Source: Pedobacter faecalis (GTDB lineage: Bacteria > Bacteroidota > Bacteroidia > Sphingobacteriales > Sphingobacteriaceae). From it: a stretch of DNA of 64,000 bases. The DNA lies in the NCBI RefSeq assembly GCF_030182585.1, contig NZ_JARXOW010000001.1, positions 1,550,001 through 1,614,000 of the forward strand, given 5' to 3'. Numbering within the stretch: position 1 is the stretch's first letter; the number at the start of each line of letters is the position of its first letter. A program made the translations under genes and the position numbers. The notes beneath the pieces are model-generated. The model made no database searches. It had not been told where the DNA came from and saw only the letters and a list, made by a program, of their open reading frames with translations. Shown piece after piece: positions 1-64,000 of this stretch.

Positions 1-3000
1 CCGTCAAACCATTGTTCAGGTAAGTTCTGCCCGACGCAGGTAAACCGGCTTTCGCAATCCACTCTTCCACCTCATCATGCTTAGCACCATCAAAAATCGG
101 TGTTGCAAACTTCACGCCCAACTCTTTACCAGCCCAAGCCAATACAGTCTCGTAAATCTGACCAAGGTTCATACGCGAAGGTACACCAAGCGGGTTCAGT
201 ACAATGTCCACAGGAGTGCCGTCTTCAAGGAATGGCATATCTTCATCACGTACAATACGTGCCACAATACCCTTGTTTCCGTGACGTCCGGCCATCTTAT
301 CACCGACTTTCAATTTACGTTTCTTAGCCACATAAACCTTAGCCATCTGAACAATACCCGATGGAAGTTCGTCTCCAACGCTGATAGCAAACTTATCGCG
401 TTTGTAAGCGCCAAGTTCTTCGTTTACACGAATACCATAGTTATGGAGAAGCATTTTTATCTGCTCATTTTTATCATCGTCAGTAGTCCACTTATATGGA
501 TTAATATGCGCGTATTCAAGCTCCGAAAGACTCTTTTGCGTAAACTTGGCACCCTTAGGGAACAACAGCTCTTTATAGACGTTGTACACACCCTGTGAAG
601 TTTTGCCATTTACGATCACGAACAACTTATCCACAAGCTCGTTCTTAAGATTCTGCATAGCCAGTTCATACTTCTTATCGAGTTTTTCGATGGCCGACTT
701 CTCTTCTGCTTTAGTGGTTTTCTTAGCCCTTGAGAAAAGCTTGGTGTCAATAACCACACCTTTAATTGAAGGTGGCGTTTTTAACGAAGCATCCTTTACG
801 TCACCAGCTTTGTCGCCAAAGATCGCACGCAACAATTTCTCTTCCGGCGACGGATCCGACTCACCCTTAGGTGTAATCTTACCGATCAGGATATCGCCCT
901 CTTTTACTTCAGCACCAATACGGATAATACCAGTCTCATCCAGATCCTTAGTCGCTTCTTCAGACACGTTCGGTATATCCGGTGTCAGCTCTTCTTCACC
1001 GCGTTTTGTATCACGGACTTCAAGTTCAAACTCCTCGATATGCAATGAAGTAAAGATATCCTCACGAACGATCCTTTCGTTAATTACAATCGCATCCTCG
1101 AAGTTGTAACCCTGCCAAGGCATGAAAGCTACCTTCAGGTTCCGCCCTAAAGCAAGTTCACCGTCCTGAGTAGCGTAACCCTCACAAAGTACCTGACCTT
1201 TAACAACCCGCTGACCCTTTTTAACAATCGGTTTCAGGTTGATACAAGTATTCTGGTTGGTCTTCTTAAATTTAATCAGCTTATATGTCTTGCTGTCACC
1301 CTCAAAAGATACCAGGCGATCGTTATCATCGCGCTCATATTTAATGACGATCTCGTTCGCATCAACATACTCAACTACACCATCTCCCTCAGCATTGATA
1401 AGTGTTCTGGAGTCACGTGCTACGCGTCCTTCCAGACCGGTACCTACAATAGGAGCCTCCGGGCGAAGCAACGGCACCGCCTGGCGTTGCATGTTCGATC
1501 CCATCAAAGCCCTGTTCGCATCATCATGCTCCAGAAAAGGAATCAAAGATGCCGCTATCGAAGTAATCTGGTTAGGAGCTACGTCCATCAGATCAAGCTT
1601 CTCCGGTTCGATAATCGGGAAGTCACCCTCATAACGTGCTTTTACACGCGGGGTAACAAAATTACCTTTGTCGTCATATTCGGCGTTAGCCTGAGCAATT
1701 GTCTTTCCGTCTTCATCTTCTGCCGACAGGTAAATAACAGGCTCATCAACAGCAACGATACCATTGTCTACGCGTTTGTACGGCGTCTCAATAAAACCAA
1801 GGTTATTGATCTTGGCATGCACGCACAGTGACGAGATCAAACCGATGTTTGGTCCCTCAGGAGTTTCAATAGTACACAAACGACCGTAGTGCGTATAGTG
1901 AACGTCACGAACCTCGAAACCTGCACGCTCCCTGGATAGACCACCCGGACCTAAAGCCGAAAGACGACGCTTATGCGTAATCTCCGCCAGCGGGTTAGTC
2001 TGATCCATAAACTGTGACAACTGGTTGGTTCCAAAGAACGAATTTATCACCGACGATAAAGTACGTGCGTTGATCAGATCAGTTGGGGTAAATACCTCAT
2101 TGTCGCGGATGTTCATACGCTCACGGATGGTACGTGCCATACGGGCAAGACCTACGCCAAACTGCGCATATAACTGCTCGCCAACCGTACGAACACGACG
2201 GTTAGACAAGTGGTCGATATCATCCACCTCCTCTTTCGAGTTGATCAGCTTGATCAGGTATTTAACGATCGCAATAATATCCGCTTTTGTCAACACCTTA
2301 ACATGATCAGGCGTATCCATTTTCAACTTGCGGTTGATCCTGTAACGTCCTACATCACCTAAATCATAACGCTTGTCAGAGAAAAACAAACGCTCAATGA
2401 TACCTCTAGCAGTTTCCTCATCAGGTGGTTCTGCATTACGCAGTGCACGATAGATGTTTTCAACGGCTTCCTTTTCAGAGTTGGAAGTATCCTTTTGTAA
2501 AGTATTATATATAATCGTATAATCAGCTTGGCTGGCACCATCATCTTTAGATAAGATGATCGTCTTAACACCAGCGTCGATGATCATGTCAATATGGTCG
2601 TCTTCTAAGATAGTGTCCCTGTCCAGGATCACCTCGTTACGATCAATAGATACAACTTCTCCGGTATCCTCATCTACAAAATCTTCAACCCACTTTCTTA
2701 ACACCCTTGCAGCAAGCTTGCGACCGATAAACTTCTTCAATCCTGACTTGCTCACCTTAACCTCATCGGCCAGGTCAAACAATTCCAGAATGTCTTTATC
2801 TGAATCGTAACCGATGGCACGAAGCAGGGTGGTAACCGGGAACTTTTTCTTACGATCGATATAGGCATACATGACGTTGTTTACGTCTGTAGCAAATTCA
2901 ATCCATGATCCTTTAAACGGAATTACACGGGCAGAGTAAAGTTTAGTCCCGTTAGTGTGACGGCTCTGGCCGAAAAACACACCTGGCGACCTGTGCAATT

Positions 3001-3433
3001 GAGATACAATTACACGCTCTGCACCGTTAATCACGAAAGTACCCTTAGGAGTCATATAAGGTATGGTTCCCAGGTATACGTCTTGAATAATGGTTTCAAA
3101 ATCTTCGTGTTCCGCATCATTACATGAAAGCTTAAGCTTAGCCTTCAACGGAACACTGTAAGTCAATCCTCTGTCAATGCATTCTGCAATGTCATAACGT
3201 GGTGGATCGATAAAATAATCCAGAAACTCCAGAACAAAAATGTTCCTGGAATCTGTGATCGGAAAATTCTCAGCAAACACCTTAAATAACCCCTCAGTAT
3301 GACGGTTATCAGAAGTAGTTTCAATCTGAAAAAATTCTCTGAATGATTGCAACTGCACATCTAGAAAATCGGGATAATCTATGACATGCTTACTACGTGC
3401 AAAATTTACTCTTTGGTCGACTTTATTTGCCAA
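1..3433 (-). CDS. rpoB: RNA polymerase beta subunit, 3' end outside window
   Basis: Catalytic core subunit of RNA polymerase. The reading frame is open without a stop for about 1144 codons from 3433 to the left edge. Family members in Bacteroidota are near 1270 residues, so roughly the last 125 are missing. Recognisable RpoB stretches include [20 protein letters not shown] (around 1905-1965), the [17 protein letters not shown] stretch and [12 protein letters not shown]. The start is TTG at 3433 ([13 protein letters not shown]): the same frame has a stop at 3449-3451 and no ATG between that stop and the TTG, and the product begins as Bacteroidota RpoB does. It is the last visible gene of the rplKAJL-rpoB block, 153 nt after rplL, with a long hairpin in the gap. 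rpoC should follow outside the window. Confidence 0.98.
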
Positions 3434-3470
3434 TGGACTAAAGTTAAATTACTTTAAGAATAAACTATTT

Positions 3471-3560
3471 GTTTGGTTAGCCGCAAAACGATTTCACCAA
3501 CCAAACAAGATGAAATGTTTATAAACAGGTATAGACTCCGACTATTCAGTCGGAGTCTAT
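3471..3560 (-). promoter_or_regulatory. rplL-rpoB intergenic hairpins (attenuator or processing site)
   Basis: A perfect 13-bp stem (ATAGACTCCGACT with its complement, 4-nt loop ATTC) spans 3531-3560, 27 nt after the rplL stop. It is not followed by a U tract on the minus strand, so it is not a standard intrinsic terminator. A second inverted repeat (gtttggtt 3471-3478 with aaccaaac 3499-3506) lies just upstream of the rpoB start. The position matches the rplL-rpoB attenuator and RNase III site known from Escherichia coli. That this hairpin plays the same role is inference. Confidence 0.7.
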
Positions 3561-3586
3561 GTTAAAGTGATCGTAAAATTAAGTGA

Positions 3587-3964
3587 TTACTTAATTTCAA
3601 CTACAGCTCCAGCTTCTTCTAATTGCTTTTTCAAAGCCTCAGCTTCGTCTTTAGCAACACCTGCTTTAAGCTCTTTAGGTGCACCGTCAACTAAGTCTTT
3701 TGCTTCTTTCAAACCAAGACCAGTTAAGTCTTTAACCAGTTTAACAACTGCTAACTTCTGACCACCAGCTTCTTTCAGGATAACATCAAAAGTTGATTTT
3801 TCTTCAGCTGCAGGAGCATCGCCACCAGCAGCAGGTCCTGCAACAGCAACTGCAGCAGCAGCTGGTTCAATACCATACTCGTCTTTCAAGATTTGAGCTA
3901 GCTCGTTAACTTCTTTAACTGTTAAGTTTACCAATTGCTCAGCAAACGCTTTTAAATCTGCCAT
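3587..3964 (-). CDS. rplL: 50S ribosomal protein L7/L12
   Basis: Stalk protein of the large subunit that recruits GTPase translation factors. The 125 residues are the usual length. The N-terminal dimerisation part ([19 protein letters not shown]) is followed by an Ala/Gly-rich hinge around residues 35-55 ([14 protein letters not shown]). The C-terminal domain carries the hallmark [20 protein letters not shown] and ends in VVEIK. It lies downstream of rplJ (62-nt gap), as expected for the stalk genes, and upstream of rpoB, from which it is separated by a strong hairpin. Confidence 0.99.
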
Positions 3965-4026
3965 TTTTATAGATTTTTAAAAATTTACGTATAAAATAAT
4001 TATTCAATATGAACTTTTAAGGAGTT

Positions 4027-4548
4027 CTAACCTTCTCTTTCCTGAAGAGTTTTTACCAGGCCTGCAATCGTACTTCCACCAGATTTCAATGCTGAAACAA
4101 CGTTTTTAGCAGGTGATTGCAACAAGCCGATAATGTCGCCAATAAGTTCCTCTCTTGATTTCAGGCTTACCAAGGTATCCAGCTGATTATCTCCGATGAA
4201 CACCGTAGAATCAATGTACGCTGCTTTAAGCACTGGCTTATCTGATCCTTTTCTAAGCGCCTTGATCAATTTTGCAGGTCCGTTACCAACTGTTGAGAAC
4301 AACAGTGCTGACTGACCTTTTAACGCAACGTAGATATCTGATGCATCGCCTTCCAATCCTTCAATCGCTTTTCTGATCAAAGTATTTTTAGCTACCTGCA
4401 TTTCAATACCGCTTTCGAAACATTTGCGGCGGATGCTGTTTACTTTCTCAACGGTTAAGCTGGAAGTATCGGCAATGTAAAAATTACCATACTCCTGCAT
4501 TTTACCTTGCAGAGCAGAAACAAGTTCGTGTTTTTCTTCTCTATTCAT
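4027..4548 (-). CDS. rplJ: 50S ribosomal protein L10
   Basis: Base of the ribosomal stalk: binds 23S rRNA with its N-terminal domain and L7/L12 dimers with its C-terminal helix. It has 173 residues, normal for the family. The N-terminus (MNREEKHELVSALQGKMQEY) and the segment YIADTSSLTVEKVNSIRRKC are typical, as is VAKNTLIRKAIEG in the middle. The gene starts 2 nt after rplA ends, so the two are likely translationally coupled. In other bacteria the L10-L7/L12 complex represses this mRNA. No leader structure was tested here. Confidence 0.98.
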   Translation of the reverse strand: MNREEKHELVSALQGKMQEYGNFYIADTSSLTVEKVNSIRRKCFESGIEMQVAKNTLIRKAIEGLEGDASDIYVALKGQSALLFSTVGNGPAKLIKALRKGSDKPVLKAAYIDSTVFIGDNQLDTLVSLKSREELIGDIIGLLQSPAKNVVSALKSGGSTIAGLVKTLQEREG

Positions 4549-4550
4549 AA

Positions 4551-5249
4551 TTAGATCCCCGCTACTGATTTAGTTTCGATTGCAATTCCAGGACTCATTG
4601 TAGAGGATACGTGAATGCTCTTGAAGTAAGTTCCCTTAGCAGCAGAAGGCTTTAACTTAGAAATTACCTGAAGTACTTCTAAAGCATTCTCATAAATCTT
4701 CTCAGCCGGAAACGATACTTTTCCTATCGAAGCGTGTATAATACCTGTTTTGTCAACCTTAAAATCGATCTTACCACCTTTTACATCAGTAACTGCTTTA
4801 CCAACTTCATTGGTAACCGTGCCCGACTTAGGGTTTGGCATCAGGTTACGCGGACCTAAAACCCGGCCCAGTTTACCTACTTTTGCCATGCAAGACGGTG
4901 TAGTGATAATAATGTCAACATCGGTCCATCCACCTTCTATCTTACTCACATATTCATCTAAACCTACGAAATCCGCTCCAGCTGCTTTAGCCTCTTCCTC
5001 CTTATCAGGAGTACAAAGTACCAGTACACGTACAGTTTTACCTGTACCGTGTGGTAAAGTAGCGATACCACGTACCATTTGATTGGCTTTACGTGGATCT
5101 ACACCAAGGCTCACGTCGATGTCTACAGAAGCATCGAACTTAGTCATGGTGATGTCTTTAACCAAAGCAGCAGCATCCTTTAAAGAATACAGCTTTCCGG
5201 ATTCTAGTTTAGCATGTGCCTTTTTTTGATTTTTTGTTAATTTAGCCAC
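4551..5249 (-). CDS. rplA: 50S ribosomal protein L1
   Basis: L1 stalk protein that contacts E-site tRNA and, in many bacteria, represses the rplK-rplA mRNA. It has 232 residues, the usual length. Diagnostic stretches are [20 protein letters not shown], the loop [14 protein letters not shown] and the signature [20 protein letters not shown]. It sits 23 nt after rplK and 2 nt before rplJ in the conserved rplKAJL order. Confidence 0.99.
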
Positions 5250-5272
5250 TGTTGTAAACTATTTTTTGTTAA

Positions 5273-5716
5273 TTAATTAGTCCAGGGCGCGTCACCGCTA
5301 ACGGTGATTCCCATACTGCGTGCTGTACCGGCAACCATGCTCATTGCCGACTCGATAGTGAAAGCATTCAAATCAGTCATCTTATCTTCAGCAATTGCTT
5401 TAACCTGATCCCAAGTCACCGAACCAACTTTCTTACGGTTGGGCTCAGCAGAACCGCTCTGAATCTTAGTAGCGTCCTTTAACTGGATAGCCACCGGAGG
5501 GGTTTTGATGATGAATTCGAACGACTTGTCAGCATAAACAGTAATTACAACGGGTAATACTTTACCTGGCTTATCTTGGGTACGAGCATTGAATTGCTTG
5601 CAAAACTCCATGATGTTAACACCTTTAGCACCCAGAGCAGGTCCTACCGGTGGCGATGGATTTGCAGCTCCGCCCTTGATCTGTAATTTAACAAGTGCAC
5701 TGACTTCTTTTGCCAT
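5273..5716 (-). CDS. rplK: 50S ribosomal protein L11
   Basis: L11 forms the GTPase-associated centre with 23S rRNA and is needed for stringent-response sensing in studied bacteria. It has 147 residues. The N-terminal [19 protein letters not shown] motif and the C-terminal rRNA-binding part ending in [15 protein letters not shown] are clear. It is followed by rplA and preceded by nusG, the standard order. Confidence 0.99.
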
Positions 5717-5795
5717 TTTCTGTTTTTGTTAATTTGTAAAACTCAATGTTAATGTTGGAAGCAATGTAACAATTAAGGTTTTTATATGGGAGGTA

Positions 5796-6338
5796 TTACT
5801 CCTTTTCTACTTGCATATAGTTAAGCTCAAGCGGCGTTTTACGGCCAAAGATCTTCACCATAACTTTCAATTTCTTTTTCTCTTCGTTTACCTCTTCGAT
5901 AACTCCGGTAAAACCGTTGAACGGTCCGTCCATTACTTTAACGTTCTCACCAACATAATAAGCAATATTCATTGTCTCACTCTGCTGGCTCATCTCATCG
6001 ACTTTACCTAATATGCGGTTAACTTCCGCCTGACGCATAGGAACCGGATTTCCCCCCTTATCGCCTAAGAACCCTATAACGCTATTTACATTCTTAATAA
6101 CGTGCTCAAGTTCTCCGTCTAAAACAGCCTCAATTAAAACATAGCCAGGATAATAGTTACGCTCCTTAGCTATCTTTTTCCCATCCTTCATCTGGTAATA
6201 TTTTTCCATAGGAATCAATACCTGAGGAACAAGATGAGAGACCCCAAGACGGCTTATCTCAGAATCAATATACTGCTTCACTTTCTTCTCTTTCCCGCTA
6301 ACAGCTCTAACTACGTACCATTTCAACTGATCGTTCAT
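5796..6338 (-). CDS. nusG: Transcription termination/antitermination factor NusG
   Basis: NusG binds RNA polymerase and couples it to Rho and to the leading ribosome. It has 180 residues. The NGN domain starts with [19 protein letters not shown] and contains [10 protein letters not shown]. The C-terminal KOW domain contains [20 protein letters not shown] followed by a basic [18 protein letters not shown] segment. No large insertion is present, unlike some Bacteroidota NusG paralogues of the UpxY type, so this is the housekeeping copy. It lies 8 nt after secE. Confidence 0.98.
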
Positions 6339-6346
6339 TCAGCAAT

Positions 6347-6544
6347 TTAATTAGAAAGTGATTTATAAAAAGTATCTAAAACAAAAGTAGAACCCTTATC
6401 CATCGCAAATATCAGGCAAGCAATAATAAGAGAGGCTATCAAAACAAGTATGGCAGAGCTCTGCAAATTTCCCCAGGTAGGCCAGGTGACCTTCTGAGTC
6501 ATTTCCTCATACGATTCTTTTATAAATTCAACTACTTTAGCCAT
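6347..6544 (-). CDS. secE: Preprotein translocase subunit SecE
   Basis: Small essential subunit of the SecYEG channel in the inner membrane. The chosen start (ATG at 6544) gives 65 residues beginning MAKVVEFIKESYEEM. An in-frame ATG farther upstream would run into tRNA-Trp and is rejected. The amphipathic segment contains the conserved KVTWPTW and is followed by one transmembrane helix (SSAILVLIASLIIACLIFAM). It sits between tRNA-Trp and nusG, which is standard synteny. Confidence 0.97.
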   Translation of the reverse strand: MAKVVEFIKESYEEMTQKVTWPTWGNLQSSAILVLIASLIIACLIFAMDKGSTFVLDTFYKSLSN

Positions 6545-6557
6545 AATTAATTGTTTG

Positions 6558-6628
6558 CACGGGAACAAGGATTCGAACCCTGATCAAAGGTTTTGGAGAC
6601 CTCTATTCTACCATTGAACTATTCCCGT
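6558..6628 (-). tRNA. tRNA-Trp (CCA)
   Basis: The cloverleaf folds on the minus strand. The acceptor ACGGGAA pairs with TTCCCGT and G is the discriminator. The anticodon loop CTCCAAA gives CCA. The T arm is CAGGG-TTCGAAT-CCTTG. Length is 71 nt and 3' CCA is not encoded. It lies between tuf and secE, a placement shared by many bacteria. Confidence 0.97.
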
Positions 6629-6709
6629 GTTTAGAACAAAGTACTTAGGCTATAACACCCAAGTACCTTGATCTTTTTATCTCATCCCGGTTATTATACT
6701 AACCTGAGA

Positions 6710-7897
6710 CTACTTTAAAATTTCAGTTACCTGACCAGCACCTACGGTTCTACCACCTTCACGGATAGCGAAACGAAGTCCTTTTTCCATTGCGATAGCG
6801 TTGATCAACTTAACAGTGATGGTAACGTTATCACCAGGCATAACCATTTCAGTTCCTTCAGCCAGTGAGATCTCACCAGTTACGTCTGTAGTACGGAAAT
6901 AGAATTGCGGACGGTACTTGTTGAAGAATGGAGTGTGACGGCCACCTTCAGCTTTTGACAATACATAGATCTCAGCTTTGAAATCAGTGTGAGGAGTTAC
7001 AGAACCTGGCTTGCAGATAACCATACCACGGCGGATATCAGTTTTCTCAATACCACGTAACAATAAACCTACGTTATCACCAGCCTCACCATAATCAAGG
7101 ATCTTACGGAACATTTCCACACCTGTTACAGTCGACTTCAGGTTCTCAGCACCCATACCCAGGATCTCAACAGGATCTCCGGTGTTGATCTGACCACGCT
7201 CGATACGACCAGTTGCAACAGTACCACGACCAGTGATCGAGAATACGTCTTCAACAGGCATCAAGAATGGAAGGTCTGTCAAACGTGGAGGAATTGGAAT
7301 GTAGCTGTCAACAGCATCCATCAGTTCCATGATCTTAGCAACCCATTTCGGATCACCATTCAAGCCACCAAGAGCAGAACCTTGGATAACAGGAATATCA
7401 TCACCAGGGAATTCATAGAATGATAACAATTCACGAACTTCCATTTCAACCAGTTCTAACAACTCAGGGTCATCAACCATATCCACTTTGTTCATGAATA
7501 CAACCAATGAAGGTACACCTACCTGACGAGCCAATAGAATGTGCTCACGAGTTTGTGGCATCGGACCATCTGTAGCAGCTACAACGATGATAGCTCCGTC
7601 CATTTGCGCAGCACCAGTAACCATGTTCTTCACGTAATCCGCGTGACCTGGACAGTCAACGTGTGCATAGTGACGGTTAGCAGTTGAATACTCAACGTGT
7701 GCAGTGTTAATGGTGATACCTCTTTCTTTTTCCTCAGGAGCTGAGTCAATCGAATCAAATGAACGCGCCTCAGATAAACCTGCATCAGATAACACTTTAG
7801 TGATAGCTGCTGTTAAGGTTGTTTTACCGTGGTCAACGTGACCGATTGTGCCGATGTTTAAGTGCGGCTTACTGCGGTCAAACTTTTCTTTTGCCAT
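6710..7897 (-). CDS. tuf: Elongation factor Tu
   Basis: GTPase that delivers aminoacyl-tRNA to the ribosome. It has 395 residues. The P loop is [14 protein letters not shown], switch regions include [11 protein letters not shown] and DCPGHADY, and NKVDMVDD is the guanine-specificity motif. The C-terminus [15 protein letters not shown] is canonical. It is transcribed with upstream tRNA genes and is followed by tRNA-Trp-secE-nusG, so tRNA processing should release its mRNA. Confidence 0.99.
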
Positions 7898-8012
7898 GTT
7901 TTTATACTTATTTGTAGGTTAACTTTTATTATTTGTTGTTTTGATACCTTCAATACAAAAAACCTTGTCCGCTCTGCTTTAACAGATCTAACAAAGCCTT
8001 TAATTTTATTTG

Positions 8013-8084
<72 letters not shown>

Positions 8085-8148
8085 TAATCTCAGCTTGCAA
8101 TCCATCATACTCAATGCGCTGCGGACTGCCCACCTTTTTTTTTGTTAG

Positions 8149-8221
8149 AGCGGAAGACGAGGTTCGAACTCGCGACCTATAGCTTGGAAGGCTATCGCTC
8201 TACCAACTGAGCTACTTCCGC
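8149..8221 (-). tRNA. tRNA-Gly (TCC)
   Basis: Acceptor GCGGAAG pairs perfectly with CTTCCGC. The anticodon stem ATAGC/GCTAT holds loop CTTCCAA with anticodon TCC. It is 73 nt and part of the four-tRNA cluster upstream of tuf. Confidence 0.97.
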
Positions 8222-8231
8222 TTCTTTTTTG

Positions 8232-8314
8232 TGGGGAGAGAAGGATTCGAACCTTCGAAGTCTTGCGACAACAGAGTTACAGTCTGTCCCATTTGGCCAC
8301 TCTGGTATCTCCCC
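8232..8314 (-). tRNA. tRNA-Tyr (GTA)
   Basis: Type II tRNA of 83 nt with a long variable arm. Acceptor GGGGAGA pairs with TCTCCCC and the discriminator is A. Anticodon loop CTGTAAC gives GTA. It starts 10 nt upstream of tRNA-Gly. Confidence 0.97.
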
Positions 8315-8322
8315 AAAAAAAG

Positions 8323-8395
<73 letters not shown>

Positions 8396-8500
8396 TTATA
8401 TATACTTTACACCTTAAAAAGCGTAAGCATATTATAATTTTAATCTTTCATAGAACATTCCATTTATCTTTAGCACCAACGCCCTCTCTGAAATGGAATG

Positions 8501-8531
8501 CAAATCTACAAGAATAAAGGAACTGCGCAAA
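8501..8531 (-). promoter_or_regulatory. Promoter of the tRNA-tuf-secE-nusG-rpl-rpo block
   Basis: On the minus strand, TTTG (8531-8528) is followed after 19 nt by TAGATTTG (8508-8501). This matches the Bacteroidota primary sigma consensus TTTG-N17-23-TAnnTTTG exactly. Predicted transcription start is near 8497, upstream of tRNA-Thr(TGT). It lies just after the hpf terminator. Confidence 0.75.
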
Positions 8532-8540
8532 ATTATTTTC

Positions 8541-8571
8541 AAAAAAAATGGCGGAATTTTATCCGCCATTT
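8541..8571 (-). terminator. Intrinsic terminator of xerC-hpf
   Basis: A 10-bp stem (AAATGGCGGA at 8546-8555 with TCCGCCATTT at 8562-8571) is followed on the minus strand by eight U residues (8548-8541). It lies 30 nt after the hpf stop. Confidence 0.9.
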
Positions 8572-8601
8572 CTCTATTTGCAAGGTTTTCGAAATATCTG
8601 G

Positions 8602-8949
8602 CTAATAATCAGACAGTTCATTTTCGACGATCAATGCTTTATGTTCGCTCAATTTTGCCCGGGTCTTATCCTTATGTTTGGTGATCTGCTTTCTTAAGGA
8701 TTCAATGGCCAGATCTGTAGCTTCTTCGAACGACTTGCACTGCTCTTTGGCGAACATTGTCCCGCCAGGCACAATCAGTTTGATCTCACTTATCTTGTTC
8801 GCTTCATCTTCTACGTTTTCAAGCTTGAGATATACTTCCCCGCTGATGATCTGGTCGAAGAACTGATCAAGCTTATCTACCTTCCGTTGGATAAAGTCTA
8901 ACAACTTCTTGTCTGCATTGAAATGGATCGACTGAACTGTAACTTTCAT
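8602..8949 (-). CDS. hpf: Ribosome hibernation promoting factor, short form
   Basis: Member of the HPF/YfiA (S30AE) family that binds the 30S decoding centre in non-growing cells and stabilises idle ribosomes. The 115 residues correspond to the short form, with one alpha/beta domain (MKVTVQSIHFNADKKLLDFI, KVDKLDQFFDQI, FAKEQCKSFEEATDLAIESL) and no C-terminal dimerisation domain. A strong Shine-Dalgarno (AAGGAGG) lies 5 nt before the ATG, unusual in this phylum. It starts 14 nt after xerC and is followed by a terminator. Confidence 0.93.
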   Translation of the reverse strand: MKVTVQSIHFNADKKLLDFIQRKVDKLDQFFDQIISGEVYLKLENVEDEANKISEIKLIVPGGTMFAKEQCKSFEEATDLAIESLRKQITKHKDKTRAKLSEHKALIVENELSDY

Positions 8950-8963
8950 ATTTTCCTCCTTTT

Positions 8964-9854
8964 TTATGCCTTTGGATGGGCGAGTTTATAAATTGATTTT
9001 AATCTTTCTATAGTATTATGCGTGTATACCTGAGTGGCAGCAAGACTTTCGTGCCCCAGCAATTCCTTTATGGCATTCAAATCCGCACCACGATTCAGCA
9101 GGCTCGTCGCATAAGAATGCCGCAAAACATGCGGACCCTTCTTCTTCTGAGTTGAAATATATGTTAAATAACGGCGGACAATTCCATACACCTGACCTCG
9201 GCTCATAGGGAGACCTTTATTAGTAACGAACAAAGCATACGCGTTAGTACTGAATTCCTGTATTGATTTTAAAACAATAAAATCCCGTAGCTCATCAGAG
9301 AGTAATTTAGTAAGCGGCACCACGCGCTGCTTGTTGCGCTTACCAGTCACCGTGATGCTGCAATTATATTTATCGACATCCTGCTCCTTTAGCGCCAGAA
9401 GCTCAGAAACCCGTATTCCGGTGCCGAACAACACCTCCAGGATCATCCGGTCCCTCACCGAGGAAAAACTTTTGTCGAATATATCTTCAGAGTCGAGCAG
9501 CGTATTCATCTTCTGATCATCTACAAAGACAGGTACCCTGGCTGGCACCTTCGGTGTCCTGATCTGTCTCACCGGGCTTACCTTCATTTCTCCTTGTCTG
9601 ACCTGGTACTTATAAAAACTCCGCAATGCCGAAACCTTTCTGTTGACAGAACTTTCGGCAACACCATTCTCCATCAGCCAGGCTACATAAGCCCTGACAT
9701 GCACAGGTTGAGCCAAACCCACCTCAAGTTCAAACTCACTCGTTAAAAAGCCAGCGAACTGATCCAGGTCATTCTGATACGCACCGATAGTATTGGCAGA
9801 ATATCGCTTTTCGTGCTGCAGGAACTTCAAAAAATGGTCAACAAGCATATTCAT
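8964..9854 (-). CDS. xerC: Tyrosine recombinase, XerC type
   Basis: Chromosome dimer-resolving recombinase of the XerC/XerD family. From the ATG at 9854 it has 296 residues. Position 9848 is an equally possible ATG, and a start at 9917 would run into the rpsU terminator. The N-terminal SAM-like DNA-binding domain begins FLKFLQHEKRYSANTIGAYQ. The catalytic domain shows Arg in GTGIRVSEL, the HVLRHSYAT box, His in LLGHESLA and the nucleophile Tyr in TQVYTH. The order xerC-hpf next to rpsU and tuf is a known Bacteroidota core arrangement, so a phage integrase is unlikely. Confidence 0.93.
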   Translation of the reverse strand: MNMLVDHFLKFLQHEKRYSANTIGAYQNDLDQFAGFLTSEFELEVGLAQPVHVRAYVAWLMENGVAESSVNRKVSALRSFYKYQVRQGEMKVSPVRQIRTPKVPARVPVFVDDQKMNTLLDSEDIFDKSFSSVRDRMILEVLFGTGIRVSELLALKEQDVDKYNCSITVTGKRNKQRVVPLTKLLSDELRDFIVLKSIQEFSTNAYALFVTNKGLPMSRGQVYGIVRRYLTYISTQKKKGPHVLRHSYATSLLNRGADLNAIKELLGHESLAATQVYTHNTIERLKSIYKLAHPKA

Positions 9855-9914
9855 AGCGCACAATTCAATAATGTCAATATCGTTAAATCTTAATAAAGAA
9901 ACCAAATTAAAATG

Positions 9915-9949
9915 CAAAAAAAAGCCCCGCGGTAGTTCACTGCGGGGCT
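9915..9949 (-). terminator. Intrinsic terminator of rpsU
   Basis: An 8-bp GC-rich stem (agccccgc 9923-9930 with gcggggct 9942-9949) is followed on the minus strand by a U run (9922-9915). It lies 23 nt after the rpsU stop and separates rpsU from xerC. Confidence 0.92.
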
Positions 9950-9971
9950 CTATATTTTGGCATCAAAAGAA

Positions 9972-10166
9972 CTAAATCGTTCCTTCCATTTGCATATTCT
10001 GCTTATATATAGCGTGTTTAACCTCTGTACGACGAGTAACAGATTTTTTTTCGTATGCCTGACGACTGCGAAGCTCTCTTAACACACCTGTCTTTTCAAA
10101 CTTCTTCTTGAAACGTTTCAACGCTTTATCTAATGATTCGCCGTCTTTAATATTGATAATGATCAT
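9972..10166 (-). CDS. rpsU: 30S ribosomal protein S21
   Basis: Small basic protein of the 30S subunit next to the anti-Shine-Dalgarno region. From the ATG at 10166 it has 64 residues beginning MIIINIKDGESLDKALKRFK. The family core KKFEKTGVLRELRSRQAYEKK is clear. An upstream in-frame codon at 10214 would overlap the promoter and is rejected. It is monocistronic between its own promoter (10204-10233) and terminator (9915-9949). Bacteroidota S21 has been linked to weak use of Shine-Dalgarno sites in the phylum. Confidence 0.97.
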   Translation of the reverse strand: MIIINIKDGESLDKALKRFKKKFEKTGVLRELRSRQAYEKKSVTRRTEVKHAIYKQNMQMEGTI

Positions 10167-10203
10167 AACGTAAAAATACCTCCTCTCGTTGTTTTTAGGA
10201 TTG

Positions 10204-10233
10204 CAAAGATACAATTAATAACTCATAATCAAA
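10204..10233 (-). promoter_or_regulatory. rpsU promoter
   Basis: On the minus strand, TTTG (10233-10230), an 18-nt spacer and TATCTTTG (10211-10204) match the Bacteroidota consensus exactly. Predicted start is near 10200, giving a leader of about 35 nt. Confidence 0.8.
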
Positions 10234-10242
10234 TAAAAACAT

Positions 10243-11415
10243 TTAATCTTTCAGAACTTCGCGGGCAATCACAATCTTCTGTATCTCAGAAGTACCTTCC
10301 CCTATGGTACACAGCTTGCTGTCACGGTAAAATTTTTCCACCGGGAAATCTTTGGTATAGCCATAACCGCCAAAAATCTGTACCGCTTCCGTCGAAGCCC
10401 TTACCGCCACTTCCGATGCATAATATTTGGCCATGGCCGACTCTTTAGTCACCGGCATATGCCTGTTCTTCAAGTCTGCCGCCTGCCTGATCAGCAGTTC
10501 CGCTGCTTCAATCTCCGTAGCCATATCAGCCAGCTTAAAACTGATACCCTGAAAATTTGCGATCGGCTGACCGAACTGGTGCCGTTCCTTAGCATACGCA
10601 ACAGCAGCTTCATAAGCGCCCCTGGCGATACCCAAAGAGAGTGCCGCAATAGATATCCGGCCCCCGTCGAGCACCTTCATCGCCTGCTTAAAACCCTCCC
10701 CTTCCGTTCCCAGAAGGTTAGCCTTCGGCACCCGGCAGTTATCAAAGATCATCTCTGTGGTTTCCGATGCCCGCATACCGAGCTTATTCTCCTTCTTACC
10801 CGCCATAAATCCCGGCGTACCGCGCTCAACCACTATAGCCGATATACCACCGGAACTTCCCTTCTCGCCAGTCCGCACCATAACCACGGCCACGTCGCCG
10901 CTCTTTCCGTGAGTGATCCAGTTCTTAGCTCCATTAATTACATACTCATCCCCTTCCAGCACCGCTGTAGTCGTCATACGCAGGGCATCAGAACCTGTAT
11001 TTGCCTCCGTGAGCCCCCATGCCCCAATCCATTCTCCAGTCGCCAGCCTGGGCAGCCAGCGCCTTTTCTGTTCCTCGTTTCCGAATGCCAGGATATGCCC
11101 GGTGCATAGCGAGTTATGCGCAGCCAGGGAAAGTCCAACCGAACCACATACTTTCGCCACCTCCACAATCACATCCACGTATTCCTGGTAGCCAAAACCC
11201 GAGCCGCCATATTCTTCAGGCACAAGCACCCCCATCAGGCCCAGTTCGCCAAACTGTTTAAAGAGTTCCACAGGGAAATGCTGACGCTCATCCCAGTCCA
11301 TTACCTCAGGCCGAATATGGCGCTCGGCAAAATCACTTACCATACTCCGGATCATACGCTGATTCTCCGAAACAGCAAAACTATAACCTGATTGATTCTC
11401 TGTCATTTCTACCAT
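10243..11415 (-). CDS. Acyl-CoA dehydrogenase
   Basis: FAD flavoenzyme that introduces the alpha-beta double bond in acyl-CoA, passing electrons to ETF. It has 390 residues (387 if the ATG at 11406 is used). N-terminal helical domain ends with LMGVLVPEEYGGSG; the middle domain contains the FAD signature WGLTEANTGSDAL and FVINGAKNWITHG-like VINGAKNWITHG; the C-terminal domain contains QIFGGYGYTKDFPVEKFYRD, then EGTSEIQK. The Glu in the IGEGTSEIQ region fits the catalytic base position of short-chain and related enzymes. Substrate chain length cannot be told from sequence by eye. It appears monocistronic; the 174 nt upstream hold no clear promoter. Confidence 0.95.
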   Translation of the reverse strand: MVEMTENQSGYSFAVSENQRMIRSMVSDFAERHIRPEVMDWDERQHFPVELFKQFGELGLMGVLVPEEYGGSGFGYQEYVDVIVEVAKVCGSVGLSLAAHNSLCTGHILAFGNEEQKRRWLPRLATGEWIGAWGLTEANTGSDALRMTTTAVLEGDEYVINGAKNWITHGKSGDVAVVMVRTGEKGSSGGISAIVVERGTPGFMAGKKENKLGMRASETTEMIFDNCRVPKANLLGTEGEGFKQAMKVLDGGRISIAALSLGIARGAYEAAVAYAKERHQFGQPIANFQGISFKLADMATEIEAAELLIRQAADLKNRHMPVTKESAMAKYYASEVAVRASTEAVQIFGGYGYTKDFPVEKFYRDSKLCTIGEGTSEIQKIVIAREVLKD

Positions 11416-11589
11416 ATTTTTATACTTGATCCCGGCAATAATAATTAAATTAAACTACACCGGCACAGCGTAAAAGTTTGGCTAAAAACAGAATGAAACA
11501 GTATTTGGTTCAGAAACCTAACCCGGCCATTTTCCATCGGCGCTTAGCAGCCGCTATTTTTTTTAAAAATTATTTGCAGCGCCTGCGGG

Positions 11590-12117
11590 TCAAAACGATA
11601 TCAACGCATGTATCTCATCTGCATACGGCTTCAGCTTATCCCGTCCGTTCAGGAAATCCAGCGCAATCACGAACGAATATCCCGCAACCACAGCTTGAAG
11701 CTTGGACACCAATTGTGAGGCCGCGACCACAGTACCGCCAGTAGCGAGCAGGTCATCATGGATCAAAACTTTTTGTCCAGGTTCAAAGGCATCGGCATGG
11801 CACTCAATTGTCGCACTTCCATATTCCAGATCATAACTCTGCTCAACCGTGGTGTACGGCAACTTACCCGACTTCCTGATGGGCACAAACGGCACAGCCA
11901 GCGACTGGGCTAGTGCCGGCCCGAACAAAAAGCCCCGGCTTTCTATCCCGGCCACCACGTCAACGTCCAGTTTGCGGGCTTCGGAAAACAAAGCCTCGTT
12001 TATCCTGGCGCATAACACAGGGTCTTTCAGAATCGGTGTAATATCTTTAAAAACAATACCCGGTTTGGGAAAATCGTGTACGTCTCTCAGCGCAGCTCTA
12101 ATGGCATTTTCAATCAT
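11590..12117 (-). CDS. apt: Adenine phosphoribosyltransferase
   Basis: Purine salvage enzyme that makes AMP from adenine and PRPP in the cytoplasm. It has 175 residues, the usual length. The start region carries FPKPGIVFKDITPIL, typical of Apt. GIESRGFLFGPALAQSL supplies the base pocket and VLIHDDLLATGGTVVAA is the PRPP-binding motif. The start is 3 nt after the stop of the helix-hairpin-helix gene, so the two share a transcript. Confidence 0.97.
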   Translation of the reverse strand: MIENAIRAALRDVHDFPKPGIVFKDITPILKDPVLCARINEALFSEARKLDVDVVAGIESRGFLFGPALAQSLAVPFVPIRKSGKLPYTTVEQSYDLEYGSATIECHADAFEPGQKVLIHDDLLATGGTVVAASQLVSKLQAVVAGYSFVIALDFLNGRDKLKPYADEIHALISF

Positions 12118-12120
12118 AGC

Positions 12121-13041
12121 TCAAAAGGTTAAATACGGCACCACCCTTTCAATGATGTCGGGAGTCAAAATAGCTATTTTTGCTAAATCTGCAGCATGCC
12201 CATAACTACCATGCTGATTGCGGTATTCAATCAGCGCATTTATCTGCTTATACCTCAGATATGGAAGCCTTTTCAGTGTGGCATGATCGGCCGTATTGAT
12301 ATTGATTTTTTTTAGCTGAGTAACATCTATACTCACCTGAGGGGCAATCTGATTGTAACGGACCGAGTCCAATCCAAAGACTTCCAGCAGTTGTTCCTTT
12401 TTAAAAAAACCGCCCAAGCGCTGTCTGTACACAATAATCCGCCGGGCAAATGCCGGCCCTACCCCATCGATCTCGCAAAGGCGGGTACTGTCGGCCGTGT
12501 TCAGTTCAATGACTTCCCGTGTACGGACAGGCAGTCCTACGCCAGGCATTCTTTCACCCAGCTTTACAACTACCTCCTGCTTTACAGGCGCATCAATCCG
12601 CACGAATGGCACCAGGCGCTGATACTGAACTTTGCTGATCGTATACATCTTCTGCAAGTCCTCCGGTCTTTTAAAACTACCGCCAGCCGTTACATATTTA
12701 ACAACGGCCGCAGCCTGCCTGGGACTAAGCCCCAGGCGCTCCCAGTCATCCACTTGCATTTTATTCGGATCAAAATAGAACAACCGGACAGCGGTCGGCC
12801 GCGAAGCGGTCGCTAAAACACTTCCCATGTCACTGGTCCTATTATGGTAGCCAACACGTTCAGAAGCTACCAGCGCTTCAATCTCCGCCCGGAAGGTCTC
12901 GCGCTCCTTAGCGGAAATTTCTGCTGATGGCGAAAAAAAGTAAGGGCACAAAGCGAGGGCCGCAATCAGGGCAATTAGAAAAAGAACAGCATTAAACTCC
13001 CGCTTAGATAAACTAAAATATTGATTAATCCATTGTCTCAT
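12121..13041 (-). CDS. Membrane-anchored helix-hairpin-helix (ComEA-like) protein
   Basis: 306 residues with one N-terminal transmembrane helix (about residues 17-36, AVLFLIALIAALALCPYFF) and three helix-hairpin-helix units. The units are near residues 85-150 (WERLGLSPRQAAAVVKY), 180-240 (LNTADSTRLCEIDGVGPAFA) and 245-305 (ININTADHATLKRLPYLRYK). Repeats of this ComEA type bind DNA in studied proteins. ComEA itself binds incoming DNA outside the membrane, but this protein has three units and no competence genes nearby, so a DNA-uptake role is only possible. It is co-transcribed with apt and divergent from the acyltransferase gene. Confidence 0.85.
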   Translation of the reverse strand: MRQWINQYFSLSKREFNAVLFLIALIAALALCPYFFSPSAEISAKERETFRAEIEALVASERVGYHNRTSDMGSVLATASRPTAVRLFYFDPNKMQVDDWERLGLSPRQAAAVVKYVTAGGSFKRPEDLQKMYTISKVQYQRLVPFVRIDAPVKQEVVVKLGERMPGVGLPVRTREVIELNTADSTRLCEIDGVGPAFARRIIVYRQRLGGFFKKEQLLEVFGLDSVRYNQIAPQVSIDVTQLKKININTADHATLKRLPYLRYKQINALIEYRNQHGSYGHAADLAKIAILTPDIIERVVPYLTF

Positions 13042-13097
13042 GTCGACTAAATTATATCTAAATTAGCTTATACGGTGAGCGAACTCATAAATCTTCG

Positions 13098-13105
13098 TAT
13101 TTTTG
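13098..13105 (+). promoter_or_regulatory. Promoter -7 element for the OlsF-like gene
   Basis: TATTTTTG matches TAnnTTTG, 26 nt before the ATG at 13132. No good TTTG is seen at the -33 position. It lies inside the longer GTG-started frame (13075) and so argues for the ATG at 13132. Confidence 0.55.
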
Positions 13106-13131
13106 AAAACAATACCAAACACCACCAATCA

Positions 13132-14883
13132 ATGAAAATCATTACCACCCAGGAGTTCGCCAAAGCCACCAAAATAGACAAACTAGGCGTACCCGGCTTA
13201 GCCGCCCTGCTCATGGAGATCATGAAGCTCAACGATATCAATAAAGTTTTCTCACAAAACAAAGATTTCAGCGGTCTGGAGTTCGTGGACAAAATATTAG
13301 AAACGATTGGTGTTTCCATCGACTTCGATGAAGATGACCTGAAGAACATCCCTAAGACTGGCGGTTTCATCGCCATCGCCAATCACCCTTACGGCGGAAT
13401 TGAGGGACTGGCACTGGTAAAACTGCTTTGTACGGTCAGACCTGAAGCTAAAGTCATGGTCAACTTCATCCTGAAGAAGATCCCCAACCTCAGCGAATTC
13501 TTTGTAGCCGTAAACCCCTTTGAGAACGTTCAGCATTCCTCAAGCATAAGCGGATTGAAGGCTACGTTCGACTTACTGCAATCGGGTGTACCGATAGGTA
13601 TCTTTCCGGCGGGAGAAGTCTCCACCTTCAGCCTGGACAAACAGGAGATCACAGACCGCTTATGGCATCCTGTAGTCGGTAAACTGATCGCCAGGGCCAA
13701 AGTACCCGTGGTGCCCATCTATTTCCATGGCAACAACGGCGTATTGTTCAATATCCTAAGTTTCATTCACCCTACGCTCCGTACGGCCAAACTACCTTCC
13801 GAGTTCCTGAATAAGCAAGGCCTTAAAATCAGGGTACGGATCGGTAAGCCCATCAATATAGAAGATATCTCCTATCGCAATAACACCAATAAGCTGCTCG
13901 ACTTTTTACGCGCACGCACCTATGCACTGGGTACGGGGCTCGAAGAAGAAAGAAAGCTCTTTAACCCGATCAGCCTGTTCAAGATCAAGAAAAAACCCGA
14001 ACCTGTTGTAGAAGAGACCGAGCGGCATATCATCAGTGCCGAAGTGCAAACGCTTGAAAATTTCCGCGTCTGGACCGAAAAGAACTACGAAGTATATATC
14101 ACACCTACCTCCAACATCCCCAATATACTCAAGGAAATCGGCCGATTAAGAGAGATCACTTTCCGCGAGGTGGGGGAAGGGACAAACAAGAAGATCGACC
14201 TGGATAATTACGACATTTATTACAATCACCTTTTCATCTGGGACAAAGAGCAGGAAAACATTGTCGGCGCCTACCGCATCGGCCGTGGCGATGAAATCCT
14301 GAACACCATGGGCCGCCGGGGCTTCTATCTTTCTGAGCTCTTCAAAATCAAGGAACCCTTTTACCCTATTTTGCGCAAAGGCATAGAACTGGGCCGGTCA
14401 TGGATCAGAAAGGAATATCAGCAAAAGCCCCTTCCCCTGTTCCTGCTATGGAAAGGCATATTAAAGTACCTGCTCGACAATCCGCAGTACCGATATATGT
14501 TCGGACCGGTCAGCATCAGTAACAGCTTCTCCAAGTTTTCCAAGTCGCTCATCGTAGACTACATCACCAAAAACCATTTCGACTATGAGCTGGCACATTA
14601 TGTGAAGCCAAAGAATAAGTTTAAGGCCGACCTCTCGGCCATCGATAAAGACCTGCTCATTGAAAGCAGTGAGTCACTGAAGGACCTCGACAGCCTCATA
14701 TCAGATATCGAAAACTCACATATCAAGATTCCCGTACTGCTCAGGCAATACATGAACCTGAATGCCAAGATCATCTGCTTTAATATCGATCCTAAGTTTT
14801 CTGATTGCCTGGACGGCTTCCTGCTCGTGGACACTCAAAACATCCCGGCCGAAATGCTGGAGAAAATAGGCAAGAATATTTAA
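13132..14883 (+). CDS. olsF: Two-domain acyltransferase (OlsF-like, PlsC plus GNAT)
   Basis: 583 residues from the ATG at 13132. The N-terminal half is a PlsC-type acyltransferase: NHPYGGIEG near residue 84, FPAGEVSTF near 158 and VPVVPIYFHGNNG near 190. The C-terminal half (about residues 315-500) resembles the OlsB/hemolysin GNAT family, with GAYRIGRGDEI and YLSELFKIKEP. Fusions of this order (OlsF) make ornithine lipid from ornithine by N- then O-acylation, and related pairs make glycine lipids in Bacteroides. Which amino acid is used here is unknown. It ends by sharing TTAA with the convergent amylase gene. In the cell it would act at the inner membrane face. Confidence 0.8.
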   Translation: MKIITTQEFAKATKIDKLGVPGLAALLMEIMKLNDINKVFSQNKDFSGLEFVDKILETIGVSIDFDEDDLKNIPKTGGFIAIANHPYGGIEGLALVKLLCTVRPEAKVMVNFILKKIPNLSEFFVAVNPFENVQHSSSISGLKATFDLLQSGVPIGIFPAGEVSTFSLDKQEITDRLWHPVVGKLIARAKVPVVPIYFHGNNGVLFNILSFIHPTLRTAKLPSEFLNKQGLKIRVRIGKPINIEDISYRNNTNKLLDFLRARTYALGTGLEEERKLFNPISLFKIKKKPEPVVEETERHIISAEVQTLENFRVWTEKNYEVYITPTSNIPNILKEIGRLREITFREVGEGTNKKIDLDNYDIYYNHLFIWDKEQENIVGAYRIGRGDEILNTMGRRGFYLSELFKIKEPFYPILRKGIELGRSWIRKEYQQKPLPLFLLWKGILKYLLDNPQYRYMFGPVSISNSFSKFSKSLIVDYITKNHFDYELAHYVKPKNKFKADLSAIDKDLLIESSESLKDLDSLISDIENSHIKIPVLLRQYMNLNAKIICFNIDPKFSDCLDGFLLVDTQNIPAEMLEKIGKNI

Positions 14884-16364
14884 GCGGGTACCCAGACAGA
14901 TACAGATCCGCCATTCACCTTAAAGTCGCCCCAGCCTTCGTCGTTGATCAGCACCTCGCCTTCCACGTGGCCGAGAATGTCTTTAAACGTCTTGCCAGCG
15001 AAGGCCTTTCCCATTTCCATCGCCTTTACCCTTTCAGCTCCATTCGTAAGAAGCACGGCGCAGCCAGAACCCTCATGTTCCTCGTCGCCCTCACGCGTCC
15101 AGCCTAAACACTGCGGGTCATCCATATAATCGCGCTGCATGCCATAAGCTAGTTTTTTTCGCACATGCAGCATTTCCTCTAGTCCGGTCATTCTTTGCAT
15201 GGTCACTTCATGTGCGTTGCCGTCGCCCCCTGTATCCTCATATTTGGAACCATACAAATCGGCGTAGAAAACGCAGGGATATCCTGCCTCCCGCAGCAGG
15301 ATCAAGGCATAAGCCAAAGGCCGGAACCAGGGCTCAACAGTTTGTTCCAGCGACTGAAGCGGCTGTGTATCATGATTCTCTACAAGCGTTACAGCCAGTT
15401 CAGGCCTGGCCTGCAGCAGCGTATTGTCAAAAATAGTCCGCAGATCATAACCATCACCTGCTTTAGAAGCGGCATGAAAATTAGCCTGCAAAGGAGCATC
15501 AAACAAAGACATCCGGCCTTCCGTAACCTCAATGTATCGCAGCAATCCAGCCAGATCGCCTGGCGCCCAATATTCGCCCACCGTATAAAACTCTTCCTGG
15601 TATTCAGAACGCATAAAATCAAGCCACTCATTGAAGAACTGCGGATCCATATGTTTTATAGCGTCTAGCCGAAATCCGTTGAAACCAACTGTCTCATAAA
15701 ACCACTTTCCCCAACGCTTCAGTTCCTCCCGCACATGCGGATTACGATATTCGATATCGGAAAGCATTAAATAATCGTAGTTACCAAACTCATCAGAGAG
15801 CACCTCCTGCCATCCATCCCCATATTGGTTCTGTATCCGGTATATAGCCGTCTCATCATTTCGCGCATCATAATCAACCCCTGCGAAGCATTGATGGTCC
15901 CAGATAAACTCAGAATACCTGCCTTTTCTTCCGGGAAAGGTAAAACGAGTGAACGCCTCGATCACATAAGGCTCGCTGATAAATTCATTCCGGTTGTCCG
16001 GGTTAACCTTCCGCACCGTTACTTCTTCAGTCTCATCAGCACCACCCATATGGTTCAGCACAATATCCGCATAAACCTGCAGACCAGCTTCCCGCCCTGC
16101 CTTAACTGCAGCCAAGAATTCATCCTTCGTACCATATTTGGTACTCACACTTCCTTTCTGATCGAACTCACCGAGGTCATAAATATCATAAACATCGTAG
16201 CCCGTTGACTCGCTTCCATCCATACCCTTATGAGCTGGAGGCAGCCAAACACTATCTATTCCAATGCCTTTTAACCGTTTCGCTTCGCTTTTAAAGAAAT
16301 TCCAGAGACTGCCGTCGGCCGGATAATACCATTCAAAAAACTGAAGCATTGTGAAGTTTTCCAT
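14880..16364 (-). CDS. Cytoplasmic alpha-amylase (GH13)
   Basis: Hydrolyses internal alpha-1,4 bonds of glycogen or maltodextrin. From the ATG at 16364 (MENFTMLQFFEWYYPADGS) it has 494 residues and no signal peptide, so it should act in the cytoplasm. GH13 regions are present: YADIVLNHMGG (I), GFRLDAIKHMD with the nucleophile Asp (II), YTVGEYWAPG with the acid Glu (III) and LVENHDTQPLQ (IV). The N-terminus and length match the liquefying, AmyA-like subgroup. An in-frame ATG at 16418 lies inside a 15-bp palindrome and is rejected. The stop overlaps that of the convergent OlsF-like gene by 4 nt. Confidence 0.93.
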   Translation of the reverse strand: MENFTMLQFFEWYYPADGSLWNFFKSEAKRLKGIGIDSVWLPPAHKGMDGSESTGYDVYDIYDLGEFDQKGSVSTKYGTKDEFLAAVKAGREAGLQVYADIVLNHMGGADETEEVTVRKVNPDNRNEFISEPYVIEAFTRFTFPGRKGRYSEFIWDHQCFAGVDYDARNDETAIYRIQNQYGDGWQEVLSDEFGNYDYLMLSDIEYRNPHVREELKRWGKWFYETVGFNGFRLDAIKHMDPQFFNEWLDFMRSEYQEEFYTVGEYWAPGDLAGLLRYIEVTEGRMSLFDAPLQANFHAASKAGDGYDLRTIFDNTLLQARPELAVTLVENHDTQPLQSLEQTVEPWFRPLAYALILLREAGYPCVFYADLYGSKYEDTGGDGNAHEVTMQRMTGLEEMLHVRKKLAYGMQRDYMDDPQCLGWTREGDEEHEGSGCAVLLTNGAERVKAMEMGKAFAGKTFKDILGHVEGEVLINDEGWGDFKVNGGSVSVWVPA

Positions 16365-16413
16365 ATCGAAACGTAATTCAGGTGTGGTAGCCAACGTGCA
16401 CAAACTGTACCAA

Positions 16414-16449
16414 AACATAAAGCCACGACATCCATCGTGGCTTTATGTT
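16414..16449. promoter_or_regulatory. 15-bp palindrome between amylase and the 16630 gene
   Basis: AACATAAAGCCACGA (16414-16428), a 6-nt loop and the exact complement (16435-16449) lie 50 nt upstream of the amylase ATG in a divergent intergenic region. No U tract follows in either direction on the scale of a terminator, although TTTT follows on the minus strand. It may be an operator for a regulator of amylase or a leader hairpin. Confidence 0.55.
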
Positions 16450-16629
16450 ATCAACTAAACCTAAACGTATAAATACTAACCAAATATTTACACCACAAAA
16501 GTAGAGCTGATGTATTAAGTCATTGTTAACCTCTAGTTACGATTACACTAAAAATATAACAAACCGATCGTAGCAACATATGTTAAATTTATGTATATTT
16601 AGTATAACCAAATCATTAACTAAAACATT

Positions 16630-17850
16630 ATGGGCAGGTTAAAATTGTTTTATATAGCAGCTATACTGACAATAATAACAGTTCACGCCCAGAGCCAGAC
16701 CAGGAAGCTGACGATTAGTTATGAATTTTCCGACAAAACTTTCAACATAGCGTTGGATTCGTCTGTCCTTGTACCTCAACCGGATTCACTTTCTACAGAG
16801 TACATTGGGTCTTGCTATGAAAAGCTTGTGACTGAAGCCGCAATTGCTCCTATCATAGATACATTACTGAATTATAAGGAAGCGAATCGACTAAACGACT
16901 GGCTTTATTATCAGCTAGTCCGTCGGGCTGCCCAAGCTATCAGCCCCAAACAAAATTCCTATGAGCGTTACACCTTTTATAAATGGTTCCTGATGGTTAA
17001 ATCGGGATTCGATGCAAGACTAACGATCAGTGACAAACGATTGGTTTTCTTTGTGTATAACAATGAAAACATCTCCGATATTCCTTCTATTAACGTAGGA
17101 GGCAGAAAATACATGTGCCTAAATTACCACGATTACTCACATACAGACTTTACGCGGGTGTCGTCGGATTATATGATTGGTCTTCCCACAGCCAAGGGGG
17201 CATTTTCTTACAAGGTTACCTATATGCCCAATTTTAAGCCGTCGGCCTATATCGACAAGCGGCTTTCCTTTCAATACGGACACAAGTCTTACCATTTCGA
17301 CATCAAGGTCAACCAGGAATTAGAGGCCATCTTTAAGAACTATCCAGGGGTCGATTTTGAGTATTATTTTAATATACCCTTGACAAAAGAAACATATAGT
17401 TCCCTTATACCAATGCTTAAGAGCAACGTTAAGGGTATGTCACAAAAAAAAGGTGTGGACTATCTGATGAAGTTTACACGACATGCGCTTTTGTATGAAG
17501 ATGACACCAGGCAGTTTGGAAAAGAAAAACGTTTATCTCCTGAACAAACACTATTCTCCAGTGCCAGTGATTGCGATGACCGGGTCGCGCTGTTTTTCTA
17601 CCTTGTTAAGGAGATCTACGACCTGCCCATGATTGCTATGTTGTATCCTACACATATTACAATGGCTGTACAGTTCGATAAACCTCAGGGGCAGCCCGTC
17701 ATTTACAAAGACAAACTTTACACGGTTTGTGAACCAACTCCTCAACGCAAGGAGCTTAAGCTAGGAAAACTGGCAGCGAAATACAGAAATACCCCTTTCC
17801 AGGTTGTATATGCTTATGAGCCATCAAATAAAAAAGCGGGTGCCATGTAA
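16630..17850 (+). CDS. Secreted transglutaminase-like (Cys-His-Glu) protein
   Basis: 406 residues with a signal peptide (GRLKLFYIAAILTIITVHAQ, cleavage near residue 23). No family was recognised with certainty. The last third looks like the transglutaminase-like fold: SASDCDDRVALFFYLVKEIY supplies a candidate Cys followed by acidic residues, THITMAV a His about 34 residues later, and TVCEPT an acidic residue where the fold has Asp. Such domains are cysteine peptidases or transferases. The substrate is unknown. The protein probably acts in the periplasm or outside. Its last codons form the 5' arm of the terminator and the stop codon lies in the loop. A stretch at 16515-16550 carries three 11-bp phased TTA units. 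Confidence 0.7.
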   Translation: MGRLKLFYIAAILTIITVHAQSQTRKLTISYEFSDKTFNIALDSSVLVPQPDSLSTEYIGSCYEKLVTEAAIAPIIDTLLNYKEANRLNDWLYYQLVRRAAQAISPKQNSYERYTFYKWFLMVKSGFDARLTISDKRLVFFVYNNENISDIPSINVGGRKYMCLNYHDYSHTDFTRVSSDYMIGLPTAKGAFSYKVTYMPNFKPSAYIDKRLSFQYGHKSYHFDIKVNQELEAIFKNYPGVDFEYYFNIPLTKETYSSLIPMLKSNVKGMSQKKGVDYLMKFTRHALLYEDDTRQFGKEKRLSPEQTLFSSASDCDDRVALFFYLVKEIYDLPMIAMLYPTHITMAVQFDKPQGQPVIYKDKLYTVCEPTPQRKELKLGKLAAKYRNTPFQVVYAYEPSNKKAGAM

Positions 17851-17864
17851 GTACCCGCTTTTTT
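17830..17864. terminator. Bidirectional terminator overlapping a stop codon
   Basis: AAAAAAGCGGGT (17830-17841) and ACCCGCTTTTTT (17853-17864) form a 12-bp stem with an 11-nt loop containing the TAA of the preceding gene (17848-17850). U runs exist on both strands, so it can end both this gene and the convergent lipoprotein gene. Confidence 0.92.
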
Positions 17865-17882
17865 GTTCGCAAAGTGAAAAGA

Positions 17883-19226
17883 CTATCTTTTATCTGTTCT
17901 CACCCATGCTGCGTTGGTCCAGTCATTACCTGCTTCAACTGCACCTTTATAGTTAGCTGCCGTAAAGAAAGTTCCAAGCGTAGTAGGATTTACGGCGCCA
18001 GTTGCAGTAGAACCAACAAATACTCCTGTGATATATGCTGGCTTCGCATTAGCTTCGTTCACAGTGTTTGCATAAGCTGCATTCAGAAACATATTCACAC
18101 CGTTAAACACCGGACGGGTTCCACCTGTAGGTGTAGTATGTTTAAATACGAAAGCTTTAACATTTGAAATATCAGAGTTTTTGATTGCCAGTGAACCATC
18201 CGCCATGTTAGCTAAAGTTCCATCATGCTCTACATCTATTCCGTTGTTGAAATTGTACACAACGAAATTGTGAAGTTTTCCTTTAGTACCTTCGCGGAGC
18301 TTAAGTCCCAGCGTCTTTCCAGTTTCTGTTGCTGAAGTCGGGTCATCACCAGTTTTTGCAGTTGTAGAACCAACTAATGTCACATTCGAAATAGTGGGAT
18401 TTGAGTATGGGTTAGCTGCATTATTTTTATTGCTGTTGTCAGCCTCCATCCCTCTGTCGGCCACACCATCTGCCTGTACACCCACAAGGAATTGAGCATT
18501 TCCGCTCCATCCGAATGTCCAGTCAAATGTATCATCTTGTGCACCGTATGCGAAAAGATATTTCACGTTAACAGTACCGCCAAACCATTCAAAAGCATCG
18601 TCTCCTCCTCTGTAAACAGCCAGGTGCTCAACAACAGTACCGCGGCCAACGCCTTCGAACGTAAAACCGTTATGTTCCTTATCAGCCGTTTGCTTTTTAC
18701 CAGTAAATTCCACACGAACATACTTAAGAACACCGGAGTTATCATCCGCATTTTGACCGCCATAAGTTACGCCTGCACCCATTTCAGAAGCAATCCTGCC
18801 ACCTTCGCCGTTCACCGGAGCATTACCGCAGATAATGATTCCGCCCCAATCCTGTTCTTTCGGAGCAGCGGCACCGGATGTAAAAATGATAGGACTTGAA
18901 GCCGTGCCTTCAGCCATAATCTTAGCTCCTGGCTCAATAAGTAAATAAGCTGTTGTTGGCTCCGTTGCGTCAGACTTCACAACCACGCCCTCCTGTATGG
19001 TAAGTGTTTTGTTACTCTTAACGTGTACTCCTCCTTTTAAGGTATAGGTATTCCCTTTACCCAACGTCACATTTTCCGTGATGTTGCCAGTGATTACAGA
19101 ACCATTTGGAAGAACTCCGGTTAAATCACCACCGTTCTCGACCTTGTCTTTTTTACATGAAGTAAAAACTGAAGCTCCGGCTAATGCAGCGAAGAAAAAG
19201 ACCTTTGAAATTTTTGATGTATTCAT
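17883..19226 (-). CDS. Beta-helix surface lipoprotein paired with TonB receptor
   Basis: 447 residues. A lipoprotein signal ends AGASVFTSCKK with the lipid-accepting Cys at residue 24. The body is rich in Gly, Asn and short beta repeats (TLTIQEGVVVKSD, GGIIICGNAPV, YRGGDDAFEWFGG), consistent with a right-handed parallel beta-helix. It contains several acidic clusters (GGDDAFEWF, GAQDDTFDW) that could bind metal. It follows the TonB receptor gene by 110 nt on the same strand, so the two probably form a receptor/lipoprotein pair at the outer membrane. Related pairs in Bacteroidota can occur near phytase genes (recalled, not checked), which would fit the Pho-like operator upstream. The ligand is not known. 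Confidence 0.75.
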   Translation of the reverse strand: MNTSKISKVFFFAALAGASVFTSCKKDKVENGGDLTGVLPNGSVITGNITENVTLGKGNTYTLKGGVHVKSNKTLTIQEGVVVKSDATEPTTAYLLIEPGAKIMAEGTASSPIIFTSGAAAPKEQDWGGIIICGNAPVNGEGGRIASEMGAGVTYGGQNADDNSGVLKYVRVEFTGKKQTADKEHNGFTFEGVGRGTVVEHLAVYRGGDDAFEWFGGTVNVKYLFAYGAQDDTFDWTFGWSGNAQFLVGVQADGVADRGMEADNSNKNNAANPYSNPTISNVTLVGSTTAKTGDDPTSATETGKTLGLKLREGTKGKLHNFVVYNFNNGIDVEHDGTLANMADGSLAIKNSDISNVKAFVFKHTTPTGGTRPVFNGVNMFLNAAYANTVNEANAKPAYITGVFVGSTATGAVNPTTLGTFFTAANYKGAVEAGNDWTNAAWVRTDKR

Positions 19227-19262
19227 TGTGTTTTATTTGCTTTAATTTTATGTTACAAAATA

Positions 19263-19309
19263 ACCGGTCTACTATTAAGCGATAATTAACGTAATGTTAT
19301 TAGACCGGT
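19263..19309 (-). other. Intergenic inverted repeat in the receptor-lipoprotein operon
   Basis: accggtcta (19263-19271) and tagaccggt (19301-19309) are perfect 9-bp arms around a 29-nt AT-rich loop between the TonB receptor stop and the lipoprotein start. It may form an mRNA hairpin that sets the ratio of the two products. There is no U tract directly after it. Confidence 0.55.
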
Positions 19310-19336
19310 ATTTTTGTGTTAATGAATTGTTAAAGA

Positions 19337-22138
19337 CTAGAAGGTGTAGTTCAGATTGATTCCCACGTTAGTACCTTTCTTATACTCATTATAAGATAGA
19401 TTATTGTCATTAAACTCCTGCTGGAACTTCACTGTAGGGTTTAGTATATTACCAACACTTAAGTCTAGCCCTATCCTGCTATTGATCTTAGTGTTAACGA
19501 TGAAATCCAGCGTATTTACCGGCATCTCGTATATGTCGCCTGCCTGCTGCGCGCCAGCAACGAACAACCGCTTTCCGAAAACATTGTATGTTACCGTAAA
19601 AGTGGTATTTGATTTTGCCGACCATTCTTGACGGTAACTGTAGTCCAGATTTACCAGATAAGGAGATGCCCCAAAAAGTGGCCTTGATCTGTTCGTCGGT
19701 GCTATAGGTTTCGCCGAAGTATTGATCGTCTCATCAGACACTTTGATCTGACTATAAATATACGAAGCATTAATTCCGGCCGACATAGCCTTCAGAACTT
19801 TGGATCCTGAGCCGAAAATGTTTCCGACGTTTCTGTTATACTCAAATTCGAGCCCGGCCACTATTGCCTGATCGGTGTTAATATAAGTAAACAGAGGATC
19901 GGCAGAATTCACCTGGCTAAGTTCGATCGGTTTATCAATATATTTCCCAAAAGCACTTAGCGCGACAAGCTCACTGTTGCTTGGGTACCATTCATACTTT
20001 AGATCTGCATTATAGTTCGAACTATTTACCAGATCTGGGTTACCCTCGCCCTCTGCGATACCAAATCCAACGTTATATCGGAAAGGCGCAGCTTCCACAA
20101 ACTGGGGCCTGGATATGGTCCGACTTGCTGCAAATAATATGTTGGAGCTTTCCGTGAAATTGTATTTAAGTGTTGCTGCTGGAAGGATATCTATATTATC
20201 AAGCGTATTCACCTGATAAGGGGAATCATAGGTTTGGTTACCCGTTTTGAAGTAAGTATTCTGATTTGAATACTCGCCACGCACTCCGGCGATTAACTTC
20301 AACTTGTTATTGAACTGAAAATTAAAGTTGACATAAGATGCTGCAACAGAAAGATCGGCCTCATAGTTATTTGGTGCAAAGTAACTTTCCTGATAACGGA
20401 ATGTCGCATTATCCTCGCCGCTACCTAAATTACCGTCATTGAGATACTGATCTACCTGATTTACCATGAGTGTTGGACTCAGACCGATCTTTGTATCAAT
20501 CTGCCTTGACCCGAATACCCTGTTCTTATGTCTTCCCTGAAAACCAAATTGTAGCGTTTTAAAGATCGCGTCCTCATTTTTAGAGACCAGTTCAAAGGAT
20601 ACATTTCCTGAGAAATCATCCTCTTCCAGGTCAGCAAAAAACCTGTGATTATCGCTGGTATTAAACTTCAGGAAAGAATATGTTCCGTTTTCATTGTCTA
20701 TAAAGCTATTCTGTACCCTATCCGGTGTACTGCCTTTGATGTTGGCGTATCCAAACGCAAACTTTAGCTTCAGACGATCGCTCAGGCTGTTATTTCCGGA
20801 GAATTGCGTGTTCAACAAAGAGTTCTGGACATAAGCGTCCCGTCGGGCATATATATTGCCGCTCAAATCATTCTTGAAACCGTTCTGATCAAAAATATCG
20901 TTGCTTGAATCGTTCACATAGACACCAGTGATCGAGTAGCTATTATTATTTTTAGTCTTATAGTACAGGTTCAGCAAGCTGGAGGTATTTGTCGTGAAAC
21001 TATAGCGCCTCGTGTTATAAAAATAATCCGGAGCCTGTTGCGCATTGTAAATAGCGCTAACGCCATCATTGAAGCGATAATCATTTTTATAAGTGACATT
21101 TGCCAAAAAACCAACTTGTGATCCGCTTTCTAACGTGTACAGATCACCGCCAGAAAAGTTAAAGCCAGTACTTACCGGAGCAGTCCTTTCTTCAGGTGAC
21201 CACGCTGTATTGAAACCGGGCGCGTTGGCCGGACTGGTAGATTCAAATACCCTTGTACCTGCTACACGGGCCGGTAACTCACGGTCACCTCTAGCAAAGC
21301 CTAGATAATTAAGGGCACTTCCTTTAGTCGATAAAAAATCTTTTCCTGTGGTAATCGAGTTGTAACCTGAAGAGATACCAACTTTAAAGAATCCCTTTTC
21401 AGGATAGTCTTTAGTCACTATATCTATCGATCCTCCTGAAAAATCACCGTACAACTCAGGTGAATATGATTTTGTTACACCAATATTTTTAACAAGGGAA
21501 GATGGAAAGATATCCAGAGGAATAAGTTTAAGATCAGGATTGGTGGAAGGGATAGGCAGGCCATTCAGTGTGGTATTATTATACCTGTCGCCCAGCCCTC
21601 TGACAAACACATTTTTATTACCTACTACAGAAATACCAGCAATTTTGGTTACGCCCTCGCTAACATTCGACAAACCTTTTAATGCTAGTTCCTGCGCCCC
21701 TATCTTTTGTATAACAAGTGTAGAATTTTTACGCTCAACATTCAAAGCCGCCGCATTTTCGCGATTAACTTTAGCGGTGATTTGTACACTTTGCAGCGAT
21801 TGTCCTGCTTCTTCTTCAAGCATTACGTTTACCGTGACGAGCTTGCCGCCGGAAAGAGTGATATCTGTTATTTCGGTGGGCAGGTAGCCGACATAACTCA
21901 CCTGAATAGTGTAAGTACCGTCAGATAAACCAGACAGGATGTATTTCCCGTTAGCATCTGTAGCCATTCCCCGGTTCGTGCCTTTTAACTTTACAGAAGC
22001 ACCGACGACCGTTTCGCCTGTTTTTTTGTCTGAAACTGTACCGGATATTCTGCCGGAATCCTGTGAAAAGACAGTAGTACTGAAGATAATGCCTGCAATC
22101 AGCATTATCAGGGCTTTAAGATTTAGTTGTGATTTCAA
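19337..22138 (-). CDS. TonB-dependent receptor with carboxypeptidase-like N-terminal domain
   Basis: Outer-membrane transporter of 933 residues. A signal peptide (LKALIMLIAGIIFSTTVFSQ) is followed by a carboxypeptidase-regulatory-like domain (residues 28-115, GRISGTVSDKKTGETVVGAS), a plug (about 125-260, with NVFVRGLGDRYNNTTLNGLP) and a 22-strand barrel ending in aromatic residues (GINLNYTF). The start is TTG at 22138: the frame has a stop at 22166-22168, and the next ATG would remove the basic part of the signal peptide. A -7 box (TAGCTTTG, 22161-22168) and an 11-bp phased operator array lie upstream. Together with the following lipoprotein it probably imports a phosphate-related or other scarce ligand; this is inference from the operator. 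Confidence 0.93.
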   Translation of the reverse strand: MKSQLNLKALIMLIAGIIFSTTVFSQDSGRISGTVSDKKTGETVVGASVKLKGTNRGMATDANGKYILSGLSDGTYTIQVSYVGYLPTEITDITLSGGKLVTVNVMLEEEAGQSLQSVQITAKVNRENAAALNVERKNSTLVIQKIGAQELALKGLSNVSEGVTKIAGISVVGNKNVFVRGLGDRYNNTTLNGLPIPSTNPDLKLIPLDIFPSSLVKNIGVTKSYSPELYGDFSGGSIDIVTKDYPEKGFFKVGISSGYNSITTGKDFLSTKGSALNYLGFARGDRELPARVAGTRVFESTSPANAPGFNTAWSPEERTAPVSTGFNFSGGDLYTLESGSQVGFLANVTYKNDYRFNDGVSAIYNAQQAPDYFYNTRRYSFTTNTSSLLNLYYKTKNNNSYSITGVYVNDSSNDIFDQNGFKNDLSGNIYARRDAYVQNSLLNTQFSGNNSLSDRLKLKFAFGYANIKGSTPDRVQNSFIDNENGTYSFLKFNTSDNHRFFADLEEDDFSGNVSFELVSKNEDAIFKTLQFGFQGRHKNRVFGSRQIDTKIGLSPTLMVNQVDQYLNDGNLGSGEDNATFRYQESYFAPNNYEADLSVAASYVNFNFQFNNKLKLIAGVRGEYSNQNTYFKTGNQTYDSPYQVNTLDNIDILPAATLKYNFTESSNILFAASRTISRPQFVEAAPFRYNVGFGIAEGEGNPDLVNSSNYNADLKYEWYPSNSELVALSAFGKYIDKPIELSQVNSADPLFTYINTDQAIVAGLEFEYNRNVGNIFGSGSKVLKAMSAGINASYIYSQIKVSDETINTSAKPIAPTNRSRPLFGASPYLVNLDYSYRQEWSAKSNTTFTVTYNVFGKRLFVAGAQQAGDIYEMPVNTLDFIVNTKINSRIGLDLSVGNILNPTVKFQQEFNDNNLSYNEYKKGTNVGINLNYTF

Positions 22139-22160
22139 TTTGCTGTATATTAATTTCCAG

Positions 22161-22238
22161 CAAAGCTATTACCACAATGTTAGGCCTATGTTAGGTATAA
22201 ATTACCTTTTGTTTACCTAAGTGTTAAGCCAATGTTAA
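22161..22238 (-). promoter_or_regulatory. Pho-box-like six-unit 11-bp array and promoter of the TonB receptor
   Basis: On the plus strand TTA occurs at 22180, 22191, 22202, 22213, 22224 and 22235, exactly every 11 bp; four of the six units are TGTTAA or TGTTAG. Read on the coding (minus) strand these are TTAACA or CTAACA direct repeats, the form bound by Bacillus PhoP and close in spacing to the Escherichia coli PhoB box. The array ends 9 bp before the -7 box TAGCTTTG (22168-22161), and no -33 TTTG is present, as expected for activator-dependent promoters. Start predicted near 22157. Confidence 0.7.
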
Positions 22239-22250
22239 CTGCCTTTAGGT

Positions 22251-22751
22251 TCAATATCTTAGGCCTGCTTTTTTGCAAAGAAAGTGCAAAAGCCATATTG
22301 GTCCTATTAATAAGAATTTAATGTCGGTAAGAAAAGAGGGCTTTTTACCCTCTATTTTATGACCAATGAACTGCCCCACCCAGGACACGACAAAAATGCC
22401 CAGACAAACCTGCCACACAGCCGGTCCGCCCGCAGCCTCCAGTTTCTCCAATTGCACTATCCCCATGCTCATCACAAAGATCAGGATCAGCATCAGGTAA
22501 GACATCACCGGAGAAAGACGATAGTAATAATATACGGAAAATGCGATCAGGAATGAAGCCCAGTTCACATAGCCGTTGTACCTGCCCAGAAATTCGAGAT
22601 GTGGAAAGGGTATCGACCAAACCAGACCGAGCAGACTGAAAACGATAAGCGGAACGCATATCCAGTGCAATAGCTCGTTCGTATGGTTTTGATGGCTTTC
22701 CGAATACTGTTCGAAAAGCCGGTCAATCTCACGTTTTGCTGGAGCCGCCAT
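22251..22751 (-). CDS. Mpo1-like (DUF962) membrane protein
   Basis: 166 residues from the ATG at 22751 (MAAPAKREIDRLFEQYSESH), 10 nt after the rny stop. Four or so transmembrane helices are visible. Conserved family features are HQNHTNELLHWICVP near the N-terminus and the GQFIGHKIEGKKPSF segment near residue 135. Yeast Mpo1 is an iron-dependent dioxygenase that shortens 2-hydroxy fatty acids, and its His residues in these two segments bind the metal. A similar role in odd-chain or hydroxy fatty acid turnover is inferred from family membership only. Confidence 0.82.
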   Translation of the reverse strand: MAAPAKREIDRLFEQYSESHQNHTNELLHWICVPLIVFSLLGLVWSIPFPHLEFLGRYNGYVNWASFLIAFSVYYYYRLSPVMSYLMLILIFVMSMGIVQLEKLEAAGGPAVWQVCLGIFVVSWVGQFIGHKIEGKKPSFLTDIKFLLIGPIWLLHFLCKKAGLRY

Positions 22752-22761
22752 AGTTGAGTGC

Positions 22762-24324
22762 TTACTTCGCAAAAGCAACGGAACGGGTTTCCCGGATCAC
22801 CGTTACCTTAATCTGGCCGGGATAAGTCATCTCGGTCTGTATACGGTTAGAGATATCCGCAGCAAGCAGTTCCGCCTGCTGATCGGTAACACGCTCACTC
22901 TCTACCACTACGCGCAGTTCGCGACCAGCCTGAATGGCAAAGGTCTTCTCAACGCCAGGGTATGATAAAGCCAGCTCTTCCAGTTCTTTCAATCTCTTGA
23001 TATAACTTTCAACCACCTCACGGCGTGCACCCGGACGTGCGCCTGAAATCGCATCGCAAGCCTGAACGATCGGTGAGATCATCGAAGTCATCTCGATCTC
23101 ATCGTGGTGAGCACCAATAGCGTTGCAGATCTCCGGATGCTCCTTATATTTTTCAGCCAGTTGCATACCGAGAATAGCGTGTGGAAGTTCCGGATTGTCA
23201 TCAGGCACTTTACCTATATCGTGCAGTAAGCCGGCACGTTTAGCCATTTTCGCATTCAGCCCAAGTTCAGCAGCCATGGTTGCGCAGAAATTCGCCACCT
23301 CGCGGGAGTGATGCAGCAGGTTCTGACCATAAGACGAGCGGTAACGCATACGTCCCACCATACGGATCAGTTCAGGGTGCAGACCATGGATGCCCAGATC
23401 AATCACCGTGCGCTCACCGATCTCCACGATCTCGTCTTCAATCTGTTTCTTTGTTTTGGCTACAACCTCCTCAATACGCGCCGGGTGTATCCTGCCGTCT
23501 GTTACAAGGCGGTGCAGGGCAAGTCTGGCAATCTCCCTCCTTACCGGGTCAAATCCTGAAAGAATTATTGCCTCCGGTGTATCGTCAACAATGATCTCAA
23601 TACCGGTGGCAGCCTCAAGCGCCCTGATGTTACGACCTTCGCGACCAATAACGCGACCCTTGATCTCATCACTTTCAATATGGAATATAGATACCGTATT
23701 CTCAATAGCAGCTTCTACAGCTGTACGCTGAATGGTTTGAATAACTACCTTTTTTGCTTCCTTAGTTGCCGTAAGCTTAGCATCGTCTACGATGTCTTTA
23801 ACCTGGATCATGGCCTGAGTACGTGCCTCCTGCTTCATCGTTTCCACCAACTGGCTCCTGGCCTCCTCAGCAGTAAGGCCTGCTATGGTCTCCAGTTGCC
23901 TCACATGCTGGTTTTTAAGTACATCAACCTCTTCCTGCTTCTTAACCGCTATTTCCGTTTGTCGCTCCAGGCTTTTGCGCTGATTATCAAGTTCCTGCTC
24001 TTTGCGGTTTGCGTTTTCAAGCTTCTGGTTAAGCGACTGCTCCTTTTGCTTCAGCGAGTTCTCACGTTGATTAAGCTGATTGTTCCTGGAATTCACTTCC
24101 TGCTCATGTTCAGATTTCAGTTGGAGAAATTTCTCTTTGGCTTCCAGCAAGCGGTCCTTTTTCAAGATTTCCGCGTTGGTTTCCGCATCCTTTAATATCT
24201 TTTTTACTTTGTTCTGAGCAGCAACTTCCTGGTTTTTCAGCAGGCTGCGCAGCAGGTACCTGCCTATAAAGACTCCGATAATTAAACCGAGAAGTACATA
24301 TCCTATAATTCCTAATATTTCCAT
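22762..24324 (-). CDS. rny: Ribonuclease Y
   Basis: Membrane-anchored endoribonuclease that starts mRNA decay in bacteria lacking RNase E as main enzyme. It has 520 residues. The N-terminal helix ([20 protein letters not shown]) anchors it, followed by a long coiled coil (about residues 35-190) rich in Glu, Lys and Gln. A KH domain contains [20 protein letters not shown]. The HD domain contains the metal-binding pair in [14 protein letters not shown] and AHHDE. It is the gene after zapA on this strand, with a probable 6S RNA between them. Confidence 0.97.
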
Positions 24325-24376
24325 TTTTTATTTACGTTAATGCCCTGTTGCGGATGGGTCCATCCGTTTATCGTTT

Positions 24377-24552
24377 AAAAAAAAACCGCAACTAAATTTT
24401 ACAAGTCCCAAATTTTAAAAACCTCAACGTTAGCATAATTAGGATTTAAGTCATTTTCAGATGCTATGAAATGAAATACACTCTCTCAATCCTATAAATA
24501 TTGAAGTGTTAAGCTTTAAAAATAGTGAAACTCAAAAACTAGCTGCGGCTAA
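24377..24552 (-). ncRNA. ssrS: Probable 6S RNA between zapA and rny
   Basis: The 261-nt gap between zapA and rny holds an RNA-like rod on the minus strand. Its ends pair: CCGCAGCTA (24548-24540) with TAGTTGCGG (24394-24386), one G-U pair, extended by four A-U pairs inward. The inner part continues to pair in short blocks (CTTCAA with TTGAGG) up to a central hairpin TCATTTT/GAAATGA (near 24452-24475). Nine U residues follow at 24385-24377. The roughly 175-nt rod with internal bulges is the 6S RNA shape, and zapA-ssrS adjacency is conserved in gamma-proteobacteria. The exact 5' end and promoter were not found. Confidence 0.7.
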
Positions 24553-24585
24553 TATTTTTTGTCAATTACTAATATAAAGAACGTA

Positions 24586-24876
24586 CTATTTAGAGAAAAA
24601 ATCATTCAATAAACCATCCAGCTCGCCAACCTTTGATGCCACTTCAGTGTCCTGAGTCTGAATCTTACTTTCTACCCTCAATACTGCAGTTGCATAATGC
24701 AATACTGCCATCGAAAGCAAATCCTGCTTATCCCTGACCGCGTAATTTTCCTGATAGTCCTTTATACGTTCATTGATAATTTTGGCCGCCCGCCTCACAA
24801 TTTCCTCCTCCTCAGTATTCACCTTTAGAGGGTAAATACGATCGGCGATGGTTATTTTTATCGAGATTTCTCCCAT
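24586..24876 (-). CDS. zapA: Cell division protein ZapA
   Basis: 96 residues. ZapA bundles FtsZ filaments in the cytoplasm. The N-terminal half (ISIKITIADRIYPLKVNTEE) is the family beta-hairpin and EEIVRRAAKIINERIKDYQ starts the long helix. LSMAVLHYATAVLRVESK continues the coiled coil. It follows a second short coiled-coil gene by 31 nt and precedes the 6S RNA candidate. Confidence 0.92.
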   Translation of the reverse strand: MGEISIKITIADRIYPLKVNTEEEEIVRRAAKIINERIKDYQENYAVRDKQDLLSMAVLHYATAVLRVESKIQTQDTEVASKVGELDGLLNDFFSK

Positions 24877-24907
24877 TTCTTAGTTTTGTTTCACTCTATC
24901 ACCACTG

Positions 24908-25198
24908 CTATCTTTTAAGCAGCAAAACGCACTTATCTATTTCACGCACAAAATCGTTAATTTTTTGCTTTATATCAAGAGTCTTTTCACTTGTACCCTC
25001 AATGCTTTTCGCCAGCTTCAACACCCGCATCTTCTCTTCAAGCTCAGCCTGCTTATTCCTGTAAACATCATTGGCCGTTTTTACCGACTGGTTTTCAAGC
25101 TTCAAGAGATCATTTTCTTCCTGCAGCGCATTGCACAACTCAATCAGCCTGGCTGTTTTATGCATCACTGCGGTTAACTGATCTGCAACTGAAGACAT
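24908..25198 (-). CDS. Short coiled-coil protein, likely ZapA partner
   Basis: 96 residues, almost all predicted coiled coil (LIELCNALQEENDLLKLENQ, then NKQAELEEKMRVLKLAKSIE). No named family was recognised. It ends in NDFVREIDKCVLLLKR. Its position directly before zapA, and the heptad pattern, resemble the ZapB and ZauP partners of ZapA in proteobacteria. A role as a divisome partner is inference from that context. It follows pheT by 41 nt on the same strand. Confidence 0.8.
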   Translation of the reverse strand: MSSVADQLTAVMHKTARLIELCNALQEENDLLKLENQSVKTANDVYRNKQAELEEKMRVLKLAKSIEGTSEKTLDIKQKINDFVREIDKCVLLLKR

Positions 25199-25239
25199 CT
25201 CTTTATTTCTAAAATCTACTTAAATTTCTTAAAACAGGC

Positions 25240-27636
25240 CTATTTTCTAATCTCGGCATTCGCTGTTTGCGCTAAGTTATGCATAATCTTTTGCATAACG
25301 GAATCAATTTGTTTATCCGTTAACGTTTGCTCCTCGTCCTGCAAAGTAAAGTTCAGCGCATAAGATTTCTTACCGGCGGGCAGCTTATCGCCCATATACA
25401 CATCAAAGACCTGCACGTTCTTCACCAGCTTGCGGTCCGATTTATAGGCGATGGTACTCAATGCCTCGAAGGTTACCGTAGTATCCACCAGCATGGAGAG
25501 ATCCCGTCTTACCGCCGGGTATTTCGGCACTTCTTTATTGATGATCTTATTTTTCCTCACCATATCGAGCAGCAACGCCCAATCAAAATCAGCATAGTAA
25601 ACGTCTTTGTCTACGTCAGCCTTTTTCTTATCCGCAGCCGTGGCTGCCCCAAAACTCACGATCACCTTTTCGCCCCGGAAATATTTCAGTCCGTACGCAA
25701 AATTTGCATCCTGGGTTTCGGCCAACTGATAATTGCCTACGCCCAGGCGATTCATCACCGCATCTACCGCTGCCTTAAGGTGGTAAAAACTCACCGGAGT
25801 GTCTTTGTGGTTCCATTGTTCGGGCAAAGTAGCACCCGACATCAGCAGCAGCAGACGCGGACGCTCCACATATTTTCCGTCGATCAGGTGATAAGTTTTG
25901 CCGAACTCATAAAACTTCAGGTCGGCCGCCTTTCTTTTCTGGTTATAAGCCACACTCTCCATCGCCGGAAGCAGCAACTCCTGACGCATAACATTCAGGT
26001 CGGAGCTCAGCGGGTTCAGTATCTGCACCGCTTCTTCAGGCACTTTCGAATACGCACCTTTGGTAAGCGAATTACACCATATCTCCAAAAACCCGTTGGC
26101 CGTAAGCATATCTGCTATCACATGCTGCGTTTGTTCCCTATCCGGCTTAGCACTGTACGACAGTGAAGCGTTGATCTTACTTGGTATTTCAATGTTATTG
26201 TATCCGTATATACGAAGTACTTCTTCGGTAACGTCGCATTCGCGGGTTACGTCTACCTTAAAGGCTGGCACTTTCAGTGACAATGTACCTCCCTGCTCCT
26301 GCGCTATCTCAATACCCAGCGCCGAAATGATCCCCCGGATTTCCGCCTCAGGAATACTGGCGCCGATCAGCCTGTTGATGTTCGCATAACTTACTTCCAC
26401 ATCAAAAGGCTGTACCGGGTTAGGATAAATATCAGAAACAGCAGAACTGATCTGTCCGCCTCCAAGTTCCTGAATCAATAAAGCCGCACGCTTTAATGCC
26501 GTAACGGTCATTTCCGGATCCGTCCCTCTTTCAAAGCGGAAAGAAGCATCCGTTTTAAGGCCATGTGCCTTGGAAGTCTTGCGCACCGACACTGCATCAA
26601 AATATGCGCTTTCCAGGAACACATTTACGGTTTCTTCAGAAACACCTGAGCTTTTGCCGCCAAAAACACCTGCAATACACATAGGCCCCTCCGCATCACA
26701 GATCATCAGGTCAGACGCCCCAAGTTTACGCTCCACACCATCAAGCGTTACAAAAGGTGTTCCCTCTGCACACTTGCGGACCACCACTTTTCCGCCCCTG
26801 ATCTGATCGGCATCAAAAGCATGTAAAGGTTGACCCAGCTCGTGCAATACATAATTGGTAATGTCTACAATATTATTGATCGGGCGAATGCCGATAACTT
26901 TTAGTTTATCCTGCAGCCAGTCGGGCGATGGCTTAACTGTTACACCTGTGATGGTCAGACTGCTGTAGCGCTTACAAGCTTCTGCATCCTCTACACTTAC
27001 CTCAATCCCGGCTGTGCTGCCTTCCTTAAATCCGGACAGATCGGGCATCTGAATATTTGTACGCAGATAAGCCGCCAGATCCCTGGCCACACCAAGGTGC
27101 GACGCAGCATCTGCCCGGTTAGGGGTCAGACCGATCTCAAACATATAATCGTCTTCCAGCTTAAAATAGGTCTTTGCAGGAGTACCCGGCTGCACTTCTT
27201 CGGGCAGTACCATAATGCCTGCATGAGAATTGCCCAGGCCAATTTCATCCTCAGCACAAATCATCCCTTCAGACACCTCGCCACGTATTTTGGATTTATT
27301 GATCTTGAACGGCTCGCCCTCGTTGGGATAAACCGTGGTACCTACAGTGGCTACAACAACCTTCTGACCCTCTGCTACGTTTGGCGCACCGCAGACAATC
27401 TGCAATGGTTCCGGGCCACCAACGTCCACGGTAGTCACCCTCAGCCGGTCGGCATTAGGATGCTGCGCGCAGGTTAATACATGGCCCGTCACCAAACCTT
27501 CCAGACCTCCTGGTACCGGCTGCACAGTCTCCAGACTTTCTACTTCCAGACCAATATTGGTCAGGATCAGGGAGAGTTCCTCAGGTGTTTTTTCGGTTTG
27601 AATAAACTGTTTAAGCCAATTATATGATATTTTCAT
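25240..27636 (-). CDS. pheT: Phenylalanine-tRNA ligase beta subunit
   Basis: Large subunit of the alpha2beta2 synthetase that charges tRNA-Phe. It has 798 residues, normal for the long bacterial form. The N-terminal MKISYNWLKQFIQTEKTPEE leads to the EMAP-like tRNA-binding fold (VTGHVLTCAQHPNADRLRVT, residues 48-155). The B3/B4 editing region contains LHELGQPLHAFDADQI. The C-terminal ferredoxin-like anticodon domain contains VPKYPAVRRDLSMLVD. pheS is not in the window. A -7 box lies 22 nt upstream. Confidence 0.97.
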   Translation of the reverse strand: MKISYNWLKQFIQTEKTPEELSLILTNIGLEVESLETVQPVPGGLEGLVTGHVLTCAQHPNADRLRVTTVDVGGPEPLQIVCGAPNVAEGQKVVVATVGTTVYPNEGEPFKINKSKIRGEVSEGMICAEDEIGLGNSHAGIMVLPEEVQPGTPAKTYFKLEDDYMFEIGLTPNRADAASHLGVARDLAAYLRTNIQMPDLSGFKEGSTAGIEVSVEDAEACKRYSSLTITGVTVKPSPDWLQDKLKVIGIRPINNIVDITNYVLHELGQPLHAFDADQIRGGKVVVRKCAEGTPFVTLDGVERKLGASDLMICDAEGPMCIAGVFGGKSSGVSEETVNVFLESAYFDAVSVRKTSKAHGLKTDASFRFERGTDPEMTVTALKRAALLIQELGGGQISSAVSDIYPNPVQPFDVEVSYANINRLIGASIPEAEIRGIISALGIEIAQEQGGTLSLKVPAFKVDVTRECDVTEEVLRIYGYNNIEIPSKINASLSYSAKPDREQTQHVIADMLTANGFLEIWCNSLTKGAYSKVPEEAVQILNPLSSDLNVMRQELLLPAMESVAYNQKRKAADLKFYEFGKTYHLIDGKYVERPRLLLLMSGATLPEQWNHKDTPVSFYHLKAAVDAVMNRLGVGNYQLAETQDANFAYGLKYFRGEKVIVSFGAATAADKKKADVDKDVYYADFDWALLLDMVRKNKIINKEVPKYPAVRRDLSMLVDTTVTFEALSTIAYKSDRKLVKNVQVFDVYMGDKLPAGKKSYALNFTLQDEEQTLTDKQIDSVMQKIMHNLAQTANAEIRK

Positions 27637-27658
27637 CTTGTAATTTCGGTGTAAAGCG

Positions 27659-27666
27659 CAAAGATA
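27659..27666 (-). promoter_or_regulatory. pheT promoter -7 element
   Basis: TATCTTTG on the minus strand matches TAnnTTTG. The predicted start near 27655 gives an 18-nt leader. The -33 element is weak (TTTA-like). Confidence 0.6.
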
Positions 27667-27691
27667 TAAAATAAAGCTATCTGCGTAAACC

Positions 27692-28393
27692 TTAAATCAG
27701 TCCCGCATCAGCGAAACTGAAATACTGCCGGTTGGTGATGATGAGATGGTCCAGGACTGGCATATCCAGCATACGTCCGGCCGCCACAAGCTTTTTGGTG
27801 ATATGAAGATCCGCTTCACTTGGTTTAAGATTTCCGGAGGGATGATTATGCGCCAGGATTACGTTGGCCGCATTGTGTTCCAGACCGGTTTTAAAGATCA
27901 CTTTCGGATCTGCCACCGTTCCTGCAAGTCCGCCCTTGCTGATCAGATGTTTGCCAATAACCACATTGGCCTGGTTGAGCAGCAGCACCCAGAATTCTTC
28001 ATGATTCAGATCGGCAAATACCGGCAAAAGTACATCGAAAGCGTCTTTAGCTCCGCTCATTTTGCGGATAGACGGTACTGCCGTCTCTTTACGCCGCCTG
28101 CCCAGCTCAAGAGCAGCTACAATCGCCAGCGCCTTGGCCTCGCCTATACCTTTAAATTTAGACAGATCTTTTACAGACACCCGGCCGAGCTCAGCCAGAT
28201 CATTGTTATAAAATGCGAGAATACGTTTGCTGAGGTCGACCGCCGTTTCGTTCCTGCTGCCCGAGCCGATCAGGATAGCAATAAGTTCGGCGTCGGTAAG
28301 TTGCCTGCGCCCCTGCAGCAAAAGTTTCTCCCTCGGCCTGTCGGCCTCGGCCCACAGCTTTATACCTAATTTTTGTTCATATGCCTTCATCAT
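27692..28393 (-). CDS. radC: RadC family JAB1/MPN protein
   Basis: 233 residues (two consecutive ATG codons at 28393 and 28390). N-terminal UPF0758 helix-hairpin-helix part contains LLLQGRRQLTDAELIAILIG and LSKFKGIGEAKALAIVAALE. The C-terminal JAMM metallopeptidase-like domain contains EEFWVLLLNQANVVIGKHL and the metal motif HNHPSGNLKPSEAD. The historical link to DNA repair is doubtful and no clear biochemical activity is established. It is a stand-alone chromosomal copy, not the short type found on mobile elements. Confidence 0.95.
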   Translation of the reverse strand: MMKAYEQKLGIKLWAEADRPREKLLLQGRRQLTDAELIAILIGSGSRNETAVDLSKRILAFYNNDLAELGRVSVKDLSKFKGIGEAKALAIVAALELGRRRKETAVPSIRKMSGAKDAFDVLLPVFADLNHEEFWVLLLNQANVVIGKHLISKGGLAGTVADPKVIFKTGLEHNAANVILAHNHPSGNLKPSEADLHITKKLVAAGRMLDMPVLDHLIITNRQYFSFADAGLI

Positions 28394-28414
28394 TTAAAAA
28401 ATGCTTATAAACAA

Positions 28415-28446
28415 AAAACGGGGTACGTTTTCACATACCCCGTTTT
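28415..28446 (-). terminator. Intrinsic terminator of rpsT
   Basis: AAAACGGGGTA (28415-28425) pairs perfectly with TACCCCGTTTT (28436-28446) around a 10-nt loop. On the minus strand the stem ends in TTTTTT. It is 20 nt after the rpsT stop. Confidence 0.92.
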
Positions 28447-28466
28447 ATTATGCTGTAAAGCTAATG

Positions 28467-28721
28467 CTATTTTAAGCCATTAACAAACTTAGTCAGCTTA
28501 GATTTATTGTTAGCCGCTTTGTTTTTGTGAATAACATTCTTTTTGGCCAAACGATCCAACATAGATACTACTTTAGGAAGCAGCTCTAATCCTGTTTTTT
28601 TATCTTCAGCAGCACGCAACCTTTTGATAAAAGTACGGGTGGTTTTTGCCTGGTACCTGTTACGTAAACGTTTTGCTGCGTTTGCTCTAATTCTTTTTAT
28701 TGAAGACTTATGATTTGCCAT
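28467..28721 (-). CDS. rpsT: 30S ribosomal protein S20
   Basis: 84 residues, primary 16S rRNA-binding protein. The N-terminus MANHKSSIKRIRANAAKRLR and the segment NVIHKNKAANNKSKLTKFVN are diagnostic. It is monocistronic between its own promoter and terminator. Confidence 0.98.
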   Translation of the reverse strand: MANHKSSIKRIRANAAKRLRNRYQAKTTRTFIKRLRAAEDKKTGLELLPKVVSMLDRLAKKNVIHKNKAANNKSKLTKFVNGLK

Positions 28722-28781
28722 TTTTTGTTGTTAAATATTTTTTCTCAGAGCCAAGCCCCTTATTTTCGTTTTTTCGGACTG

Positions 28782-28813
28782 CAAATATAGAACTAATGTT
28801 TTTAATTTACAAA
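28782..28813 (-). promoter_or_regulatory. rpsT promoter
   Basis: On the minus strand TTTG (28813-28810), 20 nt, then TATATTTG (28789-28782) match the Bacteroidota consensus. Predicted start near 28778, leader of about 57 nt. Confidence 0.8.
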
Positions 28814-29105
28814 GTGACAAGACTTTTTTTTTATTTGTTTAAAAGCAGGCCGCAAGCTCCTTTGTACCATACAAGTTCGGGATAACGAAACGGAACTAAA
28901 GATCTGAGTCTGGGCAAACTACCACTGTGCAGCATGTCTGCTACAGGTTTGGGATAGGTTTGGTATACCCCCTTGGGTATAGCAAAGGTCATGCAAACCT
29001 ATTGCAAACATCACCCTGTGGTATACCAATAAGACACTTTCCCAGGGCTTAGTCCGCTTTTTTCTGCGCTTTACTGAGAGCGAGGTGCGAATTTGCATAA
29101 AACAT
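28814..29105. other. Non-coding stretch with phased short repeats upstream of purN
   Basis: The 432-nt gap between rpsT and purN has no convincing gene. Its middle (28945-29027) is unusually structured. AGGTTTGG recurs 11 bp apart (28945, 28956), CAAA recurs at 28983, 28994 and 29005 (11-bp steps), and GGTATACC occurs at 28962 and 29020. ATAGGTTTG (28954-28962) can pair with CAAACCTAT (28994-29002), enclosing the hairpin TATACCC-CCTT-GGGTATA (28964-28981). It could be an operator cluster, a dispersed repeat unit or a decayed gene. Nothing supports one choice. Confidence 0.45.
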
Positions 29106-29135
29106 TTTGCGCCCACGCTTAAAATCCTATTTTTG
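29106..29135 (+). promoter_or_regulatory. purN promoter
   Basis: TTTG (29106-29109), an 18-nt spacer and TATTTTTG (29128-29135) match the Bacteroidota consensus exactly. The predicted start near 29139 leaves a 15-nt leader before the ATG at 29154. Confidence 0.8.
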
Positions 29136-29153
29136 ATGCATCCAGGATAATAT

Positions 29154-29732
29154 ATGAAAAAACGCATTGCCATATTTGCTTCAGGCTCGGGTTCAAACGC
29201 CCAGAAACTGATGGAACATTTCAAAAACAGTACTGAGGTAGAGATCGCGCTTGTGCTGACCAACAACCCGGATGCTTACGTGCTGCAGCGTGCAGATAAT
29301 TTTGAAATCCCCTCGCATGTATTTGACCGCCGCGGGTTCTATGAAACCGACGAAGTAATTGATCTGCTCAGGAACCTGGATATTGACCTGATTGTGCTTG
29401 CCGGATTTCTCTGGCTTGTGCCCATCAGGCTGATCAATGAGTACGCAGGGCGGATTGTAAATATCCATCCGGCCATACTTCCTAAGTATGGTGGAAAAGG
29501 TATGTATGGCGACCATGTACACAATGCGGTAATCGCCGCGGGCGATGCTGAGGGCGGCATTACGATCCATTATGTGAACGAGAATTATGATGAGGGCGAA
29601 TACATTCACCAGGCCCGTTACAAAATAGAGCCGGGAGATACTTTGGAGATGATCAAGTTTAAGGGCCAGCAGCTTGAGCACCAGCACTATCCAAGAATCA
29701 TAGAGGGGATCGTTAAAAAGTTGAAAAAATAG
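29154..29732 (+). CDS. purN: Phosphoribosylglycinamide formyltransferase
   Basis: Transfers the formyl group of 10-formyl-THF to GAR in purine synthesis. It has 192 residues. The start MKKRIAIFASGSGSNAQKLM holds the nucleotide loop. The catalytic Asn-His is in IVNIHPAILPKYGGKGMYGD, and the Asp of the family triad falls in the GEYIHQARY-preceding segment (NENYDEGEYIHQA). It precedes purH by 73 nt on the same strand, although each has its own -7 box. Confidence 0.97.
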   Translation: MKKRIAIFASGSGSNAQKLMEHFKNSTEVEIALVLTNNPDAYVLQRADNFEIPSHVFDRRGFYETDEVIDLLRNLDIDLIVLAGFLWLVPIRLINEYAGRIVNIHPAILPKYGGKGMYGDHVHNAVIAAGDAEGGITIHYVNENYDEGEYIHQARYKIEPGDTLEMIKFKGQQLEHQHYPRIIEGIVKKLKK

Positions 29733-29777
29733 CTGCACTTTATCCTTCAGCCTATTCAATTATCGGTTTAAAAATCT

Positions 29778-29785
29778 TATTTTTG
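29778..29785 (+). promoter_or_regulatory. purH promoter -7 element
   Basis: TATTTTTG lies 20 nt before the purH ATG. No clear TTTG is at -33, so it may be weak or an extra promoter within a purN-purH transcript. Confidence 0.5.
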
Positions 29786-29805
29786 CGGCTCAAAATTTTT
29801 CGCTG

Positions 29806-31332
29806 ATGAGTCAATCGATAAAGATCAAAAACGCTTTAATTTCAGTTTATTATAAGGATGGCCTCGAACCGCTGGTTCGCTTACTGGCCAGCCAGGATGT
29901 ACAGTTGTTTTCTACAGGTGGTACCGAACAGTTCATTAAGGACCTGGGGCTGCCGGTTACCGCTGTTGAGGACCTTACAGGTTATCCTTCTATCCTGGGC
30001 GGACGTGTTAAGACCTTGCATCCTAAGGTTTTCGGCGGGATTCTTAACCGCAGGGACCTGACTTCCGATCAGGAGCAGATTGCACAGTACGAGATTCCGG
30101 AAATTGACCTGGTGATTGTAGATCTTTATCCTTTTGAAGAAACGCTTAAAGCGGGCGGCTCTGAAGCTGAGATTATTGAGAAGATTGACATTGGTGGTAT
30201 CTCCCTGATTCGGGCTGCCGCCAAGAACTTTAACGACGTGGTGATCCTGGCCTCTAAAGATGATTACGGCGTGTTACAGCAACAGCTGGAAACACAAAAC
30301 GGCGAAACCACCCTCGAGCAGCGTAAAGCTTATGCAAAGAAAGCCTTCCATACTTCATCAAATTACGACACGGCTATATTTAACTACTTCAACAGCGAAG
30401 ATCCGCTGACGGTATTTAAGCATAGTATTGGGCAGTCTCAAACCCTCAGGTATGGCGAAAACCCGCACCAGCAGGGGGTTTATTATGGCGACCTTGATGC
30501 GATGTTTACCAAACTGAACGGCAAGGAGCTTTCTTATAACAACCTGGTTGATGTAGATGCGGCGGTTGCCCTGATCGATGAATTTGAGGCGCCTACCTTT
30601 GCTATCCTTAAACATACCAATGCTTGTGGTGTAGCTTCTAAGCCGACCATTCTGGAGGCCTGGAACGTAGCGCTGGCCTGCGATCCGGTTTCGGCTTTTG
30701 GCGGGGTACTAATTGCCAACCGTGAAATAGACCTGGATACGGCAACAGAGATCAACAAGCTGTTTTTTGAAGTGCTTATTGCTCCTTCCTATGCACCGGA
30801 AGCAGTTGAGCTTTTCCGCGGTAAGAAAAACCGTGTTATTTTGCAGCGTAATGAAGTGGAGCTGAGCAAAAGGCAGTTCAAGACTTTACTTAATGGTGTC
30901 ATTGAACAGGATAAGGACCTGATTATTGAAGGCCCTGAGCAGATGACTGCGGTAACGGAGAAAAAGCCTACGGAACAGGAACTGAAAGACCTGCACTTTG
31001 CCAATAAAATTGTAAAACATACCAAGTCTAACACCATCGTGTTTGTTAAAAATGATCAGCTGATCTCGAGCGGTGTGGGGCAGACTTCGCGTGTTGACGC
31101 ATTAAAACAGGCGGTTGTGAAGGCGGAATCCTTTAACTTTAGTCTGCAGGGCGCTGTAATGGCTTCGGATGCGTTTTTCCCGTTCCCAGACTGCGTGGAA
31201 CTTGCTGCTGAAGCAGGAATTACTGCTGTCTTACAGCCAGGTGGATCTATAAAAGACGCTGATTCTGTTAAGATGGCAAACGATAAGGGAATTGCCATGG
31301 TAACGACCGGAATCAGACACTTTAAACACTAA
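29806..31332 (+). CDS. purH: Bifunctional AICAR transformylase / IMP cyclohydrolase
   Basis: Catalyses the last two steps to IMP. It has 508 residues. The N-terminal IMP cyclohydrolase (MGS-like) domain, about residues 1-150, has STGGTEQFIKDLGLPVTAVE and GGRVKTLHPKVFGGIL. The C-terminal transformylase domain has LRYGENPHQQGVYYGD, the KHTNACGVA segment with the catalytic Lys-His, and SDAFFPFPDCVELAAEAGI. It lies directly after purN and before mreB. Confidence 0.97.
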   Translation: MSQSIKIKNALISVYYKDGLEPLVRLLASQDVQLFSTGGTEQFIKDLGLPVTAVEDLTGYPSILGGRVKTLHPKVFGGILNRRDLTSDQEQIAQYEIPEIDLVIVDLYPFEETLKAGGSEAEIIEKIDIGGISLIRAAAKNFNDVVILASKDDYGVLQQQLETQNGETTLEQRKAYAKKAFHTSSNYDTAIFNYFNSEDPLTVFKHSIGQSQTLRYGENPHQQGVYYGDLDAMFTKLNGKELSYNNLVDVDAAVALIDEFEAPTFAILKHTNACGVASKPTILEAWNVALACDPVSAFGGVLIANREIDLDTATEINKLFFEVLIAPSYAPEAVELFRGKKNRVILQRNEVELSKRQFKTLLNGVIEQDKDLIIEGPEQMTAVTEKKPTEQELKDLHFANKIVKHTKSNTIVFVKNDQLISSGVGQTSRVDALKQAVVKAESFNFSLQGAVMASDAFFPFPDCVELAAEAGITAVLQPGGSIKDADSVKMANDKGIAMVTTGIRHFKH

Positions 31333-31419
31333 TTATTTGTCTGCGAATACAATAAAAAGATGTAGTTTTACATTAATATAGTACTCGAAATATTAATATT
31401 TTAAAACGTTACCTGATAA

Positions 31420-32442
31420 ATGGGTTTATTCAATTGGTTCACACAGGAGGTTGCTATTGATCTTGGCACGGCAAACACCCTGATTATACATAATGACAAG
31501 GTAGTGGTTGATGAACCTTCAATCGTTGCTTTCGACAGACAAACAAATAAAATTATCGCCATTGGCAGGCAGGCCATGCAAATGGAGGGTAAGACCCACG
31601 ATAATATTCGTACCGTCAGACCGCTTAAGGATGGTGTAATTGCCGACTTTAATGCTGCTGAGGCCATGATTAAAGGAATGATCCGCATGCTGAACGGTGG
31701 GAAGGGCTGGATGTTCCCTTCGCTAAGGATGGTGATCTGTATTCCTTCCGGCATTACGGAAGTGGAGAAACGTGCGGTGCGCGATTCGGCGGAAATTGCC
31801 GGAGCAAAGGAAGTTTACCTGATCCATGAGCCGATGGCGGCAGCGGTAGGTATCGGGATCGATGTGGAAGAGCCAATGGGTAACATGATCATCGATATAG
31901 GCGGTGGTACTACAGAAATTGCGGTTATTGCGTTATCTGGTATTGTGTGCGACCAGTCGATACGTGTGGCGGGTGATAATTTTGACTCGGATATTGTTAA
32001 CTACATCCGCCGTCAGCATAATATCATGATCGGCGACCGTACGGCAGAGAAGATCAAAATTGAAGTTGGTGCGGCTTTGCCGGAGCTTCAGGATCCGCCT
32101 TCTGATTTTGCGGTGCAGGGCAGGGACCTTATGACAGGTGTGCCTAAACAGATCACGGTATCGTATACAGAGATTGCCCACTGCCTGGATAAATCTATAT
32201 CGAAGATAGAAGAAGCAATATTAAAGGCGCTTGAAATTACGCCGCCGGAGCTTTCGGCGGATATTTACCAGACGGGTATTTACCTGACCGGCGGTGGTGC
32301 TTTGCTTCGCGGTTTGGATAAGCGGGTTGCAGCTAAGACTAAACTTCCTGTTCACGTGGCGGAAGATCCGCTTCGTGCCGTAGTAAGAGGTACTGGTATA
32401 GCCCTTAAAAATATTGGCGGTTATAAGTTTTTGATGCAATAA
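31420..32442 (+). CDS. mreB: Rod shape-determining protein MreB
   Basis: Actin-like ATPase that guides the elongasome along the inner membrane. It has 340 residues. The phosphate-1 loop is VAIDLGTANTLI, phosphate-2 is MIIDIGGGTTEIAVIAL, and the adenosine motif is YLTGGGALLRGLD. The N-terminus MGLFNWFTQE fits the membrane-binding amphipathic end of this family. It opens the mreBCD-mrdA-rodA operon with only 17 nt to mreC. Confidence 0.98.
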   Translation: MGLFNWFTQEVAIDLGTANTLIIHNDKVVVDEPSIVAFDRQTNKIIAIGRQAMQMEGKTHDNIRTVRPLKDGVIADFNAAEAMIKGMIRMLNGGKGWMFPSLRMVICIPSGITEVEKRAVRDSAEIAGAKEVYLIHEPMAAAVGIGIDVEEPMGNMIIDIGGGTTEIAVIALSGIVCDQSIRVAGDNFDSDIVNYIRRQHNIMIGDRTAEKIKIEVGAALPELQDPPSDFAVQGRDLMTGVPKQITVSYTEIAHCLDKSISKIEEAILKALEITPPELSADIYQTGIYLTGGGALLRGLDKRVAAKTKLPVHVAEDPLRAVVRGTGIALKNIGGYKFLMQ

Positions 32443-32459
32443 GCAAATAACGGTGACGG

Positions 32460-33299
32460 ATGCGTAACCTTTGGATTTTCATCAGCAGATACAACGCATT
32501 CTTCCTGTTTATTATTTTTTTTGTCATCGGTCTTATCCTTACGGTTAAAAACAACGCTTATCAGCGTGGCGTAACGATCAATTCTACCAACGAGATTGTC
32601 GGGAAAACCTACGAGAATCTGAATGTACTCAGAAAGTATCTTAATCTGGGCGCTGTAAATGATAGTCTGGCAGCGGAAAATGCGAAGCTGAAAACGGAAA
32701 TCCTTGCGTTAAAACTGGTGGATACCGCTAAGGCAGTGACCGTAAAAGACACGGCTGGCGTACCTCAGTACACCTATCTGGCTGCGCGGGTCATCAAAAA
32801 CTCTATCACGCTTCGGAACAATATGATCACGATAAACCGGGGGCGTGCAGACGGCATTGCAGAGGGTATGCCCGTGGCTTCGCCCACTACGGGGGTGGTT
32901 GGATATATCCGTGATGTGTCGGAACACCTGGCCACCATACAATCGCTGCTGCATCAGAAAACTTTTATCAGTGTAAGCGTTAAAAGAAACAAGGCGGTGG
33001 GCTCGCTGGTGTGGGGCGACAGAAACTTTGACTATCGGACGGCTGTTATCAGGGATATCCCGAACCACTTCAAACTGACGCTGAAGGATACGATCGTGAC
33101 TTCGAGTTATTCTGCTTTTCCGGCAGGTATACCGGTGGGACAGGTGATTAACACGGGAATTGCCAGTGGGGGTAATTTTATGACCATCGGCATCAGGCTG
33201 TTTAACGATTTCAGCACGCTGCAATATGTGTATGTGATTACGGATAAGTATGCCGCTGAACAAAAGGAACTAGAAGCTAAAACACCGGATGAACAGTAA
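32460..33299 (+). CDS. mreC: Rod shape-determining protein MreC
   Basis: Periplasmic scaffold that activates PBP2. It has 279 residues. One N-terminal transmembrane helix (AFFLFIIFFVIGLILTV) is followed by a coiled coil (about residues 60-85) and the beta-barrel core with VIKNSITLRNNMITINRGRA and GMPVASPTTGVVGYIRDVSE. The stop overlaps the mreD start by 11 nt. Confidence 0.95.
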   Translation: MRNLWIFISRYNAFFLFIIFFVIGLILTVKNNAYQRGVTINSTNEIVGKTYENLNVLRKYLNLGAVNDSLAAENAKLKTEILALKLVDTAKAVTVKDTAGVPQYTYLAARVIKNSITLRNNMITINRGRADGIAEGMPVASPTTGVVGYIRDVSEHLATIQSLLHQKTFISVSVKRNKAVGSLVWGDRNFDYRTAVIRDIPNHFKLTLKDTIVTSSYSAFPAGIPVGQVINTGIASGGNFMTIGIRLFNDFSTLQYVYVITDKYAAEQKELEAKTPDEQ

Positions 33300-33804
33300 G
33301 CTTATATTGGTGAACATAGTAAGGTGGGTTGTGCTTATACTGGTACAGATCCTGTTTTTGCGCAACATGGGTTTTTATAACCTGGCCAACCCTTTTCTAT
33401 ATATTCTGATTCTGCTGCTTCTGCCTTTCGGAATTCCCAATTTGCTTTTGTACCTCCTGGCCTTTCTGACGGGTCTCACACTGGATGCTTTCTATGACAC
33501 CCTGGGCGTGCATGCGGCGGCCTGTGTGATGCTGGCTTTTGTACGCATCCTGTTTATTTCTGTGACAGTGAGCCGGGACGGTTTTGACGAGCCTGAGCCT
33601 ACGCTGGGCAATATGGGCTTTAAATGGTTTATACTGTACGCATTCTTTTGTGTATTTTCACACCATCTGGTTTTTTTTATACTGGAAACCTTCAGGTTTA
33701 CGGAGTTTTCGTACACGCTGTTCAGGTGCCTGCTGAGTGGCCTGCTTACGTTGTTCCTGGTGGTGTTGGTAGAGTTTCTATTTTATAACAGGAAAGCACG
33801 CTGA
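33289..33804 (+). CDS. mreD: Rod shape-determining protein MreD
   Basis: 171 residues with about five transmembrane helices (for example VVLILVQILFLRNMGFYNLA and LLPFGIPNLLLYLLAFLTGL). The family is weakly conserved and is assigned mainly from position between mreC and mrdA and from its topology. It overlaps mreC by 11 nt at its start and shares one base (TGATG) with the mrdA start. Confidence 0.9.
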   Translation: MNSKLILVNIVRWVVLILVQILFLRNMGFYNLANPFLYILILLLLPFGIPNLLLYLLAFLTGLTLDAFYDTLGVHAAACVMLAFVRILFISVTVSRDGFDEPEPTLGNMGFKWFILYAFFCVFSHHLVFFILETFRFTEFSYTLFRCLLSGLLTLFLVVLVEFLFYNRKAR

Positions 33805-35708
33805 TGAACAATCAGAATCTGTTTAACCGAAAATATGTTGTTCAGGGCCTCTTCATATTGATGGGCCTGATTTTGCTGAGCACGCTTTTCTATATGCAGG
33901 TATATAGTGATAAGTATTTCCTCTCGGCCGAGAGCAACGTGCTTCGGAAGATTTATACTTTCCCGGCCAGGGGGGTTATTCTGGACCGCAATGAGAAGAT
34001 CCTGGTGCAGAATGAGCCGGTATACGATCTTATGGCTATACCTAATGACGTCAAGCCTTTTGATACCCTGGCGCTTTGCCGCATTATTGGCGTGGATACG
34101 GCCAGGTTTGGCCGGAACTTCAGGAAGACCAGGCGCCTGTCAAGATACCAGCCGGGAAGTATTGAAAAGCAGCTTTCGGTGGAAATATATCAGGCTTTGT
34201 CTGAACAGCTCTCCAGGTTTCCGGGCTTCTTTGTGCAGAGCCGAACCATCCGGCAGTACCCGGACAGCATTGCCAGTCACTTCCTCGGTTATACGAAAGA
34301 GGTAACACCTAAGGAGATTGAGACCTCGCAGGGCTACTACCGCTCGGGCGATTACATCGGTAAGTCGGGCGTCGAAAAATCTTACGAGCATGTGCTCCGG
34401 GGCGAACGCGGGGTGGTGAACATGCTCTACGATGTACACAATGTTCCGCAGGGAAGCTATGCGGAGGGTAAGTTTGACACCGCAGCGGTATCTGGTGAGC
34501 AACTGATCTCTTCGCTGGACAAGAGTCTGCAAAAACTTGGTGAAGAGCTGATGCAAAATAAAATTGGCAGCATTGTAGCCATTGAACCGGCTACAGGGGA
34601 GATTTTGGCCTTTGTAAGCAGTCCGGGTTACGACCCCAACCTGATGGTAGGCAGGCAATCGGGCAACAACTACATGGAGCTATTAAAAAATCCGCACCGG
34701 GTGTTCAACAACAGGCCAATCAGGGGTTATTACTCACCCGGATCGGCGTTTAAGCCGCTGAATGCGTTAATTGGTCTGCAGGAAGGCGTTATGGACCCGA
34801 ATACCACGTTTTTTTGTCCGCACTATTTTCAAGCGGGGAGTCACCGGCTTAAATGTGAGCACTATGACGGTCCTGTGGCCCTGCGCATGGCGCTGGCCCG
34901 CTCGTGCAACACTTATGCCTGCTACGTTTTCCAGAGACAGCTGACGCAGCGGAAATATAAGAACCAGCGGATTGCTTATGACGATTGGCGCAAGAAAGTC
35001 ATGTTATGGGGGCTTGGCGACAGTCTGGGGGTCGACTTGCCCGGGGAGCGCACCGGACGCTTGTACGATGCGGCTTATTATTCGGGTAAGTACAGCAAAT
35101 ACTGGGGCTATTCTACAGTTATTTCGCTGGCGGTGGGCCAGGGGGAGATGGACGCCACGCCACTGCAAATGGCAAATATTATGGCAGCAATTGCCAATCG
35201 GGGGTACTTTATCAAGCCCCACCTGATCAAGGGTATCGGTAAGAACAGGGTGATCAATAAAGAATACGTGAAGAAAAACTACGTCGGCGTAGATGCTCGG
35301 CATTTTGAGCCGGTGATAGACGGTATGCAGGATGCGGTGAATGCGTCGTGGGGCACGGCTATCGGATCCAGAATTGACGACATCGTGATGTGCGGAAAGA
35401 CGGGAACAGTACAAAACCCAAGAGGTAAAAACCACTCGGTATTTATCGGCTTTGCGCCGAGAGACAATCCTAAAATTGCCATTGCCGTAATTGTAGAGAA
35501 TGCGGGCTACGGGAGCAAGTACGCCGCTCCTATTGCGAGTTATATCACAGAAAAATATATTAAAGGTACCATTGCGGGCAGGCGTGCCGGCGACGTAGAG
35601 GCGATGAAGAAGGAAGTAGTCATGCCAGATCCGCCGAAACCTAAAGTTAAAAAGGTAGCCCCCGCCCCGGATACACTGAAACAGCAAATAGCATCTATCC
35701 AGCGATGA
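33804..35708 (+). CDS. mrdA: Penicillin-binding protein 2
   Basis: Class B transpeptidase of the elongasome. It has 634 residues. The N-terminal membrane helix (VQGLFILMGLILLSTLFYMQ) is followed by the dimerisation/pedestal domain (GVILDRNEKILVQNEPVYD). The transpeptidase motifs are SAFK (in YYSPGSAFKPLNALIG), SCN (ALARSCNTYACYV) and KTG (MCGKTGTVQNPRG). A Lys/Pro-rich tail (KPKVKKVAPAP) follows. It overlaps rodA by ATGA, so coupling with its SEDS partner is tight. Confidence 0.97.
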   Translation: MNNQNLFNRKYVVQGLFILMGLILLSTLFYMQVYSDKYFLSAESNVLRKIYTFPARGVILDRNEKILVQNEPVYDLMAIPNDVKPFDTLALCRIIGVDTARFGRNFRKTRRLSRYQPGSIEKQLSVEIYQALSEQLSRFPGFFVQSRTIRQYPDSIASHFLGYTKEVTPKEIETSQGYYRSGDYIGKSGVEKSYEHVLRGERGVVNMLYDVHNVPQGSYAEGKFDTAAVSGEQLISSLDKSLQKLGEELMQNKIGSIVAIEPATGEILAFVSSPGYDPNLMVGRQSGNNYMELLKNPHRVFNNRPIRGYYSPGSAFKPLNALIGLQEGVMDPNTTFFCPHYFQAGSHRLKCEHYDGPVALRMALARSCNTYACYVFQRQLTQRKYKNQRIAYDDWRKKVMLWGLGDSLGVDLPGERTGRLYDAAYYSGKYSKYWGYSTVISLAVGQGEMDATPLQMANIMAAIANRGYFIKPHLIKGIGKNRVINKEYVKKNYVGVDARHFEPVIDGMQDAVNASWGTAIGSRIDDIVMCGKTGTVQNPRGKNHSVFIGFAPRDNPKIAIAVIVENAGYGSKYAAPIASYITEKYIKGTIAGRRAGDVEAMKKEVVMPDPPKPKVKKVAPAPDTLKQQIASIQR

Positions 35709-36973
35709 GTTATAATCAGGGAAACAGGTTCTTTTTTAATGTGGACTGGGTAACGATCCTGATCTACATAGCGCTGTGCAGCATCGGCTTTGTAAATATC
35801 TATGCCTCCATTTTTACCGCGACTGACGACCCGGGGATTTTTAACTTCAGTACAAATTATGGCAAGCAGCTTATTTTTATCATAAGCGGCCTGCTTATAG
35901 GCTTTTCGATATTGCTTCTGGATGCAAAATTCTTCAGCATATTCTCGCCCATCATATATGGCCTAACCTTACTGTTGCTTGTGGTGGTGTTGCTGATCGG
36001 GCGTAATGTTGGTGGCAACCAAGCCTGGATCGCTCTGGGAAGCTTCAGACTGCAGCCTTCGGAGCTGGCGAAGTTTGGCACGGCACTATTGCTGGCCCGT
36101 TACGTGAGTACGTTTAATCCTAAATTTTCCGACTTTAAGTCGATATTTTTTGCCGGCGTGATCATCCTGCTGCCTTTGATACTCATACTGCTGCAGCCCG
36201 ACGCCGGATCGGCCCTGGTGTTTCTGTCTTTTATGTTTCCGCTTTACCGCGAGGGCTTATCTGGCTACTTTTTGCTCATCTTCCTGGGTATGATTGTGCT
36301 GTTTGTGGCAGACTTCCTTGTCCCGATGAATGTGTTGATACCGGTTATACTGGTGGTAGGAAGCCTTTTTGTATATACTTACCGGAGAAAACAGAAGGCC
36401 ATGTTTTCGGCTATCATCGTGACGGTAGTTGCGATAGCCTACCTGTTTGTGGTAAAACTGGCCTACGAAAAGGTTCTTAAACAGCATCAGCGCACACGGA
36501 TTGAGATCATGCTGGGCTTGAAGACCGACCCCAAGGGTGTGGGCTACAATGTGATTCAATCTAAGATCGCGATAGGTTCCGGACAGTTGACCGGACGCGG
36601 CTTTAAACAGGGTACGCAGACGAAGTATGGCTACGTACCGGAGCAAAGTACCGACTTTATTTTCTCTACCATAGGTGAGGAATGGGGCTTTGCCGGTTGT
36701 TTTGTTGTGATCGGGCTGTTTACTTTCCTGCTGCTCCGGATCATTAACCTTGCAGAGCGTCAGCGCTCGAGCTTTTCGCGGGTATACGGTTACTGTGTGG
36801 CAAGCATACTCTTCTTCCACGTATTCATCAATATTGGCATGACGATAGGGATAGTGCCCGTAATAGGCATTCCTCTCCCATTCATCAGCTACGGCGGATC
36901 ATCGCTTTGGAGCTTCACCGTGTTGTTGTTTATTTTCCTTAAGCTTGACGCGAACCGGATGGGCTTTATTTAA
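35705..36973 (+). CDS. rodA: Peptidoglycan polymerase RodA (SEDS family)
   Basis: Glycosyltransferase that polymerises lipid II together with PBP2. It has 422 residues and about ten transmembrane helices. The SEDS motif LLQPDAGSALVFLSFMF carries the functionally important Asp region. RGFKQGTQTKYGYVPEQSTD and the end VPVIGIPLPFISYGGSSLW are diagnostic. It is the last gene of the shape operon and is convergent with the next gene, with 6 nt between the stop codons. Confidence 0.97.
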   Translation: MSYNQGNRFFFNVDWVTILIYIALCSIGFVNIYASIFTATDDPGIFNFSTNYGKQLIFIISGLLIGFSILLLDAKFFSIFSPIIYGLTLLLLVVVLLIGRNVGGNQAWIALGSFRLQPSELAKFGTALLLARYVSTFNPKFSDFKSIFFAGVIILLPLILILLQPDAGSALVFLSFMFPLYREGLSGYFLLIFLGMIVLFVADFLVPMNVLIPVILVVGSLFVYTYRRKQKAMFSAIIVTVVAIAYLFVVKLAYEKVLKQHQRTRIEIMLGLKTDPKGVGYNVIQSKIAIGSGQLTGRGFKQGTQTKYGYVPEQSTDFIFSTIGEEWGFAGCFVVIGLFTFLLLRIINLAERQRSSFSRVYGYCVASILFFHVFINIGMTIGIVPVIGIPLPFISYGGSSLWSFTVLLFIFLKLDANRMGFI

Positions 36974-36979
36974 TCACAC

Positions 36980-37867
36980 TTATCCTTTGGGAAAACGCTG
37001 ATTCAGGAGCTCATAAAACTTATCGACGGTTGATTGCTTGGCCTGCCAGTTGTTCTTTTCAGCGTAGTTTTTCCGGAGAAAGGTGTCGGCCGTTTCAAAG
37101 TCCGGCATTTTGTTGATCAAGTCTATGGCCTCAGAGTACGCGAGATTGTAGCCGTTGAAGAGATCCTTAATGTACAGCAGCTTCTCGTTAAGTGTAATAG
37201 CCTTTTTCAGATCCTGCACAGCAGGTTTAGCCAGTTCATCGCGCTCGTTCTCCGCCTTTGCAGATCTTGCCGACAACAGGTCGTTCAAAGTAGGTGCAGG
37301 AGTAACGATCTTCTCTTCCGGCTTATCCGGAACAAGGTGCGTTACGGGTTCAGGTATCTGCTTTTCTTCAGGCTTATCGGCTACGAGCGGGGCACGATAC
37401 TCCTGTATGGGTGCAACTTCCTCATGATGTTCTGGTTTTGGTTGCTCAGTAACTTCGCTTTCGCCCGGTTCTCGTCTGTCGGTCATCACAAACTCAAAGG
37501 TTGCGGCCGGCTCTTCAGCTACAAATTTAACAAGCTCTTCCGGGCGCTCAAAAAAAGCATAGTCTTTCGGCGCTTCGGTGGGGTGACCAGGCTCCAGCGG
37601 CTCGTCAATAACTGGGACACGCTCTGGCTCCTGTATCACTTCCGCTATTTCAGGCTCTGCCCTCTCCGCAAGTTGCTTTACTGGTTTGTTGTGATTAAGC
37701 TTTCTGACGATCTGCACATGGTCTGACAAAAAATCTGCGTTGGCCAGAAACAGTTCCAGTTCGAGTTCATTGAGCTGTTCGGGATTTTGTGCTAAAAACT
37801 CATATTGATCCTGGAGTTCATTCAGTATTCCTCCTATTTTCCTGAAGATATCGGTCTGGTTCATCAT
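36980..37867 (-). CDS. Unknown acidic protein with conserved C-terminal helical domain
   Basis: 295 residues from the ATG at 37867 (a TTG at 37873 is in frame but lies in the -7 box). No family was recognised. The N-terminal part (about 1-65) is helical, the middle (about 70-215) is Glu/Pro-rich and low-complexity with a near repeat (VADKPEEK and VPDKPEEK), and the last 80 residues are helical and less biased (ITLNEKLLYIKDLFNGYNLA, DLINKMPDFETADTFLRKNY). No signal peptide or membrane helix is seen, so it is probably cytoplasmic. A TACTTTTG box (37878-37871) ends 3 nt before the ATG, suggesting a leaderless mRNA. Confidence 0.75.
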   Translation of the reverse strand: MMNQTDIFRKIGGILNELQDQYEFLAQNPEQLNELELELFLANADFLSDHVQIVRKLNHNKPVKQLAERAEPEIAEVIQEPERVPVIDEPLEPGHPTEAPKDYAFFERPEELVKFVAEEPAATFEFVMTDRREPGESEVTEQPKPEHHEEVAPIQEYRAPLVADKPEEKQIPEPVTHLVPDKPEEKIVTPAPTLNDLLSARSAKAENERDELAKPAVQDLKKAITLNEKLLYIKDLFNGYNLAYSEAIDLINKMPDFETADTFLRKNYAEKNNWQAKQSTVDKFYELLNQRFPKG

Positions 37868-37950
37868 ATTCAAAAGTACTACAAAATTATGATATTCACC
37901 TTTGCCCGCAGCAAAAGCAATACCATAACAGAAGGCCCGAAGTGATATGC

Positions 37951-38076
37951 TCAGGCTAAGGGACAGTTATCGCACCGCTTGCCTCTAAGATACTTTTCGC
38001 AGCATACTTTTTTCTTCTTCTTTTTCTTATCCTTCTTGTCTTTTTTGTCCTTTTTATCCTTATCCTTTTTTGACAT
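37951..38076 (-). CDS. 41-residue Lys-rich, four-Cys microprotein
   Basis: A small gene below usual size cut-offs. The first 23 residues are Met-Ser followed by Lys and Asp only (MSKKDKDKKDKKDKKDKKKK and three more Lys). The rest is VCCEKYLRGKRCDNCPLA, giving Cys at 25, 26, 35 and 38, a CC-x8-C-x2-C pattern that could bind zinc or an iron-sulfur cluster. The codon choice alternates AAA/AAG and GAT/GAC, which argues for selection on the protein rather than a simple DNA repeat. It lies about 16 nt after the ferritin terminator run, so it is expressed by read-through or its own weak promoter. Function unknown; metal handling next to ferritin is only a guess. Confidence 0.65.
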   Translation of the reverse strand: MSKKDKDKKDKKDKKDKKKKKKKVCCEKYLRGKRCDNCPLA

Positions 38077-38092
38077 AGCCGCTATTGAACAT

Positions 38093-38129
38093 ACGAAAAA
38101 AAGGCACATACATTGTTGTATGTGCCTTT
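38093..38129 (-). terminator. Intrinsic terminator of ferritin
   Basis: AAGGCACATACA (38101-38112) pairs perfectly with TGTATGTGCCTT (38117-38128) around a 4-nt loop. On the minus strand eight or more U residues follow. It lies 26 nt after the ferritin stop. Confidence 0.93.
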
Positions 38130-38154
38130 ATTAATTTAAGGGACAGGAGGCTAA

Positions 38155-38685
38155 TTAATCTTCGCTGTCGTATTTTATCTGACCAACATGCTTGTCTATC
38201 TGCCATCTTCCGGTGCCTTCTTCTCCGATCACGTCGAAAAGCTCCAGGGCACGGCGGGCCTTGTATTCTTCTTCACGCTGCTCTTTGAAGAACCAGTTAA
38301 GGAATTCCAGAGTCACATAGTCCTGCTCTTTATGGCAGCGCGCAGCTATATTTTTGATAGATTGTGTTACGCTGATCTCCTGATCAAGCGCTTCTTCGAA
38401 CACTTCACGGAATGAATTATATTCTATTCTGATGTTGGTGATTTCCGGTGAAATAGCCGTTCCGCCCATATCAAGTACATATTTATAAAACTTAAGCTGA
38501 TGCATGCGCTCCTCTTCGGCCTGCTTAAAGAAGTAGTCGGCCGAATAGTCGTACCCATTGCGGTTGCACCACGATGCCATAGAGAGGTAAATCGCCGATG
38601 AATGCGCTTCCTTTTTTATTTGCTGGTTGATAAGTGCTTCTACATCTGATGAAATTAAGCACTTTGCGCGGATTATATCTTTCAT
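38155..38685 (-). CDS. ftnA: Non-heme ferritin
   Basis: Iron-storage protein forming a 24-mer cage. It has 176 residues. The four-helix bundle carries the ferroxidase residues: Glu in QQIKKEAHSSAIYLSMASW, the pair in QAEEERMHQLKFYKYV, and Glu/Gln in the later helices (LNWFFKEQREEEYKARRALE). No heme-binding Met of the bacterioferritin type is evident, so it is the FtnA class. It has a strong Shine-Dalgarno (AAAGGAG) and a -7 box TACTTTTG at 38722-38715. No Fur-like box was identified. Confidence 0.95.
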   Translation of the reverse strand: MKDIIRAKCLISSDVEALINQQIKKEAHSSAIYLSMASWCNRNGYDYSADYFFKQAEEERMHQLKFYKYVLDMGGTAISPEITNIRIEYNSFREVFEEALDQEISVTQSIKNIAARCHKEQDYVTLEFLNWFFKEQREEEYKARRALELFDVIGEEGTGRWQIDKHVGQIKYDSED

Positions 38686-38714
38686 GTTCTTTCTCCTTTG
38701 TGGTATTACTACAT

Positions 38715-38722
38715 CAAAAGTA
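38715..38722 (-). promoter_or_regulatory. Ferritin promoter -7 element
   Basis: TACTTTTG on the minus strand matches TAnnTTTG. The predicted start near 38711 gives a 26-nt leader holding the Shine-Dalgarno. The -33 element is not a clear TTTG. Confidence 0.55.
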
Positions 38723-38784
38723 ATGCTATAATACGACCAGAAAGAATATTAACGCAATATGGAAAGATTCTAATTCTAAGCTAA

Positions 38785-39150
38785 TCAGGCAACTATCCTG
38801 TGCAGCCTGTCGAAGATGATGTGATTAAGCTCCAGCATAGCGAAGGTTCCCTGAAGAAGGTCTTTCAGGTTAATGATCTGGATTAAGGACAGTACATAGC
38901 AGTGGTCGCACGCGCAAATAAAAATGATCTCAAGATCAGGGGTTTTATCTGTGGTTAATAACCGGTGCTCTATATCAATCTGATAAACAGCTTTCTTTAA
39001 TTTCAACAGATTACGGTAATCAAACCGGGCCAGCTTTCCGCCAAAATCAATATACCAGCAACGCTCTGCGTCCGACTGATACACGGCTCCTGCGGGTGTA
39101 GAGAATACTTCTGTAAAATTGAATCCTTGTGGTAAGTCTAGTTCCTGCAT
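38785..39150 (-). CDS. Conserved hypothetical protein with Cys-x2-Cys pair
   Basis: 121 residues from the ATG at 39150 (a GTG at 39159 is also in frame). No family recognised. There is no signal peptide or membrane helix. The middle holds LARFDYRNLLKLKKAVYQID and the segment FICACDHCYVLSLIQIINLK, whose three Cys and one His could bind a metal. It is monocistronic and divergent from the histidine kinase gene at 39312, so the two may share control of the 160-nt gap. Confidence 0.7.
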   Translation of the reverse strand: MQELDLPQGFNFTEVFSTPAGAVYQSDAERCWYIDFGGKLARFDYRNLLKLKKAVYQIDIEHRLLTTDKTPDLEIIFICACDHCYVLSLIQIINLKDLLQGTFAMLELNHIIFDRLHRIVA

Positions 39151-39311
39151 ATTGTACACGCTAACGCGGTATGCAAAGGTTGAAATTATTTAGAATTAAT
39201 CCAAATCGCCAATTATATTTTTTTCGCAGCCTCTTCATGCTTGCCGGCATACTTTTAGAAAATAACAGTCTATGGTGAACTTATTCGGCTTTCATTTCGT
39301 ATATTGAGGCA

Positions 39312-40664
39312 ATGTGGAATTCGGCAATGAATAGGTTGAGGCGGCTTCATGACCGGTTGATCGGTAGTCCTGATCAGACCATCCTCCAGGCAAGGATTTT
39401 CCATGAGGTGAGCATTATTGCGCTTCTGCTCATCCCCGCAGCCATATTTTTTAATCTTTTTATAGGCGTTCCCTATGCCGGCTATGTACTCTCGGCAGCG
39501 TTTATTTTAGTGGCCTTACTGTTTGTTAATTCGCGGTACTTCGGAAACCTGAAAGCCAGCGTTGCCATTTTTACCTTTTCTATGGCCAGCGTTCTGGCGA
39601 TGAACTATTATATCAATTCGGGGGCACAGGGTCCTACCCTACTGCTTTTTGTGGTACTGATGGTTTTCACGATCTCGCTGATGCCTTCCGATCAGTATAA
39701 GTTCTGGGTGGTTTTTAACGCTGCTGTGGTTTCTGCCCTGGTGATATCGGAGTACTCAAATCCGCAGCTGATCAGCGAAAGTTACGAGGGACGGGCAAGC
39801 TATTTCATCGACATTTTAACAACATACATTGCCGTAATTGTCTGCATCGGCGTAGTGATGGCTTACCTCATCAGAAGCCACGAAACAGAGAAGGCTAAAG
39901 TGCTCAAGGCCTCCAAGGCCTTGAAACAAGCAAACGACGCCAAGACGAGGCTTTTGTCCATTTTGTCGCACGACTTACGATCTCCCCTGAATTCGATACA
40001 AAGTTTTCTGGAAATACTGATCGATTATAATTTGTCGGAACAAGAAGAGAAGGCAATTAAGAAGAGTCTGCTGCGGGAAACGAAAAATACTCAGGTAATG
40101 TTGTTTAACCTGCTTAACTGGACAAAATCGCAAATGGAGGGAGGCGTTACGGTAAATCTGCAGAAACTAAACCTCAACGAATCTGTGGAGGGATGTTTAA
40201 AAGTGCAGCGTGCGGCTGCTCTGGAAAAGATGATTACCATCCGTAACCTGACAGCACCAGACGCGAGTATCGTTGCAGACCCGGATATGTTTAGCCTTAT
40301 TATACGCAATCTGGTGAACAACGCGATAAAATTTACACATACCGGCGGTGACATCAGCATTTTTAGTGAGGTTGGAGAGGGGTTCACCAAGTTGATGGTT
40401 AGGGACAACGGAATAGGCATTTCGGAGGATAAGCAGGAAAAGTTGTTTTCGCTGGAAACGCAGTCGGCCTATGGCACAAATAAGGAGAAGGGTGTGGGAC
40501 TGGGGCTCTTGTTATGCTGGGAATTTACGGAAATGCAAGGCGGCAAAATTAGTTTCAGCAGTCGGCCGGGTGAAGGCACCTGTTTTACGCTGAAATTTCC
40601 TTCAGGTCAAAGTTCCGTAATATCAGCAGCTTACGCGTCTGGTGAAGGCAAGACCGTATATTAA
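39312..40664 (+). CDS. Membrane histidine kinase, orphan
   Basis: 450 residues. Residues about 30-190 form six or so transmembrane helices (IIALLLIPAAIFFNLFIGVP and others) with no large extracytoplasmic sensor. The HisKA domain has LLSILSHDLRSPLNSIQSFL with the phospho-accepting His. The ATP-binding domain has all boxes: NLVNNAIKFTHTGG (N), RDNGIGIS (G1) and GVGLGLLLCWEF (G2). No response regulator is adjacent; the gene stands alone between a divergent unknown gene and tRNA-Phe. All catalytic motifs are intact, unlike the kinases at 42276 and 44334. Confidence 0.93.
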   Translation: MWNSAMNRLRRLHDRLIGSPDQTILQARIFHEVSIIALLLIPAAIFFNLFIGVPYAGYVLSAAFILVALLFVNSRYFGNLKASVAIFTFSMASVLAMNYYINSGAQGPTLLLFVVLMVFTISLMPSDQYKFWVVFNAAVVSALVISEYSNPQLISESYEGRASYFIDILTTYIAVIVCIGVVMAYLIRSHETEKAKVLKASKALKQANDAKTRLLSILSHDLRSPLNSIQSFLEILIDYNLSEQEEKAIKKSLLRETKNTQVMLFNLLNWTKSQMEGGVTVNLQKLNLNESVEGCLKVQRAAALEKMITIRNLTAPDASIVADPDMFSLIIRNLVNNAIKFTHTGGDISIFSEVGEGFTKLMVRDNGIGISEDKQEKLFSLETQSAYGTNKEKGVGLGLLLCWEFTEMQGGKISFSSRPGEGTCFTLKFPSGQSSVISAAYASGEGKTVY

Positions 40665-40752
40665 TTTCAAAAAACATTTTGACATTCAAAAAAAGAAGCT
40701 ACATTTGCACTCCCCAACCGAGGGAATGTGATACTTCTTGAAGTTCACAGAT

Positions 40753-40825
40753 GGTGCGGTAGCTCAGTCGGTAGAGCAATGGACTGAAAATCCATGTGTC
40801 GCCGGTTCGATCCCGGCCCACACCA
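40753..40825 (+). tRNA. tRNA-Phe (GAA)
   Basis: 73 nt. Anticodon stem ATGGA/TCCAT holds loop CTGAAAA with anticodon GAA. T arm GCCGG-TTCGATC-CCGGC. The acceptor GGTGCGG faces CCACACC, which leaves a C-A mismatch at pair 5-68; discriminator A. A 14-bp terminator follows 2 nt later. Confidence 0.95.
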
Positions 40826-40826
40826 C

Positions 40827-40858
40827 AAAAAAGCCTTAGATTTCTCTAAGGCTTTTTT
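40827..40858. terminator. Bidirectional terminator after tRNA-Phe
   Basis: AAAAAAGCCTTAGA (40827-40840) and TCTAAGGCTTTTTT (40845-40858) form a perfect 14-bp stem with a 4-nt loop. U runs on both strands let it serve tRNA-Phe and the convergent ZU5 lipoprotein gene. Confidence 0.93.
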
Positions 40859-40869
40859 GCATTCAAACG

Positions 40870-42129
40870 CTAAGGAATATATACTCTGGCTCTGAAGCGC
40901 CCACTGATGTGGGTCGTCTGAAGCAGCATAGGCCCGATTCCAGCATTTGGAACGGTAAAATTACCTTCCACCCATTTATTGTCCATTTTTGTAATGTTGA
41001 TACTTCCCCCACTTGGAACGAGGTCTGCCAGCAAAGGATCTACATAGGCACTGGTATACCCTCCGTGACCCATCAGAAAATGAAACTTGTTTCCGGTAGC
41101 AGTTAGATCATAAGCATAAGTACCTACGCCACCATTCCAGGTCAGTAAAAACTGACCACCACCCTCGGCTTCAGGATTTGATAAAAGATACCGCTGCCCC
41201 GATTTTACGGCAGGTGTGACCGGGAATTTAGTATAGGCAGAACCGCCTATAGTCAGCTCCGCCCATCCATCGCCCATAATTTCGATGTTGGACAACAATA
41301 AAAATGTACCTGTCATAGGTGCGCTCAGGGCCAGACTTACCGTCGCATTGGAAAAGCCGTTCACCGATGCGGGTGCCTGGTAAGTAATCGTATTGCCGTT
41401 CGAGCTAATGATGTTTCCAGGTCCAGTCAGATTCCAGGATTTAATGTATCTGGAAGGAAGTGGAACGGGTGTGCCGACCGGATAGCCAGGCTCAGTTCCC
41501 GGTTTACCCGTAAGCGGTTCCAGCAGGTCTTCGTATTTCGATTCTGTATAAATGAACGCCTTAATGACCTGTCTATCTCCAGGTTCCAGACTGGCATTCA
41601 GTGGAGAAAGAGAAACCCGGTTCATTACAGACCAGTCGCTGAAATGCTTGGTTTTAAAAGTTACTGTGCCCAATTGGACGTCATAACTGCTGGTGCCTAC
41701 AAACTTCCACACCCCACTGGCCATCTGATAGGCAAACCCGAAGGTCTCAACCATGGCCACAGAATCCGCATCATATGCATAAGTCACCGAAACAGGTTTT
41801 TCAAACTGTACGTCATGCGGTGTCAACCTGAATGACTGGCCCACGCCAGCGATATTGGTTGTTGTAATGGGCTCAATCCCGATGGTCACATACTCTTTCA
41901 AGGCACCAGCGGGAATATTAATGGCCACATTGCATGCTGGAGAAGCGAGTGCTCCTCCTTCCGGGCCTACACGCCCCGTCACTGCCGTACCCATCGAGCT
42001 CCCTTTGGGGCGGACTAATGCCGCCACCACGGGATTTTCTTCATCTCCTCGTTTCTCTTTGTCCTTTTTGCAAGCCGGCAGGCTGGCCATACACAAAACA
42101 CCTATCAGGTATGCACTTAATTTTTTCAT
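40870..42129 (-). CDS. ZU5-domain surface lipoprotein
   Basis: 419 residues. The lipoprotein signal ends CMASLPACKKDKE with the lipid Cys at residue 20. Residues about 50-160 look like a ZU5 domain: RVGPEGGALASPACNVAINI then PAGALKEYVTIGIEPITTTN and a DWSVMNRV end. The rest is beta-rich with no recognised domain. ZU5 domains in secreted bacterial proteins are usually interaction modules. The gene is divergent from the kinase operon at 42276 across a 146-nt gap containing a perfect 18-bp palindrome, so it may belong to that system. It probably sits on the outer membrane. Confidence 0.8.
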   Translation of the reverse strand: MKKLSAYLIGVLCMASLPACKKDKEKRGDEENPVVAALVRPKGSSMGTAVTGRVGPEGGALASPACNVAINIPAGALKEYVTIGIEPITTTNIAGVGQSFRLTPHDVQFEKPVSVTYAYDADSVAMVETFGFAYQMASGVWKFVGTSSYDVQLGTVTFKTKHFSDWSVMNRVSLSPLNASLEPGDRQVIKAFIYTESKYEDLLEPLTGKPGTEPGYPVGTPVPLPSRYIKSWNLTGPGNIISSNGNTITYQAPASVNGFSNATVSLALSAPMTGTFLLLSNIEIMGDGWAELTIGGSAYTKFPVTPAVKSGQRYLLSNPEAEGGGQFLLTWNGGVGTYAYDLTATGNKFHFLMGHGGYTSAYVDPLLADLVPSGGSINITKMDNKWVEGNFTVPNAGIGPMLLQTTHISGRFRARVYIP

Positions 42130-42173
42130 GTAATCGTCTATTGCTATGGTTTTTATTAAATCATCGATTGGGT

Positions 42174-42181
42174 CAAAAGTA
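42174..42181 (-). promoter_or_regulatory. ZU5 lipoprotein promoter -7 element
   Basis: TACTTTTG on the minus strand matches TAnnTTTG; predicted start near 42170 with a leader of about 41 nt. No TTTG at -33. The palindrome at 42226-42243 would be centred about 64 bp upstream. Confidence 0.55.
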
Positions 42182-42225
42182 CAAGGAGCCCCTTCACAGA
42201 TAAATAAGCGACATCAATCATATTT

Positions 42226-42272
42226 ATGGGTACTACTACCCATTTTCAGTACATTAATCTTATCTATATTTG
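42226..42272 (+). promoter_or_regulatory. Operator palindrome and promoter of the split-kinase operon
   Basis: ATGGGTA (42226-42232), spacer CTAC and TACCCAT (42237-42243) form an inverted repeat; each arm fits the TACYYMT heptamer bound by NarL-type regulators. The -7 box TATATTTG lies at 42265-42272 with only TTTT at -33 (42243-42246). The predicted start is at or next to the ATG at 42276, so the palindrome is centred near -41.5, the usual place for a class II activator. The mRNA would be leaderless. Confidence 0.65.
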
Positions 42273-42275
42273 AAT

Positions 42276-43688
42276 ATGATTGTCAGGCAGATTCTCTGTG
42301 TATTATTCTTGCTGGCTGCAAACTTGAACGCTGCCCCCAAAGAGCTTGTACTGAATTACGAACACCAGGTACCGGTACATTCTGGCACGCTGGAAGCGAT
42401 ATACGAAGACGAGCATGTCAAAAATATCGTTAATGGCTTCATGTTCGGGGCTTTACTTGCCCTGATGATTTACAGCCTGTATACTTATATCGCCACCGCG
42501 GACAAAACGCATTTATATTACTCAGGTTATCTGTGTTTCAGCATTCTGTTTTTACTGATCCGGAACGGCTATCTTACCCAAGGGATACCAGTTTGGAGTT
42601 TAAGTGGGCTCACCATAAGCTCGACGATCGCCTTGATTTTCAGCATACCCTTCAGTAATGGCTACTTGCGGTTGAAAGCCTATTATCCCAAGATTTACCG
42701 TCTTGGTAGATGGCTGATACCAATCTTACTGATTCCAATGCTCATTGATCTTTCCGGTCATCCGGTTATGGCCTTTAGAGTCCTGCAGGCATGCCTGGCT
42801 CTCGCAGCTGGCTATTGGCTGTCCGCTGCCTGCTTAAGCTTGATACAGGGCTACAAACCAGCATATCATTATTTGGCCGCGTTGACTTTCCTTCTAGTCT
42901 GTTACGGCGTTTATGAGGGCTTCCACTCCTCTATGAGCCTGCAAATGGGACTTTGCCTGCAAGCCCTGGTACTATCTTACGCGCTAGCTGTAAAACTGAA
43001 CGATTCTAAAAAGCAGACGATGCGCCTGCAAACTGAAATGCTGCAACAAACCGCCGGGTTCTCCAGGGAGCTCCTGATTGCGCAGGAAAATGAAAAGGAA
43101 AGTATCGCCGCTGAACTGAGCAACCAAGTCGGACAGCTACTGGTATTGCTTAAGAATGAAATGCATGCGCTGGAAAAACTTAGCGAGGGAACCAATACCG
43201 AACTTTTTGAAAATATCACTCGTGACATTGGAAAAGCCATAGAGGAGGTTAGCAATGTTTCATTTTCCCTTAGACCATATCAAATGGACACACTTGGACT
43301 AAAACGCTCCCTGGAACGACTGGCTGAGGACATGGCTCATGAAATATCAACAACCCTTCTAATAAAAATAGCGGAAATCGATCAGTTGCTGACAAGGGAG
43401 GCCCAGATGAACCTCTACAGAATCGTCCAGGAGCTGCTCAGCAATCTGGCCAAACATGCCGATGCCACCACTTGCAGCATCAACATCCAGATCTCCGAAA
43501 ATTATATCGTCCTGAAGTACAGGGACAATGGGAAAGGTTATGATACCGGCTACACTTCATCAGGACTGGGTCTGTCTGGCATCCGCGAACGCTGCAAACT
43601 TTTGGAGGCCGATCTTAAAATGAGCAGTAAACGCAACTCAGGCACCGAAGTTTATATCAATATACCTATGCAAATACTATCGACATGA
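42276..43688 (+). CDS. 7TM sensor kinase lacking the phospho-accepting His
   Basis: 470 residues from the ATG at 42276 (a TTG at 42270 lies in the -7 box). A signal peptide (IVRQILCVLFLLAANLNA) precedes about 30 extracytoplasmic residues and a 7TM region of the 7TMR-DISM type (about 50-245). The HisKA_3-like helix reads ESIAAELSNQVGQLL: the normal His is Ser282 (codon 43119-43121) and the next Asp is Asn. The ATP-binding domain is intact: VQELLSNLAKHADA (N box), YRDNGKGYD (G1) and GLGLSGIRER (G2). So it should bind ATP but cannot accept phosphate on itself. It overlaps the response regulator by ATGA. No DISMED2 sensor domain is present. Confidence 0.9.
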   Translation: MIVRQILCVLFLLAANLNAAPKELVLNYEHQVPVHSGTLEAIYEDEHVKNIVNGFMFGALLALMIYSLYTYIATADKTHLYYSGYLCFSILFLLIRNGYLTQGIPVWSLSGLTISSTIALIFSIPFSNGYLRLKAYYPKIYRLGRWLIPILLIPMLIDLSGHPVMAFRVLQACLALAAGYWLSAACLSLIQGYKPAYHYLAALTFLLVCYGVYEGFHSSMSLQMGLCLQALVLSYALAVKLNDSKKQTMRLQTEMLQQTAGFSRELLIAQENEKESIAAELSNQVGQLLVLLKNEMHALEKLSEGTNTELFENITRDIGKAIEEVSNVSFSLRPYQMDTLGLKRSLERLAEDMAHEISTTLLIKIAEIDQLLTREAQMNLYRIVQELLSNLAKHADATTCSINIQISENYIVLKYRDNGKGYDTGYTSSGLGLSGIRERCKLLEADLKMSSKRNSGTEVYINIPMQILST

Positions 43689-44329
43689 ACGAAAAAACCA
43701 CTATACTCATCGCTGATGATCATCCGATTTTCCTCAAGGGACTCAAAGAAGTCATAGAAACGGAACCGGGCTACGAAGTCATTTTTGAAGCAAAAAATGG
43801 GCTGGAAGCACTCGCCGTTGCCAAAACGCGTCGTCCTATGGTAACCATTCTAGACATAGACATGCCTGAAATGAACGGACTGGTTGCAGCCGAAGAGCTG
43901 ATTAAACTCGTTCCTGATGCAAATGTCATACTGCTCACCATGCATAAGGCGAAAGACACCTTCCTGCGCGCCCTGGATATTGGCGTGGCCGGCTATGTAT
44001 TGAAAGAAAATGCCGTGGTAGATATCATCCAGGCCATAGAAGCGGTCTTGACCGGAAATTCCTATATCAGTCCAGAAATGAGCTCCTTTCTGCTCAGCCA
44101 GCGCCGAACCGGAGCCAATAATCCCACGGCTATTGAGCTGCTGCATATCCTTACCCCCTCAGAAAGGAAAATTCTGAGGCTGGTCGGAAGCTACAAAAGT
44201 ACCAAGGCGATTGCTGATGAATTATTCATTAGTGAAAAAACGGTCTCTAACCATCGGATGAACATCCTGAAAAAGTTAAATCTGAATGGTAAGAACAGCC
44301 TCCTGCGTTTTGCCATTGAACATCGGTAA
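43685..44329 (+). CDS. LuxR/NarL-type response regulator
   Basis: 214 residues. The receiver domain (about 1-125) has the acidic pair in ILIADDHPIFLKG, the phospho-accepting Asp in TILDIDMPEMNG, the Thr in VILLTMHKAKD and the Lys in GYVLKENA, all intact. The LuxR-type helix-turn-helix (about 150-210) has LTPSERKILRLVGSYKSTKA and SEKTVSNHRMNILKKLNL. It lies between two homologous kinases with a 4-nt overlap upstream and a 4-nt gap downstream. It probably binds the TACCCAT palindrome before the operon. Confidence 0.95.
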   Translation: MNEKTTILIADDHPIFLKGLKEVIETEPGYEVIFEAKNGLEALAVAKTRRPMVTILDIDMPEMNGLVAAEELIKLVPDANVILLTMHKAKDTFLRALDIGVAGYVLKENAVVDIIQAIEAVLTGNSYISPEMSSFLLSQRRTGANNPTAIELLHILTPSERKILRLVGSYKSTKAIADELFISEKTVSNHRMNILKKLNLNGKNSLLRFAIEHR

Positions 44330-44333
44330 CCGT

Positions 44334-46142
44334 ATGACCCAAGGCTTCATCAAAGCTTTTTTAACAGTGATACTGGTCGTCTTTTTCAGTGCAAGACCAG
44401 GCTATTCCCAGGATATTAGACTCAGAAGCATTGAAAAAAGCTATGTCCTAAGGCACCCGATGTTTGTGGTCGACGAGGACAATAATTTGCCAACTGAGCA
44501 GATACCTTACGAAAACTTCAAGGCATCAGAATTCGCGACGCTGTCACTTGGATCCACAAAAGCCTCCGTATGGGTAAAAGTCCGCATACTTAATCAAAGC
44601 GATAAAGAGGACTGGCACATTCAAATCGATAGTCCCCCGGTTCTCGAGTCGGTCAGCGTTTATCAGAAAAACGGGGACCGACTGATAAAGATATTTACCA
44701 AAAAATCCACGACACCTAAAGCGACAGGCGAAGTGAGCGTAAACAATTTGCTGATCCCGGTTTCGATTCCAATCGATACAGAGGCAGAGATCTACATTAA
44801 AGCCAGCAGTAATAATATACTCAGGCTACCCATTAAATTCATCACCTTGCAGAAGGCTTTCGAAGAAAGTTACCTGACTGATCTATTGAATGGGGTTGTT
44901 TTTGGTATGCTAATCGCTTTTGCTATTTATAACCTGTTTGTATATATACTAACAAAAGAACAGCCCTATCTATACTATTTGGGAGCAATCTTCTTCTGGA
45001 GCCTAAACGTGTTTTTTTATAACGGTTTTCTGCCCGAAATGCTGGGGGCACTCGACTGGTTAAACAGCGCGGGAACAATCATCGCCCTGGCAAGTTTAAT
45101 GAGCATACTATTTACCAATTCGTTTCTTCAGACAAAAAAGAACAGCCCTCTTTTTAATAAAATCAAGGGATTGATGTTTTTCTTCTCCTTGATCATACTG
45201 CTGACTGATATTTTCTGCAAAGGACCCTACTCCTTCATGCTTGTACAATATCTAATGTACCCCTATTTCTTATATTGGTTTGGAGCAGGTGTGCAAAGTT
45301 TGAAAAATGGGTATAAGCCAGCGATTTATTTTTTATTAGGATTCGGATCGCTAATGCTAGGCAATGCAATATACAATTTGAAAGACCTGAATATTCTTCC
45401 GGATAACCTCATAACTCGCACGAGCATGCATTGGGGTACGCTACTGGAGGCTTTGATCCTATCTTACGCCCTTGCGAACAGGCTTAACTTTTACCGTAAG
45501 CAGCAGGAGCATATCCAGCGGAAAACTATTGCAGAAAAGAGCGCATTTCTTAAAGAGCTCCTTAAGCGCCAGGAGCAGGAAAAGAAACGTGTAGCCATGG
45601 AACTGCACGACAATATCGGCCAGCAACTGATCCTGATCAAAAACCGGTCCTGGCGCCTGCAGCAAATCAGCGAAGAACCCCTAAAAAATCTGATTACCAC
45701 TTCCATTGAACATATTGCAGCGATCATGGCTGAAGTTCGAAGCATACTTCATCGCCTCAGACCATACCAAATGGACCTTTTGGGATTGACACAAAGCATC
45801 AACGGATTAATTAACGATACATTTAACGACTACGAGATCAAACAGGGTAATACCGATGAGGTCAATCAGCATTTTGATGCAGACGAATCCATGCACATTT
45901 TCCGAATTCTCCAGTTGCTGTCCCAGGACATTCTAGCTTGTACCCCCGATAAACAGATCCGCTACGCCATCACCCGCAAAGCTTTCGCCGTAGATTTCTC
46001 ATTTGAATTTCAAACTACAGGCCAGTTGGAGAACAGTTCACCCGATATTCAAAACAGACTTGAACTGCTTAAAGGTGATATCAACATTCAATCTAGCCAT
46101 AATACCACCAAAATAACGGTTAACATACCCTTTAACCATTAA
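44334..46142 (+). CDS. 7TMR-DISM sensor kinase with degenerate ATP-binding domain
   Basis: 602 residues from the ATG at 44334. A signal peptide (IKAFLTVILVVFFSARPGYS) leads to an extracytoplasmic DISMED2-like sensor domain (about 25-180, ASVWVKVRILNQSDKEDWHI) and a 7TM region (about 185-390). The DHp helix EQEKKRVAMELHDNIGQQLI has the phospho-accepting His425 (codon 45606-45608). The following ATP-binding domain has lost its motifs: the N box reads FRILQLLSQDILACTPD (Asn replaced), G1 is absent (EFQTTGQL) and G2 is missing altogether. It therefore should not bind ATP. It is homologous over its whole cytoplasmic length to the kinase at 42276. Confidence 0.9.
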   Translation: MTQGFIKAFLTVILVVFFSARPGYSQDIRLRSIEKSYVLRHPMFVVDEDNNLPTEQIPYENFKASEFATLSLGSTKASVWVKVRILNQSDKEDWHIQIDSPPVLESVSVYQKNGDRLIKIFTKKSTTPKATGEVSVNNLLIPVSIPIDTEAEIYIKASSNNILRLPIKFITLQKAFEESYLTDLLNGVVFGMLIAFAIYNLFVYILTKEQPYLYYLGAIFFWSLNVFFYNGFLPEMLGALDWLNSAGTIIALASLMSILFTNSFLQTKKNSPLFNKIKGLMFFFSLIILLTDIFCKGPYSFMLVQYLMYPYFLYWFGAGVQSLKNGYKPAIYFLLGFGSLMLGNAIYNLKDLNILPDNLITRTSMHWGTLLEALILSYALANRLNFYRKQQEHIQRKTIAEKSAFLKELLKRQEQEKKRVAMELHDNIGQQLILIKNRSWRLQQISEEPLKNLITTSIEHIAAIMAEVRSILHRLRPYQMDLLGLTQSINGLINDTFNDYEIKQGNTDEVNQHFDADESMHIFRILQLLSQDILACTPDKQIRYAITRKAFAVDFSFEFQTTGQLENSSPDIQNRLELLKGDINIQSSHNTTKITVNIPFNH

Positions 46143-46151
46143 AATAAGCAA

Positions 46152-46213
46152 TACTACCCAGGTACTTGAACAGTACTGCCCATTCCCGGGCGTCCATTCC
46201 GAGCTTATTTTTG
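46152..46213 (+). promoter_or_regulatory. Direct-repeat operator and promoter of the hemerythrin-like gene
   Basis: TACTACCCA (46152-46160) and TACTGCCCA (46174-46182) are direct repeats 22 bp apart. The -7 box TATTTTTG is at 46206-46213 with no TTTG at -33. The second repeat ends 23 bp before the -7 box. In the kinase operon promoter the same TACTACCCA (42234-42242) ends 22 bp before its -7 box. Predicted start near 46217. Confidence 0.6.
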
Positions 46214-46276
46214 AATCGTAATTTCAAACCTGTCGCCTAGCGGCAGCGTAACAAACAAAACGAACTAAGCTATACC

Positions 46277-46957
46277 ATGGAAGAGATCAGATTTAACCTG
46301 TTTAGGAATGTACACAAAGGATTAAGGGCGCTACTGGCCGATACGCTTATTCTGCTTCAGCAAACAGACTTTCTAATTCAAACCGAAGCTAATACCGCCT
46401 TCGAAAGAATCAAACTGGTCTTGTTGCTGATGCACCAGCACACCAAGTGGGAAGTTGACTTCGTATTTCAAAAATTGGGCGCCAACGCACTAAGTATGAC
46501 TGGGTATTTTGCCAATCAACATTACCACGCAGACGCCCTAACCATGAATATGGATGTTCTTATCTGCGGACTCGAGGATGCAAAAAGCGAGACAGAAAAA
46601 GAAGCAATCTCTTATAGTCTGCTAGACGCCTTTGTGGAATTTACAGCCTATAATTTTACCCACATGACCATGGAGGAGCAATTAATCAATCCCCTCCTGT
46701 GGCACACTTTCAGCGACCAGGAACTACAGGCGATGCAAATGCAGCATTTAAACACTGCTAACAGCAAAAGTCAGCAGGCTTTCCTGCAATGGATGCTTAT
46801 TCACAACAGCAACAGAGAACTTGCCAACTGGCTGAATAGCATGAATTGTAGCGCAACGGCACCGCAGTTTAGGCGAGTCTTTGACCTCGCTCAGGAAGTA
46901 CTGTCGCCGGAGAGACTGGAATTCCTTAATCTAAATGTGTATGCCAGAGAAAATTAG
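46277..46957 (+). CDS. Hemerythrin-like helical protein
   Basis: 226 residues, no signal peptide or membrane helix, probably cytoplasmic. The pattern of metal ligands fits the hemerythrin-like cation-binding family: His13, then HTKWE (His55, Glu59), His82/His84 and HMTMEE (His129, Glu133). Overall sequence similarity to named members is not recognised by eye. Such proteins bind a di-iron centre and sense or carry O2, NO or help repair iron-sulfur clusters. It lies 134 nt after the degenerate-ATPase kinase and has a promoter with the same TACTrCCCA motif, so it is a likely target of that response regulator. Confidence 0.65.
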   Translation: MEEIRFNLFRNVHKGLRALLADTLILLQQTDFLIQTEANTAFERIKLVLLLMHQHTKWEVDFVFQKLGANALSMTGYFANQHYHADALTMNMDVLICGLEDAKSETEKEAISYSLLDAFVEFTAYNFTHMTMEEQLINPLLWHTFSDQELQAMQMQHLNTANSKSQQAFLQWMLIHNSNRELANWLNSMNCSATAPQFRRVFDLAQEVLSPERLEFLNLNVYAREN

Positions 46958-47008
46958 TAGTCGATTTATTCACAACAGTAAATGCACGTAAAATAAGATC
47001 AAAATAAC

Positions 47009-48265
47009 ATGAAAAAATTAATCTTAGTCTCAGCCCTTCTGCTGGCCGGCACCAATTCAAACGCTCAGAGCTTTTTAAACAAGTTGAAACAAAAGGCAGA
47101 AGACATTGCCTCCAAAACTGTGGATAAAGCACTGGAAGGAAAGAGCAGCAAAACTGCAGAAGCCAGCAAAACGGGCCAACCTCCAGCGAAAGCCGAAAGC
47201 GGCCATACCACAACAAACCCGGCACTCACCAGTACTACCACGTACGACTTCGTTCCTGGATCTAAAGTATTGCTGGTAGATGATTTCTCCCAGGACGCGC
47301 CTGGCTCTTTTCCTCTGAAATGGTACACCAGAAGTAAAGCTGAGGTCGTCACCTTGAACACCGCCAAAGGAAACTGGTTGCGCGTTTATCCTGGAACATT
47401 CGTAAGTCCGGTCGTAAACGTTGCGGAGAATACAACGATTGAATTTGACCTGATCATGAACTGGCCGAAGGCGGGTGGCTATTTGGTGCCAGCAATTGGC
47501 TTTGCCCTTTACGACCGGGGGAATAAAGGAGAGATTCTATCATATGACTACCGCCTTAAGAATTGCTTGAAATTCAATATCGCACCCTACCGATCGGAAG
47601 CTGTGGTACAACTGACCTCCTATGAAAACGGAGCCAAGAAACTGGAAAGTGATAAATACCGTGTTGCAAATTTCGAAAGCAAGGTAGGCAGCGTAATTCA
47701 TGTTGCCATCAGCATCCAAAAAGAGAGAGTCAGGATCTGGATAGATAAGGAAAAAGTATTTGACCTGCCTCAAGCGGCCCCGCTCGACGGAAATTTAAAT
47801 CAGCTAAAAATTGACATGTCCGGCTCCAATTACACCAATGATCAGCTTGGCTATTATGTATCCAACTTCCGTTTCGCGGAAGGCAGTTCAGACAATCGCT
47901 CTAAACTACTGACCACAGGGAGACTGGAAACTAGCGGAATCCTGTTCGCTACCAATTCCGCTGAAGTAAAATCAGACAATGAAGGGACGATTAAGGAAGT
48001 AGCGGCTGCTATGATGGAAAACCCCGATCTGAAAATCAAAATTATAGGCCATACCGACGCAGTAGGGAAACCTGAAGCCAACCTGATCCTGTCTGCAAAG
48101 CGAGCAGAAGCGGTTCGCGACGCGCTCGTTAAAATTTACAAAATCAGTCCCGATCGAGTCGAAACCGAAGGAAAAGGATCCAATGCACCTGTTAGCGATG
48201 ATATTAGCGAAGCTGGTAACGCCAAGAACAGAAGAGTCGAGTTCATAAGACAAAGTGGCAAGTGA
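47009..48265 (+). CDS. OmpA-family outer-membrane/peptidoglycan-binding protein
   Basis: 418 residues. A signal peptide (KLILVSALLLAGTNSNAQ) precedes a Lys/Ala/Ser-rich linker (about 22-75). The middle (about 75-295) is a beta-rich domain resembling a LamG/jelly-roll fold (FEFDLIMNW-like IEFDLIMNWPK, VRIWIDKEKVFDLPQ). The C-terminal OmpA domain (about 310-415) contains LFATNSAEVKSDNEGTIKEV, KIIGHTDAVGKPEANLILSA and GNAKNRRVEF, with the Asp and Arg that bind diaminopimelate. It follows the hemerythrin-like gene by 51 nt. Confidence 0.88.
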   Translation: MKKLILVSALLLAGTNSNAQSFLNKLKQKAEDIASKTVDKALEGKSSKTAEASKTGQPPAKAESGHTTTNPALTSTTTYDFVPGSKVLLVDDFSQDAPGSFPLKWYTRSKAEVVTLNTAKGNWLRVYPGTFVSPVVNVAENTTIEFDLIMNWPKAGGYLVPAIGFALYDRGNKGEILSYDYRLKNCLKFNIAPYRSEAVVQLTSYENGAKKLESDKYRVANFESKVGSVIHVAISIQKERVRIWIDKEKVFDLPQAAPLDGNLNQLKIDMSGSNYTNDQLGYYVSNFRFAEGSSDNRSKLLTTGRLETSGILFATNSAEVKSDNEGTIKEVAAAMMENPDLKIKIIGHTDAVGKPEANLILSAKRAEAVRDALVKIYKISPDRVETEGKGSNAPVSDDISEAGNAKNRRVEFIRQSGK

Positions 48266-48273
48266 GTCCGGGG

Positions 48274-48306
48274 TGAGTCGCCTTTTTCCAGCAAAAAGGC
48301 GACTCA
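48274..48306 (+). terminator. 14-bp hairpin after the OmpA-family gene
   Basis: TGAGTCGCCTTTTT (48274-48287), loop CCAGC, and AAAAAGGCGACTCA (48293-48306) are perfectly complementary. The stop codon is 8 nt upstream. No U tract follows the stem, so it may protect the mRNA 3' end rather than terminate by itself. The rest of the gap to 48482 shows nothing clear. Confidence 0.6.
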
Positions 48307-48482
48307 ATGCTGTTTCATCGTGGTAGAAAACGCCTGGTCATACTCTGTGAGAGCCCTACCTAAATTAGGAATTAGAAGGTGTCACTCCAAGGTAACAGCG
48401 ACATCTCAATGCTGTGCAGCGCTAAACAAAAAGTCCTTGTGGGTGTTTTATTCAGAACACTACTTAACTTAAATCTGCTATA

Positions 48483-49043
48483 ATGGAAAACAAAGATCAA
48501 GCACGCGACAGTTCAAACAACACTCAGTCTACCAACGATCACATTGAATCGCTAGAGGGGAAAGAAGCCCTGGAAAAGCTGAAGCATATCGCTAAGAGCG
48601 CGGAAAACTGCTTTTTTTGCACCAATATTAAAACAGGCTTGCCATTGTCGGTAAGGCCGATGTCTGTCCTGGAGGTTGACGATGAGGGAAACCTCTGGTT
48701 TATGAGCATGAAGGAAAGTCATAAGAATCACGAAATAGAGTCTGACCCCTTCACACACCTGTTTTTTCAGGAGAACAAAAACTCCGGTTTCCTTAACATC
48801 TACGGCATAACCGAGATAGTGAGAGACAGAAAAAAGATCGAGGAACTATGGAATCCGCTTTTGAAGGTTTGGTTTCAGGACGGTAAAGACGATGAAAATA
48901 TTAGCTTGCTGAAGGTTGTACCTACCAACGTTTACTATTGGGATACGCGCCATGGCGAGGCTGTAGCTTTTATCAAGATGGCAGCATCGGTAATTACCGG
49001 TAAAACGATGGATGATTCTGTAGAAGGAAAACTTGAGTTTTAG
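48483..49043 (+). CDS. Pyridoxamine 5'-phosphate oxidase-like (general stress 26-type) protein
   Basis: 186 residues. The N-terminal 25 are polar and low in complexity (DQARDSSNNTQSTNDHIESL). The remainder is a flavin split-barrel: FFCTNIKTGLPLSVRPMSVL, GNLWFMSMKESHKNHEIESD, HLFFQENKNSGFLNIYGIT and the WFQDGKDDENISLLKVVPTN end, matching the general stress protein 26 group. These bind FMN or F420-like flavins; the substrate is unknown. It stands alone. Confidence 0.88.
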   Translation: MENKDQARDSSNNTQSTNDHIESLEGKEALEKLKHIAKSAENCFFCTNIKTGLPLSVRPMSVLEVDDEGNLWFMSMKESHKNHEIESDPFTHLFFQENKNSGFLNIYGITEIVRDRKKIEELWNPLLKVWFQDGKDDENISLLKVVPTNVYYWDTRHGEAVAFIKMAASVITGKTMDDSVEGKLEF

Positions 49044-49137
49044 TAGGATTTTTCCTGTCGACAGTTAATTTATGCTAGCATAAGATCGGCTTTTTGGGGT
49101 ATTTATCCTAACTTAGCATACGATAATCATGATCTGA

Positions 49138-50433
49138 ATGTTGGCACAAATAATATTTATAATCATTACGCTGGCGGCCTTTGGCTTATTTGCATTTAAC
49201 CTAAAGAAAGTAATCCGCAATATTAGGCTGGGCAGGCCGGCAGACCGGTTTGACCAGCCTCAGCTCCGGCTGATGACCATGCTGAAAGTAGCATTTGGCC
49301 AGACTAAAATGTTTTTCAGGCCAATACCGGCCATTCTGCATATGGTGGTATATGCCGGCTTTGTGATCATCAACATTGAGGTCCTGGAGATCATGATCGA
49401 TGGTGTATTTGGTACGCACCGGATCTTTGGCGGACTGGGCATGCTTTATAATACGCTCATTGGTTCTTTTGAACTCCTGGCCATTGGTGTCTGGATCGCC
49501 TGTGCGATTTTCCTTGTCAGACGTAACATACTTAAGCTACGCCGTTTCCGTGGTGTGGAGATGAAAAGCTGGCCGCGGTCCGACGCCAACTATATTCTTA
49601 TTACCGAGATATTGCTGATGACTGCCTTCCTGCTAATGAATGCAGCCGACGCGAAGCTACAGTCGATGGGTTCAGCACATTATATTACAGCGGGATCCTT
49701 TCCGGTGAGTCAATATCTCGTTCCTTTTCTGCCAGCGGGCGAAGGTTCACTGATTCTGATTGAGCGCGCGTGCTGGTGGTTCCATATCATCGGTATCCTG
49801 GTTTTCCTTAACTACCTGCCCTACTCCAAACATCTCCATATTCTTTTTGCTTTCCCGAACACTTATTTTTCCAACCTGGAACCAAAGGGTGAATTCAACA
49901 ATATGAGCAGCGTTACCAACGAAGTTAAGGCCATGCTGGATCCCTCTTTTACGCCGCTTGCTGCAGAGGAAGGAAGATTTGGCGCGAAGGATGTGAACGA
50001 CCTTACCTGGGTAAATCTGATGAACGCTTATACCTGCACGGAATGCGGCCGCTGTACTGCGGTATGCCCGGCCAACATGACCGGAAAATTGCTGTCGCCA
50101 AGAAAAATCATGATGGACGCGCGCGACAGAATGGAGGAAGTCGGCAGAAACATTGACAAAAACGGTGCTGGTTTCGAGGACGGAAAGTCTTTGATCGACG
50201 ATTACATCAGCAGAGAAGAAATATGGGCCTGTACAAGTTGCAATGCCTGTACAAATGCGTGCCCGGTAAACATTGACCCCCTGGCGATCATTATGGACCT
50301 GCGCAGATATGCTGTAATGGAAGAGTCTAAAGTGCCAGGCAGTTTGAATGCGATGCTTGGTAACATAGAGAATAACGGTGCTCCATGGAAATATGCACCG
50401 GCCGACCGTTTTAATTGGGCGGAGCAAAATTAA
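49138..50433 (+). CDS. Membrane iron-sulfur protein, HdrC-like with NarI-like N-terminus
   Basis: 431 residues. The N-terminal half has five or so transmembrane helices (IIFIIITLAAFGLFAFNLKK, ILHMVVYAGFVIINIEVLEI and others) with His residues that could bind heme b (ILHMVVYAG, WWFHIIGILVFLNYLPYSKH). The C-terminal half holds two 4Fe-4S motifs: CTECGRCTAVCP and CTSCNACTNACP. This is the heterodisulfide-reductase C/E-like architecture. The CCG-domain gene follows 30 nt later, so the two should form a membrane electron-transfer complex. The physiological donor and acceptor are unknown. Confidence 0.92.
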   Translation: MLAQIIFIIITLAAFGLFAFNLKKVIRNIRLGRPADRFDQPQLRLMTMLKVAFGQTKMFFRPIPAILHMVVYAGFVIINIEVLEIMIDGVFGTHRIFGGLGMLYNTLIGSFELLAIGVWIACAIFLVRRNILKLRRFRGVEMKSWPRSDANYILITEILLMTAFLLMNAADAKLQSMGSAHYITAGSFPVSQYLVPFLPAGEGSLILIERACWWFHIIGILVFLNYLPYSKHLHILFAFPNTYFSNLEPKGEFNNMSSVTNEVKAMLDPSFTPLAAEEGRFGAKDVNDLTWVNLMNAYTCTECGRCTAVCPANMTGKLLSPRKIMMDARDRMEEVGRNIDKNGAGFEDGKSLIDDYISREEIWACTSCNACTNACPVNIDPLAIIMDLRRYAVMEESKVPGSLNAMLGNIENNGAPWKYAPADRFNWAEQN

Positions 50434-50463
50434 TTTAATCTGTTAGTAGAAATACGCTGTGGA

Positions 50464-51264
50464 ATGAGCGAACAACTGAATTTTAAGGTGCCAACAATGG
50501 CCGAACTGATTGCCAAGGGTGAAGAGCCGGAGATATTGTTTTGGGTTGGTTGTGCGGGCAGCTATGACGAGCGGGCACAAAAGATTACCCGGGATATATG
50601 CAAGATACTGCATCACGTTGGCTTAAAGTATGCTGTTCTTGGAACAGAAGAGAGCTGTACCGGCGACCCGGCAAAACGTGCGGGCAATGAATTCTTGTTT
50701 CAAATGCAGGCAATGGCCAATATTGAATTGTTAAATGGCTATAACGTTAAAAAGATCGTTACCGGATGCCCGCATTGTTTCAACACGATCAGAAATGAGT
50801 ATCCGGGACTGGGCGGGAGTTATGAAGTTATCCATCATTCTCAGTTAATTCAGCAGTTGATTAACGAGGGCAAGCTGAAAGCAGAAGGCGGGGCGCAGTT
50901 TAAAGGAAAAAAAATCACCTTTCACGACCCCTGTTATCTTGGTCGCGGCAACAATATATATGAAGCACCGCGCGCTGCCCTTGAGGCATTGGATGCCGAT
51001 CTGGTTGAGATGAAACGCTGCAAGTCGGGAGGCCTATGCTGCGGAGCAGGCGGAGCTCAGATGTTCAAAGAACCCGAACCAGGGAGAAAAGATATCAATA
51101 TCGAAAGAACGGAGGAAGCGCTTGCTTTACAGCCGGATATTATAGCGGCAGGCTGCCCGTTTTGCATGACCATGCTGAGGGATGGCGTGAAGCTGAAAGA
51201 GAAGGATCAGGATGTCCAGGTTTTGGATATTGCTGAAATCACCGCACGGGCAAATGGATTGTAG
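50464..51264 (+). CDS. CCG-domain iron-sulfur protein, HdrB-like
   Basis: 266 residues. Two CCG-type cysteine clusters are present: CAGSYDERAQKITRDICK with TGCPHCFNTIRNEYPGLG, and HDPCYLGRGNNIYEA with GGLCCGAGGAQMF and AAGCPFCMTML. In HdrB such motifs bind non-cubane 4Fe-4S clusters that reduce disulfides. It is cytoplasmic and partner of the membrane protein at 49138. The start of the next gene overlaps its end by 11 nt. In aerobic Bacteroidota the pair is widespread without a proven role. Confidence 0.9.
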   Translation: MSEQLNFKVPTMAELIAKGEEPEILFWVGCAGSYDERAQKITRDICKILHHVGLKYAVLGTEESCTGDPAKRAGNEFLFQMQAMANIELLNGYNVKKIVTGCPHCFNTIRNEYPGLGGSYEVIHHSQLIQQLINEGKLKAEGGAQFKGKKITFHDPCYLGRGNNIYEAPRAALEALDADLVEMKRCKSGGLCCGAGGAQMFKEPEPGRKDINIERTEEALALQPDIIAAGCPFCMTMLRDGVKLKEKDQDVQVLDIAEITARANGL

Positions 51265-52087
51265 TCAATTGAATATTGCTTCTTTGAACTCAGGCAGTAA
51301 CGGCAACTGTTACTTTGTGGGCAATAAGCAAGATGCTGTCTTAATTGATGCCGGCATTTCGTGTCGGCTCACTGAAACAAGAATGCGCAGGCTGGGCTTG
51401 CCTATGCAGCATATTCGTGCAATATTTATATCCCACGAACATACAGATCATATAAAAGGTGTGTGCGGGCTGGCTAGCAAGTATCAGGTTCCGGTCTACA
51501 TTTCTAACAAGACCTTGCTTAAGTGTCGTTTCGAACTTCCGTCCTACCTTTTACGCTCGCTGTCCGACCAGCAGAGCGTTCAGATTGGTGAGCTGACAAT
51601 CTTCACTTTTGCCAAGCATCACGACGCCGCAGAGCCTTACAGCTTTGTGGTTTCATGCGGAGAAACGAATGTAGGCGTATTTACAGACATCGGCCGCGTA
51701 TGCGATCAGCTAACCAATCAATTCAAGCGTTGTCACGCCGCCTTTCTTGAAGCCAATTACGACGATGAGCTTCTAATGAAAAGCAACTATCCATATTTCC
51801 TGAAACGCAGGATCAGCGGCGGCTCTGGTCACTTATCGAATCAAAAAGCGCTGGAGCTATTTATGGACCACAAGCCGGCTTTTATGACCCATCTTATCCT
51901 GGCACACTTATCGGCTCAAAACAACTGTGCGGATCTGGTGCAGGGCATGTTTGAACGCCATGCTATAGACACGAGAATTATTGTTGCATCAAGACATGAG
52001 GAAACTGAAGTTTACCACATCAACGGACCGGTGACCCGGTTCAAACAGCATACTATTTTTGAGCAAGCTGCCTTGAACTCATTCTGA
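51254..52087 (+). CDS. WalJ/YycJ-like metallo-beta-lactamase-fold hydrolase
   Basis: 277 residues from the ATG at 51254, which overlaps the previous stop. The start NIASLNSGSNGNCYFVGN and the metal motif FISHEHTDHIKGV are typical of the YycJ/WalJ group. Later metal residues are in FTDIGRVC, GGSGHLSNQKA and ASRHEETEVY. Members are proposed phosphodiesterases or nucleases linked to replication and cell-wall control. Its last 35 nt overlap the convergent gene 52053-52538. Confidence 0.9.
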   Translation: MDCSQLNIASLNSGSNGNCYFVGNKQDAVLIDAGISCRLTETRMRRLGLPMQHIRAIFISHEHTDHIKGVCGLASKYQVPVYISNKTLLKCRFELPSYLLRSLSDQQSVQIGELTIFTFAKHHDAAEPYSFVVSCGETNVGVFTDIGRVCDQLTNQFKRCHAAFLEANYDDELLMKSNYPYFLKRRISGGSGHLSNQKALELFMDHKPAFMTHLILAHLSAQNNCADLVQGMFERHAIDTRIIVASRHEETEVYHINGPVTRFKQHTIFEQAALNSF

Positions 52088-52538
52088 TAAGCCTTGTCCG
52101 AAGATCGGCTAACATCTCTGGCTCTATATTCCTGATTGGGATGCTCATGTAGGTCGACACACTGTCTATATCGCCACCTTTGTCGTGGTAGGTCTGCACA
52201 ATAACATCTTCAGCTTTGGTACGCAGGTACAATGTACCCTCTTTGTCTGACCCGTAATAGTCCATATCCACGAATTTGGCTACATTAAAAGAAAAATACT
52301 CAATCTTTCCTGCTGCTAAGAAACGCTTGTACCGGCAAAAGCCTGTGTTGGTAACATGGAGTTCAAACCGTTTTAACCTATGACTTGTTGCGTTGTCGTT
52401 ATGATGATTCTTTAACAATTCCTGCACATTTGTCGCGTCTTCCTCAGGCGAGGCAACAAATGCAAATGACAGACAGAATGCTGCTGATGCCAGGAACAAT
52501 CCACTTTTTACAGAAAATATGGATTTAGCGATGAACAT
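52053..52538 (-). CDS. Hypothetical secreted protein
   Basis: 161 residues with a signal peptide (SGLFLASAAFCLSFAFVASP; cleavage near residue 31). No domain was recognised. It ends in the basic stretch ADLRTRLIRMSSRQLAQK. The final 35 nt overlap the 3' end of the convergent WalJ-like gene. The body (KRFLAAGKIEYFSFNVAKFV, then LYLRTKAEDVIVQTYHD) suggests a small beta domain in the periplasm. It is well coded and not a shadow: the overlap is limited to the tail. Confidence 0.7.
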   Translation of the reverse strand: MFIAKSIFSVKSGLFLASAAFCLSFAFVASPEEDATNVQELLKNHHNDNATSHRLKRFELHVTNTGFCRYKRFLAAGKIEYFSFNVAKFVDMDYYGSDKEGTLYLRTKAEDVIVQTYHDKGGDIDSVSTYMSIPIRNIEPEMLADLRTRLIRMSSRQLAQK

Positions 52539-52593
52539 ACTTTTTAGAAGCTTGACTACGTTATTAAATCGTAGCTGAAGTTAATTAATTTCG

Positions 52594-52601
52594 TATTTTT
52601 G
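52594..52601 (+). promoter_or_regulatory. Promoter -7 element placing a start at the 52606 ATG
   Basis: TATTTTTG matches TAnnTTTG and ends only 4 nt before the ATG at 52606. The transcript would be leaderless or nearly so. No TTTG is seen at -33. Confidence 0.55.
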
Positions 52602-52605
52602 AGAC

Positions 52606-53076
52606 ATGAGTTTTTCTCCACAATCTAAGGTCTGGGTATACCAGAGCAATCGGAAATTTACTTCAGACGAGGTGCAGGCTATACGGAAACGGTTGGACAC
52701 CTTCTTGAGTCAGTGGACTGCTCACGGACAGGCATTAAAAGCTAAAGCAGAGATTGTTCATGATTTCTTTATCGTGCTGGTTGTAGATGAAGCTTCGGCT
52801 TCTGCAACGGGTTGTTCTATTGACGCGTCGGTACGTGTCATCAAGGAAATTGAGCAGGAATATCAGGTTGATCTTTTCGACCGCTTTAATATGGCGTACA
52901 AGGTAAATGACGTAGTCGTCGTTGCCACCAAAGAAGATTTCCAGACTTTAGTAGATATTAAAGCCGTAGGGCCTGAAACTATCGTATTTAATAACCTGGT
53001 AACCACGCTGGAGGAATTTGAGTCAAAATGGGAAGTCCCTTTTGGACAAAGCTGGCACGCCAAGGTGTTCGCCTAA
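52606..53076 (+). CDS. Conserved hypothetical protein
   Basis: 156 residues, cytoplasmic, no membrane helix. Related Bacteroidota proteins are sometimes labelled ABC transporter ATPase, but there is no Walker A, signature or Walker B motif here, so that label is not supported. Visible features are VWVYQSNRKFTSDEVQAIRK and the DEASASATGCSIDASVRVIK segment, where Cys lies between small residues. EKIEQEYQ-like KEIEQEYQVDLFDRFNMAYK follows. A -7 box ends 4 nt before the ATG. It is convergent with mtgA, 5 nt from its stop. Confidence 0.8.
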   Translation: MSFSPQSKVWVYQSNRKFTSDEVQAIRKRLDTFLSQWTAHGQALKAKAEIVHDFFIVLVVDEASASATGCSIDASVRVIKEIEQEYQVDLFDRFNMAYKVNDVVVVATKEDFQTLVDIKAVGPETIVFNNLVTTLEEFESKWEVPFGQSWHAKVFA

Positions 53077-53081
53077 GCATA

Positions 53082-53798
53082 TTATATACTTTTCGGGATT
53101 CCAAGTCTGCGCATATTTTTCATGATCAGGTATTGTCTGCGGAGAATATAAGAAGTGGGCTTTTTAGGACTCCAGCGCCGGGGATTTGGCAAACACGCGG
53201 CGATGAGTGCTGCCTGTGCTCTGGTTAATTTATTACTGGATTTGTCGAAGTAGCTCTGCGAGGCCGCCTCAGCACCATAAATGCCATCGCCCATCTCTAT
53301 TACATTGAGATAGACTTCAAGAATCCTTTTTTTACTCCAAAGCACTTCTATAAGTACGGAGAAGTAGGCCTCAAAGCCTTTTCGTATCCAGGACCGACCG
53401 GGCCACAGAAAAACATTTTTAGCTGTTTGCTGGGTTATCGTACTGCCGCCTTTAAGCCTTTTGCCTTTTTTATTTGTGGTGTAAGCGTTCTCTATGGCTT
53501 TAAGATCGAAGCCCCAATGGGTTAAAAACCGCTGATCTTCGGCCGCGATGACGGCATTTCTCATGTGGACGCTGATGTCTTCTAAGTCGCGCCACTTCTT
53601 TTGCATTTTGACTGGCTTACTTTGACTGTCCCGCTCAGCATTGCGCTGAATCATTAAAATAGTAATTGGCGGATTCACGAACCGATACGCAAATACCCAG
53701 AGAACTGTAACTGTGACAAACCAAAGCAAGATTTTAAGCGCAATATGAACGACTTTTGTTGCACCCGTAGATTTCGATTTACTCTTGGAACGCTTCAC
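53082..53798 (-). CDS. mtgA: Monofunctional peptidoglycan glycosyltransferase
   Basis: Polymerises lipid II. It has 238 residues and starts with GTG at 53798 (basic KRSKSKSKSTG). One membrane helix (KILLWFVTVTVLWVFAYRFV) precedes the GT51 domain: IAAEDQRFLTHWGFD with the catalytic Glu, KGGSTITQQTAKNVFLWPGR, then KKRILEVYLNVIEMGDGIYG with the second Glu. No transpeptidase domain follows, so it is the MtgA type. Confidence 0.96.
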   Translation of the reverse strand: MKRSKSKSKSTGATKVVHIALKILLWFVTVTVLWVFAYRFVNPPITILMIQRNAERDSQSKPVKMQKKWRDLEDISVHMRNAVIAAEDQRFLTHWGFDLKAIENAYTTNKKGKRLKGGSTITQQTAKNVFLWPGRSWIRKGFEAYFSVLIEVLWSKKRILEVYLNVIEMGDGIYGAEAASQSYFDKSSNKLTRAQAALIAACLPNPRRWSPKKPTSYILRRQYLIMKNMRRLGIPKSI

Positions 53799-53825
53799 GA
53801 TTGGTTTGTCTTTGATTTTCTGTCT

Positions 53826-53860
53826 AAAAAAAAAAGCGCCCTGAGAAACAGGACGCTTTT
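53826..53860 (-). terminator. Intrinsic terminator of rpsF-rpsR-rplI
   Basis: AAAAGCGCCCTG (53832-53843) pairs with CAGGACGCTTTT (53849-53860), one G-U pair in the transcript. On the minus strand ten U residues follow (53835-53826). It is 17 nt after the rplI stop. Confidence 0.92.
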
Positions 53861-53877
53861 ATAAATTCAATCAGCAA

Positions 53878-54321
53878 TTATTCTGCTACTACTTCAAAAG
53901 GAACTTTAACTTTCACCTCTTTGTGTAAGTTTAAGTTTGCTACGTATTCCCCAACAAACTTAGGTTCAGTTTCAAAAGTAATACGGCGACGATCTACATC
54001 AAAACCTTTTTGCTTCAAAGCATCAGCAATCATGATGGTATTCACAGCACCGAAGATCTTTCCTGTTTCACCAGCTTTAGCGCCTATGCTCAATTTAACA
54101 TCTGCAAGCTTAGCAGCAACACCTTCCGCATCTTTCTTAATCTTATCCTGCTTAAAGGCAGCCTGCTTAAGATTCTCAGCAAGAACTTTCTTTGCAGAAG
54201 CGGTAGCCAACTGCGCGTAACCCTGAGGAATCAGGTAATTACGGCCATACCCAGGCTTAACAGTTACGATATCATCTTTTTCCCCTAGGGATTTGATATC
54301 TTGTTTTAAAATAACTTCCAT
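53878..54321 (-). CDS. rplI: 50S ribosomal protein L9
   Basis: 147 residues. The N-terminal domain starts MEVILKQDIKSLGEKDDIVT and includes VKPGYGRNYLIPQGYAQLAT, the family signature. A connecting helix (KKVLAENLKQAAFKQDKIKK) leads to the C-terminal rRNA-binding domain. It is the last gene of rpsF-rpsR-rplI, 8 nt after rpsR. Confidence 0.98.
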   Translation of the reverse strand: MEVILKQDIKSLGEKDDIVTVKPGYGRNYLIPQGYAQLATASAKKVLAENLKQAAFKQDKIKKDAEGVAAKLADVKLSIGAKAGETGKIFGAVNTIMIADALKQKGFDVDRRRITFETEPKFVGEYVANLNLHKEVKVKVPFEVVAE

Positions 54322-54329
54322 CTCAACTC

Positions 54330-54593
54330 CTATTTTAACTGGTCAGCAACAAACGGTAATAAACCAATATGACGCGCACGCTTAACTGCTTGTGCTACTT
54401 TACGTTGAAACTTCAATGAAGTACCAGTTAAACGGCGGGGTAAAAGCTTGCCCTGATCGTTGATAAACTTCAAAAGAAAGTTTGCGTCTTTATAATCGAT
54501 ATACTTGATTCCGTTCTTTTTGAAACGGCAGTATTTCTTTCTGTTATCGTCCACTTTTGGAGCGGTAACATATTGTATCTGATCCTTTGCCAT
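54330..54593 (-). CDS. rpsR: 30S ribosomal protein S18
   Basis: 87 residues. The core [20 protein letters not shown] and [20 protein letters not shown] are diagnostic. It begins with an overlap (TAATG) with the rpsF stop, so translation of S6 and S18, which bind as a pair, is coupled. Confidence 0.98.
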
Positions 54594-54952
54594 TATACTG
54601 CAGCCTCCTGTTTTGGTTTTTTGTTAAAAGCTCCGCTACGTTTCTTCTCGTTGTAAGCTACCGCATGACGGTCAAGCTTAACAGTAAGGAAACGCATAAC
54701 ACGCTCGTCGCGCTTAAGCTCCAATTCCAGTTTACTAATCAATTCGCCTGAAGACTTATACTCTGTCAGGTGAAAAAATCCACTTGCTTTTTTTGCAATA
54801 GGATACGCTAATTTTCTCAAACCCCAATTGTCCGCTTGGACAATTTCGGCTCCGCCATCAGTAAGAATCTTGGTAAATTTAGCAATCGCTTCTTTAGCAA
54901 CTTCTTCTGACAACAACGGGGTTAGAACGATAACAGTTTCGTACTGATTCAT
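54593..54952 (-). CDS. rpsF: 30S ribosomal protein S6
   Basis: 119 residues beginning [20 protein letters not shown]. The core [20 protein letters not shown] and [20 protein letters not shown] are typical. It opens the rpsF-rpsR-rplI operon; a consensus promoter lies 44-74 nt upstream. In this context ssb is absent, as in other Bacteroidota. Confidence 0.98.
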
Positions 54953-54995
54953 TGTTATTTAAATATTTATGTTTTTTCCGCTTTATAACGGGACG

Positions 54996-55026
54996 CAAAA
55001 ATAGGAATAAATTTTCAACAAACAAA
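54996..55026 (-). promoter_or_regulatory. rpsF operon promoter
   Basis: On the minus strand TTTG (55026-55023), 19 nt, then TATTTTTG (55003-54996) match the Bacteroidota consensus exactly. Predicted start near 54992, leader of about 40 nt. The region is shared with the divergent dnaX gene. Confidence 0.8.
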
Positions 55027-55130
55027 CACCAACTATTGAAATGTCAATTGGTTAGCCCTAGGCACCGACGGTAAAATAAAAAACATACACCGCAATGCGT
55101 AGCTCCGCAAAATTTCTTAATTTCGTTGCG

Positions 55131-56909
55131 ATGGATAATTTCATAGTTTCTGCCCGGAAATACCGTCCTGCAACCTTCGAAACGGTTGTTGGACAACACC
55201 ACATTACCGGCACGCTTAAAAATGCCATCAAAAACAATCAGTTAGCCCAGGCGTTCCTTTTTTGCGGTCCGCGTGGCGTAGGTAAAACCACCTGCGCAAG
55301 GATTTTGGCCAAGACCATAAACTGCACATCCCTTACTGCTGAGCAGGAGGCCTGCGGTGAGTGTGAATCCTGTCTCTCTTTTCAGAGCGGGCATTCCTTT
55401 AATTTCCATGAATTGGATGCGGCCTCCAATAACTCGGTAGACGACATTCGCAGCCTTATTGAACAGGTACGCATACCGCCTCAGGGGGGTAAGTACAAAA
55501 CTTACATTATTGATGAGGTTCACATGCTTTCTGCAAGTGCATTTAATGCCTTTTTGAAAACGCTTGAAGAACCTCCTTCTTATGCCATCTTTATCTTGGC
55601 GACCACTGAGAAGCATAAGATATTACCGACAATTTTATCCAGGTGTCAGATTTTTGACTTTAACAGAATCCATGTTGAGGATATTTCGGAGCATCTGGGC
55701 AGGATTGCGAAGCGGGAAAACATTCTTGCAGAACCCGACGGGCTCCATATTATTGCGCAGAAAGCCGACGGTGGATTAAGGGATGCCCTGTCTATGTTCG
55801 ATCAGATTGTTAGTTACACCAACCGGAATCTTACCTATAAATCTGTAATTGAGAACCTGAATATTCTTGATTACGATTACTATTTCAAACTGACACAATT
55901 GCTGGTTTCTTCCGATATAAGCGGTGCATTGGTGCTTTTCGATGAAATATTAAATAACGGCTTCGACGGAAATAATTTTATCAACGGCCTGGCAAGTCAT
56001 CTTCGCAACCTCTTGGTATCTAAAGATCCACAGACAACCAAATTGCTGGAAGTAAGTGAGAACATCAAACAAAAATATATCAGTCAGGGTCAGGCTCTGT
56101 CAGCATCGTTTATACTAACGGCACTCAATCTTGCCAATCAGTGTGATCTTAACTATAAAAACAGCAAGAATCAGCGCCTTCAGGTAGAGCTTACGCTCAT
56201 AAAAATGTGTCATATAGAATCAGTGGTCAGGTTGTCTCAACCTCTTGCGGCACACACAGACACTGACAATGCTCAGATTAAAAAAAAAACGAATTTAGTC
56301 ATTGAGGAAATAAAAAAAGTCGAGTCAGTTCTGGAAAAAACATCAGTAGTACCCGACTCAGCGGTTTCAAAGAATGTACCTGCCCCCGCCACTCCTGCGC
56401 CGCCCCAGAATAAAATTGCGCTAAAACCATCAGCCGGAACTTCTAAGGCTTCCATGCTCATCCCTTCTTTAACAGATCTTGAAAGTATCGCCAGTGGTGA
56501 TAACGATAAAGAACCTAAATATCTGACCGGGAACGATGCTGAGCCCTTCACTTTCGATCAATTGCTTGTTCATTGGAAAGAATATGCATCGCTTGTGAAA
56601 GAGAAGGGTAAGATAAATGTATACACTCTGCTTACCTGTGACGATCCGGTTTTAGATCGGCCTGAAGAAATAACCGTGCATGTAGAACATAAAATTCAGG
56701 AGGGTCTGCTGCATGATGAAATGATCGACCTGCTAAACTTCTTACGGCCGCGCTTAAAAAACTTTAATGTTACCGTTAAAGCAAAGCAGATCGTCCGGCC
56801 CGTGGTTAACAGGCTTTACACCAGCACAGAGCGCTATCAGTACCTGGTAGAAAAGAACCCGAAACTGGAAGACCTGCGCCGGATGTTCAACCTCGACATC
56901 AACAGTTAA
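55131..56909 (+). CDS. dnaX: DNA polymerase III gamma/tau subunit
   Basis: Clamp-loader ATPase. From the ATG at 55131 (MDNFIVSARKYRPATFETVV) it has 592 residues; an upstream ATG at 55095 adds 12 unrelated residues. The AAA+ domain has CGPRGVGKTTCARILAKT (Walker A), a four-Cys zinc module (CTSLTAEQEACGECESC), DEVHMLS (Walker B) and TILSRCQIFDF (sensor/SRC). The Pro/Ala/Lys linker (about 395-450) and the C-terminal tau domain (QLLVHWKEYASLVKEKGKIN) follow. No A-run slippage site was tested. It shares TTAA with the convergent next gene. Confidence 0.97.
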   Translation: MDNFIVSARKYRPATFETVVGQHHITGTLKNAIKNNQLAQAFLFCGPRGVGKTTCARILAKTINCTSLTAEQEACGECESCLSFQSGHSFNFHELDAASNNSVDDIRSLIEQVRIPPQGGKYKTYIIDEVHMLSASAFNAFLKTLEEPPSYAIFILATTEKHKILPTILSRCQIFDFNRIHVEDISEHLGRIAKRENILAEPDGLHIIAQKADGGLRDALSMFDQIVSYTNRNLTYKSVIENLNILDYDYYFKLTQLLVSSDISGALVLFDEILNNGFDGNNFINGLASHLRNLLVSKDPQTTKLLEVSENIKQKYISQGQALSASFILTALNLANQCDLNYKNSKNQRLQVELTLIKMCHIESVVRLSQPLAAHTDTDNAQIKKKTNLVIEEIKKVESVLEKTSVVPDSAVSKNVPAPATPAPPQNKIALKPSAGTSKASMLIPSLTDLESIASGDNDKEPKYLTGNDAEPFTFDQLLVHWKEYASLVKEKGKINVYTLLTCDDPVLDRPEEITVHVEHKIQEGLLHDEMIDLLNFLRPRLKNFNVTVKAKQIVRPVVNRLYTSTERYQYLVEKNPKLEDLRRMFNLDINS

Positions 56910-57328
56910 CTGACCGGCCGGTCATTTATCGGATAGCCCTCTTCATCAAGGTCGTCGCGCTCATCCTCTGGCGTCCGCGCAAGGAACTCATCTTCAGGAT
57001 CTAAAACAACGCTTTCACCTTCGTCTACATGCATCCCAAGTTGCTCCAGAGTTTTCTCAGCCTGAGTTTCCTTATCAGCATATTCATCACCTATATAGGG
57101 ATTGGCCTCATCAAAGGTCGAGTCAAAATCTGCCCCATTATCAGAAGGTACTTCATATCCAAAAGGATGATCGTAATCCTTGTCATCTCCTTTAACATCA
57201 ACTTCAAATGTGTTTTTGTCCTTGTCGAAAGAAAGGTTCTCGAAATCCCGGGTTTCTCCCAGATCGTCACGATGGATGAGATCGCGTGCAGGCTCCTTAA
57301 AATCTTCTTTATTGTTTTCTGTGTTCAT
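56906..57328 (-). CDS. Small acidic hypothetical protein
   Basis: 140 residues from the ATG at 57328, very rich in Asp and Glu (about one in three). No membrane helix or signal peptide. The sequence EEGYPINDRPVS ends it and DLDEEGYPI-like segments recur; the middle has DNGADFDSTFDEANPYIGDE. No family recognised; it may be intrinsically disordered. Stop overlaps that of dnaX by 4 nt. There is no terminator between them. Confidence 0.75.
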   Translation of the reverse strand: MNTENNKEDFKEPARDLIHRDDLGETRDFENLSFDKDKNTFEVDVKGDDKDYDHPFGYEVPSDNGADFDSTFDEANPYIGDEYADKETQAEKTLEQLGMHVDEGESVVLDPEDEFLARTPEDERDDLDEEGYPINDRPVS

Positions 57329-57380
57329 AGTTGTCTGTTTTGAATAGATAACGCCCGACCAGACCACTTTGTTTGCCGCA

Positions 57381-57414
57381 AAAAAGCCCGCCTATGGTAC
57401 AGATAGGCGGGCTT
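57381..57414 (-). terminator. Intrinsic terminator of icd
   Basis: AAGCCCGCCTAT (57384-57395) pairs perfectly with ATAGGCGGGCTT (57403-57414). On the minus strand it ends in TTTTTT. It is 22 nt after the icd stop. Confidence 0.93.
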
Positions 57415-57436
57415 CAAACTTTAATAATGGAGGGAA

Positions 57437-59698
<2,262 letters not shown>

Positions 59699-59702
59699 TT
59701 AT

Positions 59703-59722
59703 TTATCAAACTCCTTTGATAA
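59703..59722. promoter_or_regulatory. Palindrome between icd and the TonB receptor
   Basis: TTATCAAA (59703-59710), CTCC, TTTGATAA (59715-59722) is a perfect inverted repeat in the 87-nt divergent gap. It supplies TTTG on both strands, which could be the -33 element or a repressor half-site. Neither flanking -7 box is clear. Confidence 0.5.
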
Positions 59723-59749
59723 AAACCGGTTAAAGATATAAATAAACAG

Positions 59750-61792
59750 ATGAAAAGAATAACAAGTGTATGGCTTTTTGCCTTTTGGGCGACTTCCACC
59801 AGCGCGCAGTCAGACACAAGTAAAACCCTGAGGGAAATCGTAATACGGCCCTACTTTTCCGAGCAGACACTCCAGAGAAGCACAGGATCGATAAGCTTAA
59901 TTGATTCGACCGCATTGAGCAGGCAGCCCTCCAGCTCGCTGGTGTCGGCCATGAACACTTTGCCCGGGATCCGGATGGACGAGCGTTCTCCTGGTAGTTA
60001 CCGGCTCTCCATCCGCGGAAGTCTACTGCGTTCGCCGTTTGGTGTTAGAAATGTAAAAATCTATTTAGACGAGTTCCCATTGACTGATGCGGGCGGCAAC
60101 AGTTACCTTAACGCGATCGACGCGGCGGCAATATCGGGAATCCAAATACTGAAAGGGCCCCAAAGCAGTGTATATGGCGCTAATTCAGGCGGCGTGATCC
60201 TTGTTGACCCAGGTAACAATTCAGAAGGCCCTTCGGTTAGTATTGAAGCTGGGTCGTTCGGGCTTTTCAGGCAATCGGCTGGCTATAGCCTGACCTCCGA
60301 TCGTTATAAACTGAGGCTGACTCAGGCTTACCAGCGGAGTGACGGGTACCGGGATCATAGTGCCATGGAACGAAAGTACATTCAGGCTCTGCATGAGTTC
60401 CGTTATAGTACCGACGCAGTTCTAAAAGTTTTCGCCTTCTATTCTGACCTGGAGTACCAGACGCCGGGGGGACTAACTGCCCAGCAATTTACTTTAAATC
60501 CGAGAGCGTCGAGACCAGCAACAGGCACCACCCCTGGTGCGGCAGAACAGAAGGCGGGAATTTATAGCCGGACATTTTACGGAGGGGTATCCAACAATTG
60601 GCTGATCAATAAAGACCTAAGATATTTGATTAGTGTTTATGGCTCACATACCGATTTCAAAAATCCTTTCATCACCAACTTTGAAACACGCAAGGAACAA
60701 AGCCTTGGTTTGCGTACTTACCTGGAATATACAAGGGAATTATCCGAAGTCACCATCAACGCTAATCTCGGAATAGAAGGAACGCGCACACGCTCGGACG
60801 TCGACAATTACGATAATTACGGAGGTCTGCGAGGACCGCAGCAGTCGGCCGATGATCTGACAGCACATTCGAATTTTGCTTTCGCTCAGGTTAGTTTCGA
60901 CCTACATAACAAGGTGCTTGTCGAACTTTCAACAAGTCTAAATCTTTTCAACTACCATTTCCAAACGCTGATGCCCACGCCCTCGGGTCGTGAAAAAATA
61001 AGTTTTGATAAGCAGATAATGCCGCGTCTGGCTGTTTCCTACCGTAGAAATGACAACCTTACCCTCAGAGCTTCCGCCAGCCGGGGCTACTCCCCACCCA
61101 CCCTGGCAGAAGTTCGCGCCTCAAACCAGCTGGTGAATACCGGACTGGAAGCTGAGCATGGCTGGAATACGGAAGGAGGGATTAACTACAGGTCGGCAAA
61201 CCGAAAATTGGAAATTGACTTGAATTATTTCTTTTATCAGCTTAGAGCGGCAATCGTAAGACGTGTGGACGCCGCGGACACTGAGTATTTTATAAATTCC
61301 GGCGGTACAAGGCAAGAAGGCCTTGAAACAAGTATGTCATTATGGCTTTTGCCACCCCGTTCCTCTGGCTTGCTGCGATCTCTTCAGGTACAAAATTCGT
61401 GGACGCTTAGTCACTTCCGTTTCCGTGGGTACTTAAATGCTGGAAACGATTATTCGGGTAACATGCTTACCGGTGTACCTAAAACTGTTTCTTCAGCAAG
61501 CGCCGATCTGGTATTATCTGGTCAGTACAGTTTGTTCTTACAGCATCTGTACACATCTTCCATCCCGCTAAACGACGCAAATACCATCTTTGGCGCCAAA
61601 TATCATCTTGTACAAGCCAAAGCTGCAAAAACCTTTCGGGCCGGCTATACACCAATTGTTCTGTACGTTGGGGCAGATAACCTTCTTAATCAGCACTACA
61701 GTTTGGGAAATGACCTGAACGCTTTCGGAGGCAGATATTTCAACGCCGCTGCAAAAAGAAACTTCTATGCCGGTTTATCTGTTAAACTTTAA
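59750..61792 (+). CDS. TonB-dependent receptor (siderophore/vitamin type)
   Basis: Outer-membrane transporter of 680 residues without an N-terminal carboxypeptidase-like domain. A signal peptide (VWLFAFWATSTSAQ) precedes the plug (about 45-150), with LVSAMNTLPGIRMDERSPGS, IRGSLLRSPFGVRNVKIYLD and ILKGPQSSVYGANSGGVILV. The barrel ends in NAAAKRNFYAGLSVKL. The size and plug place it with siderophore or cobalamin-like receptors. The stop is followed directly by the ATG of the amine oxidase gene (61793), so the two are translationally coupled. Confidence 0.92.
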   Translation: MKRITSVWLFAFWATSTSAQSDTSKTLREIVIRPYFSEQTLQRSTGSISLIDSTALSRQPSSSLVSAMNTLPGIRMDERSPGSYRLSIRGSLLRSPFGVRNVKIYLDEFPLTDAGGNSYLNAIDAAAISGIQILKGPQSSVYGANSGGVILVDPGNNSEGPSVSIEAGSFGLFRQSAGYSLTSDRYKLRLTQAYQRSDGYRDHSAMERKYIQALHEFRYSTDAVLKVFAFYSDLEYQTPGGLTAQQFTLNPRASRPATGTTPGAAEQKAGIYSRTFYGGVSNNWLINKDLRYLISVYGSHTDFKNPFITNFETRKEQSLGLRTYLEYTRELSEVTINANLGIEGTRTRSDVDNYDNYGGLRGPQQSADDLTAHSNFAFAQVSFDLHNKVLVELSTSLNLFNYHFQTLMPTPSGREKISFDKQIMPRLAVSYRRNDNLTLRASASRGYSPPTLAEVRASNQLVNTGLEAEHGWNTEGGINYRSANRKLEIDLNYFFYQLRAAIVRRVDAADTEYFINSGGTRQEGLETSMSLWLLPPRSSGLLRSLQVQNSWTLSHFRFRGYLNAGNDYSGNMLTGVPKTVSSASADLVLSGQYSLFLQHLYTSSIPLNDANTIFGAKYHLVQAKAAKTFRAGYTPIVLYVGADNLLNQHYSLGNDLNAFGGRYFNAAAKRNFYAGLSVKL

Positions 61793-63058
61793 ATGGATAA
61801 GCAATCTGTGATAATAGTTGGCGGCGGTATATCTGGGCTATATGCTGCCAGTCTGCTCGGTGAATTGTGTGAAGTAACTATCCTTGAAGCTTCCGATCGT
61901 TTCGGTGGTCGCATTTTGGATTTGAAAATAGAAGGGTTTAGTTCGAGCCTTAAATATGGTGCTGAATTTATACATGGCGAAGCTGATCTTACATTCTCTT
62001 TATTGAACGAGGCTGGAATATCTTACAGCGAGGTGAACGGCACAACCTATCGGGCAAGGAAAGGTAAACTGCTTCGATCTGAAATGATGATGGAGGGTTG
62101 GGATGGATTGCTTGAAGCCATGAGTCAGATAGAAAGAGATATGACGCTGATGGAGTTCCTAGACACCCACTTCAAGCATCCTGAATGTAAAGAACTAAGG
62201 GCTGAAACGATACGGTATGCAGAAGGTTATGATACAGCCGACCCAGACAGAATAAGTGTTAAAGCTTTGTACAAGGAGTGGTCGGAAGAAGACCGTACCT
62301 ACCAGATCAGCCCCGGATATGGTGTGCTGGCAGCATACCTTATAGAGCGATGCGTTAAGCTTGGCGTGCAGCTTCATGCAGATTGTTGTGTCAGGAATAT
62401 TAACTGGGACGGAGAACTTTGCGAGGTACGTACTGCCATGCAAACGTATTCTGCCCACAAGGTTCTTGTGACTGTTCCGCTTGCCCGACTGACGGACACC
62501 GACGAGAACACGAAACTCTCCTTTTTCCCGCCGTTAAATGATTACAAAAAAGCAGCCGGGGATATTGGCTTTGGAGCGGCTATAAAAATATTTGCCTCCT
62601 TCTCCACGCCCATTTGGCCAAAAGATGCGGCATTCCTTTTTAGTGACCAAGCGATACAAACCTGGTGGACCCAACTTCCCTACACCAGCAATATACTTAC
62701 CGGATGGGCCGGAGGCAATTATGCAAAAGAATTAAGTAAACTGCCCGAACAGGAGTTGAAGCAGGTCGCACTGAGATCGCTGGCCGGAACTCTCGGCATG
62801 TCGGAGGCAAGGGTGAAAAGCCATCTCCAGGCTATGGCGATCGCAAACTGGGAGCAACATAAATGGATCTATGGCGCGTACAGCTACCCGACACCACGCA
62901 CCACCAGCGCAAGAAGGCTGCTCAACACACCTGTTGCAGACAAAATTTATTTCGCCGGCGAAGCGCTTTCAAATGAATTTTCGGGCACTGTGGAAGCAGC
63001 CCTGCTCAGTGCCAAAGCAATGGTAACACAGATGATCACTTCCTTACGTAGCGCGTAA
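61793..63058 (+). CDS. Flavin amine oxidase
   Basis: 421 residues, cytoplasmic by sequence (no signal). The Rossmann motif VIIVGGGISGLYAASLLGEL and EASDRFGGRILD are classic for the amine oxidase family. The C-terminal FAD motif is FAGEALSNEFSGTVEAALLS. The substrate is unknown. No TAA-ATG gap separates it from the TonB receptor gene, so it is probably co-regulated. Its last 23 nt overlap the convergent hybrid kinase gene. Confidence 0.93.
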   Translation: MDKQSVIIVGGGISGLYAASLLGELCEVTILEASDRFGGRILDLKIEGFSSSLKYGAEFIHGEADLTFSLLNEAGISYSEVNGTTYRARKGKLLRSEMMMEGWDGLLEAMSQIERDMTLMEFLDTHFKHPECKELRAETIRYAEGYDTADPDRISVKALYKEWSEEDRTYQISPGYGVLAAYLIERCVKLGVQLHADCCVRNINWDGELCEVRTAMQTYSAHKVLVTVPLARLTDTDENTKLSFFPPLNDYKKAAGDIGFGAAIKIFASFSTPIWPKDAAFLFSDQAIQTWWTQLPYTSNILTGWAGGNYAKELSKLPEQELKQVALRSLAGTLGMSEARVKSHLQAMAIANWEQHKWIYGAYSYPTPRTTSARRLLNTPVADKIYFAGEALSNEFSGTVEAALLSAKAMVTQMITSLRSA

Positions 63059-64000
63059 TCATTGAAAGCAAGATTTCAGGGAGGAAGGGTTTTACCACCA
63101 CATCATTAATTCCCGACATCACAATCTGGTCTTTAATCTCATCTGGCAAATTAGCGGTTAATGCGATAATTGGGATATTTACACCTCTGCTTCGCATTTC
63201 GCGGGCCGATTGATACCCATCCATAACGGGCATATGTAAATCCATAAGAACCACCTTGTGCTTGCCCGGATCTACAAGATCGAGCGCTTCCTTTCCGTTT
63301 ACTGCCAGGTCTACATGAGCGCCCCAGCTGCTTAAAAATCCCTGAGCCACTTTCACATTGAGTGGATTGTCCTCTACCAGTAAAATCTCCACGCCAGCCA
63401 GCGACCTCTCTTTTCTGAGTTCAACTGCAGGTGGCTGAGCCGCCGCATTAGAACCACGATCAAAGCGCTGGCGGAAATAAAACACCGATCCTCTTCCTTC
63501 TTCACTGGAAACCTCAAGCTTTGCACCTTGCAACTCCAGAATTCTTTTACAAATGGAGAGGCCCAAACCGGTACCGCCGAAACTTCTTGATGTTGAGGAG
63601 TCAGCCTGTGTAAAACGGTCGAAGATAATGTGCTGGTGATCGGGAGATATGCCAATACCTGTATCTGCAACACTGACGCGGAGCCAGACCGCCGTCTCGG
63701 TTTCTTCTTCAAGATCAATACGAAGTTCTACACCGCCCTCCTTGGTAAATTTAATTGCGTTATGCACCAGATTAGTGATAACCTGTGAAGTTCGGGTTGG
63801 ATCACCGATCAACTTAAAGCTGATGCGGCTATCTAACTTGGCGGTCAGGCTTATTCCCTTGCGCTGCGCCTGAATTTGCAACCCGGAGAGTACGTTTTCT
63901 GCCAGGGAAATAATATCCATTTCCACGTACTCGAACTTGGCCATTCCGGCTTCAATCTTGTTGTAATCCAAAATGTCGTTAACTATCGAAAGCAGATGAT
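63036..64000 (-). CDS. Hybrid histidine kinase/receiver protein, 5' end outside window
   Basis: The frame is open to the right edge and continues upstream in phase (HLLSIVNDILDYNKIEAG from 63990 on), so the gene is cut by the window edge. Visible domains are the end of HisKA, a complete ATP-binding domain (NLVHNAIKFTKEGGVEL, VADTGIGISPDHQ, GTGLGLSICKRILELQGA) and a C-terminal receiver (ILLVEDNPLNVKVAQGFLSS, VVLMDLHMPVMDG with the phospho-Asp, PIIALTAN and VVKPFLPEILLSMI with the Lys). No DNA-binding domain follows. The sensor part lies outside the window. It overlaps the amine oxidase gene by 23 nt at the 3' ends. Confidence 0.93.
   Translation of the reverse strand, partial: HLLSIVNDILDYNKIEAGMAKFEYVEMDIISLAENVLSGLQIQAQRKGISLTAKLDSRISFKLIGDPTRTSQVITNLVHNAIKFTKEGGVELRIDLEEETETAVWLRVSVADTGIGISPDHQHIIFDRFTQADSSTSRSFGGTGLGLSICKRILELQGAKLEVSSEEGRGSVFYFRQRFDRGSNAAAQPPAVELRKERSLAGVEILLVEDNPLNVKVAQGFLSSWGAHVDLAVNGKEALDLVDPGKHKVVLMDLHMPVMDGYQSAREMRSRGVNIPIIALTANLPDEIKDQIVMSGINDVVVKPFLPEILLSMITRYVRK

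What the first reader, a model, noticed from the sequence alone, without database searches (positions are those of the whole stretch)
42276..46142. Complementary split kinase pair: one 7TM kinase without His, one with His but without ATP site, flanking one response regulator
The kinase at 42276 has a complete ATP-binding domain (N, G1 and G2 boxes) but Ser282 where the phospho-accepting His should be (ELSNQVGQ). The kinase at 44334 has the His (ELHDNIGQ, His425) and a full DISMED2 sensor, but its ATP domain has lost the Asn of the N box, G1 and G2. The two share the 7TM and DHp regions by homology, so they look like a duplicated kinase that split its duties. Together with the single LuxR regulator between them (4-nt overlap and 4-nt gap) this would be an obligate heterodimeric kinase. 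Rhodobacter CheA3/CheA4 is the known precedent for such splitting in a chemotaxis kinase; for 7TM LytS-like kinases I know of no described case.
Basis: partly seen in the sequence, partly recalled or inferred. Interest (0 to 1): 0.87.

Follow-up and report, generated by a model that had tools for sequence, protein, structure and literature searches.

The report
Two broken kinases make one sensor
Two neighbouring membrane sensor proteins have each lost the half of the kinase machinery that the other keeps, and because related bacteria show both the unsplit form and a half-way stage, the pair very probably works only as a two-part sensor switch.

Summary
Confirmed. KIN1 (42276-43688) keeps a full ATP site but has Ser for the phospho-accepting His; KIN2 (44334-46142) keeps the His and DxxxQ motif but no ATP site; a LuxR-type regulator lies between. 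The split is fixed by evolution: the His is replaced in 32 of 32 KIN1 relatives and kept in 41 of 41 KIN2 relatives. In 399 family genomes both occur in the same 7, adjacent in all. Chitinophaga silvatica has the split too. Three genomes of its genus show a half-way stage, KIN1 intact and KIN2 ATP-dead; others have one intact kinase. So KIN2 probably lost its ATP site first. A palindrome at fixed distance from the promoter element is shared by split, half-way and most single systems, so the split kinase probably serves a working circuit. Best reading: an obligate heterodimer in which KIN1's ATP domain phosphorylates KIN2's His, and KIN2 phosphorylates and dephosphorylates the regulator. Corrections: HisKA_3/DesK-like, not LytS-like; not a private duplication; this KIN1 has lost its sensor domain. 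Dimerisation and phosphotransfer are untested.

The parts
42226..42243 (.). 18-bp palindromic operator ATGGGTACTACTACCCAT (idealised consensus ATRGGYARTAYTRCCYAT), predicted binding site of the regulator, centre 30 bp before the TAnnTTTG element
42265..42272 (+). TATATTTG, Bacteroidota-type -7 element (TAnnTTTG, consensus recalled); start codon after 3 further bases: predicted leaderless transcript
42276..43688 (+). KIN1: 7TM kinase subunit with intact ATP domain, Ser282 in place of His, no DISMED2 domain
43119..43121 (+). Ser282 codon AGC at the position of the phospho-accepting His
43685..44329 (+). LuxR/NarL-type response regulator, Asp57 in DIDMP, usual acidic pair, Thr and Lys
44334..46142 (+). 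KIN2: DISMED2 sensor, 7TM, HisKA_3 with His425 and DxxxQ, shrunken ATP-less CA domain
45783..46139 (+). KIN2 pseudo-CA domain (residues 484-602): in the model it still folds like DesK's ATP-binding domain; ATP-site residues and lid are lost
46144..46161 (.). operator copy 1 after KIN2 (2 mismatches), 53 bp from TAnnTTTG
46166..46183 (.). operator copy 2, weak (3 mismatches), 22 bp further, 31 bp from TAnnTTTG at 46206
46277..46957 (+). hemerythrin-like protein (Pfam PF01814 E 6e-4, below its cut-off), predicted target gene
47009..48265 (+). OmpA-family protein, possible further target
40870..42129 (-). ZU5-domain lipoprotein, divergent neighbour, relatives near several split and single systems

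Best explanation
KIN1 and KIN2 form an obligate membrane heterodimer through their 7TM, linker and DHp helices. The CA domain of KIN1 binds ATP and phosphorylates His425 of KIN2 in trans. KIN2-P passes phosphate to Asp57 of the LuxR-type regulator. KIN2, which keeps HisKA_3's DxxxQ motif in full, also dephosphorylates the regulator, alone or in the complex. The phosphorylated regulator binds the palindrome near -42 and activates its own operon and the hemerythrin-like/OmpA genes. The signal enters mainly through the sensor domain of KIN2; KIN1 is drifting towards a catalytic subunit. Shown: complementary residue loss, its conservation, co-occurrence, gene order, half-way forms, operator spacing. 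Inferred: heterodimer, trans phosphorylation, phosphatase role, activation, division of sensing. Split kinase, phosphatase on the His subunit and self-activation together predict a switch-like response, by analogy with CheA3/CheA4.
For: Column counts: His KIN1 0 of 32, KIN2 41 of 41, intact relatives 20 of 20. Acidic residue after His: KIN1 Asp 3 and Glu 1 of 32, KIN2 Asp 41 of 41. N-box Asn KIN1 32 of 32, KIN2 2 of 41 (one ends before it). G1 Asp KIN1 32 of 32, KIN2 0 of 40 with letters. The same 7 of 399 genomes carry both, adjacent in 7 of 7, both motif sets read in 7 of 7. Split pair also in Chitinophaga silvatica. Half-way pairs in 3 genomes. The two other HisKA_3 places in the genome lie at no 7TM match, and the other three 7TM kinases have their own His and ATP domain. 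Promoter spacing conserved. KIN2's C-terminus keeps the CA fold in its model. In DesK, among the closest solved relatives, one CA touches the DHp helix of the other protomer (PMC5231405, passages).
Against: No binding or phosphorylation data. HisKA_3 kinases may not all act in trans (PMC8199190, passage: the loop rule may not hold for NarX and NarQ). The heterodimer was not modelled. KIN1 keeps the Gln of DxxxQ in 32 of 32, so it may share in phosphatase chemistry. Two KIN2 members keep an Asn in the N box.
Confidence: 0.76

Rival explanations
1. KIN1 and KIN2 form separate homodimers; KIN1 homodimers phosphorylate KIN2 homodimers between dimers, so KIN2 serves as a membrane-bound phosphotransfer protein, much as CheA3 does for CheA4.
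For: In CheA3/CheA4 the CA domain of one protein binds the His domain of the other only transiently (PMC3591291, passages). Both KIN1 and KIN2 keep 7TM and DHp parts.
Against: In KIN2 the His sits in the DHp helix itself, not in a separate mobile domain. Homology of the two DHp domains and the half-way stage make mixed dimers the easier route.
Confidence: 0.11
2. KIN1 is a pseudokinase regulator and KIN2 a phosphatase only; the regulator is phosphorylated by another kinase or by acetyl phosphate.
For: KIN2 keeps DxxxQ in 41 of 41. The genome has 57 HATPase_c matches, whose proteins were not examined one by one.
Against: It leaves unexplained why KIN1 keeps the ATP-site residues counted in 32 of 32 and KIN2 its His in 41 of 41. 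No other HisKA_3 protein with a 7TM part was found in the genome.
Confidence: 0.09
3. One or both kinases are decaying genes and the pattern has no function.
For: KIN2's CA domain changes faster than its DHp (37-75% against 71-88% identity to the window in nine relatives compared); the window's KIN1 lost its sensor domain.
Against: No stop inside KIN1 or KIN2 in any of the 7 genomes; motifs fixed in every member that holds the region; same losses in different genera; operator and promoter spacing kept.
Confidence: 0.02

Closest known systems
CheA3/CheA4 split kinase of Rhodobacter sphaeroides
   Same: One protein gives the ATP domain, the other the His; neither autophosphorylates alone; the His protein is also the phosphatase (PMC3591291, passages).
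   Different: Chemotaxis kinases of a cytoplasmic cluster. CheA4 lacks the P1 domain, CheA3 the dimerisation and kinase domains: whole domains are missing. Here both are membrane sensor kinases that keep a DHp and a CA domain and lost active-site residues.
Hik36/Hik43 split kinase of Synechocystis
   Same: His part and CA part on two proteins that interact with each other and with one regulator (PMC7656254, passages).
   Different: PilL type with an HPt domain in Hik36, genes far apart (same passages). No interaction test exists for KIN1 and KIN2.
DesK/NarX-type (HisKA_3) sensor kinases
   Same: DHp and CA architecture and the H-D-x-x-x-Q motif; DesK is the best solved match over DHp plus CA (for KIN1 the lone VraS CA domain scores higher).
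   Different: These are self-sufficient homodimers (recalled, and PMC5231405 passages for DesK).
RetS (7TMR-DISM kinase) and its complex with GacS
   Different: RetS/GacS pairing is regulatory (recalled); no complementary loss of His and ATP site is known to me.

Membership tests
Split histidine kinase (CheA3/CheA4 kind) | His and ATP-binding residues on separate proteins | tested here: met
Split histidine kinase (CheA3/CheA4 kind) | The two parts occur together | tested here: met
   same 7 of 399 genomes, 7 of 7 adjacent; also L092
Split histidine kinase (CheA3/CheA4 kind) | Neither part autophosphorylates alone, the mixture does | not testable with these tools
   needs purified proteins
Split histidine kinase (CheA3/CheA4 kind) | CheA-type domains (P1, P3, P5) | tested here: not met
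   no such Pfam family in the scan of KIN1 and KIN2 up to E 1
HisKA_3 (NarL-family sensor kinases) | HisKA_3 domain over Pfam cut-off | tested here: met
   KIN2 35.3 bits, cut-off 24; KIN1 not detected although homologous by alignment
HisKA_3 (NarL-family sensor kinases) | His plus ATP site in one chain | tested here: not met
   neither KIN1 nor KIN2
7TMR-DISM receptors | PF07695 7TM domain | tested here: met
   both kinases over cut-off
7TMR-DISM receptors | DISMED2 sensor PF07696 | tested here: met
   KIN2 yes; KIN1 of this genome no, but 25 of the 32 KIN1 family members yes
LytS-like kinases (His_kinase, PF06580; accession recalled) | His_kinase domain | tested here: not met
   absent from the Pfam scan up to E 1
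LuxR/NarL response regulator | Receiver plus GerE domain with the usual Asp | tested here: met

The most novel reading that the evidence does not exclude
A natural split of a dimeric transmembrane sensor kinase whose evolution can be read stepwise in living species: single intact kinase, then a second copy with a dead ATP domain beside an intact one, then loss of the His in the intact one, which makes the two subunits mutually dependent. With conserved self-activation and the phosphatase on the His subunit it would be a built-in bistable switch and a worked example of a ratchet from homodimer to obligate heterodimer.
Probability: 0.58. Interest if true: 0.88.

Novelty: new variant of a known kind. 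Interest (0 to 1): 0.79.

Why it matters
The split kinases found in print here are chemotaxis or PilL proteins with the His on a separate domain. A split inside a DHp-dimerised membrane kinase forces an asymmetric dimer with one His and one ATP site. That makes cis or trans phosphorylation, half-site activity and separation of kinase from phosphatase testable without engineered mutants. The half-way genomes give a natural series for studying how obligate heteromers arise.

Tried and rejected
Private duplication of KIN1 and KIN2: rejected by tree and test. KIN1 split plus KIN1 intact as a clade without the single kinase L152: rejected too (p 0.006). Two independent His losses: disfavoured (p 0.0105 and 0.0116 in the two forms tested), but the groups were named after the tree was seen and the program warned that the join of C. 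silvatica KIN1 with the other His-less KIN1 may be a long-branch artefact. One or two losses of KIN2's ATP site: not resolved (p 0.475); if there were two, the order of the two losses in the Pedobacter line is not fixed. A wider sample with P0197 as query: 24 of 395 genomes of the class matched, and apart from the window's own genome these were 686-755 aa frames, judged another 7TM kinase type by length and partial coverage only. P0197 and intact P0180 share a contig length of 122067 and may be a further half-way pair; the locus was not fetched. Mobile-element origin: a tRNA-Phe lies near the locus in the window, a tmRNA in L090 and a tRNA-Leu in L091, nothing in the eight other loci searched; not conclusive. 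KIN1's model was not sent to a fold search. In some searches a greedy ORF filter may hide a regulator in GC-rich loci (L153, L155, L157, L159), so its apparent absence there is not a result.

Paper searches for a described 7TM or HisKA_3 split kinase (open-licence library only) gave none beyond CheA3/CheA4 and Hik36/Hik43; one search returned no paper at all. So 'not described' is limited to those searches. PMC4053972 (one passage) proved irrelevant.
Full report
WHAT IS THERE. The window holds KIN1 (42276-43688), a LuxR-type response regulator (43685-44329) and KIN2 (44334-46142), all on the + strand with a 4-nt overlap and a 4-nt gap. KIN1 matches 7TMR-DISM_7TM and HATPase_c but not HisKA_3. 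KIN2 matches DISMED2, 7TM and HisKA_3 but not HATPase_c, even at E 1. The two are 31% identical over the 7TM, DHp and CA parts. The regulator has the usual acidic pair, Asp57, Thr and Lys. The held genome is 3.63 Mb and 96% complete. A named record with a 100% KIN2 match is Pedobacter deserti SYSU D00382.

IS THE SPLIT REAL. Two protein searches were made; each scored about 8,000 candidates, and for KIN1 the best 120 of 179 hits were listed. I took P0001-P0038 as the KIN1 side and P0121-P0166 as the KIN2 side. From the 38, P0035, P0036 and P0038 were dropped (fragments without the region) and P0033, P0034 and P0037 set aside (intact), leaving 32. From the 46, P0166 was dropped (fragment), P0162, P0164 and P0165 set aside (intact) and P0163 (the Chitinophaga silvatica member) treated below, leaving 41. 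These six intact ones and P0167-P0180 make 20 intact relatives. Counts: at the His position KIN1 has 29 Asn, 3 Ser and 0 His; KIN2 has 41 His. The next, acidic, position is Asp in 3 and Glu in 1 of 32 KIN1 and Asp in 41 of 41 KIN2. The Gln of DxxxQ is kept in 32 of 32 and 41 of 41. The N-box Asn is kept in 32 of 32 KIN1 and 2 of 41 KIN2 (one of the 41, P0150, ends before it). The G1 Asp is in 32 of 32 KIN1 and 0 of 40 KIN2; the two G1 glycines are in 2 and 1 of 40 KIN2. The first Gly of G2 is in 32 of 32 KIN1 and its column is empty in all KIN2; the second is in 3 of 40. The 20 intact relatives have every one of these residues. The loss of the His is therefore not a sequencing error.

CO-OCCURRENCE. 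In 399 genomes of the window's family, KIN1 at E 1e-45 or better was found in 7 and KIN2 at 1e-60 or better in 7, the same seven. Random placement would give this with probability 3e-15, though the genomes are related and only the best 3-4 candidates per genome were scored. In all seven the order is KIN1-regulator-KIN2, and both motif sets read as expected. Five belong to the window's genus and two to another; the named records among them are Pedobacter and Sphingobacterium. A scan of named genome contigs gave 22 loci. Six of these (L087-L092) carry an ATP-less KIN2, and all six have a His-less KIN1 two genes upstream. By scores and coordinates five of the six are the same genomes as above, or near-identical ones; the new one is Chitinophaga silvatica (L092), where KIN1 reads KLNRTVNDSL and KIN2 ELHDSIGQKL with no G1 or G2. 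The window's genome offers no obvious other partner. Its other three 7TM kinases have a HisKA-type His and their own ATP domain. Besides KIN2 only two HisKA_3 places were found, neither at a 7TM match.

HOW IT AROSE. Among 79 genomes of the genus of C. silvatica, 14 carry relatives at E 1e-50. Three (L149, L150, L151) carry the same triad followed by the hemerythrin-like gene, but there KIN1 is intact (ELHDSVGQQL, LNNIVKH or VNNIVKH, DNGKG, GLGL) while KIN2 has its His and no ATP site (TLLQQAL, FTPDPY). One is C. silvatica itself. The other ten show one kinase; nine read as intact at the motifs (L152, L153, L155-L159; L123, L124), although in G887 (L157) the gene lies in two pieces, and in the tenth (L154) the frame ends before G1. 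A query with C. silvatica KIN2 in 394 genomes of that family found the C. silvatica pair and seven single kinases (two of the seven shared). All seven single loci have a regulator downstream and an intact kinase. The simplest order is thus: an ATP-dead partner first, loss of the His in the intact partner second. The tree (57 proteins, 397 columns, His box and CA domain left out) puts all His-less KIN1 in one clade (100/98). It joins them with the intact KIN1 and one single kinase, L152 (99/97). KIN2 is one clade only weakly (73/31). Two separate His losses are disfavoured (p about 0.01); one or two ATP-site losses cannot be told apart (p 0.475), and with two the order in the Pedobacter line stays open; KIN1 plus KIN2 as a private pair, apart from the single kinases, is rejected (p 3.6e-10). 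The groups tested were named after the tree was seen, and the program warns that the join of C. silvatica KIN1 with the other His-less KIN1 may be a long-branch effect. So the pair descends from two old branches of one kinase family.

OPERATOR AND REGULON. Upstream of KIN1 lies ATGGGTACTACTACCCAT. An idealised consensus, ATRGGYARTAYTRCCYAT, was made from the split loci and scanned in 27 loci with up to 3 mismatches (0 to 0.6 sites expected per locus from shuffles). Three of the 27 repeat a genome, leaving 24. In 19 of 24 a site lies before the kinase gene with its centre 30-31 bp before a TAnnTTTG element: 8 of 8 split loci, 3 of 3 half-way loci and 8 of 13 single loci. In two more single loci (L094, L097) a site lies 53 bp before TAnnTTTG ahead of the gene preceding the kinase. 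L120, L152 and L153 show no such arrangement. Several loci are near-copies (L149-L151; L123, L124, L155, L156), so these are not 24 independent cases. TAnnTTTG as the Bacteroidota -7 element is recalled. In the window the start codon follows three bases after it, so the transcript is probably leaderless and the operator centre lies near -42, a classical activator place (recalled). Behind KIN2, of 8 loci examined, seven (window, L090, L091, L128, L129, L149, L150) have a site of 1-2 mismatches 53 bp before a TAnnTTTG element and, 22 bp further, a weak second copy (3-5 mismatches) at 31 bp; L092 shows only a poor copy (6 mismatches) at 31 bp. The same 53-bp placing recurs behind the regulator of four single loci (L093, L094, L095, L097). 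The gene behind KIN2 is hemerythrin-like in all seven but L091, where the OmpA gene follows. In the window's whole genome five sites have up to two mismatches (reversed control: two); three of the five are in this locus, one of them, at 41233, inside the ZU5 gene. Sphingobacterium L089 lacks all three neighbour genes within the stretch held, and L088 lacks the hemerythrin-like one. The circuit therefore looks local and self-activating; what it senses is unknown.

MECHANISM. In NarX, a HisKA_3 kinase, the DxxxQ motif after the His is required for phosphatase activity (PMC3510030, passages). In DesK the phosphotransfer complex is asymmetric, with one CA on the helix of the other protomer (PMC5231405, passages). 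A KIN1:KIN2 dimer fits this: one ATP site, one His, across the dimer. The phosphatase would stay with the His subunit, as in CheA3/CheA4, for which modelling gives ultrasensitivity and bistability if the free His protein is the main phosphatase (PMC3591291, passages). That the dimer forms, that transfer is in trans and that KIN2 is a phosphatase are inferences.

NOVELTY. Split kinases are known: CheA3/CheA4, and Hik36/Hik43 (PMC7656254, passages). I found none in 7TMR-DISM or HisKA_3 sensor kinases in searches of the held open-licence library. The finding is a new variant of a known kind, with an unusually complete evolutionary series.

Noticed in passing
window 40753-40826 and loci L090, L091: A tRNA-Phe stands next to the locus; L090 has a tmRNA and L091 a tRNA-Leu within about 6 kb of KIN1; eight other loci searched have none. 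With the patchy spread (7 of 399 genomes) this hints at transfer by islands, no more.
   Followed up: partly
P0180 and P0197 (contig length 122067, Cytophagaceae MAG): Probably on one contig: an intact kinase and a relative with His and N box but degenerate G1 and no G2, perhaps an independent half-way pair.
   Followed up: partly
L120:4888-5640: In Paraflavitalea a short kinase without a Pfam check (251 aa, His and ATP-site motifs present) precedes the single intact 7TM kinase and its regulator.
   Followed up: no
window 39312-40664: A separate HisKA-type kinase lies just upstream, beyond the tRNA and ZU5 genes.
   Followed up: no
G000:C1:1614194-1614796 (just beyond the window's end): A further 7TM kinase with a receiver-like C-terminus lies at the edge of the window.
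   Followed up: no
window 38155-38685: Ferritin-like gene near the hemerythrin-like predicted target; a link to iron or oxygen is possible but untested.
   Followed up: no
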